A DNA stretch of 43,623 nt from Eubacterium sp. GTDB taxonomy: Bacteria > Bacillota > Clostridia > Oscillospirales > Acutalibacteraceae. The notes under the pieces were generated by a model. The model made no database searches and had not been told where the DNA came from. It saw only the letters and a program-made list of their open reading frames with translations. Below, one piece after another: positions 1 through 43,623 of this stretch. Numbering within the stretch: position 1 is the stretch's first letter; the number at the start of each line of letters is the position of its first letter. The position numbers were made by a program, and so were the translations under genes. The DNA lies in NCBI GenBank assembly GCA_017886765.1, contig JAGHJI010000012.1, positions 1 to 43,623 on the forward strand, written 5' to 3'.

Positions 1-17
1 GCTATAGAATCCTCCCT

Positions 18-422
18 TTAAAACGGCCTTGTATTATCCGCAATTGCCGCAGCCGCCCAGGGATTTCTTGAACCGACGTTTACTCTCCTAACAGAACGAA
101 CAACTACTCCGGGACCCTCTGACGCTACTATGGCTGCCGTAATGGCCGCAACCACTTCCGCGCTGATTCCCTGCTCCACAACGGGCGCAGGAGCGGACGG
201 CGCAACACTCGCCGCAGGAGCGGATAAGCTAAGATTTTCTTCCAATTTTGAATTTTTGTGGGCCTTACTGCTGCCCTCCAGCTTAGATACAATCTTGCCG
301 TACAAATTAAAGATAATAATCAAAAGAATGAGTACTGCAAATACGATACTCATACCCGCAACAACTACCGTTGTTGTAAACATTGCGCTTCTGTCTGCTG
401 TTAACAGTAAAATAGGATTCAC
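18..422 (-). CDS. OadG-family sodium pump decarboxylase, gamma subunit
   Basis: Small membrane subunit of Na+-translocating decarboxylases (oxaloacetate or methylmalonyl-CoA type), which holds the biotin-dependent complex at the membrane. The 134-residue product has one transmembrane helix at about residues 15-40, an Ala/Pro-rich linker, and a C-terminal tail with 'RSVRRV' and 'WAAAAIADNTRPF', typical of OadG-like proteins. I chose GTG at 422 because GGGGGAG (428-434) lies 5 bases upstream. An in-frame reading extends to 476 but has no ribosome site. A promoter sits at 465-493. The partner alpha, beta and biotin-carrier genes would lie beyond the left edge, so the substrate cannot be told. 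The family call is fairly secure. Which decarboxylase it serves is unknown. Confidence 0.75.
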   Translation of the reverse strand: MNPILLLTADRSAMFTTTVVVAGMSIVFAVLILLIIIFNLYGKIVSKLEGSSKAHKNSKLEENLSLSAPAASVAPSAPAPVVEQGISAEVVAAITAAIVASEGPGVVVRSVRRVNVGSRNPWAAAAIADNTRPF

Positions 423-464
423 CAAAACTCCCCCATTATAAATTCTTTTATTTTCATTGCTGAT

Positions 465-493
465 ATTATAAATCAAATAGTAAAAATTTTCAA
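465..493 (-). promoter_or_regulatory. Sigma-A-like promoter for the OadG-type gene
   Basis: On the minus strand, -35 TTGAAA (488-493) and -10 TATAAT (465-470) are separated by 17 bases and point toward the GTG start at 422. It lies back to back with the plus-strand promoter at 540-567. Confidence 0.6.
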
Positions 494-539
494 CGAAATT
501 TTATATTTTTTTTAATTATGTCAAATTGTATAAAATTAC

Positions 540-567
540 TTGATTTATTTTCAAAATAGTATATAAT
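540..567 (+). promoter_or_regulatory. Sigma-A-like promoter for the 44-residue peptide gene
   Basis: -35 TTGATT (540-545), a 16-base spacer and -10 TATAAT (562-567). They lie just upstream of the AGGGGG ribosome site at 581-586 and the ATG at 594. Confidence 0.6.
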
Positions 568-593
568 ATTATTAGCATAAAGGGGGCAGTTTT

Positions 594-728
594 ATGACAG
601 AGAAAACATTAATTATAGCAATACTTGTAGCGCTCATTCTTCTCTGGTTCGCTGAAACCTTAAATTTAAGAAAGACAAGCAGAGTGCTTGGCGGTGTTAT
701 TGATTTGGGTTTCGCAATTTTACGATAG
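594..728 (+). CDS. 44-residue single-pass membrane peptide, function unknown
   Basis: Short ORF of 44 codons starting with ATG at 594. It has an AGGGGG ribosome site 7 bases upstream, a full promoter at 540-567 and a terminator hairpin 14 bases after the stop, so it looks like a complete small gene. Residues about 5-19 (LIIAILVALILLWFA) form a hydrophobic helix. The rest is short with basic residues (LRKTSR) and a second mildly hydrophobic stretch ending FAILR. I do not recognise a family. It could be a small membrane regulator, a toxin-like peptide, or an accessory to the divergent decarboxylase gene. None of these can be shown from sequence alone. Confidence 0.55.
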   Translation: MTEKTLIIAILVALILLWFAETLNLRKTSRVLGGVIDLGFAILR

Positions 729-742
729 CTTTATAAACGATC

Positions 743-768
743 AAGGAGCAGTCTTTTGACTGCTCCTT
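743..768 (+). terminator. Hairpin terminator after the 44-residue peptide gene
   Basis: AAGGAGCAGTC (743-753) pairs perfectly with GACTGCTCCTT (758-768) around a TTTT loop. Only a short T run follows. Almost the same hairpin recurs at 1052-1077 beside the nfo stop codon. Confidence 0.6.
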
Positions 769-901
769 TCAGCGTGTAGAAAAAGTCAAAGAATAGATTT
801 CTACACGCTGTTAGACTGCGAGAAATGGAGATGAATTTCGTTTTCTTGCGAATGGGTGCTGTACAATGGTACCGCCCCTGAGCAAAAAACGAAAAACGCC
901 G

Positions 902-941
902 AACAGCGGTAAGGATTCAATATCCTTACCGCTGTTTTTTT
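902..941 (+). terminator. Strong intrinsic terminator inside the hairpin stretch
   Basis: A perfect 15-bp stem (902-916 with 922-936), 5-base loop and T run to 941. No gene of normal size lies just upstream on this strand, so it either backs up the first terminator or ends a short noncoding transcript. Confidence 0.7.
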
Positions 942-1051
942 ACAATCCCTCCGTCAGAACGGGACGGCGAGGACACCGTCCCCTACAAAGGAAAATGTAG
1001 TATTGTGCACTTTTATTTCGGCGTGGTTCAGCCCACTTTATCGACAGTCTG

Positions 1052-1077
1052 AAAGGAGCAGTTTTTGACTGCTCCTT
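1052..1077 (-). terminator. Hairpin at the 3' end of nfo
   Basis: AAAGGAGCAGT (1052-1062) pairs with ACTGCTCCTTT (1068-1078) directly after the nfo stop. T runs are weak on the minus strand, so it may work mainly in the plus direction or stabilise the mRNA end. Confidence 0.45.
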
Positions 1078-1911
1078 TTATTCATCATATAAGGATTTTA
1101 AAAACGCGATCTCTTGTGCGTAACCGTCAATTTCATTCGGCGTTTCAAGATAAAAGGGCAGATTCCTGAGCTGCGGATGATTGATTATGTTTCCGAAAGC
1201 CTCAGCGCCGATATTTCCCTCGCCTATTTTTTCATGTCTGTCCTTATGACTGCCGAGCGTGTTTTTTGAGTCATTCAGATGCACCGCCTTGAGTCTTTCC
1301 ATACCCACGATTTTATCAAATTCGTCAAGCACGCGGTCCAGCTCATTTACAATATCATAGCCGCCGTCAAATACATGGCAGGTATCCAGGCACACCCCCA
1401 GCTTATTACTGAGCCGCGTCCTGTCCATGATTGCTTTCAGCTCCTGAAAAGTGCTTCCGATTTCAGAGCCCTTGCCCGCCATGGTTTCAAGCAGGACCGT
1501 AGTTGTCATATCTTCAAAAAGGACTTTGTTAAGCGTTTCAGCAATAAGTTCCACGCCTCTGTCAACGCCCTGTCCCACATGGGACCCGGGATGAAAATTA
1601 TAAAGCTGACCGGGGGTATATTCCATTCTTTTTAAATCATCCGCAAAAGTATTCAGCGCAAACTCCCTTGTCTCCGGCTTAGCGCTGCAACAGTTTAGCG
1701 TATACGGCGCGTGAGCAAGAATCACCGGAAAGTCCTCACTTTTCATCAAACATAAAAAAGTATTGATATCCTCTTCGTCTATTGCCTTTGCGCTTCCTCC
1801 GCGTGGATTGCGTGTGAAAAACTGAAAGGTATTGGCGCCTATCTCCTTCGTCTGCCTGAGCATTGCGGTATATCCCTTTGATGAGCTGAGGTGCGCTCCT
1901 ATAATAAACAT
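1078..1911 (-). CDS. nfo: Endonuclease IV (AP endonuclease)
   Basis: Cuts DNA 5' of abasic sites and trims blocked 3' ends in base excision repair. It uses three zinc ions. The 277-residue length is normal for the family. The expected metal ligands are all present: His67, His107, Glu142, Asp176, His179, His211, Asp224, His226 and Glu256, set in the motifs 'LDTCH', 'HLNDSKN', 'HKDRHE' and 'LETP'. The ATG at 1911 has GGAG upstream. It follows the HAD phosphatase gene by 42 bases and is probably the last gene of the lspA-rluD-HAD-nfo group. Confidence 0.95.
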
Positions 1912-1953
1912 AAATTCAACTCCGTTTTATATCAGAGATTTTATCATGCGGAT

Positions 1954-2823
1954 TTATCTGGCTTGTTTTTGGAGAGCTTCTTTTGCCATATCCTCCTCTG
2001 CCCTGCCGGACATTATGTAATCAAGCAGATCAGCAACACAGCCCCTGTTGCAGTGGCAAGCCTCATACTTGCAGATCTTATGAATGGGTTTTGGAGCCTG
2101 ACCCGCGCAAGCCGGAAGCCCCACCGTTTTCAGCATATCCCAGTCATTATAATAGTCGCCGATTGCCGCCACATGACTTTTTTCTATCCCCAGCATATCC
2201 GCAAGTTTCATAATTCCAACGCCTTTATGCGTGTTTTCCTGGAGCATTTCCAGACTCCAGAGTGACGACGCCATAAAATTCGCCTTGGGATTTGGATTTT
2301 TATCTATATATTTCTGTAATTCATTGATGGTCAGCGGATTTGACCAGAAAATCACTTTCATCCAACCTTCTTCTGGAACCTGGTCAATTGTGGTGATCTG
2401 ATAATGCGTTTTGTCAAAATACATCTGCCCCCTTGAAAGAATCCCTGTTTTAACGATATAAACATAATCATCAAAAAAGATTCCCACATCTACGCTGTGA
2501 CCATGCGTGTTAAAAAGCTCGGAAACTTCTTTTACAAACTGCCTGCCCTCAGGACTGATCGTGCTTCTCCAAATCGTTTTATTCTGGTTATAATCATGGA
2601 TACCCGCGCCGTTAAGAATAACCGCCGGCTGATTGGGCGTTATCCTGTCATAATTTCTCTTAAGGCTGGAGACTGTCCTGCCTGAAGCAAGGGTAAAATT
2701 GCCGCCTAAATCGGTAAATTTTTTGATAGCGTCGTAGTTTTTTTTCGGCAGCTTTCTGAATTTATTGTTCAGCGTACCGTCAATATCTGAAACCACAAGC
2801 CAGTTTTCATAAGTTTTTTCCAT
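1954..2823 (-). CDS. HAD-superfamily phosphatase (Cof/IIB type)
   Basis: Cytoplasmic Mg2+-dependent phosphatase, probably acting on sugar phosphates or similar small molecules. The substrate cannot be predicted. From the chosen ATG (2823) the protein has 289 residues. Motif I is 'DIDGT' at residues 13-17, motif II is 'ASGRT' near 46-50, and motif IV is 'GDYYNDWDM' around residue 220. The long insert between motifs II and III fits the type IIB cap. I chose ATG 2823 because GGGAG lies 7 bases upstream. A reading starting 12 codons earlier would overlap the upstream gene. It begins 16 bases after the rluD-like gene and is likely translated from the same mRNA. Confidence 0.88.
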   Translation of the reverse strand: MEKTYENWLVVSDIDGTLNNKFRKLPKKNYDAIKKFTDLGGNFTLASGRTVSSLKRNYDRITPNQPAVILNGAGIHDYNQNKTIWRSTISPEGRQFVKEVSELFNTHGHSVDVGIFFDDYVYIVKTGILSRGQMYFDKTHYQITTIDQVPEEGWMKVIFWSNPLTINELQKYIDKNPNPKANFMASSLWSLEMLQENTHKGVGIMKLADMLGIEKSHVAAIGDYYNDWDMLKTVGLPACAGQAPKPIHKICKYEACHCNRGCVADLLDYIMSGRAEEDMAKEALQKQAR

Positions 2824-2839
2824 TCTTTTTCTCCCAAAG

Positions 2840-3766
2840 TCATCTGTTGCGCTTATCAAGCTTATTTAAAAATGCCGTAAAATAATCCGGCAGACCGGAC
2901 CTGAATTCCAAGTATTCCCCCGTTCTCGGATGAATAAAGCCAATTTCGCCTGCGTGCAGACACTGTCCGTTTAAAGATTCTATCACCTTTTTCGGCCCGT
3001 ATACCGAATCTCCGGCAAGGGGATGCCCGATATACGCCATATGTACTCTGATCTGGTGGGTTCTCCCCGTTTCAAGAATACATTTAATATGCGTGAAATC
3101 CCCGTATCGTTTCAGCACCTCATAATGCGTGACGGCATCCTTGGAATTTTTATCCGTTACAGCCATCTTTTTCCTGTCTTTCGGATTACGTCCGATGGGC
3201 TGATGCACCGTGCCGCTGTCCTCTTTTATATTACCGTGGCACACTGCCTGATACGCGCGGTGAAAGGAATGTTGCTTGATCTGTTCTGCAAGGCTTAAAT
3301 GAGCCGCGTCATTTTTCGCCACAATAAGAAGTCCTGAGGTGTCCTTGTCTATCCTGTGCACAATACCGGGACGTATAACCCCGTTAATTCCGCTGAGACT
3401 GTCTCTGCAATGGTACAGCAGCGCGTTTACAAGCGTTTTGCTGTAGTTCCCTGCCGCAGGGTGAACCACCATACCCTTCGGCTTATTGACAACCAACAGG
3501 TCATCATCCTCATACACAATATCAAGAGGTATATTCTGTGCCTGCACCTCAAGGGGCACTGCGTCCGGGACGATAACAAGTATATTGTCATTCATTCTGC
3601 ATTTGTAATTTTTTGAAATCTCAGTGCCGTTCACCGTAACATTGCCGTCGGCAATGAGTTTTGAAATACCGCTGCGGGTAAACCCGTCCAACGTATCGCT
3701 GAGAAATTTATCAATTCTTACTCCGGCTCCGCTTTCGTCCACCGTTAGCTTTAATGCGTCACGCAT
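2840..3766 (-). CDS. RluA/RluD-family 23S rRNA pseudouridine synthase
   Basis: Converts specific uridines in 23S rRNA (or tRNA) to pseudouridine. An N-terminal S4 RNA-binding domain (about residues 15-75) precedes the catalytic domain, whose signature 'HRIDKDTSG' places the catalytic Asp at residue 140. It has 308 residues, the normal length. The ATG at 3766 has AGGAG upstream and overlaps the last 8 bases of lspA. The lspA-rluD pairing matches lspA-ylyB of Bacillus. Which uridines it modifies is inferred only from the family. Confidence 0.92.
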   Translation of the reverse strand: MRDALKLTVDESGAGVRIDKFLSDTLDGFTRSGISKLIADGNVTVNGTEISKNYKCRMNDNILVIVPDAVPLEVQAQNIPLDIVYEDDDLLVVNKPKGMVVHPAAGNYSKTLVNALLYHCRDSLSGINGVIRPGIVHRIDKDTSGLLIVAKNDAAHLSLAEQIKQHSFHRAYQAVCHGNIKEDSGTVHQPIGRNPKDRKKMAVTDKNSKDAVTHYEVLKRYGDFTHIKCILETGRTHQIRVHMAYIGHPLAGDSVYGPKKVIESLNGQCLHAGEIGFIHPRTGEYLEFRSGLPDYFTAFLNKLDKRNR

Positions 3767-4241
3767 CCTTTTTCTCCTTTTTGAAAATATCAAAGATGAG
3801 ATACGCCACCAAGCTGACAGTACCCAGGGTCACGGCGCAGTCCGCAATGTTGAACACGGCAAAACGGACAAACGTGGGATTGATGAAATCAATAACATAT
3901 CCCAGAAAAATCCTGTCGATAAGATTGCCTATCGCACCGGCAACGATGACGCCGAGGCTCCAGTAAAGCCACAAATTTTTCTGTGCCCTGGTAAACATAT
4001 ACACCAGCATACCTATGGCGACAGCAGAAGTCAGAATGATAAAGACCCATCTCCCGCCGCTGAACATGGAAAAGGCAACGCCGGTATTCTCAGCATAACG
4101 GAATTCCAAAAATCCGTCAATAAAATGGATTGCCTTGTCGGGATAAAGGGTTGATTTTGCAATATATTTTGTGATCTGGTCAAAAGCAATGATCATAATA
4201 ATCATAACCGGACACCAGATATTTTTATTCCTTAATCTCAC
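3759..4241 (-). CDS. lspA: Lipoprotein signal peptidase (signal peptidase II)
   Basis: Membrane aspartyl protease that removes signal peptides from prolipoproteins after lipid attachment. The 160-residue protein has the expected hydrophobic segments. The catalytic aspartates lie in 'VIDFI' (Asp118) and 'NIADCAV' (Asp134), and 'AENTGVAFS' and 'GNLIDR' are family motifs. I chose GTG at 4241 because AAAGGAAG is 7 bases upstream. An ATG 11 codons earlier has no ribosome site and falls in the upstream terminator region. The lipoprotein at 20929-21345 is a possible substrate from this same window. Confidence 0.95.
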   Translation of the reverse strand: MRLRNKNIWCPVMIIMIIAFDQITKYIAKSTLYPDKAIHFIDGFLEFRYAENTGVAFSMFSGGRWVFIILTSAVAIGMLVYMFTRAQKNLWLYWSLGVIVAGAIGNLIDRIFLGYVIDFINPTFVRFAVFNIADCAVTLGTVSLVAYLIFDIFKKEKKDA

Positions 4242-4268
4242 AAAGCAACTTCCTTTATATATTATTTT

Positions 4269-4298
4269 AGGCACACAGCTTTTTGCGGTTGTGTGCCT
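4269..4298 (-). terminator. Hairpin between ileS and lspA
   Basis: AGGCACACA (4269-4277) pairs with TGTGTGCCT (4290-4298) around a 12-base loop, just after the ileS stop. The following minus-strand sequence is AT rich but not a clean T run, so read-through into lspA is likely. Confidence 0.55.
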
Positions 4299-4313
4299 TA
4301 TTTTGTTTATATA

Positions 4314-7109
4314 TCAGCCGATCTCCCTGATAACTCCGGCGCAGTGCGCGCAAAGTGTCGGATGTTCTGAATCCGTGCCCACTGTATCGGAATATTTCCA
4401 GCAGCGTTCGCATTTCTCGCCGTCAGCTTTTGATACACAAACGGAAAGGCCGTCTACATCGCCTTTAAACTCTCCTTCTCCGTTTTCAACACAAACGGAT
4501 GAGGTGATGAAAATCTCAGGCAGCGCCGTTTCCACGGATTTCAGGAAATCGAAAAGCTCGCCCTGTGCGCAAAGAGAAACCTTTGCCTCAAGAGGCTTGC
4601 CGATAATCTTTTCGTTTCTTGCAAGCTCCAGCGCTTTCTGAACATCTACTCTGACAGCGTGTATCCTATCCCACTTCGCAATGAAATCATCATCTGCCTC
4701 AATAAAATCCGCCCGGGGAATTTCATTAAACAGCGGGGATTCCGGATTCCTTGAGGAATCGTGAGGCATTGCAAGCCATATCTCGTCGGCTGTAAACGCC
4801 AAAATAGGCGTGAGCATCAATGTAAGCGCGTCCAGCACCTTATAAAGCACCGTCTGCGCGGCGCGTCTTGTGGCGCTGTCCGGAGCGGAGGTATAAAGTC
4901 TGTCCTTGAGCACATCAAAATAGAAATTACTCATATCCACAACACAGAAATTGTGAATGGCGTGTGACACCGTATGATAATCGTAAACCTCATAACCGGC
5001 CCGGGCAGTTTCAATCACCTCGTCAAGCTTCATAAGCGCGTATTTATCAAGCTCCTCAAGCTTGTCATTATCAACAATATCTTTATCCGGATCAAAATCA
5101 TACAGATTGCCGATGCAGTACCTGGCGGTATTTCTGAGCTTTCTGTAGTTATCTGAAATCTGCTTGAGTATTTCCTTGCTGATACGGATATCCGCGTGGT
5201 AATCTGCGCTGGCGACCCACAGACGGAGAATATCCGCGCCGTACTGGCTGATGATCTGCTGAGGATCGATTCCGTTGCCCAGAGATTTGGACATCTTCTT
5301 ACCTTCGCCGTCAACCGTCCAGCCGTGCGTAATGATCTGCTCAAACGGCGCTTTCTCCCCTCCCGCAACAGCAGTCAGAAGAGAGGACTGGAACCAGCCT
5401 CTGTACTGATCGGCGCCTTCAAGATAAACGTCCGCAGGGCGCTTGAGATAAGGTCTGTTCTTGCATACGGCTGCATGGGACGAACCGGAATCAAACCATA
5501 CGTCCATAATATCCTTTTCTTTATCAAAGCCCTTAGCGCTGCCGCAATGCGGGCATTTAAAGCCGTCGGGCAGGAAATATTCCGCATCGTGGGCAAACCA
5601 TGCGTCAGAACCCTCCTTGCCGAATATTTCGGATATTTTCATCATCAGGTCGTTATCAATAATTTCTTTGCCGCATTCCTGACAATATACAACGGGAATC
5701 GGCACGCCCCATTTTCTCTGGCGGGAGATACACCAGTCGGCTCTTTCCTGCACCATAGACTGGAGTCTGTCCTTGCCCCATTCCGGGAACCACTTAACAT
5801 CTTCGGCGGCCTTAACGGCATCGTCCTTAAAATCGTCAACGGAGCAGAACCACTGACTTGTGGCACGGAAAATAACGGGCTTATGGCAACGCCAGCAATG
5901 GGGGTATTGGTGCTCGATTTTCTTTAAAGCGAACAGCGCTCCGGTTTCCTCAAGATAAAGGGCAATGGGCTTGTTTGCTTCTTCTGTTGTAAGGCCGGCA
6001 AACTGCTGACCTGCTTCCTCCGTAAGCCTGCCCTTTTCATCAACAGGGACAATAATCGGGATTTCCGGATAATTCTTGCAGACAACAAAGTCCTCAATAC
6101 CGTGACCGGGAGCTGTGTGAACACATCCGGTACCGCTTTCAAGCGTTACGTGGTCTCCCACAATAACAAGAGAAGTCCTGTCAAGGAAAGGATGCCGGGT
6201 TTTCATATATTCAAGCTCCGAGCCTCTTATAATACCGACAGTCTCATAATCAGCAACACCCTTTGCCTCCATAGCGGCAGGCGCCAGATCGGTAGCCATA
6301 ACATAATATTCATCACCCAATTTGATCAGGGAATACTCATAGTTCGGACCGACGCAGATCGCCACATTGGCAGGAAGGGTCCAGGTCGTCGTGGTCCATA
6401 TAACAAAATATGTTTTGGACAGATCGGCACCCATCGCCGTCAGCTTGCCCAAATCGTCGGTTACATTGAATTTTACGTAAATGGAATGACAGGGATCCTG
6501 AGCGTATTCTATCTCCGCCTCAGCAAGGGCGGTATTACAGTCAGGGCACCAGTAAACAGGTTTCAGTCCTTTGTAGATATAGCCCTTTGACGCCATCGTG
6601 GCAAAAACTTTGATTTGCTCTTCTTCAAATTCCTTTTGCAGAGTAATATACGGATTATCCCACTCCGCGATGATACCCAGTCTTTTAAATGATTCACGCT
6701 GAATGTCTACATATCCCAGCGCTGTATCACGGCAAATTTTTCTCAGTTCCAGATCTGTTATATTGCTTTCAGCCGTGATGCCCGCCTTTTTTCTGGCGGC
6801 AAGTTCGGTGGGCAGACCGTGCGTATCCCAGCCAGGCACAAAAGGCGACTGGAAGCCGGTCATATTTTTATATCTGACAATAAAATCCTTAAGGGTCTTA
6901 TTGAGCGCGTGACCGATATGAATATCTCCGTTGGCATATGGCGGACCGTCATGCAGCACAAAAAGGGGCTTTCCCTCGTTATTCTTCATAAGCTGTCTGT
7001 ACTGATCGTTTGCCTCCCAGCGCGCGAGAAATTCAGGTTCCCTTGCCGGCAGGCTCGCCCGCATGGGAAATTCGGTTTTGGGTAAATTAAGTGTCTGATT
7101 ATAATCCAT
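4314..7109 (-). CDS. ileS: Isoleucyl-tRNA synthetase
   Basis: Charges tRNA-Ile and edits misactivated valine. The class I signatures are HIGH (residues 64-67) and KMSKS (near residue 607). The C-terminal zinc-binding cysteines are 900, 903, 920 and 923. The 931 residues fit the bacterial type that carries the C-terminal zinc finger. The ATG at 7109 has GGAG upstream. It lies directly after divIVA, as in other Firmicutes. I searched by eye for a T-box leader before it and found none. Only a short hairpin sits in the 49-base gap. Confidence 0.98.
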   Translation of the reverse strand: MDYNQTLNLPKTEFPMRASLPAREPEFLARWEANDQYRQLMKNNEGKPLFVLHDGPPYANGDIHIGHALNKTLKDFIVRYKNMTGFQSPFVPGWDTHGLPTELAARKKAGITAESNITDLELRKICRDTALGYVDIQRESFKRLGIIAEWDNPYITLQKEFEEEQIKVFATMASKGYIYKGLKPVYWCPDCNTALAEAEIEYAQDPCHSIYVKFNVTDDLGKLTAMGADLSKTYFVIWTTTTWTLPANVAICVGPNYEYSLIKLGDEYYVMATDLAPAAMEAKGVADYETVGIIRGSELEYMKTRHPFLDRTSLVIVGDHVTLESGTGCVHTAPGHGIEDFVVCKNYPEIPIIVPVDEKGRLTEEAGQQFAGLTTEEANKPIALYLEETGALFALKKIEHQYPHCWRCHKPVIFRATSQWFCSVDDFKDDAVKAAEDVKWFPEWGKDRLQSMVQERADWCISRQRKWGVPIPVVYCQECGKEIIDNDLMMKISEIFGKEGSDAWFAHDAEYFLPDGFKCPHCGSAKGFDKEKDIMDVWFDSGSSHAAVCKNRPYLKRPADVYLEGADQYRGWFQSSLLTAVAGGEKAPFEQIITHGWTVDGEGKKMSKSLGNGIDPQQIISQYGADILRLWVASADYHADIRISKEILKQISDNYRKLRNTARYCIGNLYDFDPDKDIVDNDKLEELDKYALMKLDEVIETARAGYEVYDYHTVSHAIHNFCVVDMSNFYFDVLKDRLYTSAPDSATRRAAQTVLYKVLDALTLMLTPILAFTADEIWLAMPHDSSRNPESPLFNEIPRADFIEADDDFIAKWDRIHAVRVDVQKALELARNEKIIGKPLEAKVSLCAQGELFDFLKSVETALPEIFITSSVCVENGEGEFKGDVDGLSVCVSKADGEKCERCWKYSDTVGTDSEHPTLCAHCAGVIREIG

Positions 7110-7126
7110 TATGTCTGCTCCTTAAT

Positions 7127-7154
7127 AAGACGGCACTGTTTTTGCCGCCGTCTT
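7127..7154 (-). terminator. Weak hairpin between divIVA and ileS
   Basis: AAGACGGC (7127-7134) pairs with GCCGTCTT (7147-7154) around a 12-base loop. It lies between the divIVA stop and the ileS ribosome site without a good T run, so it may be partial attenuation or mRNA processing rather than a full stop. Confidence 0.4.
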
Positions 7155-7158
7155 AGAA

Positions 7159-8412
7159 TTATTTTTTCTTTTTGAAAAAGCCCTTGAATTTTGAGCCTTC
7201 TTCCTCTTCCTCCTCTTCAGGAGATATTAAAGAGATCGTCTCATTTGTTCTCTCATTTTCCCTTTTTACGTGAAAATAATTTTCAAAGGGCATGGAACTT
7301 TCAAATTCCGGTTCATCTTCAATTACGGGAATTGTTTTCGCGCTTTCATCTATAGGGGTTATTTCATCGGTGGAGAAAGCGTCTATGGCATTGGAGACCT
7401 CTTCTTCGGAAACAGGCTCCTCCTCAGGCTCGTGCAAAGGCGAATATGTATTCATGGATTCCAGCTCGTCAATGATTTCATCAACCTGGTCCGCTTCAGA
7501 TCCGTTTTCTTCTTCCCGCTGCTCGGACTCTTCCTCTATGTCGTCAATCTCTTCGATCTCATCGTCGTTTTCGGCAGCCTCGTCCTCGTCAGCGCTCTCT
7601 TCTGCCTCTTCCGGCTCGTCGTTTTCTTCGGGCTGCTCCGTTTTCTGAGGGGCGTCCTCAGGCTCGCTCTCTTCTTCGTCAACGATTTCAGAGATATTTT
7701 CTATTAAAACATTCAGTTCCTTTTCAAGTTTGTCAATATCTTCATTGTCGCCGTCAAATATATCCGGAGACTGGACCATATCGCCGAGTTTATCCAGCTG
7801 ATCCTGATAAAGTCCCATCAGCGTTGATCTGAAAGCCTTTGACTCCTCTTTCAGTTTTGACACGATTTCAGAATGATAATCCTTCTCCGTTTTTGCCTTG
7901 CTGACAATTTCCTCGGCAAGTTTTTTCGCCTGAGAAAGCGCGTTTGAGGCAACCACTTTCGCGCTGTCAATGGCTTCATTGGCCTTTTTCTGCGCCTCAG
8001 CGATGATTTCATCGGCGGCCTCCGCCTTTTCCTTTGTAAGGCCGGCAACGTATTCCCTAGCCTCGCCGATAATCTTTTCGGCCTTTTCCTTTGCATCCAC
8101 AACGGTCTGCTGCGCCGACGCGGCGGAATCCGCAAGGGACTTATCCGCTTTCTCCTTTGCGTCGCGTGTTACCTGTGACGCCATTTTCTGCGCCGTAATG
8201 AGAGCGGTCTTTATGGAATCCTCGTCCGCTCTGTATTCTTCTATACGATTGGCAAGGACTTCCATCTTACGGTAAAGCTCTTTGTTCTCGTCAAAAATAG
8301 CCTCATAAGATTCTATGATCTCCAAAAGGAGTTCATTAACCTCGTCTCTGTCATAACCGCCGCTTTCCACGGTTGAAAGCTTTTTTTCACGAATCTGGCT
8401 TGGTGTGATCAT
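7159..8412 (-). CDS. divIVA: DivIVA-domain cell division/polarity protein with long acidic tail
   Basis: Coiled-coil scaffold that gathers at curved membrane of septa and poles. The N-terminal DivIVA domain is recognisable: 'MITPSQIREKKL', then 'GGYDRDEVNELLLEI' by residue 35. A long Ala/Glu/Lys-rich coiled coil follows to about residue 205. After that comes a very acidic, low-complexity stretch of about 180 residues, and a basic end 'KFKGFFKKKK'. At 417 residues it is more than twice the length of Bacillus DivIVA. I chose the second ATG (8412) because AGGGGAG is 7 bases upstream. The first ATG is too close to it. The sepF-divIVA-ileS order supports the call. Confidence 0.88.
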   Translation of the reverse strand: MITPSQIREKKLSTVESGGYDRDEVNELLLEIIESYEAIFDENKELYRKMEVLANRIEEYRADEDSIKTALITAQKMASQVTRDAKEKADKSLADSAASAQQTVVDAKEKAEKIIGEAREYVAGLTKEKAEAADEIIAEAQKKANEAIDSAKVVASNALSQAKKLAEEIVSKAKTEKDYHSEIVSKLKEESKAFRSTLMGLYQDQLDKLGDMVQSPDIFDGDNEDIDKLEKELNVLIENISEIVDEEESEPEDAPQKTEQPEENDEPEEAEESADEDEAAENDDEIEEIDDIEEESEQREEENGSEADQVDEIIDELESMNTYSPLHEPEEEPVSEEEVSNAIDAFSTDEITPIDESAKTIPVIEDEPEFESSMPFENYFHVKRENERTNETISLISPEEEEEEEGSKFKGFFKKKK

Positions 8413-8444
8413 ATTCATTCTCCCCTATATCATTAAAATAACAT

Positions 8445-8948
8445 TTACATAAACATACCGTTGTTTTCAAGTTCATCGATCAAGTCGCCCATAACATCCA
8501 CATTATAAGGCGTTATTATATATGTACTGTTGGCGACTCTTTTAATCTGGCCGTTGCTGGCATAGGCAACGCCGCTCAAAAAGTCAAGCAGTCTGCGCGC
8601 GATATCGCGGTTTGTGCTTTCAAGGTTTAAGACAACCGTTCTTTTCGCGTTCAGATTATCGGCGATGGACGCTGCCTCCTCAAACCGCTCCGGCTTAACC
8701 AGCACGACCTGCAGCTGCGTGGTGGTATGTATATTGACCACCTTATCGCTGTCATGGCGGCGCATGCGGGGACGCTCCGTATAGCGTTCCTCCCTTTCGG
8801 CCTTTTCCTGCGCTCTTTCCCTTCTTGAAGACCTTTCCTTAGGGGGATCTATACCGAAAGCACCCGGACTGCCGTTATCATAGAAATCGTCAAAATCATC
8901 ATCGTCGTTGTCGGAAACAATATCCTTAATTTTATCAAATAAACCCAT
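8445..8948 (-). CDS. sepF: SepF cell division protein
   Basis: Membrane-binding partner of FtsZ that bundles filaments at the septum. It has 167 residues. The N-terminal amphipathic segment is 'MGLFDKIKDIV', followed by an acidic and then Arg/Glu-rich linker. The conserved SepF fold starts near residue 80, with 'VVLVKPERFEEA', 'NLNAKRTVVLNLE' and 'RRLLDFLSGVAYA'. The ATG at 8948 has AGGAG upstream. It sits between yggS (28-base gap) and divIVA (32-base gap), as in Bacillus ylmE-sepF-...-divIVA. Confidence 0.95.
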   Translation of the reverse strand: MGLFDKIKDIVSDNDDDDFDDFYDNGSPGAFGIDPPKERSSRRERAQEKAEREERYTERPRMRRHDSDKVVNIHTTTQLQVVLVKPERFEEAASIADNLNAKRTVVLNLESTNRDIARRLLDFLSGVAYASNGQIKRVANSTYIITPYNVDVMGDLIDELENNGMFM

Positions 8949-8976
8949 ATTTCCTCTCCTTGCTCAGCTGCCGTTC

Positions 8977-9708
8977 TTAATAATATTTTCTTTCGCCGAA
9001 GATGGCGGACCCTACACGGACAATATTTGAACCGTTGGCAACAGCCGCTTCAAAATCTCCGCTCATACCCATGGACAAAATATCCATATTTATATTATCT
9101 AATTTTTTATCTCTAATGTCAATGAAAGATTGATACATTGCGCTGAAATATTCGGAAACCTCCTTTTCACTGTCACAAATAGGCGGAATCGTCATCAGCC
9201 CCCTGACTTTAATGCCGTCCATTTGAGCAATTTCCGCCAGCAGCTGTTCAAGCTGTTCCATATAAACGCCGCTCTTGGATTCTTCCCTGCCAACATTGAC
9301 CTCCACAAGCACATCTGTAACTATGCCTTTGTTGGACGAGACCTTGCTGATTTCTTTGGCGAGCTTTACCGAATCAACGGATTCGATCATATCGACCTCA
9401 CCCACGATTTGTTTGACCTTATTTGTCTGCAGGTGACCGATAAGATGCTTTTCTACACCGTCCAGATGCAGCTCATCCTTTTTACCGAGATATTCCTGAA
9501 CCCTGTTTTCTCCTATCAGATCGGCTCCCAAATCAAGAACTCTGTTGATATAAACGCTTTCAACAGTCTTGGTCACTGCCATGAGCCTTACGTCCCCGGG
9601 ATTCCTTCCGGCTTTTACAGCCGCCTCCTCCACGCGCGTCTTTATCGCTTTATAATTATCTCCGACTGCCTGCAGCCGTTTTTCATCAACTGTAAACTTT
9701 TCCGTCAT
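8977..9708 (-). CDS. yggS: YggS-family PLP-binding protein (PLP homeostasis)
   Basis: Pyridoxal-5'-phosphate carrier with an alanine-racemase-like barrel and no known catalytic activity. It affects PLP and amino acid homeostasis (E. coli YggS, Bacillus YlmE). It has 243 residues. The PLP lysine is Lys47 in 'AVTKTVES', and 'GENRVQEY', 'HLIGHLQTNK' and 'LSMGMSGDFEAA' are family signatures. The start at 9708 lies inside the end of the upstream HlyD-like gene (23-base overlap), with AAGGAA upstream, so translation is probably coupled. Confidence 0.95.
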   Translation of the reverse strand: MTEKFTVDEKRLQAVGDNYKAIKTRVEEAAVKAGRNPGDVRLMAVTKTVESVYINRVLDLGADLIGENRVQEYLGKKDELHLDGVEKHLIGHLQTNKVKQIVGEVDMIESVDSVKLAKEISKVSSNKGIVTDVLVEVNVGREESKSGVYMEQLEQLLAEIAQMDGIKVRGLMTIPPICDSEKEVSEYFSAMYQSFIDIRDKKLDNINMDILSMGMSGDFEAAVANGSNIVRVGSAIFGERKYY

Positions 9709-10951
9709 GCAAATCCGTTCCTTTCGTTATAATCTGGTCATAAAAGCGTATGGAATCACTGTTTTCCGCGTCATACGCAAAAACAGCATAATCGTTTGTA
9801 GTATACACGATATTCCCCGCGCGTTTTTCGACTGTATTTGAAACCAGAGCATACACAAACTTGTTGCCCTCGTCGTCCACATGAACTGCCGACGCGGGAA
9901 TTTTAAAGCCCGTATATTCGTTATATCTGATCTCAATATCCTCAAGCCGCATGGATGTGATCCTGCTGTTCATATCGGAACAACGGAGTATCAGCACGGT
10001 CTCCTCCTGGTTCAAATCGGGATCCGCTCCACTGACGACCTGACATTTAATCACCTCGTCGCTTGACTTAAGCGCAATATTAAGACTGTCACCGTTATTG
10101 ATCTGTGCGGCGTCATCGGCTGAAATAACGCAGCAAAAATACCATTCATAACTGGTAATGAGCTTCCCGAAACTGTTCTGGTCCGACTGCGCCTTGGAAG
10201 CCTGTTCTATACAGCTATTCAGCGTTTCAACGTTTAGCTCTTCCACCTTATCATAATCAACTATAGATTCCAATCCGTCGGTATAGGATGAGAAAATACC
10301 GGATTCATCAGTGGTTACATAATCTATAGGGCTGCAGCCGTCAACATTTATATTATCCAGCTGTTCCTGCAAATCCGCCTTGACCTGTGAAAAATCTATT
10401 TTCTCCCCTATCGTAAGCTGACGTCTTATGAATTTTTCATTGAGGTCATCAGAATACTCCGAGAGATTGCTGTAGCTTTTACTGTTGAGCGCCCGTATAT
10501 ACTGATTTACATCGGTCAGTATATCCCCGTCGATCTGCGCCACGTCTGCGACAGTGCCCGACGCCTGACTCTCAAGCTCTTCATAATAATCCAGCTGGCT
10601 CTGCAGATCAGCGGCCGTTGAGTATGCCGTGGCATTCTCCTGGGAAGAGAATACCATCGCCACATTACCGCCCACCTTCACTTTTTCTCCGTTTTCAACA
10701 CTTGCGACGGTAACACCGCTGTCGCTGCCGTTTATCGTATGCTCGTCCCTCACCACCAGGGCTTTGGCGTCAATCGTTTCATAAACTGTTGAGGTAACGG
10801 CGGTAATCGTTTCCACATCCACATGAGTAGCGCTGTAGCACTCATAAAATATGTAACCGGCAATGATAAGCAAAACGATTATGATTGCAAAAACATCGCC
10901 CCGTATTTTGCCGGGATTTTTATTCACTTTTTCCTTTTTGGAATTTTCCAT
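9686..10951 (-). CDS. HlyD-like membrane adaptor protein, partner unknown
   Basis: A 421-residue protein with one N-terminal transmembrane helix (about residues 20-42). A periplasmic-adaptor-like architecture follows: a biotinyl-lipoyl-like half ('GVTVASVENGEKVKVGG', about 80-95), a helical section, and a C-terminal beta domain with 'TGFKIPASAVHVDDEGNKFVY'. Such adaptors normally link a transporter to the cell exterior, but no transporter gene is nearby. It overlaps miaA by 32 bases and yggS by 23, so it belongs firmly to this operon. I recall similar proteins beside sepF/ylmE in other Clostridia, which suggests an envelope or division role. That is inference. Confidence 0.7.
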   Translation of the reverse strand: MENSKKEKVNKNPGKIRGDVFAIIIVLLIIAGYIFYECYSATHVDVETITAVTSTVYETIDAKALVVRDEHTINGSDSGVTVASVENGEKVKVGGNVAMVFSSQENATAYSTAADLQSQLDYYEELESQASGTVADVAQIDGDILTDVNQYIRALNSKSYSNLSEYSDDLNEKFIRRQLTIGEKIDFSQVKADLQEQLDNINVDGCSPIDYVTTDESGIFSSYTDGLESIVDYDKVEELNVETLNSCIEQASKAQSDQNSFGKLITSYEWYFCCVISADDAAQINNGDSLNIALKSSDEVIKCQVVSGADPDLNQEETVLILRCSDMNSRITSMRLEDIEIRYNEYTGFKIPASAVHVDDEGNKFVYALVSNTVEKRAGNIVYTTNDYAVFAYDAENSDSIRFYDQIITKGTDLHDGKVYS

Positions 10952-11864
10952 TTATAAAATCCTCACAATAAGCGACTGCCGTTTTTACTGTCTTATCAAA
11001 GCCCATAACATCCGGTCTGAGAATAATTGCGCCGCTGCGCTTCTTAAACCATGTAATCTGGCGTTTGGCATAGTTTCTCGTTTTTTGTTTTAAGTTATCA
11101 AGAGCGTCGTCAAGGGTACATTCACCGTTCAGATAAGGCATCAGTTCTTTATGACCGATTGCCTGCGCGCAGGTGGCTGAAGTTTTTTTCAGATTGTCCT
11201 TTGCCTCCTGAATCAGACCCTGCTCAACCATTTTGTCGACTCTGGCATTGATTCTGTTATACAGTATCTGACGGTCGGCATAGTCAAGAACAAAATAGAG
11301 CACGTTGTAAGGGGACTCCTCCCGGCGTGAATTTATATTCTGCTGTGTTTTGCTGACTCCTGAATAATAGAGTTCCAGCGCTCTGACAACGCGTTTTTTA
11401 TTGTTTTTATGTATCTGCCCAGCAGATGCAGGATCAAGCTTTATAAGTTCTTCATAGAGCGAATCACAGTCTCTTTGCATCAGACGGTCACGCAATTCAT
11501 AATCCACCTGCGTATCCTCAAAAAGGATATTGTCCGCGAGACTGTCAATAAAAAGACCTGTTCCGCCCACAATAACGGGAATTTTACCACCGGCGGCAAT
11601 CTCATCGATCTTCCGCCTTGCCATGTCGCACCATGCCGCTACGGAAAAGCTGTCCGTACGATCAAGAAACTCCACAAGATGATGCCTGACCTGCGCTTTT
11701 TCATAATCCGTGGGACAGGCTGTAGCTATGGGCATATTTTTATATACCTGCATAGAATCGGCGGAAATGATTTCACCGCCGACTGCTTTGGCGATTTCAA
11801 TACCCAGACTTGTTTTGCCGGAAGCCGTGGGGCCCGCGACGATAATTATTTTTTTCTTCATCAT
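10920..11864 (-). CDS. miaA: tRNA dimethylallyltransferase
   Basis: Adds a dimethylallyl group to N6 of A37 in tRNAs reading UNN codons. It has 314 residues. The P-loop 'GPTASGKT' is at residues 11-18 and the conserved 'DSMQVYKNM' at 36-44. The core motif 'IVGGTGLFIDSL' and the C-terminal 'QITWFKKR' also match. The start lies 3 bases after the mutL stop. Its product is the substrate of MiaB, encoded at 17660-19099 in the same probable transcription unit, so both steps of ms2i6A synthesis are in this run. Confidence 0.97.
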   Translation of the reverse strand: MMKKKIIIVAGPTASGKTSLGIEIAKAVGGEIISADSMQVYKNMPIATACPTDYEKAQVRHHLVEFLDRTDSFSVAAWCDMARRKIDEIAAGGKIPVIVGGTGLFIDSLADNILFEDTQVDYELRDRLMQRDCDSLYEELIKLDPASAGQIHKNNKKRVVRALELYYSGVSKTQQNINSRREESPYNVLYFVLDYADRQILYNRINARVDKMVEQGLIQEAKDNLKKTSATCAQAIGHKELMPYLNGECTLDDALDNLKQKTRNYAKRQITWFKKRSGAIILRPDVMGFDKTVKTAVAYCEDFINGKFQKGKSE

Positions 11865-11867
11865 ACA

Positions 11868-13751
11868 CTACACTCTTGAGAACTGTTTTTCAATATCATA
11901 TTTGGATATTTTTATAAAAACAGGTCTGCCGTGGGGACAAAAGCGTATCTGAGGCATAGAAAAAAGTTTTTTCAGGAAAAGCTCCTGCTCCTGAGGCGTT
12001 GTTTTGTCTCCTGCTTTCACTGCTCCCCGGCAGGAGGCGGAATGGTAAATCCAGTCGATTTTGTCCGGTGTGATATCCGTCCGGTGTTCAAGAAGCTTTT
12101 CAGCTATCTCCGTTATCAGATCGGAAACATCGCTGTCACCCACCAGCGAAGGCACCGCGCGGACAACCACCGCGCTTTCACCGAAAGGCTCTGTCTCAAA
12201 TCCGCACTGCCTGAGCAGATCGGCATTTTCCGTTATCACCTCAAACTCGTCTTTAGAAAGGTTTACGGCAACAGGTGATAAAAGCATTTGCACCTCCACC
12301 GTACCCTGGGATACGAATTTTTCATAGTTCATCCGCTCGTGAGCCGCATGCTTGTCTATAAAATAAAGGTCGTTTTCAATCTCGGCAATAAGATACGTTT
12401 TAAACGCCTCGCCGATTAATCTGAACGAAATATTCTCTCCCTCATCAGCAGTAGGTGTGCCGGAATCAACCGAGGTTTCCGATTTTTCAGAACCTGTATT
12501 CTGAACAGCTTCACCGTCCATTCCCACACCGGCAACGTTGTTCTCAGCAGAGACAGTTTCTTTTTCTTCGTTTTCACTGCCGGAAAAATCAAGCTGAGGA
12601 GAATGTATCTGCCAGAAATTTTCTCTGGGCTCGGTTCTGAACGTCTGCTGAACCGGGGTATCGTTCTTCTTCTTAAAGAAATCTATTTTAGCGGTATAGC
12701 TTTTTTGCCCAATGTCATACACCTGCTCCATCTTCGGTGAAAATTCCGCCTCTTTCACCGAACGGTCCGCTTCCACCGAAGATTTGACGCCGTAATAAAT
12801 CAAATCAAATATCGGCTTTTCGTTGGCGAATCTCACCTCGATCTTGGCAGGATGGACATTGACGTCAACAAGGGAGGGATTAAGCTGAATATTCAGCACG
12901 CACATCGGAAATCTGCCTACCATAATCAAGTTTTTATATGCCTGTTCCAGCGCCGCCATAGCGGTCTGACACTTAACAAGTCTGCCGTTGATAAAGAAAA
13001 ACTGCATTGCCCTGCTTTTACGCGACGCGTTAGGCTTGGATACATATCCCTTTACCGTCATGTTTTCATAACTGTAATCAACAGGAATCAAACCGTCGGT
13101 AACATCCCTGCCGAAAACCGAATAAATTGTTGATATCAGCTCACCGTTGCCGGAAGTGATCAGCGTCTGCTTGCCGTCACGGATAAATCGGAAGGAAATA
13201 TCTGGATGTGAAATTGCCATTCTGTCCACTATACCGGCCACCGCATTGCCCTCTGTAACATCCTTTTTGAGGAACTTCATCCTTGCCGGGGTATTGAAAA
13301 ATATATCACGGACAACGATGGTCGTTCCCTTAGGACAGCCGGCATCGTCAAAGGAGATTTCTTCTCCGCCGGTTATTTCATACCTTGTGCCAACGCTTTC
13401 CTTCTCTGCCTTTGTTAAAAGCTCAACCTTCGCCACGGCGGCGATGGACGCCATAGCCTCTCCCCTAAAACCAAGGGTAGATATGGAATTCAGGTCATCT
13501 TTATCGGAAATCTTGCTTGTTGCGTGAGAGATAAAGACCTTTTTTACCTCATCTTTTTCAATACCGCAGCCGTCGTCCGTAATGCGAATATATGTGGAAC
13601 CGCCGTTTTTGATTTCAACGGTGATATTTTTCGCTCCCGCGTCCACGGAATTTTCAATCATTTCCTTAACGATGGAGGACGGACGCTCCACTACCTCTCC
13701 CGCCGCGATAAGCTGATATACTTCCTTTGGTAAAACATTGATTTTAGGCAC
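11868..13751 (-). CDS. mutL: DNA mismatch repair protein MutL
   Basis: GHKL ATPase and nicking endonuclease that couples MutS recognition to strand removal. It has 627 residues from the chosen GTG (13751), which has AAAGGGGG 7 bases upstream. An earlier in-frame ATG lacks such a site. N-terminal ATPase motifs: 'ENSVDAGA' (33-40), 'TDDGCGI' (58-64), 'TLGFRGEAM' (92-100). A poorly conserved linker at about 340-430 leads to the C-terminal domain. The endonuclease motif 'DKHAAHERMNYE' starts at residue 466, with 'SCRGAVKAGD' and 'CPHGRP' near the end. The nuclease motif fits bacteria without MutH. Confidence 0.97.
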   Translation of the reverse strand: MPKINVLPKEVYQLIAAGEVVERPSSIVKEMIENSVDAGAKNITVEIKNGGSTYIRITDDGCGIEKDEVKKVFISHATSKISDKDDLNSISTLGFRGEAMASIAAVAKVELLTKAEKESVGTRYEITGGEEISFDDAGCPKGTTIVVRDIFFNTPARMKFLKKDVTEGNAVAGIVDRMAISHPDISFRFIRDGKQTLITSGNGELISTIYSVFGRDVTDGLIPVDYSYENMTVKGYVSKPNASRKSRAMQFFFINGRLVKCQTAMAALEQAYKNLIMVGRFPMCVLNIQLNPSLVDVNVHPAKIEVRFANEKPIFDLIYYGVKSSVEADRSVKEAEFSPKMEQVYDIGQKSYTAKIDFFKKKNDTPVQQTFRTEPRENFWQIHSPQLDFSGSENEEKETVSAENNVAGVGMDGEAVQNTGSEKSETSVDSGTPTADEGENISFRLIGEAFKTYLIAEIENDLYFIDKHAAHERMNYEKFVSQGTVEVQMLLSPVAVNLSKDEFEVITENADLLRQCGFETEPFGESAVVVRAVPSLVGDSDVSDLITEIAEKLLEHRTDITPDKIDWIYHSASCRGAVKAGDKTTPQEQELFLKKLFSMPQIRFCPHGRPVFIKISKYDIEKQFSRV

Positions 13752-13787
13752 AGGAACGCCCCCTTTCTTCAACACATTATACTAAAT

Positions 13788-14507
13788 CTATTCCTTAATC
13801 GTTCCGTCAGGATTCCAATACACTTCCAACGGAAAAGCATAATAATTGCCGTCAGCGTCGACGTAGCAAAAGATATCTTCCATACGCGAATCATCCAGTT
13901 GAATACCGTTTTCAAAGAAAACAATATATCCGTCTGAATCAATATAAACAAAAGCCGGCTCATAACTTTCCCTGTACTTATTTGTTAACGTTTCCGGCAT
14001 CTGTCTGTACTCTGCGTTTCCATTTGAATCTGTTTTTAATTTGAATTGACATCCGTCCCGGGTATAGTAAATGATATCATCCTGATGTTCATACTCATTC
14101 CCGTATTTATCATAATATCCTGCGCTCATTTCTTCTATAATTCCAACAAACTCATCATCATAATATTTACCTTGCGCCGAATTGAATATATTTACGGCAA
14201 ATCCAATTACGCAGACGATCAAAAGCACAATGGAAACAACCTTATATTTCCTCTTATCACTGCTGCTTAACCCGTCGTTTTCTCCGATCTTTTTTCTCGA
14301 AGTGAACCAATAAACCGCCGCGCCGATTAACCCGAAAAGAAAGATTAGAAAATACACACCGCTTTTCTCTTTAACAGCCCGTGATTTATTATAAAACCAG
14401 ACCGAAAGAATCAGCACCAGACTGAATATCGCCGTAAATGTGGCAGCAATCAGCGCAGGTTTCATCATAACAAAAACCGTATTCATGATATCATCGGTAA
14501 AATTCAT
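13788..14507 (-). CDS. Three-helix membrane protein of unknown function between mutS and mutL
   Basis: A 239-residue protein I do not recognise. Three hydrophobic helices lie at about residues 18-39, 50-67 and 89-108. An extracytoplasmic or cytosolic C-terminal half follows, rich in Asp, Tyr and Gly. It contains repeated short turns of the type 'YDKYGN', 'TRDG', 'DSNGN', 'DSDGY', 'DADGNYY' and 'NPDGT', which suggests small beta hairpins. I chose ATG 14507 because GGGGGAT lies 8 bases upstream. It is flanked closely by mutS (28 bases) and mutL (36 bases) on the same strand, so it is probably co-transcribed. The base composition looks more AT rich than the neighbours, so it may be a recent insertion. 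Confidence 0.75.
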   Translation of the reverse strand: MNFTDDIMNTVFVMMKPALIAATFTAIFSLVLILSVWFYNKSRAVKEKSGVYFLIFLFGLIGAAVYWFTSRKKIGENDGLSSSDKRKYKVVSIVLLIVCVIGFAVNIFNSAQGKYYDDEFVGIIEEMSAGYYDKYGNEYEHQDDIIYYTRDGCQFKLKTDSNGNAEYRQMPETLTNKYRESYEPAFVYIDSDGYIVFFENGIQLDDSRMEDIFCYVDADGNYYAFPLEVYWNPDGTIKE

Positions 14508-14535
14508 AATTAAATCCCCCAAGTTCCCGATGCGT

Positions 14536-17172
14536 CTATTCCAATTCCTGAGCCTTCTTTTTTAAATCATAAAGTGTCTGCATAGCCTCAATGGGCGTAA
14601 TCGTATTTACATCCACCGCCTTGAGTATTTCAAGGATTTCCTGCTTTCCGTTGGCGGTAAAGTTATACTGAATATCATTCTCGTCTTCTTCTACAACACT
14701 GTCTTCCGCCTTGAATTCAACCTTTACGGCATTTGCCTCCAGATCTTTGAGAATGACCTTTGCCCTTTTCACAACGCTGTCCGGAACACCTGCCAGCTTA
14801 GCCACCTCAATGCCGAAGCTCTGGTCGGCGCCGCCCACAACAATACGCCGCAGGAAAGTGATGTCATCCCCGCGCTTTTTAACGGCTATGGAGTAATTCT
14901 TAACGCCGTCGATCATACCCTCCATTGCCGTAAGCTCGTGATAATGCGTGGCAAACAGGGTCTTGGCTCCCAGCGTTTTTTTCTTGCATACAAATTCCAG
15001 CACCGCTCTGGCAATGCTCATACCGTCAAAGGTGGAAGTACCCCTTCCGATTTCATCCAAAATAATCAGGGATGACGGTGTAGCATTCTTAAGGATAGAG
15101 GCGACCTCATTCATTTCTACCATAAAGGTCGACTGTCCTGTAGCCAGGTCGTCGCTGGCGCCCACACGGGTAAAGATTGCGTCAACGATCCCAATCTTTG
15201 CGCTTTTGGCAGGCACAAAGGAGCCGATCTGAGCCAATAGCGTAATCAAAGCGATCTGGCGCATATATGTTGATTTACCCGCCATATTGGGACCTGTTAT
15301 GATGGCGCACCTGTTTTCATCCCGGTCAAGCATCGTGTCGTTGGGAACGAAAGGCGCGTCCTCAAGCAAAGCCTCCACAACCGGGTGACGGCCGTCTTTA
15401 ATCTCAATGATACCGTCGTTTGAAATTACCGGACACACATAATTGTTGTTTACTGCCACCTGCGCCAGCGAAGCCAGAACGTCCAGCACCGCAAGGCTTT
15501 TAGCAGTATGCTGTAATCTCTGAAGCTCCTGCGCCACGGTACTGCGCACCTTGGAGAACACCTCATATTCAAGGGCTACGCTCCTATCTTTAGCGCCGAT
15601 GATTCTGCCCTCAAGTTCCTTAAGCTCCTGCGTAATAAAGCGTTCGCAGTTGGTAAGGGTCTGTTTTCTTATGTACGTATCCGGCACCATATCCTTGTAG
15701 GAATTGGACACTTCGATATAATAGCCGAACACCCGGTTATACCCTACCTTAAGCTTGGGTATTCCGGTAAGCTCCCTCTGCTCGTTTTCAATGGAAGCGA
15801 TGACGCCCGCACCGTCGGTCATAATCGCTTTCAGCGAATCAATTTCTTCATTATAGCCTTCCTTAATCAGACCGCCTTCACGAACGGAAAAGGGCGGCTC
15901 GTCCACAATTGCGCTGTCAATCAGTTCCCGTACATCGTCCAGAAGGTCAATGCCGTTATAAATTTCTTTCAGCAGTGCCGAGGAAAGACCTGAAAGCGTT
16001 TCCTTAATTGCAGGCAGTTTCTCAATCGTATACTGCAGGGATTTAAGCTCCTTTGCGTTTGCCGTGCCGTAAACGATACGGGTCATCAGCCTTTCAATAT
16101 CGTTGATTCCCGTCAGGGACTCCCGTACCGAATCGCGTGTCATCGGATCATCCGCCAGCTCGCCCACAGCGTTCTGCCTTTTTACGATCTTGGAAATCGA
16201 CATCAGCGGGCGTTCGATCCATGACTTGATCATACGTTTGCCCATAGCCGTCTTTGTTTTATCCATGACCCAGAGAAGCGAATGCTTTTTATCCCCTGTC
16301 ATCATTGAACGAGTAAGCTCCAGATTTCTTCTGGCGCTTATGTCAAGGCTCATATACTGCTCCTCGTCGTAAAAATCAATTTCCGACGGGGTTTCGATTT
16401 CATTTTTCTTCTGGGTTTCCTGCAGATAACCTATAACCGCTCCCAGAGCGCATACAGCCGATTGGCTGTGACCGATACCGAGAGAGGAAATCTCATCTTT
16501 CTTAAGCGTTTCTATAATCAGTGACGTGGAATGGTCAAAATCAAAATTCTCATCGTCAAGCACTTCCACGCTGGCATTCAGTTTTTTTGCAAAATTTTCA
16601 AGCTGATTGCAGTCAAGGGATTTTGCATTGATAATCAGTTCCTTCGGCGCATAGGTGGAAAGCTGGTTTAACAGCTTGTTCTCCACATCGTCACCGTCAA
16701 GAACGGTAATATGGAATTCGCCTGTAGAAACATCCGCAAAGCAAATCCCCATATCCTTTTCGCCGGTAAAAACCGAGCAAAGATAGTTATTGGAACCGTC
16801 GTCCAGCATATTGCTTTCAATGACCGTACCGGGCGTGATGATTCTTATGACATCTCTTTTAACCAGTCCCTTGACCGTGGCGGGGTCCTCCATCTGCTCG
16901 CATATTGCCACTTTATATCCCCGTGAAACAAGCTTAGCGATATAGCTGTCCGCGCTGTGAAACGGGACGCCGCACATCGGCGCCCTTTCATCCTGACCGC
17001 AGTCACGCCCCGTCAGAACAAGGTCAAGCTCCTGTGACGCAATTTTTGCGTCCTCAAAAAACATCTCATAAAAATCACCGAGGCGGAAGAAGAGAATGGC
17101 ATCGTCATACTGCGCCTTTATCTGAAAATACTGTACCATCATTGGCGACAGCTTTGTCCCTTTGTTTCCCAT
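14536..17172 (-). CDS. mutS: DNA mismatch repair protein MutS
   Basis: Recognises mispairs and small loops in DNA and recruits MutL. It has 878 residues, normal for MutS1. The mismatch-reading motif 'GDFYEMF' places Phe34 and Glu36. The Walker A motif 'GPNMAGKST' is at residues 627-635, followed by 'DEIGRGTSTFDG' and 'LFATHYHEL'. The short C-terminal region after the ATPase carries the dimer helices. ATG 17172 has GAGGAAG upstream. Its location between the YmcA-like gene and mutL agrees with Bacillus gene order. Confidence 0.98.
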   Translation of the reverse strand: MGNKGTKLSPMMVQYFQIKAQYDDAILFFRLGDFYEMFFEDAKIASQELDLVLTGRDCGQDERAPMCGVPFHSADSYIAKLVSRGYKVAICEQMEDPATVKGLVKRDVIRIITPGTVIESNMLDDGSNNYLCSVFTGEKDMGICFADVSTGEFHITVLDGDDVENKLLNQLSTYAPKELIINAKSLDCNQLENFAKKLNASVEVLDDENFDFDHSTSLIIETLKKDEISSLGIGHSQSAVCALGAVIGYLQETQKKNEIETPSEIDFYDEEQYMSLDISARRNLELTRSMMTGDKKHSLLWVMDKTKTAMGKRMIKSWIERPLMSISKIVKRQNAVGELADDPMTRDSVRESLTGINDIERLMTRIVYGTANAKELKSLQYTIEKLPAIKETLSGLSSALLKEIYNGIDLLDDVRELIDSAIVDEPPFSVREGGLIKEGYNEEIDSLKAIMTDGAGVIASIENEQRELTGIPKLKVGYNRVFGYYIEVSNSYKDMVPDTYIRKQTLTNCERFITQELKELEGRIIGAKDRSVALEYEVFSKVRSTVAQELQRLQHTAKSLAVLDVLASLAQVAVNNNYVCPVISNDGIIEIKDGRHPVVEALLEDAPFVPNDTMLDRDENRCAIITGPNMAGKSTYMRQIALITLLAQIGSFVPAKSAKIGIVDAIFTRVGASDDLATGQSTFMVEMNEVASILKNATPSSLIILDEIGRGTSTFDGMSIARAVLEFVCKKKTLGAKTLFATHYHELTAMEGMIDGVKNYSIAVKKRGDDITFLRRIVVGGADQSFGIEVAKLAGVPDSVVKRAKVILKDLEANAVKVEFKAEDSVVEEDENDIQYNFTANGKQEILEILKAVDVNTITPIEAMQTLYDLKKKAQELE

Positions 17173-17244
17173 TTCTTCTTCCTCTTTCTTCCGTGATTTG
17201 CATTTAAAAGTCGGGGAGAATAACTCCCTTTTAACAGTAAGTTA

Positions 17245-17658
17245 TCAGTGGCAGCCGCCGCAGGTGCCGCAGTCGTGCGTACATCCGTTATCCGCCGGAA
17301 GCTCGCAGGTCTCAGCGTCCTGACCGTCAAAGAAAAGACCGATCATACCGCTGATATACTGGGCCATCTTTTCCATTTCAGACGCAGCGGCTGAATATTT
17401 CTGCATATTCTCGCCTTCCATAATTTCAGCATAAAGTTTCTGGTACTGGTTCTGCAGGTCGGAGATTTTTTCCTGTGATGCATCCTCTCCTTTTTCTGAC
17501 TCCTGCTGATATTTGAGTGACAGCAGCTGCATCTCCTGCATCTGCTGCTGCAGTTTTTCGTCGCCGTCATTCGCCTTTGCAGCAGCCTGAAGCGCGATAA
17601 AACGCTCGTCCTTCTGAATTTCTTTGCCTAATTCTCTGAGTGCTGATTCAATACTCAT
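17245..17658 (-). CDS. YmcA/YlbF-family regulator with Cys-rich C terminus
   Basis: All-helical YlbF/YmcA family protein of 137 residues. In Bacillus these proteins form a complex with YaaT that binds Fe-S clusters and affects RNase Y activity and development. Helical residues 1-110 match the family style ('KEIQKDERFIALQAA', 'QYQKLYAEIM'). The tail holds five cysteines (118, 126, 130, 133, 136) and a final histidine, fit for metal or Fe-S binding. The gene starts 1 base after the miaB stop and precedes mutS, matching the Bacillus miaB-ymcA-(cotE)-mutS neighbourhood. Whether it acts as YmcA or YlbF here is uncertain. Confidence 0.8.
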   Translation of the reverse strand: MSIESALRELGKEIQKDERFIALQAAAKANDGDEKLQQQMQEMQLLSLKYQQESEKGEDASQEKISDLQNQYQKLYAEIMEGENMQKYSAAASEMEKMAQYISGMIGLFFDGQDAETCELPADNGCTHDCGTCGGCH

Positions 17659-17659
17659 A

Positions 17660-19099
17660 TTATTGTTTCTCCTTTACGATTTCTCCCCTCATAACAAAAG
17701 TCAGAGGTTCAATGACTTTAATGTTTTGGAAGGTGCCGATAAGGCTTTCGTCACCCTCAAATTCTATAATCAGGTTACCGTCGTTTCTGGCGGCAACGTA
17801 ATTATCCGCAAGTTTACCCTTACCGTAAACATAGCATTTATATATTTTGCCCTTATGCAGCGCCATTTGCTCGGCGCTGATCCTCTCCTGCAGATCGGTA
17901 AGTTTCTTAAACCACTTTGATTTTTCACTTGCCGGAACGGGATCATCCATCTCCGCGGCAGGCGTACCTTTGCGCGGCGAGTAGATAAACGTGAACAACG
18001 AGGTGGCTTTTACCTCCTCCACCAGGGAGAGCGTCTCTTTGAATTCCTCATACGTTTCCCCCGGAAATCCTACGATAACATCGCTGGTAACGGAAAGCTC
18101 ATCGCCCATCAGCTTTCTCGCGTAATGGATAAGCTCCAGATACTGCTCGCGTGTATAACGCCTGTTCATCGCCCCAAGCACTCTGTTGCTGCCGCTTTGA
18201 AACGGCAGGTGCAGATGCTGGGCTACCTTGTCACAGGACGCCATGGTCTCAATAAGCTCTTTTGTACAGTCCTTCGGATGACTGGTCATAAAGCGGATCC
18301 TGAAATCTCCGTCCAGTGCATTCAGCTCACGCAGCAATTCGGCAAAGGAAACGCAGGGCGTTAAATCTTTTCCGTAGGAATTTACATTCTGCCCCAGAAG
18401 AGTGATCTCCTTGTACCCCTGGGAAACAAGCGTCTTAAATTCCTTAATGATTTCAGCCTTTTCCCTGCTGCGCTCCCTGCCGCGCACATAGGGCACGATA
18501 CAGTAGGAGCAGAAATTATTGCATCCGTACATAACCGGCAGCCATGCCTTGGCGTCACTGTCACGCTTTACGGGAATACCCTCGGCGATAATGCCGTCGG
18601 TATCAGGAATTTCAAAAACCCTTTTCTTACCAGTAAGGGTCTTGTACAGAAGCTCGGGCAGACGGTGTATAACGTGGGTGCCAAACACCAGGTCCACAAA
18701 GGGGTATGATTTTTTGATCTTGTCGGCAATATGCTGCTGCTGCATCATACAGCCGCAGAGTGCCAGCACTGCGTCGGGATGTTCCCTTTTGTAGTTTTTT
18801 AAAGCCCCCACATTGCCGAACACTCTGTCCTCGGCGTGTTCCCTGACAGCGCAGGTATTAAAAATAATCAGCTTTGCTTCAAAACGGTCATCCGTGAAAT
18901 CATAACCCATAAGCTCCAGCATGCCCTTGATTTTCTCGCTGTCCGCCACATTCTGCTGACAGCCGTAGGTGATCACGCACGCCTTGGGCTTTCCGTTATA
19001 CAAGGCGGAAATCGCGGAATGCACTCTGCTGACATACTGCTTCTGTTCTTCCAGTTCACCGGCGCTGACAACAGCCGTTTTTGCATTTTGCTTATTCAC
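17660..19099 (-). CDS. miaB: tRNA-2-methylthio-N6-dimethylallyladenosine synthase
   Basis: Radical-SAM methylthiotransferase that turns i6A37 into ms2i6A37 in tRNA. It has 479 residues from GTG 19099. GGAGG lies 5-7 bases upstream, and an earlier in-frame GTG overlaps that ribosome site. The N-terminal MTTase cysteines are Cys47, Cys83 and Cys117. The radical-SAM triad 'CNNFCSYC' gives Cys193, Cys197 and Cys200. A C-terminal TRAM domain ends the protein. It is the first gene of the long minus-strand run, with a promoter at 19137-19165, and works after MiaA (10920-11864). Confidence 0.97.
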   Translation of the reverse strand: MNKQNAKTAVVSAGELEEQKQYVSRVHSAISALYNGKPKACVITYGCQQNVADSEKIKGMLELMGYDFTDDRFEAKLIIFNTCAVREHAEDRVFGNVGALKNYKREHPDAVLALCGCMMQQQHIADKIKKSYPFVDLVFGTHVIHRLPELLYKTLTGKKRVFEIPDTDGIIAEGIPVKRDSDAKAWLPVMYGCNNFCSYCIVPYVRGRERSREKAEIIKEFKTLVSQGYKEITLLGQNVNSYGKDLTPCVSFAELLRELNALDGDFRIRFMTSHPKDCTKELIETMASCDKVAQHLHLPFQSGSNRVLGAMNRRYTREQYLELIHYARKLMGDELSVTSDVIVGFPGETYEEFKETLSLVEEVKATSLFTFIYSPRKGTPAAEMDDPVPASEKSKWFKKLTDLQERISAEQMALHKGKIYKCYVYGKGKLADNYVAARNDGNLIIEFEGDESLIGTFQNIKVIEPLTFVMRGEIVKEKQ

Positions 19100-19136
19100 G
19101 TATTCCACCTCCGTTCCCGCTTGTTATACAGAAAAT

Positions 19137-19165
19137 ATTATATCAAAACAAAAATCTATAATCAA
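19137..19165 (-). promoter_or_regulatory. Sigma-A-like promoter for the miaB-mutS-mutL run
   Basis: -35 TTGATT (19160-19165), a 17-base spacer and -10 TATAAT (19137-19142) on the minus strand, about 38 bases before the miaB start. No other clear promoter was seen in the following genes, though I did not check every gap exhaustively. Confidence 0.65.
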
Positions 19166-19230
19166 TATATAAATATAAATAAAATAATAATTTTAATATA
19201 CAGAATAATGAACATAATACACAAGAGAGA

Positions 19231-19259
19231 TTGATTTTTTATATTACAGATGTTAGAAT
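19231..19259 (+). promoter_or_regulatory. Sigma-A-like promoter for malQ
   Basis: -35 TTGATT (19231-19236), 17-base spacer, -10 TAGAAT (19254-19259). It points to the ATG at 19303 and is divergent from the miaB promoter. The two share an AT-rich segment of about 65 bases. Confidence 0.6.
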
Positions 19260-19302
19260 GAATCATTACAAAAAATATGAACCGGAAATATCAGGTGATT
19301 TT

Positions 19303-20820
19303 ATGCTGAAAAAAAGAGGCGCCGGCGTTCTGCTGCATATCAGCTCCATGCCGTCGCAATACGGAGTGGGTGTTTTTGATAAAAACGCCATGGAATTCAT
19401 CGACATCATCGCGGATATGGGCTTCACATACTGGCAGGTGCTGCCCTTTAATCCCCTTGACCACGCCAATTCCCCCTACTGCTCCCCGTCCGCCTTTGCC
19501 GGCAACTATCTTTTCATAAATCCTGAGGGACTGCGTGAAATGGGACTTGTCAGCGAAAGCGATGTAAAAGAAAATATATACCCCGGATCTCCGTATACGG
19601 CGGATTATGCATTTGCCGCTGAAAAGAGACTTGCTTTGCTGAAAAAAGCATTTTTGAAAATAGACGAAAAGCTTGCAAAGGAAATAAAGGAATTTGAGAT
19701 AAACAATCCCTGGCTTACCGATTACAGCGTGTTTATGGCGGTAAAAGAACAGGAGGATATGAAACCGTGGTGGGAGTGGAGTGAAAGTCACTCGCGCTAC
19801 TATGAATGCGTAAAGGATATATATTCCTATGAAAAATCGGCAGCGTTCTGGAAATTTGTTCAGTATATTTTCCACAAGCAGTGGTACGCCCTTAAGGAAT
19901 ACGCCAACAAAAAAGGTATTGCCGTAATCGGGGATATGCCCATATATGTGGCGATGGACAGCGTGGACGTATGGTCAAATCTGCCGATGTTTCTGATAGA
20001 TGAAAAGACTCTTAAGCCTGAAAAAGTAGCGGGTGTTCCGCCCGATTATTTCAGCAAGGACGGTCAGCTCTGGGGCAACCCGATCTATGACTGGAAAGCT
20101 ATGGAAAAGGACGGCTACGCCTGGTGGATCTCACGTCTTGAAAACGCTTTGAAGATTTACGACACCGTGAGAATCGACCATTTCAGAGCCTTTGCGTCCT
20201 ACTGGGAGGTTCCCGCGGATTCCGCCACTGCCAAGGTGGGTGAATGGGTTGACGGACCAAAAATGAAGCTATTTGACAAGGTGTTTGAAAAATTCCCTGA
20301 CGCCCCTATTATAGCCGAAGATCTGGGCGTTTTCGGCGAGGACGTGGTCAAACTTTTGGCAGATACTGGATTCCCAGGAATGAAGGTGGTACAGTTCGGC
20401 TTTGATCCGAATTCCGATTCCTCCCATATGCCCCATAACGCTGCGCAGAACAGCGTAAATTATGTGGGAACACACGACAACAACACCTTGCTGGGCTGGC
20501 TGTGGGAGGCCGGCGAGGAGGAGCGCCGTTTCGCCCTGGATTACGCCGGATTCAAGGGAGACAACTGGGGTGAGGGCGGATATTGCAGCCCCTCCTGCAG
20601 AAGTATCATTGAGACAGTATGGAGAAGCTCCTCAAATGTGGCTGTAATCGCGCTTCAGGATATGTGCGGCTTCGGCTCCGACGCCAGAATGAATATTCCC
20701 GGCGTGCCCGAAAAGAACTGGCGTTTCCGCACAACGATGGATACGATTAAAAATATAGATAGGGACTATTTCCGGAAAATCAATTCCCTTTACCGCAGGA
20801 TGTATCCGGTATTTGATTAA
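19303..20820 (+). CDS. malQ: 4-alpha-glucanotransferase
   Basis: GH77 enzyme that transfers maltosyl and longer alpha-1,4-glucan units between chains in maltodextrin or glycogen metabolism. It has 505 residues. The likely catalytic residues are Asp292 in 'RIDHFRAF', Glu339 in 'IAEDLGV' and Asp392 in 'GTHDNNT'. The N terminus 'RGAGVLLHISSMPSQYGVG' is the usual family start. I chose ATG 19303 because AGGTGA lies 5 bases upstream. The in-frame extension to 19231 would run through the promoter. It is monocistronic, closed by the terminator at 20886-20910. Confidence 0.96.
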   Translation: MLKKRGAGVLLHISSMPSQYGVGVFDKNAMEFIDIIADMGFTYWQVLPFNPLDHANSPYCSPSAFAGNYLFINPEGLREMGLVSESDVKENIYPGSPYTADYAFAAEKRLALLKKAFLKIDEKLAKEIKEFEINNPWLTDYSVFMAVKEQEDMKPWWEWSESHSRYYECVKDIYSYEKSAAFWKFVQYIFHKQWYALKEYANKKGIAVIGDMPIYVAMDSVDVWSNLPMFLIDEKTLKPEKVAGVPPDYFSKDGQLWGNPIYDWKAMEKDGYAWWISRLENALKIYDTVRIDHFRAFASYWEVPADSATAKVGEWVDGPKMKLFDKVFEKFPDAPIIAEDLGVFGEDVVKLLADTGFPGMKVVQFGFDPNSDSSHMPHNAAQNSVNYVGTHDNNTLLGWLWEAGEEERRFALDYAGFKGDNWGEGGYCSPSCRSIIETVWRSSSNVAVIALQDMCGFGSDARMNIPGVPEKNWRFRTTMDTIKNIDRDYFRKINSLYRRMYPVFD

Positions 20821-20885
20821 ATATATTGAATATATCATTTTGCGCTCATATGCACAGCGGTGCATGGGCGTTATAATAACAAAAC

Positions 20886-20910
20886 AGGGACAGGAAAAAA
20901 ACCTGTCCCT
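20886..20910. terminator. Bidirectional terminator between malQ and the lipoprotein gene
   Basis: AGGGACAGG (20886-20894) pairs with CCTGTCCCT (20902-20910) around an A7 loop. The gene ends converge on it. A small ATGCAC/GTGCAT hairpin at 20850-20865 precedes it on the malQ side. Confidence 0.75.
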
Positions 20911-20928
20911 ATATTATATAACCGCCTT

Positions 20929-21345
20929 TTATGCATATCCCCACGTCAGCAATTCCCATTGTCCGCCGTCTGTTCCGGCAAGATACCACTGCCAGCCGTC
21001 ATACCTGTCATTCGGGTTAAAACCGCCCGATTCCGCGGAACCTGCGGTCATAAAAGAAGACTCAAATACAACACATTGCGTATATTGCTTATCCGATAAA
21101 GAATTGCAGTACGCAAGCTGGTCCGTTGACACATCATCACCGCAATAAGAAATACTGTACACTGTTTTTACGCTGTCCCATGTCTTTATTTCATTAAGGA
21201 TCGTGTCTGCGGCGGCTTTTAATTCTTCCTGAGTATATATATCCGATTTTCCCAAATCGATATGGACATCGGAAACTCTGTCGGAACATCCGCTGACAAA
21301 TAAGAGAATAAATAAACACAAAACCCATATTCTTAAATTTCTCAT
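20929..21345 (-). CDS. Small secreted lipoprotein, function unknown
   Basis: A 138-residue protein whose first 20 residues form a lipoprotein signal peptide: 'MRNLRIW', a hydrophobic core, then lipobox 'VSGC' with Cys20 as the lipid site. The mature part has 'YTQEELKAAADTIL', 'YSISYCGDD' and a C-terminal Trp/Gly-rich end ('YDGWQWYLAGTDGGQWELL'). I recall similar small lipoproteins in Clostridia but know no function. I chose ATG 21345, with GGAGGG upstream. The 37 codons before it are not credible as a signal sequence. LspA (3759-4241) would process it. Confidence 0.8.
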   Translation of the reverse strand: MRNLRIWVLCLFILLFVSGCSDRVSDVHIDLGKSDIYTQEELKAAADTILNEIKTWDSVKTVYSISYCGDDVSTDQLAYCNSLSDKQYTQCVVFESSFMTAGSAESGGFNPNDRYDGWQWYLAGTDGGQWELLTWGYA

Positions 21346-21362
21346 TTTTATCCCTCCGATAT

Positions 21363-21382
21363 TAGTATAGCGTATTATACTA
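21363..21382 (-). promoter_or_regulatory. Inverted repeat over the lipoprotein promoter region
   Basis: TAGTATA (21363-21369) and TATACTA (21376-21382) form a perfect 7-bp inverted repeat with a 6-base spacer. It overlaps the only -10-like TATAAT upstream of the lipoprotein gene. No good -35 is seen. It could be an operator for a dimeric repressor or activator. Confidence 0.35.
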
Positions 21383-21441
21383 TGGAAATAAAGGAACGGA
21401 CTGTGGAATCTATCCACGAAAGGTTGAAATAAAACAGATTT

Positions 21442-21471
21442 AACCCCGGCAGGCAAATGCCTGCCGGGGTT
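21442..21471. terminator. Strong terminator after the Cys-rich gene
   Basis: AACCCCGGCAGGCA (21442-21455) pairs perfectly with TGCCTGCCGGGGTT (21458-21471). This is a GC-rich stem with AT- and T-rich sequence on both sides. It ends the minus-strand gene at 21486-22310 and separates it from the lipoprotein promoter. Confidence 0.8.
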
Positions 21472-21485
21472 TGTTTGGTTTGCCG

Positions 21486-22310
21486 TTAATTGCTGTCATC
21501 TGACGAATCGCAGGGATTGGAGCAAGAACAGCCGTTATTTTCCCTGTCCTGCGGGAAGAATTCATCCACAGGGAAATCAATGGACTGGAAAGTTTCACAG
21601 GGATTGGACGTGTTGCAGTTACATTCTCTGTCCGGTACGCAGTAATCGTAGGCAGGGATGAGAAGCTGCGCGTCTCTCTCAAGCTGAACGATGGAGAAAA
21701 GTCCGAGCGTAACCAGTATCGCTTTTGACGCGCCGCAAGACGGCATCGTGTCCTCCACAGAATGAAGAATGGACTGCGGGAAAGAGGAGCAGACCGGAAC
21801 ACAGCAGTCGCAGCCGTCACAGATATCCGTAGCCAAAATAACCGGATCAACCGCCTGTACCTTAGCCACCGGATTGGTATACTGCGGAGCAACAGGACAG
21901 TCAAGTGCTTCGCTGCTGGGATTGGAAACAAATACCTTTACGTCGCCGTCTCCGCCGTAAAGTATACATTTCTTGTTAAACTGGGCAAATCCCACCGCAA
22001 CCTGAGGCGTTGTGCAGGGCGCTGCATAGGTGTCAAAGCACAGCTTGAAATAAAAGGTGATATCCACACTGTAAAAGCCCCGGTTAAACGGTACTTCTTC
22101 AACATCAATGCTGACTTCTTCAATCGTGCAGTCCCGCGTTTTAACGGTTACCGCCTCGTCAATAAGGCGCTGGCTGCGTGAAAAAAATGTAACCCTTAAA
22201 TCTTCTAAGCAGTCTTTGCTTACGCAGCTGTCAAAAATGCGCTTGGTATCAATGCATACTGCTTCATTTATTCGTCTTTCTCCTGTGTCGAGGATTGGAT
22301 TATCAGGCAT
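21486..22310 (-). CDS. Conserved cysteine-rich protein, function unknown
   Basis: A 274-residue protein with 21 cysteines and no signal peptide or transmembrane helix. It opens with 'CIDTKRIFDSC' and 'KDCLEDLRV'. A central beta-rich part holds 'EEVPFNRGFYSVDITFYF' and 'KKCILYGGDGDVKVF'. Then come clusters 'DICDGCDCCVPVC' and, at the end, 'ECNCNTSNPC' and 'CSCSNPC'. I remember proteins with the 'DSC...KDCLEDLRV' opening in many Clostridia, always unnamed. A spore-coat or other disulfide/metal-rich structural role is a guess. ATG 22310 has AAGGAG upstream, inside one arm of a long inverted repeat (22315-22408). Confidence 0.75.
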   Translation of the reverse strand: MPDNPILDTGERRINEAVCIDTKRIFDSCVSKDCLEDLRVTFFSRSQRLIDEAVTVKTRDCTIEEVSIDVEEVPFNRGFYSVDITFYFKLCFDTYAAPCTTPQVAVGFAQFNKKCILYGGDGDVKVFVSNPSSEALDCPVAPQYTNPVAKVQAVDPVILATDICDGCDCCVPVCSSFPQSILHSVEDTMPSCGASKAILVTLGLFSIVQLERDAQLLIPAYDYCVPDRECNCNTSNPCETFQSIDFPVDEFFPQDRENNGCSCSNPCDSSDDSN

Positions 22311-22314
22311 AATA

Positions 22315-22408
22315 AAACTCCTTCATATAATATTGAAATGGAATGCGGCTGACAAGTATACAAGTCCGCCGATTACCATAACTTCAGTATCATACTATGA
22401 AGGAGTTT
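22315..22408 (-). promoter_or_regulatory. 13-bp inverted repeat masking the ribosome site of the Cys-rich gene
   Basis: The mRNA-sense segment from 22408 to 22396 (AAACTCCTTCATA) is perfectly complementary to 22327-22315 (TATGAAGGAGTTT). The second arm contains the AAGGAG ribosome site. Between the arms a smaller hairpin can form (GGCGGAC with GTCAGCC, one mismatch). Folded, the RNA would hide the start signal. A sigma-A-like promoter (22327-22355) overlaps the second arm. Transcripts from that promoter would lack the first arm, so the structure matters only for longer transcripts such as read-through from the glycosidase gene. Confidence 0.5.
22327..22355 (-). promoter_or_regulatory. Possible promoter for the Cys-rich gene
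   Basis: -35 TTGTCA (22350-22355), 17-base spacer, -10 TATTAT (22327-22332). Its start point would fall at or inside the ribosome site, giving a very short leader of about 12-15 bases. Confidence 0.45.
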
Positions 22409-22426
22409 GGTAAATGTTCTTACATT

Positions 22427-25006
22427 TTAAACTGAAATTTCACTGACCGTAATCTGTGAAATATGAGGCGCATAGGTGTCCTGATTATCAAATTTCCTGC
22501 TGCCGCTGTTTGTCAGCGTTATGGTGTTGTCACCTTGGCTTAGATGAATATAACAGGTCACCGTCTTATATGTATCCCAGCTGTACGTATTTCTACAGTA
22601 AACATCCTGGGATTCACCTGACGCAGTAACGGTAACATAGCGTTCGATCAGGTCAACATTATAATCATGCTTTCCGCCTTCATCATTATTTGCGTAAAGG
22701 ATCGTCAGCGCATAAGTGCCGTCTTTTTCAGCGTTTACACTGAAAGCGGCTTCGCCGGAATTACAGGAGATACCGTCAATATACCTGACATCCGCCGTTT
22801 CATTTTCCGCCAGCACCGCCCCGTCTGAAAGCTTGGCATTTTCTGCTGAAAGAACGATACTTTCAGCGGCATTATCAGATTTTATAACCTTAAAATTATC
22901 AAGCGGCGTATTCGTTTTGACATCTATATAATTCAGACCGCGCATAAGATAGACCCATCCGCTGTTATCCACATTCACTGCGTTGTCGTTTACAAGCACT
23001 CCGGAGCTTATCCCGGTGCTTACTTCATAATAGCCGTCGGAACCGGCTACCGCAAGATAGGACTGCGTTTCCCCGTCCGTTCGGTCTGCGTCTTTGAGAA
23101 CAGTCACCTGATTTGTTTTGGGGGAATTTGAAACCACCAGGGAATCCAGCACGATAGTCCCTTCCTTATGTGCAAAGCTGATTGTATGCTCACCGGCTTC
23201 AAGCGCATAGGAAAGCGTCATACAGTCGGTGTATTCACTTTTTATGGTATTGGGGAATGAGATCTCCGACTCCTGCGCGTCTACAGTCATAATGGAGATC
23301 GAATCGGTGCGGTCATCCGGGTCCTGCCTGCCCTCTTCATCATATTCACCGTCATTTGAATTGCCGTAAATAATATCCAGCGTGTAGGTACCATCCTCCG
23401 GCACCTCAAAGGTAAGCCTTACTCCGTCGCCGTCCTTTTCCATACCGCCTACCATTCCGTCCTTTTCACCGGTGGTGGCATAGGCGCTGTCATATGTATA
23501 GGCTTCTCCCGTAAGCTCGCCGCTTTCAAACTCATACCTTTCGATATAATCATCGTTGGTATAATCTTCTCCTGCAGTTTCAACGGGCGTAACCGTAATG
23601 TGATAAGCGTTTGCCTCGTCCATATCGTTCATATCGATTGTAAGCTCTGACGAATCAATATTACGATACGTTTCGGAAATAACTACCGGAGAATTTACGA
23701 TGCCCGAAATTCCCCTGTAAATTACCTCCTCAACGGTAATCTTCACTGTTTTACCGTTAAAAGCGGTCTTGTCAATGTGATCAAGATTGATAACCGCCGA
23801 ACCGTCACGCCCGCCGCAGATTATATCAATTTCATCCTCATTGTCGGTCATTGTTACCAGACCCATAAAACCCTGGGAGGAAAAATCCGCCTCCCCCTTT
23901 ACCGCCTTGCCGAAATTGGACTTGAACAGATCCTGATACTTTATGTCAACGGTCTGTCCCTCCATATCCGTATACCAGCGGTACAGCCACCAATTCGCGT
24001 TGGGTGAATTATCGTCCCCCGCAACGTCGCAGAGATTGTTGGCAAGTCTCCAATATGCGTTATCCGCATAAACCTTGCTGGTTTCAATCTGGGTAATGTA
24101 CTGCAGCATTTTGCCCGGCATGCCGTTATCCTGCATCCTGCCGTATTCGGAAACGATGATCGGCAGTTCGTCTATTCCCAGTTTTTCCTCAAGCGCGCGG
24201 TAATCCTCAACATGGCTCTGCCAGTGATAAACGGAGCTGTCATTCAGCTCGTGATAGATCATAACCTCCGGCACACAGTCGTTTTGCACACAGTAGGTCA
24301 TAAAATGCTCGATCTCCGCGCTGTCATAATCGCAGAATCCCGGACCGCCTATCAGCGCGTCGGCATTCATGGATTTCACTAAATCATATGTGATTTTCCA
24401 TGCCTCAAAAAAGTTTTGCTCGCCTGTTTCGTTATACTCTCCGTAAACACCGTAGGCGCTGTCATTGCTCTCCTTGGTCTCACCAAACCATACACCGTTA
24501 TCACACTCGTTATATATGCAGTATACGATTTTTTCACTGTAGGAGGTATCTGACAAATATTTGACCGCCTGCCGTACCTTGGGCAGATAATCGCTGTCGA
24601 GAAATTCTTTCCAATCATACGCGCCTTCGCTGCGCTGTTTTTCGATACTGTCCTGCTCGTAGTACCAAGTGGAATAAGCGTCCTGAAGATAAACCACATT
24701 ATAATCGGTATTGTCCAGCTGGGTATACACGTGGTCAATATCGCCTATGGGATGCTGCAATCCGCCGGCGACCTTTTGAGACACGGTTGAAATGTCCACG
24801 CTTTCGGTCATGTTTTTTGATGGTACGCCCTCCTCGGCAATACCGTAGAGATATCCCGACGCGCCCGTGGTGACATCGCCTGTTTTTACGCTCATATCAG
24901 CGGTAAGGCTTGGAGTATAAAAAATCATAAAACCTACCGCGGCAATGCCTATTATAAACACCAGACAAAGGACGGCGGCAATCCATACCTTCAGAACTTT
25001 TTTCAT
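22427..25006 (-). CDS. Membrane-anchored clan-A glycoside hydrolase with carbohydrate-binding modules
   Basis: An 859-residue extracytoplasmic protein. Residues about 8-30 are a signal-anchor helix without an obvious cleavage site. Residues about 50-400 look like a (beta/alpha)8 clan GH-A catalytic domain. The 'YNE' motif gives Glu167 as probable acid/base, and 'IVSEYG' gives Glu287 as probable nucleophile, 120 residues apart as expected. GH39-like enzymes are the nearest I can name. Two CBM6/CBM35-like beta modules follow (about 490-635 and 725-859; 'YEFESGELTGEA', 'DGTYTLDIIYGN', 'DGTYALTILYAN'). It starts 4 bases after the lipid kinase gene. The substrate is unknown. Confidence 0.7.
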   Translation of the reverse strand: MKKVLKVWIAAVLCLVFIIGIAAVGFMIFYTPSLTADMSVKTGDVTTGASGYLYGIAEEGVPSKNMTESVDISTVSQKVAGGLQHPIGDIDHVYTQLDNTDYNVVYLQDAYSTWYYEQDSIEKQRSEGAYDWKEFLDSDYLPKVRQAVKYLSDTSYSEKIVYCIYNECDNGVWFGETKESNDSAYGVYGEYNETGEQNFFEAWKITYDLVKSMNADALIGGPGFCDYDSAEIEHFMTYCVQNDCVPEVMIYHELNDSSVYHWQSHVEDYRALEEKLGIDELPIIVSEYGRMQDNGMPGKMLQYITQIETSKVYADNAYWRLANNLCDVAGDDNSPNANWWLYRWYTDMEGQTVDIKYQDLFKSNFGKAVKGEADFSSQGFMGLVTMTDNEDEIDIICGGRDGSAVINLDHIDKTAFNGKTVKITVEEVIYRGISGIVNSPVVISETYRNIDSSELTIDMNDMDEANAYHITVTPVETAGEDYTNDDYIERYEFESGELTGEAYTYDSAYATTGEKDGMVGGMEKDGDGVRLTFEVPEDGTYTLDIIYGNSNDGEYDEEGRQDPDDRTDSISIMTVDAQESEISFPNTIKSEYTDCMTLSYALEAGEHTISFAHKEGTIVLDSLVVSNSPKTNQVTVLKDADRTDGETQSYLAVAGSDGYYEVSTGISSGVLVNDNAVNVDNSGWVYLMRGLNYIDVKTNTPLDNFKVIKSDNAAESIVLSAENAKLSDGAVLAENETADVRYIDGISCNSGEAAFSVNAEKDGTYALTILYANNDEGGKHDYNVDLIERYVTVTASGESQDVYCRNTYSWDTYKTVTCYIHLSQGDNTITLTNSGSRKFDNQDTYAPHISQITVSEISV

Positions 25007-25010
25007 ATTC

Positions 25011-25961
25011 TTATCCTTTTACATAACAAAGTTTGAGCGCCTTATGCTCAACTTTAAACTTCACGTCATTATAATCAAAGTTCTCCCCGTCACAGTTGCC
25101 CAGCAGCGCTGATCCGTTACAGGACCAAATGCGACCGCCCGTTATGTAACCGGTATCAATTTTATCAATGTCTTCAACTTTACCGGCGCTGTATTTTGGG
25201 ATAAGCGGAACCGCCTCCAGCGCCGTAATGGGATGACACAGCGCAAAATCCAGCAGTCCGTCGTCCAGTTTTGAGTCTGGTGCGGGACAGAAGCCTCCGC
25301 CGTAATAGCTGGCGTTACATATGGCAAACAGCGTGTAATCGAGAGGTTCTTGATGAAGCTTATACGGGTTTCCGTCTTTATCCACGCAGTCCAGATCAAC
25401 ATTTATTTTATATTTTAACGAACTGCAAAGGACGGGAAAAACGGCGAGATTATAAGCCTGAGAACCAAGGGCAGGTATCTTTGCGGCAATCTTTCTGCCC
25501 AGTGTTTCCACCTTGGTATCCACTCCGTAACTCATAACATTGATACACTTTTCTCCGTTATAGTCAATAAGGTCAATGGGCTTGACTTCATATCTGATTT
25601 TGCCGTTATAAAAACCAAAGGCTTTAATTACATTTTCCACATTGATCTTTTTTGTACCGTAGATTTTTTTCGCAAAATCATTTCCGGTACCCAACGGCAG
25701 AATCAGCATGGGCGTATCCGTATGCGCGATGCCGTTTGCTATTTCATGTACTGTTCCGTCACCGCCGCAGGAAACGATAACACAGTCCCTGCCGTATTTC
25801 TCGGAATACTGCTTGGCAATATTTTTCGCGTCTCCCGTACCTTTTGTCGGCTCAATAATCATTTCGTCATCCAGCAGACGGAATGTGGATTTGATCCGTG
25901 AAAAAATCTTCTGCTTATTGTCATTTCCGGCAATAGGATTAATTACAAATATGTATCTCAA
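25011..25961 (-). CDS. Diacylglycerol-kinase-family lipid kinase
   Basis: DAGK/sphingosine-kinase-like soluble lipid kinase (YegS/DgkB family), probably returning diacylglycerol to phosphatidic acid. It has 316 residues. The nucleotide-binding signature 'GGDGT' is at residues 66-70 and 'LPLGTGNDFA' at 88-97. The N terminus 'FVINPIAGN' is typical. The start is TTG at 25961, with GAGGGG 8 bases upstream. It lies 42 bases after the galactokinase gene and 4 bases before the glycosidase gene, so the three are probably co-expressed. Membrane glycolipid or lipoteichoic acid turnover is a possible link, by inference. Confidence 0.9.
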   Translation of the reverse strand: MRYIFVINPIAGNDNKQKIFSRIKSTFRLLDDEMIIEPTKGTGDAKNIAKQYSEKYGRDCVIVSCGGDGTVHEIANGIAHTDTPMLILPLGTGNDFAKKIYGTKKINVENVIKAFGFYNGKIRYEVKPIDLIDYNGEKCINVMSYGVDTKVETLGRKIAAKIPALGSQAYNLAVFPVLCSSLKYKINVDLDCVDKDGNPYKLHQEPLDYTLFAICNASYYGGGFCPAPDSKLDDGLLDFALCHPITALEAVPLIPKYSAGKVEDIDKIDTGYITGGRIWSCNGSALLGNCDGENFDYNDVKFKVEHKALKLCYVKG

Positions 25962-26003
25962 TTTAACTACCCCTCTTTTAACGCTGTTTAAACGCCTTAA
26001 ACA

Positions 26004-27284
26004 TTAAATGATTTTTGTCCCTCCAACAGGTCTGATGATAAGTACATAACAGGAGCCCTTGCCGAAAACGGCTTCCATCGTCTGCCTGTAATTCTCAAGA
26101 TATTCATTCGGCACAAACGCCTGTATCGTTCCGGCGAACCCGCCGCCGTGAACTCTCCATGCGCCCTTTCCCTCAAGAAGCTGCTGACTCAGACAGAGCG
26201 CAAGCGAAAGCTTCTGTTCAGTAGGCTTTTTTGAAGTAAACACATTCTGGTTGTACATATATGAGGAAAAACCGGACTCTGTGATGATTTTCTTGAATCC
26301 TTCAAAATCATCGTGTCTCAGAGCATTGACCGCCTTTTCCACACGGGTGTTCTCATTATAAAAATGAACGGCTCTCAAAATCGCCCGGTCATTCACTTTA
26401 TCCACAAGCTTTGGTATGGATCTGAAAAATTCATCAGCCGGAATTTCCCTTAATACATTTTTACCCATTGCCTTAGCCACAGATTCCATTTCACTGCGCA
26501 CGGCGGCATAATCGTCCGTCAGGTCGCTGTGATTGCCGTGGGTATCAATAATGCAAAGGCTGTGACCGGACTTTGAAAAATCAAAATCTATCTTTTTGAT
26601 GACAGGGTTTTCCGTACTTTCAAAATCTATCGTCACAAACGTGCCTACCGAGGAAGCCATCTGGTCAAGAAGGCCCGACGGCTTGCCGAAAAACACATTC
26701 TCACTGTACTGCGCCGCCTTTGCGATTGTAACAGCGTCAATACCGCCGTCGTTATAGAGATAAGAAAGAACATTGCCCAGCAGTACCTCAAACGCAGCTG
26801 AGGAAGAAAGTCCCGAGCCGCCTAAAACGTCGCTGGTGGTGCAGGCGTCAAAGCCGCCGATTTTATATCCCTCTTTTTTGAGTCCTGCCGCTATACCTTT
26901 TATCATAGACGCAGACCTGCCGAAATAAGCTTTATCGGGCGTCAAGTCGGATAAATCGACCACATTCATCTCATGTCCTTCTGATTTCTCATGAATCATG
27001 TTGTCATCATTTTTTGCCGCAACCGCAATCGCGTCAAGATTAATGGAGGCCGCCAGGACCTGACCGTTATTATGGTCGGTATGGTTGCCGCAGATCTCCG
27101 TTCTGCCCGGCGCGCTCAATATGGAAACATCTCTGTCGTCTCCGAACAGTTCTATAAACTTTTTAATTGTTCTTATGTAACGCGGTTTCTGATTTTCAAC
27201 AGCAGAATCGGTAACATAAACCCTTTTCAGCTCTCCGTCCGCCGCGCCGCTCTCTATCCTCTTGATCAATTCACTTGGCTTCAT
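26004..27284 (-). CDS. galK: Galactokinase (GHMP kinase family)
   Basis: Phosphorylates galactose, or a close relative, at C1 with ATP. It has 426 residues. The galactokinase signature is present in variant form, 'APGRTEICGNHTDHNNG' (58-74), where the classic is GRxNxIGEHTDY. The GHMP motif 'GGSGLSSSAA' is at 155-164. 'GLLDQMAS' holds the likely catalytic Asp, and 'VHGGGFAGTIQAF' is the C-terminal motif. The start at 27284 has AAGGAG upstream. No galT or galE is nearby. I recall the same variant signature in other Clostridia, so it is probably a subfamily feature. The sugar specificity could differ from galactose. Confidence 0.85.
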   Translation of the reverse strand: MKPSELIKRIESGAADGELKRVYVTDSAVENQKPRYIRTIKKFIELFGDDRDVSILSAPGRTEICGNHTDHNNGQVLAASINLDAIAVAAKNDDNMIHEKSEGHEMNVVDLSDLTPDKAYFGRSASMIKGIAAGLKKEGYKIGGFDACTTSDVLGGSGLSSSAAFEVLLGNVLSYLYNDGGIDAVTIAKAAQYSENVFFGKPSGLLDQMASSVGTFVTIDFESTENPVIKKIDFDFSKSGHSLCIIDTHGNHSDLTDDYAAVRSEMESVAKAMGKNVLREIPADEFFRSIPKLVDKVNDRAILRAVHFYNENTRVEKAVNALRHDDFEGFKKIITESGFSSYMYNQNVFTSKKPTEQKLSLALCLSQQLLEGKGAWRVHGGGFAGTIQAFVPNEYLENYRQTMEAVFGKGSCYVLIIRPVGGTKII

Positions 27285-27310
27285 TGTTTAATTCTCCTTT
27301 TCAATAGCTA

Positions 27311-28081
27311 TTATAAAACAATTTTATATTTTTCTTTTTCGGAATAAAGCAAAAGGGACTGATTCATCTGTTTTGATTTAATTCCGTAAAATACATTAAA
27401 TGTAATGATCGACACGCCCGTAAACGCCACAACAATCATCAGAAGCACAATAAACTGTACCGAAAACGGATTATAAATTGCCGCGCCGATTTTTGTATAA
27501 ATATATAATCTCGGGGCAAAGCCCAGTATACTCAGACAGATATAATAAATAAAATCGTATCGCATGGAGCCGTAATACTTGGACACCATACCAAGCGGAA
27601 TGGAAGGCACCAGCCTTGACACAAAAAGAACATACGGATTTCCCGTGCCTTTAAACTGTATCCAGTCCCTGACAAAATGGAGCTGTTTGATGCCGAGGAT
27701 CATGCCGGTCCAGCCGCCTCCGATAAATTTGCCCTCCACATATTTTACCAGAAAGAAGAATGTGCAGAAAACAATATTGATAACGACCGCCTGGGTTATC
27801 GGAAATACGATTCCGGATATAACGCACAGAAATCCCATCGGTATCGGAAGCTGGCATTTTGCAATATAAAGGGCAAAAATGCAGATAATGATTTCCACAT
27901 CCGAATCCAGCTTGACTATAGCGTCATCAATCTCCTCAAGCCAGCTGATTAGGGTGTCAAATCTGATTTCCAGCCTGGCGTGATTATAAAGCACGATGGA
28001 TAAAAAGATCAAAAGCGCCGCGGTAATGAGCACAATAATCCCCGATATTAAATTTGTCTGATGGCGTTTTTGCTGTTTCAC
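27311..28081 (-). CDS. VTT-domain (TVP38/TMEM64/DedA-like) membrane protein
   Basis: Multi-pass membrane protein of 256 residues with a VTT/SNARE-associated domain. Members of this wide family include lipid scramblases and flippases. Hydrophobic helices lie near residues 12-32, 63-90, 95-115, 175-195 and 207-230. The core region 'VEGKFIGGGW ... FVSRLVPSIPLGMVSKYYGS' matches the family's re-entrant segment with a conserved Arg and Pro. The start is GTG 28081, with GGAG upstream. It lies 37 bases after pheA and 26 before galK. A role in moving lipid carriers would fit the lipid kinase next door, by inference. Confidence 0.82.
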   Translation of the reverse strand: MKQQKRHQTNLISGIIVLITAALLIFLSIVLYNHARLEIRFDTLISWLEEIDDAIVKLDSDVEIIICIFALYIAKCQLPIPMGFLCVISGIVFPITQAVVINIVFCTFFFLVKYVEGKFIGGGWTGMILGIKQLHFVRDWIQFKGTGNPYVLFVSRLVPSIPLGMVSKYYGSMRYDFIYYICLSILGFAPRLYIYTKIGAAIYNPFSVQFIVLLMIVVAFTGVSIITFNVFYGIKSKQMNQSLLLYSEKEKYKIVL

Positions 28082-28118
28082 AAAGTCATCTCCAAATTAC
28101 TGAAAATATCTCTCTTGC

Positions 28119-29252
28119 TTATTTATATTCAAAATAATTCCCTAAAAGCTCAAATTCGGGCAATTCGTCTGAAAGCGCACATATCAGATCAAGGGTTGAT
28201 TCGTCCTTGACAGAGCCCATTACATCCACATAAAAATGATAGCTGAAATCCGAGTTCTCAATCGGTCTTGACTCAAGTTTGGTAAGGTTCAGACCCGCCA
28301 TGGAAAACCTGCCCAGAACACGGTAAAGCGAACCGGTTTTATGAGGCAGTGAAAAAATAAGGGAAATCTTATCGGCTCCCTTTCCGATAATAAGCTCTTT
28401 TGAAATTACAATAAATCTCGTTCTGTTATTATTATTATTCTGAACATTGCGTTTTAAAATCTTCAATCCGTATTTTTTTGCCGCAAGCTCGGAACAAATG
28501 ACGCCGATATCGTTTTTTTCGCTTTCCGCCACAAATTTTGCTGCGGCGGCGGTATTTGAAAAGTTCACACCGGTAAAATCAAAATTATTTAAAAAATTAT
28601 TGCACTGGGACAGTGCCTGGGGATGAGAATAAACGTCTGTAATATCCTCATATTTTGTTCCGGTTTTGGCGCACAGGCAATGCTCGATCTTCAAATCATA
28701 TGCGCCTACGACATAAAATCTGTATTTCATAATCAAGTCGTAGGATTCGTGTACGGAACCAGCGGTGGAATTTTCAACCGGTATGACACCGAATTTGGTA
28801 TCGCCTTTATTGACCGCCTCAAACACATCCTCAAACTGCGTATAGTATTTCACCGGAGAATCAGGAAAAAGCTTTTTTGCGGTAACGCCGCTGTATGCGC
28901 CGTCAACGCCCTGGCATGCAACAGGCGCACCGCCCGCGGTAAGCCTGTCAGCCGACATGGCGTTCTCAACAGCATCCCGCAGCTCCTTTCCGCCGCCGAT
29001 AATTTTATGCTGCAGCGCTCTTGAGGCGTCCATGGTGGCGGAAAAAACCGTTTTAATCGTATTGCCCAGCTCTCCGCACTTTTCAGCAACATTGTCCAGT
29101 ATCTGCTGCTCTCTTTCGGAATTCAGGACGGGTATGCCTCGCTCCACCTTATATTTTGCCACTTCCTCCGATATGCTCATTCGCTTTAAAAGCAGAGGAA
29201 TAAGCCGTTCGTCAATTTCATCAATTTCTTTTCTGAGATCCAGTAAATCCAT
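28119..29252 (-). CDS. pheA: Bifunctional chorismate mutase / prephenate dehydratase
   Basis: Converts chorismate to prephenate and on to phenylpyruvate for phenylalanine. It has 377 residues. The AroQ-type mutase helices span residues 1-85 ('LRKEIDEIDERLIPLLLKRM'). The dehydratase domain spans about 112-285, with 'GVDGAYS' (115-121), 'PVENSTAGSV' near 157 and 'RTRFIV' near 278. A C-terminal ACT domain for feedback by phenylalanine has 'LESRP' near residue 328. It is last of the aromatic genes, 27 bases after aroC. Confidence 0.95.
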   Translation of the reverse strand: MDLLDLRKEIDEIDERLIPLLLKRMSISEEVAKYKVERGIPVLNSEREQQILDNVAEKCGELGNTIKTVFSATMDASRALQHKIIGGGKELRDAVENAMSADRLTAGGAPVACQGVDGAYSGVTAKKLFPDSPVKYYTQFEDVFEAVNKGDTKFGVIPVENSTAGSVHESYDLIMKYRFYVVGAYDLKIEHCLCAKTGTKYEDITDVYSHPQALSQCNNFLNNFDFTGVNFSNTAAAAKFVAESEKNDIGVICSELAAKKYGLKILKRNVQNNNNNRTRFIVISKELIIGKGADKISLIFSLPHKTGSLYRVLGRFSMAGLNLTKLESRPIENSDFSYHFYVDVMGSVKDESTLDLICALSDELPEFELLGNYFEYK

Positions 29253-29279
29253 TCTATAACTAATATCCTTTATTTAAAA

Positions 29280-30353
29280 TCACATCATCATATCAGCCAG
29301 AGCGAAAGCAACAGCCGCCTCGACCACAGGCACCGCTCTGGGTACGATACACGGATCGTGACGTCCTTTTATAACAAGGGTTTCCTCCGTCATCGTCTGT
29401 AAATTCACACTCTGCTGCGGCCTGGAAATCGAAGCTGTCGGCTTGATGACAACATCAAGGACAAGGGGCGCGCCGCTTGTCATTCCGCCCAGGACTCCGC
29501 CGTTATGATTGCTCATTAAAGCAACCTTTCCGTCTTTTATGCAGTAAGGGTCGTTTGCCTGTGAACCGGTCATATCGGAAAAGGCAAAACCTGCTCCGAA
29601 TTCAACACCCTTAACCGCCGGAATGCCAAACAAAATGGACGACAAGTGACTCTCAACAGTTGAAAACATATTAGAGCCGATCCCCACCGGCAGACCCACG
29701 GCGGCGCATTCGATCACGCCGCCTACGCTGTCCTGTTCCATTCTGGCGCATTCTATAGCCGCTCTCATCTTTTCCTGCGCAGCGGCGGAAATGGTGGAAA
29801 AATGCCGGGCTGAGAGCTTATTAAGAAGCTCAGCCGTAATATTCTTTTTGTCAAACCTCTCGTCCTGAACATCTTTTATTTTCGCGATATGCGCGCCGAC
29901 CGTTATTCCCTTGGCTTTCAGCATCTGCTTGGCAATCGCGCCGGCAAAAACCATCGGAGCCGTAAGTCTGCCGCTGAAGTGGCCGCCTCCCCTGACATCG
30001 TTTTTACCGCCGTACTTTATGTACGCCGGATAATCACTATGGGACGGACGGGGCACGGTCATAATATTTGAATAGTCGCCGCTTCTCGTATTTGTGTTTT
30101 CAATGATCATCGCAAGAGGCGCGCCTGTAGTTTCGTTTTCAATAACACCCGAAAGAATTACGGGTATATCTTTTTCAAGTCTCGGTGTGGCGTATTTGTC
30201 CTGTCCGGGAGCCCTTCTTGCCATATCGGCATAGATTTTTTCCATATCCAGCTTGATCCCTGCCGGAAGCCCGTCAATGACACAGCCTATTGCTTTTCCA
30301 TGGCTTTCACCAAATATGGAAAGCTTTATATTTCTGCCAAACTCAGATGACAT
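29280..30353 (-). CDS. aroC: Chorismate synthase
   Basis: Last step of the shikimate pathway, turning EPSP into chorismate with reduced FMN. It has 357 residues. It begins 'SSEFGRNIKLSIFGESHG', and 'RPSHSDYPAYIKYG', 'RGGGHFSGRLTAP' and 'KGRHDPCIVPRAVPV' are family blocks. I chose ATG 30353, which overlaps the last 11 bases of aroA and has GGAGG upstream. A reading from 30386 would run 33 bases further into aroA. Translation is probably coupled to aroA. Confidence 0.97.
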   Translation of the reverse strand: MSSEFGRNIKLSIFGESHGKAIGCVIDGLPAGIKLDMEKIYADMARRAPGQDKYATPRLEKDIPVILSGVIENETTGAPLAMIIENTNTRSGDYSNIMTVPRPSHSDYPAYIKYGGKNDVRGGGHFSGRLTAPMVFAGAIAKQMLKAKGITVGAHIAKIKDVQDERFDKKNITAELLNKLSARHFSTISAAAQEKMRAAIECARMEQDSVGGVIECAAVGLPVGIGSNMFSTVESHLSSILFGIPAVKGVEFGAGFAFSDMTGSQANDPYCIKDGKVALMSNHNGGVLGGMTSGAPLVLDVVIKPTASISRPQQSVNLQTMTEETLVIKGRHDPCIVPRAVPVVEAAVAFALADMMM

Positions 30354-31545
30354 CCGCCTTACCTCCGATTCTGTTATAATCCTCAAAAAATTCAGGATAT
30401 GACTTATTCACGCTCTGCGCGTCATCGATCACGGTTTCTCCGCTTAGAAAAAGAGCCGCAACAGAAAATGCCATAACGATCCTGTGGTCATTATATCCGT
30501 TCAGTCTTGCGCCGTGAAGCGCAGCTCCGCCGTTTATAATCATTCCGTCATTTGTTTCCGTTACGTCAGCGCCGATAAGCTTCATATTTTCAACAACACT
30601 TTTTATTCTGTCGGATTCCTTATATCTTAATCTCTCCGCGCCCTTGATAACTGTCTGCCCCGCTGAAAAGGAGGCAAGAACCGCAATAATCGGCACCAGG
30701 TCGGGAATGTCCGAAGCGTCCACCACCGTGCCCTGAAGCGCACTTTTCATACACCTGACACGGCCATCCTTAACCTCTGTCAAAGCGCCAAAATTCCGCA
30801 GCACGTCCAAAATTCTTTTATCGCCCTGCGCCGTTTCCATATCCAGTCCGGAAACGGTAACGTCTCCGCCTATGGCGCCTGCCACAAGGAAAAATGCCGC
30901 CTGGGACCAATCGCCCTCCACGGTATAATCTATTTTTTTAAAGGTCTGTCCGCCGTGAATGAGATAGCCAAAATCTGTTTGAGTGACCTCCACGCCGTAA
31001 TCCTTCATTACCTTAACCGTCATATCCACATATGGCTTTGACTGCAAAGGCGTTTTAAGAAGTACAGCGCTGTCACCCTCCAAAACAGGCAGAGCTAAAA
31101 GAAGTCCGGTGACATACTGACTGCTGACATCTCCGGCAATTTCATAGCTGCCGTTTTTCAGTTTTCCCGAAATGGACAGGGGCAGCCCACCTTCACTTTT
31201 AACTGTAACATTATGCTCCGGCAGCAGTTTAAGATATTCGCCTACGGGTCTTTGGGGCAGTCTGCCTTCACCAACAAAAGTCACATCTTTTCCCAATGCG
31301 GCCGCAACGGGAATCATAAATCTTAAAGTAGAGCCGCTTTCCATACAGTTCAGAGTGGTTTCATTCTTTTTCAGCGCCTTTAAAACGCCTACAGTGGCCT
31401 GCATATCCTTTGAATCTATAATAGGCTTAACGGTTCCTCCCTCTGCAAGAAAAGAGCAAATCAATGCCCTGTGCGCCGCTGATTTTGACGGCGGAGCAAC
31501 AATCTCACCGTTCGGGCGGGAGCTTTTGATCTTTACTGTACTCAT
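30343..31545 (-). CDS. aroA: 3-phosphoshikimate 1-carboxyvinyltransferase (EPSP synthase)
   Basis: Joins PEP to shikimate-3-phosphate in the shikimate pathway. It has 400 residues, a little shorter than the usual 420-430. The substrate-binding start 'PPSKSAAHRALI' (residues 18-29) is present. So are 'GSTLRFMIPVAA', 'RPVGEYL', 'RYKESDRI' and the late 'GYNDHRIVMAFS'. It begins 7 bases after the aroB stop with AGGAA upstream. Confidence 0.96.
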   Translation of the reverse strand: MSTVKIKSSRPNGEIVAPPSKSAAHRALICSFLAEGGTVKPIIDSKDMQATVGVLKALKKNETTLNCMESGSTLRFMIPVAAALGKDVTFVGEGRLPQRPVGEYLKLLPEHNVTVKSEGGLPLSISGKLKNGSYEIAGDVSSQYVTGLLLALPVLEGDSAVLLKTPLQSKPYVDMTVKVMKDYGVEVTQTDFGYLIHGGQTFKKIDYTVEGDWSQAAFFLVAGAIGGDVTVSGLDMETAQGDKRILDVLRNFGALTEVKDGRVRCMKSALQGTVVDASDIPDLVPIIAVLASFSAGQTVIKGAERLRYKESDRIKSVVENMKLIGADVTETNDGMIINGGAALHGARLNGYNDHRIVMAFSVAALFLSGETVIDDAQSVNKSYPEFFEDYNRIGGKADVI

Positions 31546-31552
31546 ATTATTC

Positions 31553-32602
31553 CTAAACCCCGAAAATTTTTGGTATATCCGAATTGTCCACAGGATGAAT
31601 AAAGCTGTCGCCTATACTCTTCAGCATAACAAACTTTATACCTGTTCCGGTCCTCTTTTTGTCGGAACGCATAGCACCGACTATTTCTGCCGTACTATGT
31701 GTGTCCGCAGTTTTAAGACCATATTTATGCAGCACCGCTACTATTTTATCCGCCGTACCCGGCGCCGTAAGTCCGAGTTTTTCACCTACGCGGCTTATCA
31801 TGACCATACCAATGCCAACCGCTTCGCCGTGGCTTACAGTCTCAAAGTTCCATAACTTTTCAATAGCATGCCCGCAGGTGTGGCCGAAATTAAGCAGCGC
31901 CCTTTCGCCATGTTCCTTTTCATCATTTTCAACAATTCTGCGCTTAATGTCAAGGCATTCATAGATCATATCCTCAATAAAATCATGGACATTCTCTTTT
32001 TCCAGCCTGTCAAAAAGCGATTTGGATTTTATGCAGCCGTATTTAATTACCTCGCCCATACCGTCCGCAAAAAAATGCGGACTTAGCGTATCCAGCACAT
32101 TCGGGTCAATGATAACCAGGCTGGGCTGATGAAACGCGCCGCACAAATTCTTGCCCTGGGGCAAATCAACGGCGGTTTTACCGCCTACCGAGGAATCGAC
32201 CTGAGAAAGCAAAGTGGTGGGAATCTGCACAAATTTGATGCCTCTCAGATATATTGCGGCGGCAAAGCCTGCCATATCGCCGCAGACACCGCCTCCAAGA
32301 GCAATCACACCGTCATCGCGAGTGAGTCCTTTATCCGCCATAAACTCCACCATATCTATTACAATGGCAGTCTTTTTGGAAGCTTCGCCGGCTTTAAAAA
32401 CATACTCGTATACTTCGTATCCTTGATCTTTTAAGCTTTCTTTTACTTCATTCGCATATATCGCATAAACATTTGTGTCCGTTATGAGACATACTTTATT
32501 ACCGGTTAAAACAGTTTTAATAAACCCGCCTGATTTAGTGATCAGTCCTTTTTCAATCAGTATGTCATATGCGTCTTTAACATTTACCGTCAGTTTTTTC
32601 AT
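31553..32602 (-). CDS. aroB: 3-dehydroquinate synthase
   Basis: NAD- and metal-dependent enzyme that cyclises DAHP to 3-dehydroquinate, the second shikimate step. It has 349 residues. NAD and substrate motifs 'GGGVCGDMAGF' (about 102-112) and 'PTTLLSQVDSSVGGKT' are present. The metal ligands are in 'GEVIKYG', 'GHTCGHAIE' and 'HGEAVGIGM'. The start codon shares one base with the tyrA stop (TAATG), a classic coupled junction. AroD, AroE and AroK are not in the window. Confidence 0.97.
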   Translation of the reverse strand: MKKLTVNVKDAYDILIEKGLITKSGGFIKTVLTGNKVCLITDTNVYAIYANEVKESLKDQGYEVYEYVFKAGEASKKTAIVIDMVEFMADKGLTRDDGVIALGGGVCGDMAGFAAAIYLRGIKFVQIPTTLLSQVDSSVGGKTAVDLPQGKNLCGAFHQPSLVIIDPNVLDTLSPHFFADGMGEVIKYGCIKSKSLFDRLEKENVHDFIEDMIYECLDIKRRIVENDEKEHGERALLNFGHTCGHAIEKLWNFETVSHGEAVGIGMVMISRVGEKLGLTAPGTADKIVAVLHKYGLKTADTHSTAEIVGAMRSDKKRTGTGIKFVMLKSIGDSFIHPVDNSDIPKIFGV

Positions 32603-33429
32603 TATCCGATTTCTTCCTTAATTTTGTTTCCTTTTTCCATTAAATCATGAAGCGCCTCTTTGTCTTCATTTACTATACAGTACTTGAATTTCATAAGATT
32701 GGATACAAGGTCATCGATCTCCCGGACAAGTGCGTCCTTATTGTCAATAAACAATTCCGTCCACATATCCGCATTGATTCTGGCAACCCGGCTGACATCG
32801 CGATAACTGCCTGCCGAATATCCGGCATGATTCGGTGCCAGAGGAGAAAGCACGTAAGAACAGGCAAGCACATGAGCGATCTGCGACGTAAAGGCAATCA
32901 TTTCATCATGATGCTCAGGCGTCGTCACGACCGTCCTGGCAAAGCCCATTTCCTGCGCCAGTCCCACTAGGGCATCTGTTTTATTCCTGGGGGTATCGTC
33001 ATAGGGCGTACAGATAAAGGACGCTTCGTCAAAAAGAGTAGCAAGAGAATTATCGTAACCGCTTACTTCTCTTCCAGCCATCGGGTGGGCCCCAATAAAG
33101 TAGAAATCAAAATCCTCGTTCTCAAGCTCGCGGCAAATCTTAGTTTTAATACCGCAGGAATCCGTTACTATACTGTTTTTCTTAAACAAATTTCTGTGTT
33201 TTTTGATAAAAGGCACGATCGCGTCCGGATAAAAATTGACAAAGGTAATATCCGCCTGGGGTATAAGTTCCTCGAGCGTACCGCTCCTGTCAATAACATG
33301 ATCCTCCAATGCGCGAAGGGAAACGGATTCCGTTCTGTTCCAGCCGAGAACAGTATGTGATGTGTTTTTTTTTAGTGTTTTCGCAAGGCTGGCTCCGATA
33401 AGTCCAAGCCCGATAATTAAGACATTCAT
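32602..33429 (-). CDS. tyrA: Prephenate dehydrogenase
   Basis: Oxidises prephenate to 4-hydroxyphenylpyruvate for tyrosine. It has 275 residues. The N-terminal nucleotide-binding motif is GLGLIG (residues 7-12), and the active-site block is 'GAHPMAGRE'. There is no ACT domain, so feedback by tyrosine through one is not expected. I chose ATG 33429. The in-frame 20 codons before it include the promoter and lack a ribosome site. It is first of the aromatic run, with a promoter at 33461-33489. Confidence 0.95.
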   Translation of the reverse strand: MNVLIIGLGLIGASLAKTLKKNTSHTVLGWNRTESVSLRALEDHVIDRSGTLEELIPQADITFVNFYPDAIVPFIKKHRNLFKKNSIVTDSCGIKTKICRELENEDFDFYFIGAHPMAGREVSGYDNSLATLFDEASFICTPYDDTPRNKTDALVGLAQEMGFARTVVTTPEHHDEMIAFTSQIAHVLACSYVLSPLAPNHAGYSAGSYRDVSRVARINADMWTELFIDNKDALVREIDDLVSNLMKFKYCIVNEDKEALHDLMEKGNKIKEEIG

Positions 33430-33460
33430 ATTTGCACCTGAATCAAAAATAGTTATATTT

Positions 33461-33489
33461 ATAATAATATATAACTTATAATAAGTCAA
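33461..33489 (-). promoter_or_regulatory. Sigma-A-like promoter for the tyrA-aroBAC-pheA run
   Basis: -35 TTGACT (33484-33489), 17-base spacer, -10 TATTAT (33461-33466), about 32 bases from the tyrA ATG. The leader is too short for a T-box or other large attenuator. Confidence 0.65.
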
Positions 33490-33544
33490 ATAACAAAAGG
33501 GTTAAAAAGAATAATTTTAGAAATTATTAATTAACAAAGCATAC

Positions 33545-33577
33545 AAAAAAGGCTATGGAAAAAACCATAGCCTTTTT
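33545..33577. terminator. Terminator after the giant-protein/mini-protein unit
   Basis: AAAAAGGCTATGG (33546-33558) pairs with CCATAGCCTTTTT (33565-33577) around a 6-base loop, with T runs in both directions. It closes the minus-strand unit that starts at 38904 and insulates the tyrA promoter. Confidence 0.85.
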
Positions 33578-33587
33578 ATATGAATCA

Positions 33588-33737
33588 TTATGAGAAGTAA
33601 TCGAAATCATCACCGTCGTCGAGATCGCTTCCGTTATCGCCATCTCCCTCGCCAATGTCTGATGTCATTACGATATTGCTCGGAGGGAGTATATAATTAC
33701 GAATTTCAATTACCGGTTCATCATAAAACTTTTTCAT
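33588..33737 (-). CDS. 49-residue acidic mini-protein downstream of the giant secreted protein
   Basis: Starts with ATG 33737, with GGAGG about 9 bases upstream, only 18 bases after the stop of the giant gene. It ends 11 bases before the terminator. The N-terminal half is 'MKKFYDEPVIEIRNYILPP'. The rest is Gly/Asp rich ('GEGDGDNGSDLDDGDDFDYF') with DxDxDG-like spacing that could bind Ca2+. There is no signal peptide or transmembrane helix. I recall short 'MKKYE.PE.E...' proteins with Gly/Asp tails in gut Clostridia but no function for them. The ribosome site and position make it very likely real. Confidence 0.7.
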   Translation of the reverse strand: MKKFYDEPVIEIRNYILPPSNIVMTSDIGEGDGDNGSDLDDGDDFDYFS

Positions 33738-33755
33738 AATTAAATTCCTCCTTCC

Positions 33756-36700
33756 TTAAAATCCTTCGGTTGTTCCCATTACCGACTTTGAATATAATGT
33801 AGTCAAATTACCATCCGCATCCTTTACGATTGCATATCCGCTGTATTTAAAGTTTACAGCCGCACCGCTTGAAGGAGCTTTTACGTTGATGACAAACTGA
33901 TTGCCGCAGGTATAGGATGAAGCTTTCATACGAGCCACTCCGTCATTACCCACATTTTCTACAGTCAGGTCAGCAGCCTGATTTGATGAGAACAGGATAC
34001 CGCACTCCACAAGTGTATAGTCCTCAGGAAGAACGAAGGTACCAATCATTGAGAATTTGGAGAACTTATTGCTTTCATCATAAATCGGAACTACATTTTC
34101 CTGAACCATTACAGCAGGATTTGGATCAACATACGTATATGTTCCCATAAAGTCATCAATTTCTGCAAGAATGATATTATCATTCGCATCTACCAGTTTG
34201 AAAATTAAATCAGCATCCGGATTGCTTTCAAGCTCCGCTGTCTGATACTCGACAAACATTTCATAATCTTCACGGGTAAGTGAAACCAATCCCATCGTGT
34301 CGTCATATGAAATATTCTGGCAAGCGTAGAATGAATACTCAGTTCCTAAAGCAACAATTTTATAATACTCATAGCCATCGTCATCCATAGAAGCGATTGC
34401 CCAGCAGTAAGCGTCCGGATTTGAGTAATCAAGACGTGTATTATATTGAACAACGTCCTGTCTTGTAGCAACTCCGCCGTACCAATCATCATTTAATGAT
34501 GCAAAATAATCAATCGTATAGGTATTGGCTGTATCTGCCTCATAGTTTGCCACAATTGTTGTATCGGCTGAAACATCAATTTCTTCTCCAGCAGTATAAC
34601 CGCCTTCATAACCTGTAAATGTATAGAATGCGTAATTCGGCGCATCCGGAACCATTACTTTACCATTGGTTGTATACTGGACGTCAAATATCTTTCCGCC
34701 ATTCGTTGCGAACTTAACAACATATCCTTCTTCGTCAGAAGTTGCGTTTGCGGTTGTGAGATATGTGTTACCTTTCACAATGAAGCCTAAAGCCTTTGCG
34801 GTCAGCATATATTTAGCTTCTGTCTGTTCACCATCTCTTGACGGCGCTGAATAGCTGTAAGACCATGCAACTGACTTTTCACCATCACATTCTGTTGAAT
34901 CTATATCAGCAACATTTGCCTTAAATGCACCATCACTGCCTACAATAACCGGAGTTCCGTATTCAGCAGTACCAACAGGTGAACCGTTAAGATAAATCGT
35001 ATAAACATTTTTGTTGAGATTGTTAAGGAATTCAGCGATAGCGGCATCTACATCTTGCTGCGTTGCAAAGGTAAGACCAACAACATCTTTACCGCCAACA
35101 TTCACAACAGAAGTATAGGTGAAATCAAGTGTTGACAGATCATATACATCCTCGTCCTTGCCGGCCTTTGCCTCTTCGGCGGCAGCTTTAGCTGCATCTA
35201 TATCCACTTCCGCGGGAGTAAGGCTCTCTCTGAGCGCGTTTATCGCTTCTGTCTCTGCGTTGATAGAAGCCTGAACATCGCCCATGAGCTCATCTCTTTC
35301 CTCTTCAGGCATATCATAATATGTCATGCCCTCAATAGCAGCTTTAAGTTCTTCAAGATCAGCAACAGAATAGACTTCGTCAGTCAGAACTCCGAGAAGC
35401 TGAGCTGTTGCATTATTATATGCGGTAAAGTCAGCTTTGTTAAGTTCTGACTCATACTGAGCCGTATAAGTTCTTGCAGCTGTTACAGGTGTATCAAGAT
35501 CTACTTCAGGTGACCAGTTAATAAATGTATATGTGTAAACGCCGTCAGCAGAAACATATGTTTCCGGATAGTCGATTGCGTTAATCTCGTCAGCGTAATC
35601 TGTGAGCGTTTTGCCATATTCAACATTAATTACTGCTGAAGCATCTGACGCATCAGTATCCTTATAGTTGAATGTAACAGGCAGTGTCTTTATCTGAAGA
35701 TCCTGATATGCATTCCAGAGATTTGTATATCTGGTTCTGCAGCGAAGAAGTATCGTCGCTGAATCCATATTTGAGTAATCAAGCGGCTCTTTTGCAGCCT
35801 CGAGAGCTGTAACGAAAGTAGACCAAGAATCATCCGTATATTTCGCGGAATCAGCAACAAGAGCATCACACATCTCAATGAGATCAAAGAGATAGGAAAC
35901 GTCAATTACCACTACTGATGATACAACAGAATTGTTATTGGCAGCACTTGTAAACCATGTGTATCCAGCGAACTGTGTTGTGTTTCTCAAGTTACGTGCC
36001 GTTACAGCGCCGAAATAGGTGTTCAGTACAGTGGTAGTGGATTGCGGAACGGTGTCCGCTGAAAGCTCCTGAACATTTGTATCGGCAGGGATAGTGATAT
36101 TCATATCCGCGGAAACATCGACGGTTGCAAAGTTACTACCATCCGTTGAATGGGCAAACACACCGCCGCGGGCCGGATTTGTATCAGCACCGTCCGTGGT
36201 GCCGAGTATTCCGGTAAGATCCGTATTCATTGCCTGAATCTCATCGGTAATCTGGGTACCGTCGGAAAGAGTCAGTATACGATCGGCGTCATTATAATTG
36301 TTTCTTCCGGCGTATTTCAAATTTGAAAGTGAAAATTCCGCAGTACCATTATTGTATACAAGAGAACCCGCGTAAGTCTGCTTCTGAGCATCACTAAGTC
36401 CCCAGCCGCTCGGAAAACCGGATAAAATACTTTCGTCGGTAAGATAATGTATGCTGTTGTCATTTGTACTTCCGGCATTCAGCGTAATACTGTCAAGCAT
36501 ATTATTTTGCAGCGTTACGCCACCTATGCTGTCCCCATAATTTACGGAAAATCTGATATTCGCATCACCGTATTTGGCTGTAACACCATCATGGGTTGTT
36601 TTAAAGATCGTCGCACTGGACGGATACGAAAAATCCACACGCTGGTAACCCATGTCTTGACGTTCCATCGTCGGCAAATCCGTGTTCGCAGATTCCACCG

Positions 36701-38714
36701 CAACGGTACCGTCCGGTATCAGCGTAAAGGCATATTCAAGCGCCTCATACGCAGCAACCATATCTTCAATATGCGCCAGATAATCAGCGTATTGTGTATC
36801 ATAATCCGTCAGTTCCGTAACGGCAAGCAGATCAATATAATCAAGAGCAGCATTTACCGCCGTTTCATAGGTTGCCCAATTATAGTATACTGAAGAGTCC
36901 TCAACGGTATCCTTAAGCGCTATTGCAGAATTCATTGAATATCTGCCGTATTGAGTAATAAGAACCGTGTCCGGATCGATGCGCAAACCTCTGACAGCAT
37001 TTTCAACAGCCGTTACCTGCTCGGCTACGAGCGCGATGTTTTCCTCTGATTCATCCAGAGCGGAGGCCGCGTCCTTATATTTGTCAGCAGAACCCCATAC
37101 AGCAGCCTTTGCAGTCTCTACAACTGCTGTTACCTGCGCGTATGTCTCAGAAGTAAAGATGTTTTCATAAGCCTCAAACTCGTCAATAACAGCCTCAAGA
37201 GCAGCTGTGTCTACTTTTTCAGCATCTGTTACTAAATCAACAGCGTTCAGCGCGTCAGCAGCCGCCTGCGCGCCTTGAGTATCCGTATATCCCGATGAAG
37301 CAACAGCGGTCATAACACGCATAGCTTCTTCGTAAGCAGCGGCAAGTTCACTGTAAGAATCCTCAGTATAGCCTTCATTTACGCCATTGTTATAGGCAGC
37401 CATTTTGGTATCCATAGCCGCGCGTAACGCAGCATATTCCGCACTATTTGTGTTGGTAGTGGACGCGGTGTTCACGCCGGATACAGCCTGTCTCATAGCG
37501 GATACGCAGGCGGAAGAACCGTCGCCGCTTGTAAAATAGCTGTTCGGATCAAAGCTTGTGGCAGCGTCCATAGCCTGAATATATGCAGAAAGACCGCCCT
37601 CGCTGTAGTTTTTAAGGTCAATGGATTTCATCTTTGATCCGTTCTGCGCAATAGCATCAGTAAGCGTCTTATAATTGATTACCTTGATAGAAGAAGACGC
37701 CTGAACGGTTGAATCATCCGCGTTGTTGTCACTGCCGGTGGTGGTGTACCAATACAGCGTATACTCATCGTTGTAGTCATCAGGAACGGTATTCAGTTTC
37801 AGGGCGTTCGACATATAGAGCGGAGCGCCGGCATAATAATCATAACCCGGGGGCCAAGCGCGATAACTTCTTGTGTTGTCAGGTATCTTGCCGCTTCTCA
37901 TGCTCGTGGAGAAAGTACCCTCATAGCCGGTTGCGCGGTTGTATCCGGCGTGGGAATCAACGCCGTTGGAATCCTCGCCGCCCCACTGACCTGACCACCA
38001 GTTCCAGTTCCAGTTGGCGTTATTTCCGTTACCGCTCTGCCACTGGCCGACCAGCGCCCAGTCAGCGTCGTCATTGCCGCTGTTGTCGCTGGGATAGCAG
38101 GACCAAATGTACCTGTCCCTATCCCAAGCGCCATCTGAAGCATCTTCATTGGCAGACATCATGACGGGAAGAATAACGTCGTTCTGTCCGTCATACAGGA
38201 GCACTGCGTCCGGGGCATAATAAACATTGTGCTGAACACCGCCGGTAGGACCGCCGGTAGTAACGGCAACCGCCTGGGAAGCGTACAGAACATTATTATA
38301 GCCTGTTCCGGCAAACTCACGCATGTCATCAGCAGTGGAGTTTGAGAATGTAGGAACAGCTGTTCCCGTATAGCCGGTAAAATTCGTCATCTGATCAGAC
38401 GCAGTATTGAGCGCGTCGACCGCGTCGTGAAGAGCGGAAACATCAGCGGCGCCGCCGTAATAATAAGCGTCAATCGCTTCCTGAACATCCACATACGCAT
38501 TGTATGCCGGCTCTACATTGCCATAAGACGCGCCTTCCGTCGCCAGCTTTTCGGCAAAAGCCTGCATGGCTTCCTGCGCCGCAAGCACTTCCGGATCGGC
38601 GACGGCGTCCGTTTCAGCCGCAAATGCACTAAATGACATAAGCGGAACGGAAGTAACAACCATCAGAGCCGCAAGCAGCACAGACAAAATTCTTTTTGAA
38701 AGTTTTGTTCTCAT
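33756..38714 (-). CDS. Giant secreted multidomain surface protein, function unknown
   Basis: 1652 residues. A clear Sec signal peptide (1-32) ends 'SFSAFA'. Regions: a short helical part to about 80; a beta-like domain with a Trp/Asn-rich low-complexity patch (about 228-245); FIVAR-like three-helix repeats (about 428-590); a beta domain (about 690-920); more helices (about 930-1000 and 1087-1190); two stretches like Listeria-Bacteroides/InlB beta repeats (about 1010-1086 and 1326-1391, 'YTFINWSPEV', 'FTGYEGGYTAGEEI'); and a final compact domain (about 1553-1652, 'TFVLPEDYTLVECGILFS'). No LPxTG, dockerin or S-layer motif is seen, so attachment is unclear. AGGAGG precedes ATG 38714. An adhesin or scaffold role is inference. 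Confidence 0.85.
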   Translation of the reverse strand: MRTKLSKRILSVLLAALMVVTSVPLMSFSAFAAETDAVADPEVLAAQEAMQAFAEKLATEGASYGNVEPAYNAYVDVQEAIDAYYYGGAADVSALHDAVDALNTASDQMTNFTGYTGTAVPTFSNSTADDMREFAGTGYNNVLYASQAVAVTTGGPTGGVQHNVYYAPDAVLLYDGQNDVILPVMMSANEDASDGAWDRDRYIWSCYPSDNSGNDDADWALVGQWQSGNGNNANWNWNWWSGQWGGEDSNGVDSHAGYNRATGYEGTFSTSMRSGKIPDNTRSYRAWPPGYDYYAGAPLYMSNALKLNTVPDDYNDEYTLYWYTTTGSDNNADDSTVQASSSIKVINYKTLTDAIAQNGSKMKSIDLKNYSEGGLSAYIQAMDAATSFDPNSYFTSGDGSSACVSAMRQAVSGVNTASTTNTNSAEYAALRAAMDTKMAAYNNGVNEGYTEDSYSELAAAYEEAMRVMTAVASSGYTDTQGAQAAADALNAVDLVTDAEKVDTAALEAVIDEFEAYENIFTSETYAQVTAVVETAKAAVWGSADKYKDAASALDESEENIALVAEQVTAVENAVRGLRIDPDTVLITQYGRYSMNSAIALKDTVEDSSVYYNWATYETAVNAALDYIDLLAVTELTDYDTQYADYLAHIEDMVAAYEALEYAFTLIPDGTVAVESANTDLPTMERQDMGYQRVDFSYPSSATIFKTTHDGVTAKYGDANIRFSVNYGDSIGGVTLQNNMLDSITLNAGSTNDNSIHYLTDESILSGFPSGWGLSDAQKQTYAGSLVYNNGTAEFSLSNLKYAGRNNYNDADRILTLSDGTQITDEIQAMNTDLTGILGTTDGADTNPARGGVFAHSTDGSNFATVDVSADMNITIPADTNVQELSADTVPQSTTTVLNTYFGAVTARNLRNTTQFAGYTWFTSAANNNSVVSSVVVIDVSYLFDLIEMCDALVADSAKYTDDSWSTFVTALEAAKEPLDYSNMDSATILLRCRTRYTNLWNAYQDLQIKTLPVTFNYKDTDASDASAVINVEYGKTLTDYADEINAIDYPETYVSADGVYTYTFINWSPEVDLDTPVTAARTYTAQYESELNKADFTAYNNATAQLLGVLTDEVYSVADLEELKAAIEGMTYYDMPEEERDELMGDVQASINAETEAINALRESLTPAEVDIDAAKAAAEEAKAGKDEDVYDLSTLDFTYTSVVNVGGKDVVGLTFATQQDVDAAIAEFLNNLNKNVYTIYLNGSPVGTAEYGTPVIVGSDGAFKANVADIDSTECDGEKSVAWSYSYSAPSRDGEQTEAKYMLTAKALGFIVKGNTYLTTANATSDEEGYVVKFATNGGKIFDVQYTTNGKVMVPDAPNYAFYTFTGYEGGYTAGEEIDVSADTTIVANYEADTANTYTIDYFASLNDDWYGGVATRQDVVQYNTRLDYSNPDAYCWAIASMDDDGYEYYKIVALGTEYSFYACQNISYDDTMGLVSLTREDYEMFVEYQTAELESNPDADLIFKLVDANDNIILAEIDDFMGTYTYVDPNPAVMVQENVVPIYDESNKFSKFSMIGTFVLPEDYTLVECGILFSSNQAADLTVENVGNDGVARMKASSYTCGNQFVINVKAPSSGAAVNFKYSGYAIVKDADGNLTTLYSKSVMGTTEGF

Positions 38715-38870
38715 AATGATTTCCTCCTAAACAATTTACCCCTAAATTGCAGATGAAAGCCGCCGGTGCCTCTGTTTCTGACCCAACTTCAGCATCTGGT
38801 TCCATCTGAGATTAAGAAGCATTTCAGTGTGCAACAGGGTATAAAATCCCCTATTTCACCTTTATATACA
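38715..38870 (-). promoter_or_regulatory. Long leader of the giant-protein mRNA, possibly structured
   Basis: About 150 bases lie between the promoter (38876-38904) and the ATG at 38714. In the RNA, CAGATGGAA (38808-38800) can pair with TTTCATCTG (38758-38750), nine pairs including one G-U, enclosing about 40 bases. A smaller AGGG/CCCT hairpin lies upstream. I could not match it to a known riboswitch class such as c-di-GMP I or II. Confidence 0.35.
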
Positions 38871-38875
38871 ATAAA

Positions 38876-38904
38876 ATAATACCACAACAAAAAGCGCTTG
38901 TCAA
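38876..38904 (-). promoter_or_regulatory. Consensus sigma-A promoter for the giant secreted protein
   Basis: -35 TTGACA (38899-38904), 17-base spacer, -10 TATTAT (38876-38881). This is the best match to consensus in the window, so strong expression is likely. The spacer holds an AAGCGCTT palindrome. The rest of the gap up to argG (38905-39060) is AT rich with nothing else recognisable. Confidence 0.75.
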
Positions 38905-39060
38905 CAGATTTTGCCAAATAAAAAGCCTAATATTTTTACAAAATGTTTACAATTCTATTTATGGACAATATATGGCAAAAAAGGCGTTTTTCTATGTGTA
39001 TAATCCATATATTTTTTCATTATTTGACTGTTAAAATATTTATCTCTTACAAGTAAAAAA

Positions 39061-39158
39061 ATTGAATTATTTTTCCATTTTTAGAAATAATTGAATTATT
39101 TTGTAAAAATATACAATAATTTATGATAATTATTCCATATTTTGAATAATTATACAAA
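39061..39158 (+). promoter_or_regulatory. Probable ArgR/AhrC operator sites upstream of argG
   Basis: The site at 39141-39158 (TTTGAATAATTATACAAA) matches 17 of 18 positions of the ARG-box consensus (WNTGAATWWWWATTCANW, from memory). Weaker matches lie at 39061-39078 (16/18) and 39090-39107 (15/18). Repeated TTGAATTATT cores in this AT-rich region suggest cooperative binding. The strongest site is 14 bases upstream of the argG -35. Confidence 0.55.
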
Positions 39159-39172
39159 CTTGACAAAAGGGG

Positions 39173-39201
39173 TTGAAAATGGAAACGACTGCTATTATAA
39201 T
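39173..39201 (+). promoter_or_regulatory. Sigma-A-like promoter for argGH
   Basis: -35 TTGAAA (39173-39178), 17-base spacer, -10 TATAAT (39196-39201), followed by AAGGAGAT before the ATG at 39246. Confidence 0.65.
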
Positions 39202-39245
39202 GGAAAAGAAAATATAAATCATCACTATTTTAAGGAGATAATATT

Positions 39246-40481
39246 ATGTCTAAAAAAGATATAAAAAAGGTCGTGCTTGCCTATTCAGGCGGACTTGACA
39301 CATCCATCATCATTCCGTGGCTTAAGGAAAATTATAACAACTGCGAAGTAATCGCCGTATCAGGCGACGTGGGACAGGGCACCGAACTTGACGGGCTCGA
39401 GGAAAAGGCCCTGAAAACAGGCGCTTCAAAGCTTTACATTCTTGACTTAAAGGACGAATACGTTGAGGATTATATTATGCCGTGTCTCAAGGCAGGCGCG
39501 GATTATGAAACCTATCTTCTGGGTACATCCCACGCCCGCCCCTGCATAGCGAAAGCGCTTGCCGAGGTAGCAATTAAGGAGGGCGCCGACGCGATCTGCC
39601 ATGGTTGTACCGGTAAAGGCAACGACCAGGTAAGATTTGAGCTGACGCTTAAAGCCTTCGCTCCGCAGATGGAAATTATCGCGCCGTGGAGAGAGTGGGA
39701 TATCAAATCCCGCGAGGAGGAGATCGACTATGCCGAAGCACACGATATTCCCCTCAAAATAAACCGCGAAACCAATTATTCCAAGGATAAGAACGTATGG
39801 CACCTTTCCCACGAGGGGCTGGATCTGGAGGACCCGGCAAACGAGCCGATGTATGCAAAGGAAGGCTTCCTTGAACTGGGAGTTGCTCCCGAGCAGGCTC
39901 CGGACAAGCCGGAATATGTGACCATACATTTTGAAAAGGGCGTTCCCACCGCTGTCAACGGAGAGGAGATGAAAGCCCTCGCAATCGTGGAAAAACTCAA
40001 TGAGATCGGCGGCGCCAACGGTATCGGCCTGCTTGATATTGTCGAAAACCGTCTTGTAGGTATGAAGAGCCGCGGCGTTTATGAAACCCCGGGCGGCACA
40101 ATTCTTTACAAAGCCCATGAGCTTCTTGAAATGATCACCCTTGACCGCGAGACTTCCCACTATAAAAAGCTGGTGGCGCAGAAATTCGGAGAGCTGGTAT
40201 ATAACGGTTTATGGTTTACCCCTCTGCGTGAAGCGCTTTCTGCCTTTGTGGACAAGACGCAGGAAACAGTCACCGGTGATGTCAAGCTCAAGCTTTACAA
40301 AGGCAACATAATAAATGCCGGAATCACTTCCCCCTACAGTCTTTACGATGAAAACATCGCCTCCTTCGGCGAGGACGGCGGAGCCTATAATCAGGCGGAT
40401 TCGGCAGGATTTATCAATCTTTTCGGTCTGTCCATCAAGGTAAAGGCTCTCCTTGACGCGCAAAGAGATAACAAAGAGTAA
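39246..40481 (+). CDS. argG: Argininosuccinate synthase
   Basis: Joins citrulline and aspartate using ATP in arginine synthesis. It has 411 residues. The PP-loop 'AYSGGLDTS' is at residues 12-20. '[14 protein letters not shown]' and '[13 protein letters not shown]' are family blocks. ATG 39246 has AAGGAGAT upstream. It is followed at 92 bases by argH, with a hairpin between them. Regulation by arginine through ArgR is likely from the upstream boxes. Confidence 0.98.
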
Positions 40482-40502
40482 CGATATCACTTCTGAAAGT
40501 AC

Positions 40503-40525
40503 GGGAGGGCTTTCACAGCCCTTCC
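40503..40525 (+). terminator. Hairpin between argG and argH
   Basis: GGGAGGGCT (40503-40511) pairs with AGCCCTTCC (40517-40525), nine pairs with one G-T, followed by a moderately T-rich tail. It may reduce read-through so that argH is made at a lower level than argG. Confidence 0.4.
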
Positions 40526-40572
40526 GTTCCGTTTATTTAAGTGGATACAACAACAAACGAAAGGCAGAAAAT

Positions 40573-41952
40573 ATGGCGCAGTTATGGAAAGGCAGGTTCA
40601 AAAAGGAGCTTGCCAAGGAAACAAACGATTTCAACTCCTCTATAAAATTTGACAGCAGAATGTATGAGGAGGATATAAAAGGCAGTATCGCCCACGCCAC
40701 TATGCTGGGGGCCACAGGCATTATTGAAAAGAGCGAGAGTGAAAAAATCGTTCAGGGCCTCAGCGAAATATACAATGATATTAAGAGCGGAAAACTTGCC
40801 GTTGATATGGAAGCGGAGGATATTCACACCTTTATTGAGGGAGAACTGACGGAAAGACTGGGTCAGACCGGAAAAAGACTGCACACCGCAAGATCAAGAA
40901 ACGACCAGGTAGCTCTGGATATCAGAATGGTACTGAAAAAAGAAACTGACGAAATCAGCAATAAGCTGGGGGAACTTATCCGTGTCCTGTGCGACAAAGC
41001 GGAGGAAAACAAAGATACGATCATGCCCGGATATACCCACCTTCAGAGAGCGCAGCCCATCACCTTCGGTCATCATCTTATGGCTTACTGCGCGATGCTG
41101 TGCAGGGATCTGGACCGGCTCAGAGATATAAAAAGAAGAATGAACATACTGCCGCTGGGCAGCGGAGCGCTGGCAGGCACAACCTATCCGATTGACAGAA
41201 ATATGGTGGCGGATATGCTGGGATTTGACGATATTTCAGCCAACAGTCTTGACGGCGTTTCGGACAGGGATTTCTGCATAGAGCTTGCGTGTGCGCTGTC
41301 CATTATAATGGTGCATCTTTCACGCTTTAGTGAGGAGATCATTATGTGGTGCTCCTGGGAATTCAAGTTTATTGAGCTTGACGACGCTTTCTCAACAGGC
41401 TCAAGCATTATGCCGCAGAAAAAAAATCCCGATATCGCGGAGCTTGTACGCGGCAAAAGCGGCAGGGTCTTCGGCGATCTGACAACGCTTTTAACGGTTA
41501 TGAAAGGAATTCCCCTTGCGTATAACAAGGATATGCAGGAGGATAAGGAAGCGATATTTGACGCGGTGGACACGGTAAAAATGTGTCTGAACGCCTTTAC
41601 GCCGATGATCGGCACAATGACCGTACTAAAAGACAATATGAGAAACGCGGCGGCAAAGGGCTTTATAAACGCCACCGACTGCGCCGACTATCTTGTAGGC
41701 AAGGGCCTGCCTTTCCGTGACGCATACAAAGCAACCGGTGAGCTTGTCGCCCTGTGCATTGACAGAGGCTTAACCCTTGAAACCCTGCCGATTGAGGATT
41801 ATAGATCCGTATGCGATTTATTTGACGAAGGTGTCTATACAGCGATCAATCTGGAAAAGTGCGTCAATGACAGACTGTCTGCGGGCGGACCAAGCTCAAA
41901 AAGCGTCGAAGAACAGATAAGAAAGGCAAGAGAAGCACTCTCGGTGCTTTAA
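40573..41952 (+). CDS. argH: Argininosuccinate lyase
   Basis: Splits argininosuccinate into arginine and fumarate. It has 459 residues. The fumarase-superfamily signature 'GSSIMPQKKNPD' starts at residue 276 and carries the catalytic Ser loop. 'TARSRNDQVALDIR' and 'YTHLQRAQPITFGHH' are the other two conserved blocks. I chose ATG 40573, since AAAGGC is close upstream and the protein then begins 'MAQLWKGRF' as in homologues. The in-frame reading from 40453 overlaps argG and runs through the intergenic hairpin. Confidence 0.97.
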   Translation: MAQLWKGRFKKELAKETNDFNSSIKFDSRMYEEDIKGSIAHATMLGATGIIEKSESEKIVQGLSEIYNDIKSGKLAVDMEAEDIHTFIEGELTERLGQTGKRLHTARSRNDQVALDIRMVLKKETDEISNKLGELIRVLCDKAEENKDTIMPGYTHLQRAQPITFGHHLMAYCAMLCRDLDRLRDIKRRMNILPLGSGALAGTTYPIDRNMVADMLGFDDISANSLDGVSDRDFCIELACALSIIMVHLSRFSEEIIMWCSWEFKFIELDDAFSTGSSIMPQKKNPDIAELVRGKSGRVFGDLTTLLTVMKGIPLAYNKDMQEDKEAIFDAVDTVKMCLNAFTPMIGTMTVLKDNMRNAAAKGFINATDCADYLVGKGLPFRDAYKATGELVALCIDRGLTLETLPIEDYRSVCDLFDEGVYTAINLEKCVNDRLSAGGPSSKSVEEQIRKAREALSVL

Positions 41953-41988
41953 CTTATCAGACAAACGGAATAAAAACAGGCGTATATC

Positions 41989-42017
41989 TTGACTGCCGAC
42001 GCCAAAAATAGTATAAT
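41989..42017 (+). promoter_or_regulatory. Sigma-A-like promoter for the DegV gene
   Basis: -35 TTGACT (41989-41994), 17-base spacer, -10 TATAAT (42012-42017), about 44 bases before the ATG at 42062. No terminator is seen after argH. Confidence 0.7.
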
Positions 42018-42061
42018 GTTTTACGTGTAATATTTTAATAATCCGAAAGGTAAGAGCCATT

Positions 42062-42919
42062 ATGAGTTACAAAATCGTTGTTGACAGTTGCTGCGACCTA
42101 ACAGCTGAAATGAAAGAATGGAACGACTTTGAAATTGTCCCTCTTTTGCTTGAAATCGGTGATTACAGAATTTACGATGACGAAAAATTTGACCAGGATG
42201 ATTTCATTGCGCGTATGAAAGCCAACAACGGTATGGCAAAATCAGCCTGTCCCGCGCCGGACGCTTTCAAAAAAGCGTATGAGGGAGATTACGACGAAGT
42301 TTATGTGCTGACTATTACGGATAAGCTCAGCGGCACATACAACAGCGCCGTACAGGGAAAAAGCCTTTATGAGGAGGAGCATAACGACGGGAAGAAAATA
42401 CACATTTTCAATTCCCTTGCGACTTCAGGGCTTGAAACCATTGTGGCACAGGAACTGAAAAAAATTTGCGACGAGGGCAAAAACTTTGATGAGATTGTAG
42501 GCTATATTGAAGATTATATTTCAAATCATACTGGACTGTTCTTCTGCCTTGAGAGCCTGGACGCTTTAAAATCCAACGGCAGACTGTTTGCCCTGGCGGC
42601 AAAGGTGCTGGAAAAAATACGCGTCAAGCTGATCTGCAGGAGAAACGAGGAAGGCAATATTTCCCTTGCCGGTCAGGATTTCACCACCAACAGAGCCCTG
42701 ATCAAAATGGCTCAAATTCTTGCCGAAAATGTTGACGGCAAGGATTTGAGCAACGCAAAGCTTTATGTATCCCATGTATGCTGTGAGGACAGGGCGAAAT
42801 TTGTTTTGGATAAAATTACGGAAAAGGCAAAATTCAAAAACGCGCAGATATTAAAAGCCTCCGGACTCAATTCGCTTTACGCGTCCGACGGAGGAATCAT
42901 TGTTTCCTACAGTTTTTAA
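42062..42919 (+). CDS. DegV-family fatty-acid-binding protein
   Basis: DegV/FakB-type proteins bind a single fatty acid. In Firmicutes some present it to the kinase FakA for phosphorylation. It has 285 residues. The N-terminal 'KIVVDSCCDLTAEM', the middle 'TITDKLSGTYNSA' and the C-terminal 'SHVCCEDRA' follow the family plan. The ribosome site is AAAGGTAAG. It is followed at 34 bases by the aminotransferase gene, with no terminator seen, so both may share the promoter at 41989. No fakA gene is in the window, so a role in fatty-acid uptake is only inferred. Confidence 0.9.
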   Translation: MSYKIVVDSCCDLTAEMKEWNDFEIVPLLLEIGDYRIYDDEKFDQDDFIARMKANNGMAKSACPAPDAFKKAYEGDYDEVYVLTITDKLSGTYNSAVQGKSLYEEEHNDGKKIHIFNSLATSGLETIVAQELKKICDEGKNFDEIVGYIEDYISNHTGLFFCLESLDALKSNGRLFALAAKVLEKIRVKLICRRNEEGNISLAGQDFTTNRALIKMAQILAENVDGKDLSNAKLYVSHVCCEDRAKFVLDKITEKAKFKNAQILKASGLNSLYASDGGIIVSYSF

Positions 42920-42953
42920 TCAGCAAATTCATTATAAAAGAGGTAATATAAAA

Positions 42954-43623
42954 ATGGAAATCAAGTATGAACTGACAGACACACCGAAGGAAAAGCCAAA
43001 GGGCAATCTCGGCTTCGGCAACATTTTCACCGACCATATGTTCATTATGGATTACAAAACAGGTGAAGGGTGGCACAACGCGAGAATCGTACCCTACCAG
43101 CCGCTTGTTCTTGACCCGTCGGCGCTTGTATTTCACTATGCACAGGAGTGTTTTGAGGGACTGAAAGCATACAGGACCCCTGACGGCAGTGTTCAGCTTT
43201 TCAGACCGGACAAAAACGCGGAAAGAATGCAGTCCACCCACAGAAGACTCTGTATTCCGGAAATTCCCGTCAATGATTTTGTAGACGCGGTAAAGGCGCT
43301 TGTCAGCGTGGAAAAGGACTGGGTTCCGTCAGAGCCTGACACAAGTCTGTACATCCGTCCCTTTACTATTGCTACCGAGCCGGTTCTGGGTGTAAAGGCA
43401 TCAGACGAATATATGTTTATTATCATCTGCTCACCCTCCGGCGCTTATTATGAAGAGGGTATGAACCCCGTTAAGATCTATGTTGAGGACGAGTATGTCC
43501 GCGCGACGCCCGGCGGCACGGGATATATTAAATGCGGCGGTAACTACGCTGCCTCCATCATCGCATCTGAAAAAGGGCATAAACTGGGTTATTCCCAGGT
43601 ACTCTGGCTTGACGGTGTGGAGA
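42954..43623 (+). CDS. ilvE: Branched-chain amino acid aminotransferase (partial, cut by the window edge)
   Basis: Fold-type IV PLP enzyme that makes or degrades Leu, Ile and Val. The first 223 codons are present. The reading frame is open to the last base. The PLP lysine is probably Lys193 in 'GYIKCGGNYAAS', followed by 'YSQVLWLDGVE'. The opening 'GNIFTDHMFIMDY', 'HYAQECFEGLKAYR' and 'LYIRPFTIATEPVLGV' match the longer bacterial/eukaryotic type of about 340-360 residues. The ATG at 42954 has AGAGGT upstream. Confidence 0.93.
   Translation, partial: MEIKYELTDTPKEKPKGNLGFGNIFTDHMFIMDYKTGEGWHNARIVPYQPLVLDPSALVFHYAQECFEGLKAYRTPDGSVQLFRPDKNAERMQSTHRRLCIPEIPVNDFVDAVKALVSVEKDWVPSEPDTSLYIRPFTIATEPVLGVKASDEYMFIIICSPSGAYYEEGMNPVKIYVEDEYVRATPGGTGYIKCGGNYAASIIASEKGHKLGYSQVLWLDGVE

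Follow-up and report, generated by a model that had tools for sequence, protein, structure and literature searches.

The 49-residue acidic protein (the mini) encoded directly behind a 1652-residue secreted protein (the giant) in Eubacterium sp. is very probably the precursor of an LPP-like RiPP that is matured in trans, and a partner of the co-encoded surface protein. LPPs, linear polyphosphorylated peptides, are a kind of RiPP (Popov et al. 2026, PMC13381572). Comparison of sequences across genomes points to this reading from several sides: the minis form a family and divide into leader and core, they tend to follow secreted-protein genes, the parts of a maturation system are present and co-occur with them, and their cores co-vary with the C-terminal domain of the upstream protein. 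RiPPs, ribosomal peptides that undergo modification and export, are usually taken to be secreted antimicrobials or signals made from one compact gene cluster; here the precursors are scattered, most of those examined lying behind secreted-protein genes, and apparently share machinery encoded elsewhere.

The locus and the mini-protein family

The window, the whole stretch of 43,623 nt that was analysed (GenBank GCA_017886765.1, contig JAGHJI010000012.1), forms contig 55 of G000, a draft genome of 1.9 Mb split into 91 contigs. Its minus strand carries, in this order, a promoter-like site, the 1652-aa secreted protein, 18 nt, the 49-aa ORF and a terminator-like hairpin. The earlier note had described this layout, including an AGGAGG-type site of the mini's own, and every element was confirmed:

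38876..38904, minus strand: sigma-70-type promoter-like site, TTGACA-17-TATTAT with TG before the -10 (motif scan, 11/12 match)
38723..38728, minus strand: ribosome-binding site of the giant, AGGAGG (read from the sequence)
33756..38714, minus strand: giant secreted protein, 1652 aa (ORF; relatives found)
33759..34127, minus strand: C-terminal Ig-like beta-sandwich of the giant, residues ~1530-1652 (region co-varies with the mini core in relatives)
33747..33752, minus strand: ribosome-binding site of the mini, AGGAGG, within the 18-nt gap (read from the sequence)
33588..33737, minus strand: mini-protein, 49 aa, on the best reading an LPP-like RiPP precursor (family, context, co-occurrence, anatomy)
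33663..33737, minus strand: predicted leader of the mini, residues 1-25, with the RRE-type motif Y5-x-x-P8-x-I10 and predicted cleavage after T25 (family pattern, and analogy with LppA cleavage after T-1 in PMC13381572)
33591..33662, minus strand: predicted core of the mini, residues 26-49, acidic and Gly-rich, with S26 as candidate modified residue (proposed from the family pattern)
33546..33577, minus strand: intrinsic terminator-like hairpin, 13-bp stem and T run (hairpin scan)

Promoter-like sites are frequent in the window (25 found, 13.6 expected), and the terminator-like hairpin has the longest stem of the five found, with 4.8 expected. In near relatives the mini is better conserved than the giant, with identities to the window's pair of 66% and 43% in G011, 58% and 39% in G027, 61% and 42% in G024, and 49% and 43% in G008. 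Of the 53 places read, most keep the short gap, the ribosome-binding site and a hairpin-like sequence after the mini. Because the mini is the better conserved partner and these elements recur, the arrangement is more than chance.

The N-terminus of the giant is MRTKLSKRILSVLLAALMVVTSVPLMSFSAFA. No Pfam or NCBIfam family reached its cut-off for either the giant or the mini, viral contigs searched with the giant gave no match, and PDB sequence searches with the giant, its C-terminal region, the kinase and the signal-peptidase-like protein (SpI) described below gave nothing convincing. The C-terminal 270 aa of the giant model as an Ig-like sandwich, residues 1-43 of the model being unreliable; this predicted fold is too generic for naming a function.

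With the window's mini as the sole query, 26 of the 36 other genomes of the genus matched, one of them falsely (G036), as did 1 of 23 genomes outside the genus. A profile (A1) was made from 45 minis; 8 of 53 places were omitted, namely near-duplicates, the false hit and, by oversight, G006:C9. It found minis in 49 of the 60 genus genomes and in 52 of the 295 order genomes, from 35 of 148 sampled genera, the window's genome being counted in both; by family codes, the mini-bearing genomes of the order span 14 families. The window's genome has three minis with three different cores, all standing 18-24 nt behind secreted proteins (of 1652, 2230 and 919 aa). Eubacterium coprostanoligenes ATCC 51222 (G005), a named relative, has a giant and mini pair as well as RRE, kinase, SpI plus ABC, and NTP_transf_5 genes. 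The largest set among the 60 genus genomes is that of G021, with 15 precursor-like minis at E <= 0.01.

By the pattern seen across the family, the mini is a predicted RRE-type leader followed by a distinct acidic core. YxxP lies near the N-terminus in 128 of 134 minis and YxxPx[LIVMFA] in 120; in the window's mini the motif reads Y5DEP8VI10. The script placed a (D)V-x-T site after YxxP in 130 of the 134, the other four having no V-x-T-like site there; the leader/core split falls too early in a few minis (G013, G280), and the G337 mini is truncated. From leader to core, K+R drops from 14% to 2%, Gly rises from 1% to 15% and D+E from 18% to 28%. Ser stands shortly behind the split Thr in 125 of 130, a biased count since the split rule favours a Thr with Ser close behind. 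Between genomes of the genus leaders are more alike than cores, the core being the more similar part in 17% of 4479 pairs. Among mini pairs from the same genome, 21 of 86 have cores at least 60% identical, and in 17 of these 21 the similarity of the cores exceeds that of the leaders; G006 has cores that are 100% identical behind leaders at 39%. Shared cores with divergent leaders in one genome are the pattern expected from selection on a released core.

Partners of the minis

The earlier note had read the tight pairing as a functional link between mini and secreted protein, to be sought in homologues. The link now appears likely, since the pairing recurs order-wide and the core co-varies with the C-terminal domain of the partner. 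Among the 94 minis with context, 67 lie at most 50 nt behind a same-strand gene. Where the start of that gene was available, it looks Sec-like in 51 of 52 cases, compared with 98 of the 401 remaining genes in those regions (Fisher p 1e-26). These context counts exclude a false hit (G036:C46), and a mini whose upstream gene is not on its contig (G058) is not among the 94; the second context set took 43 of the 107 listed order places, mainly those with the best E-values. The held-out set comprised 40 listed places in genomes G330-G352, chosen roughly by E-value: 32 of its 40 minis lie at most 50 nt behind a same-strand gene, and 19 of 20 readable upstream genes are Sec-like against 26 of 96 controls (Fisher p 1e-8). 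Sec signals were scored by a home-made rule, with a background of 24% and 27% in the two comparisons.

Outside the genus 23 of 38 minis are within the same distance, and each of the 19 partners that could be read looks secreted. These partners run from 338 to 3035 aa, so a partner does not have to be of giant size, as it is in the earlier note. That note had named minis without such neighbours as the case against a link; they exist, as a minority. Of the 38 minis outside the genus, 15 lack a same-strand gene in the 50 nt upstream, and for 4 of these 15 a secreted-looking gene starts at most 31 nt downstream. Within the genus, 8 of 56 minis of the first set occupy one fixed place before a lipoprotein/two-component locus, seven of them behind mnmA, and 5 of 40 held-out minis stand behind a 351-352 aa gene carrying the MnmA C-terminus, giving 13 orphans among 96 genus minis. 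For 12 of the 13 a second mini of the same genome was in hand, and the core is at least 60% identical to it in 9 of the 12 (not in G012, G342 and G350).

The orphan loci are L072, L074, L081, L087, L090, L080, L099 and L061, in which the lipoprotein-response regulator-histidine kinase locus was read, and L280, L282, L291, L298 and L312; 12 of the 13 minis stand behind mnmA. The names mnmA, lipoprotein, response regulator and histidine kinase are those we presume from the sequences. Elsewhere, three minis (L160, L161, L159; two in G024, one in G300) overlap slightly with the next gene, which encodes a lipoprotein-like protein of 180-202 aa.

Co-variation was measured by Mantel tests on 43 genus pairs, with the upstream protein represented by its last 110 aa; 29 pairs came from 10 multi-pair genomes. 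Similarity of the C-terminal domain correlates with that of the core at r 0.63 and with that of the leader at 0.39, and core correlates with leader at 0.17. The core thus follows the upstream protein's C-terminal domain more closely than it follows its own leader; the earlier note had named co-variation of the two families as support for a link. When partners were shuffled within genomes only, p was 0.0005 for core and for leader alike, which is the floor of the permutation. The partial correlations with the C-terminal domain are 0.61 for the core given the leader and 0.37 for the leader given the core (p 0.0005), and 0.56 and 0.37 with within-genome duplicates removed. Joint inheritance contributes, because the leader too follows the C-terminal domain. 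Joint duplication by itself, however, would be expected to bind leader and core to that domain to the same degree, and a functional link of the core with the domain therefore seems the better reading, short of proof.

Maturation genes and known systems

Across the 60 genomes of the genus, the window's included, the mini was found in 49, a stand-alone RRE in 51, SpI in 49 and the kinase in 46, and nine genomes have none of the four. No mini-bearing genome of the genus lacks the RRE, two lack SpI and five a detected kinase; two genomes have RRE, kinase and SpI with no mini detected. In the order, the kinase is present in 49 of 52 mini genomes against 86 of 295 overall, the exceptions being three mini genomes without kinase and 37 kinase genomes without a detected mini. 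The p values for these associations (Fisher, mini in the genus with RRE 4e-9, with SpI 2e-7, with kinase 6e-6; kinase in the order 2e-28) overstate them, because the genomes share descent. PF14907 gave one match in each of the nine system-less genomes and 2-5 in the other 51. The stand-alone PqqD/RRE proteins, in frames of roughly 90-120 aa, occur in all 49 mini-bearing genomes; the count of 51 leaves aside weak PF05402 matches from five system-less genomes, four in 474-506 aa frames (in G335 over the cut-off, neighbours included) and the fifth in G019 at E 0.009.

Six loci from other genera have genes for a kinase-like protein, an RRE and a signal-peptidase-like protein (SpI) within 1.2 kb behind the mini. 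Behind a secreted protein and mini, L175 has kinase-RRE-SpI-NTP_transf_5, and L178 and L103 have kinase-RRE-SpI, in L103 with a lipoprotein-like gene in between. L264, in a one-contig genome, has kinase-RRE-SpI-ABC behind the mini; L265 reads mini-kinase-RRE-SpI-NTP, and its contig has nothing ahead of the mini; in L266 kinase, RRE and SpI come after an SLH protein. SLH-domain proteins occur in three clusters (L266, L267, L268), which fits a surface setting. The window's genome has the same parts dispersed: SpI at C17:925 (profile E 5e-37) with an ABC transporter behind it, RRE genes on C18 and C26, the kinase at C21:28713 (profile E 2e-61), and NTP_transf_5 genes on C26, C19 and C43. None of the machinery genes searched for lies beside the mini there.

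The RRE family PF05402 is over cut-off in L175, L178 and the window's genome, the nucleotidyltransferase PF14907 is found in L175 and the window's genome, and ABC_membrane and ABC_tran adjoin SpI in the window's genome, L264 and L246. The kinase-like protein carries the motifs [GA]PSGxGKSTH and NDDKP, which we take to be HprK-like; its only NCBIfam hits, HprK_rel_A and ScmC, are below cut-off, and it has no Pfam match and no PDB relative. SpI matches are likewise below cut-off, TIGR02228 at E 4e-5 for L175 (none for L178) and Peptidase_S24 at E 0.006 for the window's genome. The Ser-His spacing in the SpI-like proteins is 39, 39 and 40 against 39 in LppS, and the His-Asp spacing 14-15 against 25 (LppS after PMC13381572).

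Other clusters were seen alongside these. L246, within the genus, is compact (reverse strand, 6317-11555), with a 133-aa precursor-like ORF, RRE, ABC transporter, SpI, kinase and NTP_transf_5-like gene. In the variant cluster L278 a single ORF comprises kinase and RRE and is accompanied by SpI, a radical-SAM-like protein and an ABC-like protein; in the variant L269 the kinase occurs with a radical-SAM-like protein and with a precursor-like ORF that contains Cys. A repeat protein with SKYLRDPNEKxTSKYVRD-like units adjoins kinase-RRE genes, standing just before them in L241, L258 and L259 and nearby in L244 and L251; it is possibly another substrate.

According to PMC13381572, an RRE binds the LPP leader, a kinase phosphorylates core Ser3 and an SpI-like enzyme cuts after Thr-1; the ABC exporter is MsbA-like; the precursor consensus is YxxPxVLxHQxIxFETxxS, the RRE-bound leader motif [Y/W]xxPx[L/V/I/F/A], and the biological role is given as unknown. 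Measured against that account, the minis share the YxxP leader, the variable C-terminus, the Thr at the predicted cleavage site and the Ser just after it, and the gene set is likewise shared: discrete RRE, a putatively HprK-like kinase, SpI-like leader peptidase, NTP transferase and ABC exporter. Unlike the LPPs described there, the minis come several to a genome (three in the window's genome and as many as 15 in G021), and most of those read stand behind a secreted-protein gene. The machinery of the window's genome is in trans to the mini, that of L175, L178, L103, L264, L265 and L266 clustered with it. The minis also lack the HQxIxFET part of the published consensus, the A1 consensus having neither HQ nor FE. 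Because this part is missing and the machinery here is unclustered, we file the mini as LPP-like and not as an LPP. A search of one open library for the LPP name returned PMC13381572 alone; in its main text, words that begin with Clostridi, secreted, surface or S-layer do not occur.

Proposed pathway and alternatives

We picture the pathway as follows. A single mRNA would yield the secreted giant and the 49-aa precursor. By homology with the known parts, the Y5xxP8 leader would then be bound by a stand-alone RRE protein encoded elsewhere, the Ser at the core start phosphorylated by the HprK-like kinase, and the chain cut after T25 by a small archaeal-type signal-peptidase-like enzyme. The phosphate may be extended by the nucleotidyltransferase, and an acidic peptide of ~24 aa would leave through the ABC transporter encoded beside the peptidase. 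Outside, the peptide would act with the giant's Ig-like C-terminal domain. How it acts is a more speculative matter. One possibility, which we hold only tentatively, is that the peptide decorates or tethers surface proteins, each core being matched to the Ig-like domain of the secreted protein encoded ahead of it, phosphorylated, extended by the nucleotidyltransferase and, once exported, bound or attached to this domain. If so, one shared RiPP machinery gives several surface proteins their own anionic peptide. The partner gene and the co-variation of core and C-terminal domain make a surface role of LPP-like peptides directly testable.

A rather unlikely alternative has the matured core acting as a pheromone sensed by a histidine kinase, with the surface protein merely co-expressed. 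Such a signal would suit genomes like G006, whose precursors share a core behind different leaders, and the orphan copies that precede lipoprotein, response regulator and histidine kinase; in L175, too, what are presumably a response regulator and a kinase come after the machinery. Signalling does not, however, demand that the core track the C-terminal domain of the upstream protein, and the window's genome has three different cores. The earlier note had suggested, as examples, a chaperone, export partner or regulator of the giant, and a cytoplasmic protein of this kind, or a Ca2+-binding regulator, would agree with the tight, conserved spacing behind secreted genes and with an acidic C-terminus and no signal peptide. 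Such a role leaves the co-occurrence with RRE, kinase and peptidase, the machinery clusters and the leader/core anatomy unexplained, and some minis have no secreted neighbour. As anatomy and co-occurring machinery indicate a RiPP precursor, we now regard it as very improbable.

We give as little weight to the idea that the mini is the precursor of some other RRE-dependent peptide, such as a lasso peptide. Lasso peptides with a discrete RRE (paeninodin type) share with the minis a [Y/W]xxP-type leader and an RRE, and paeninodin-like clusters contain a kinase and an NTP transferase (PMC13381572). The stand-alone RRE also has sub-cut-off similarity to lasso PqqD models, and the lasso_cyano model is matched by 1 of 45 minis (E 0.044). 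The lasso leader peptidase PF13471, however, is nearly absent from the genus, with hits in 3 of 60 genomes (one over cut-off, in 403-437 aa frames) and none in the window's genome, and the clusters carry SpI instead. That the mini is a bacteriocin-like product or a spurious ORF is barely credible: the ORF is short and the window's genome a draft in 91 contigs, but the mini has its own ribosome-binding site, is better conserved than the giant in near relatives and belongs to an order-wide family. SSB-like docking by an acidic tip of the mini was considered and dropped, as it accounts for neither leader nor machinery.

On the preferred reading, that of an LPP-like precursor matured in trans, the minis are proposed as substrates for the stand-alone RRE proteins found beside housekeeping genes. 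Such RRE genes were seen in L211, L213, L210, L217, L218, L220, L223, L225, L227 and L229. In several genomes an RRE gene and an NTP_transf_5-like gene lie ahead of what we take to be lepA, and other RRE genes lie near presumed guaA or dnaJ.
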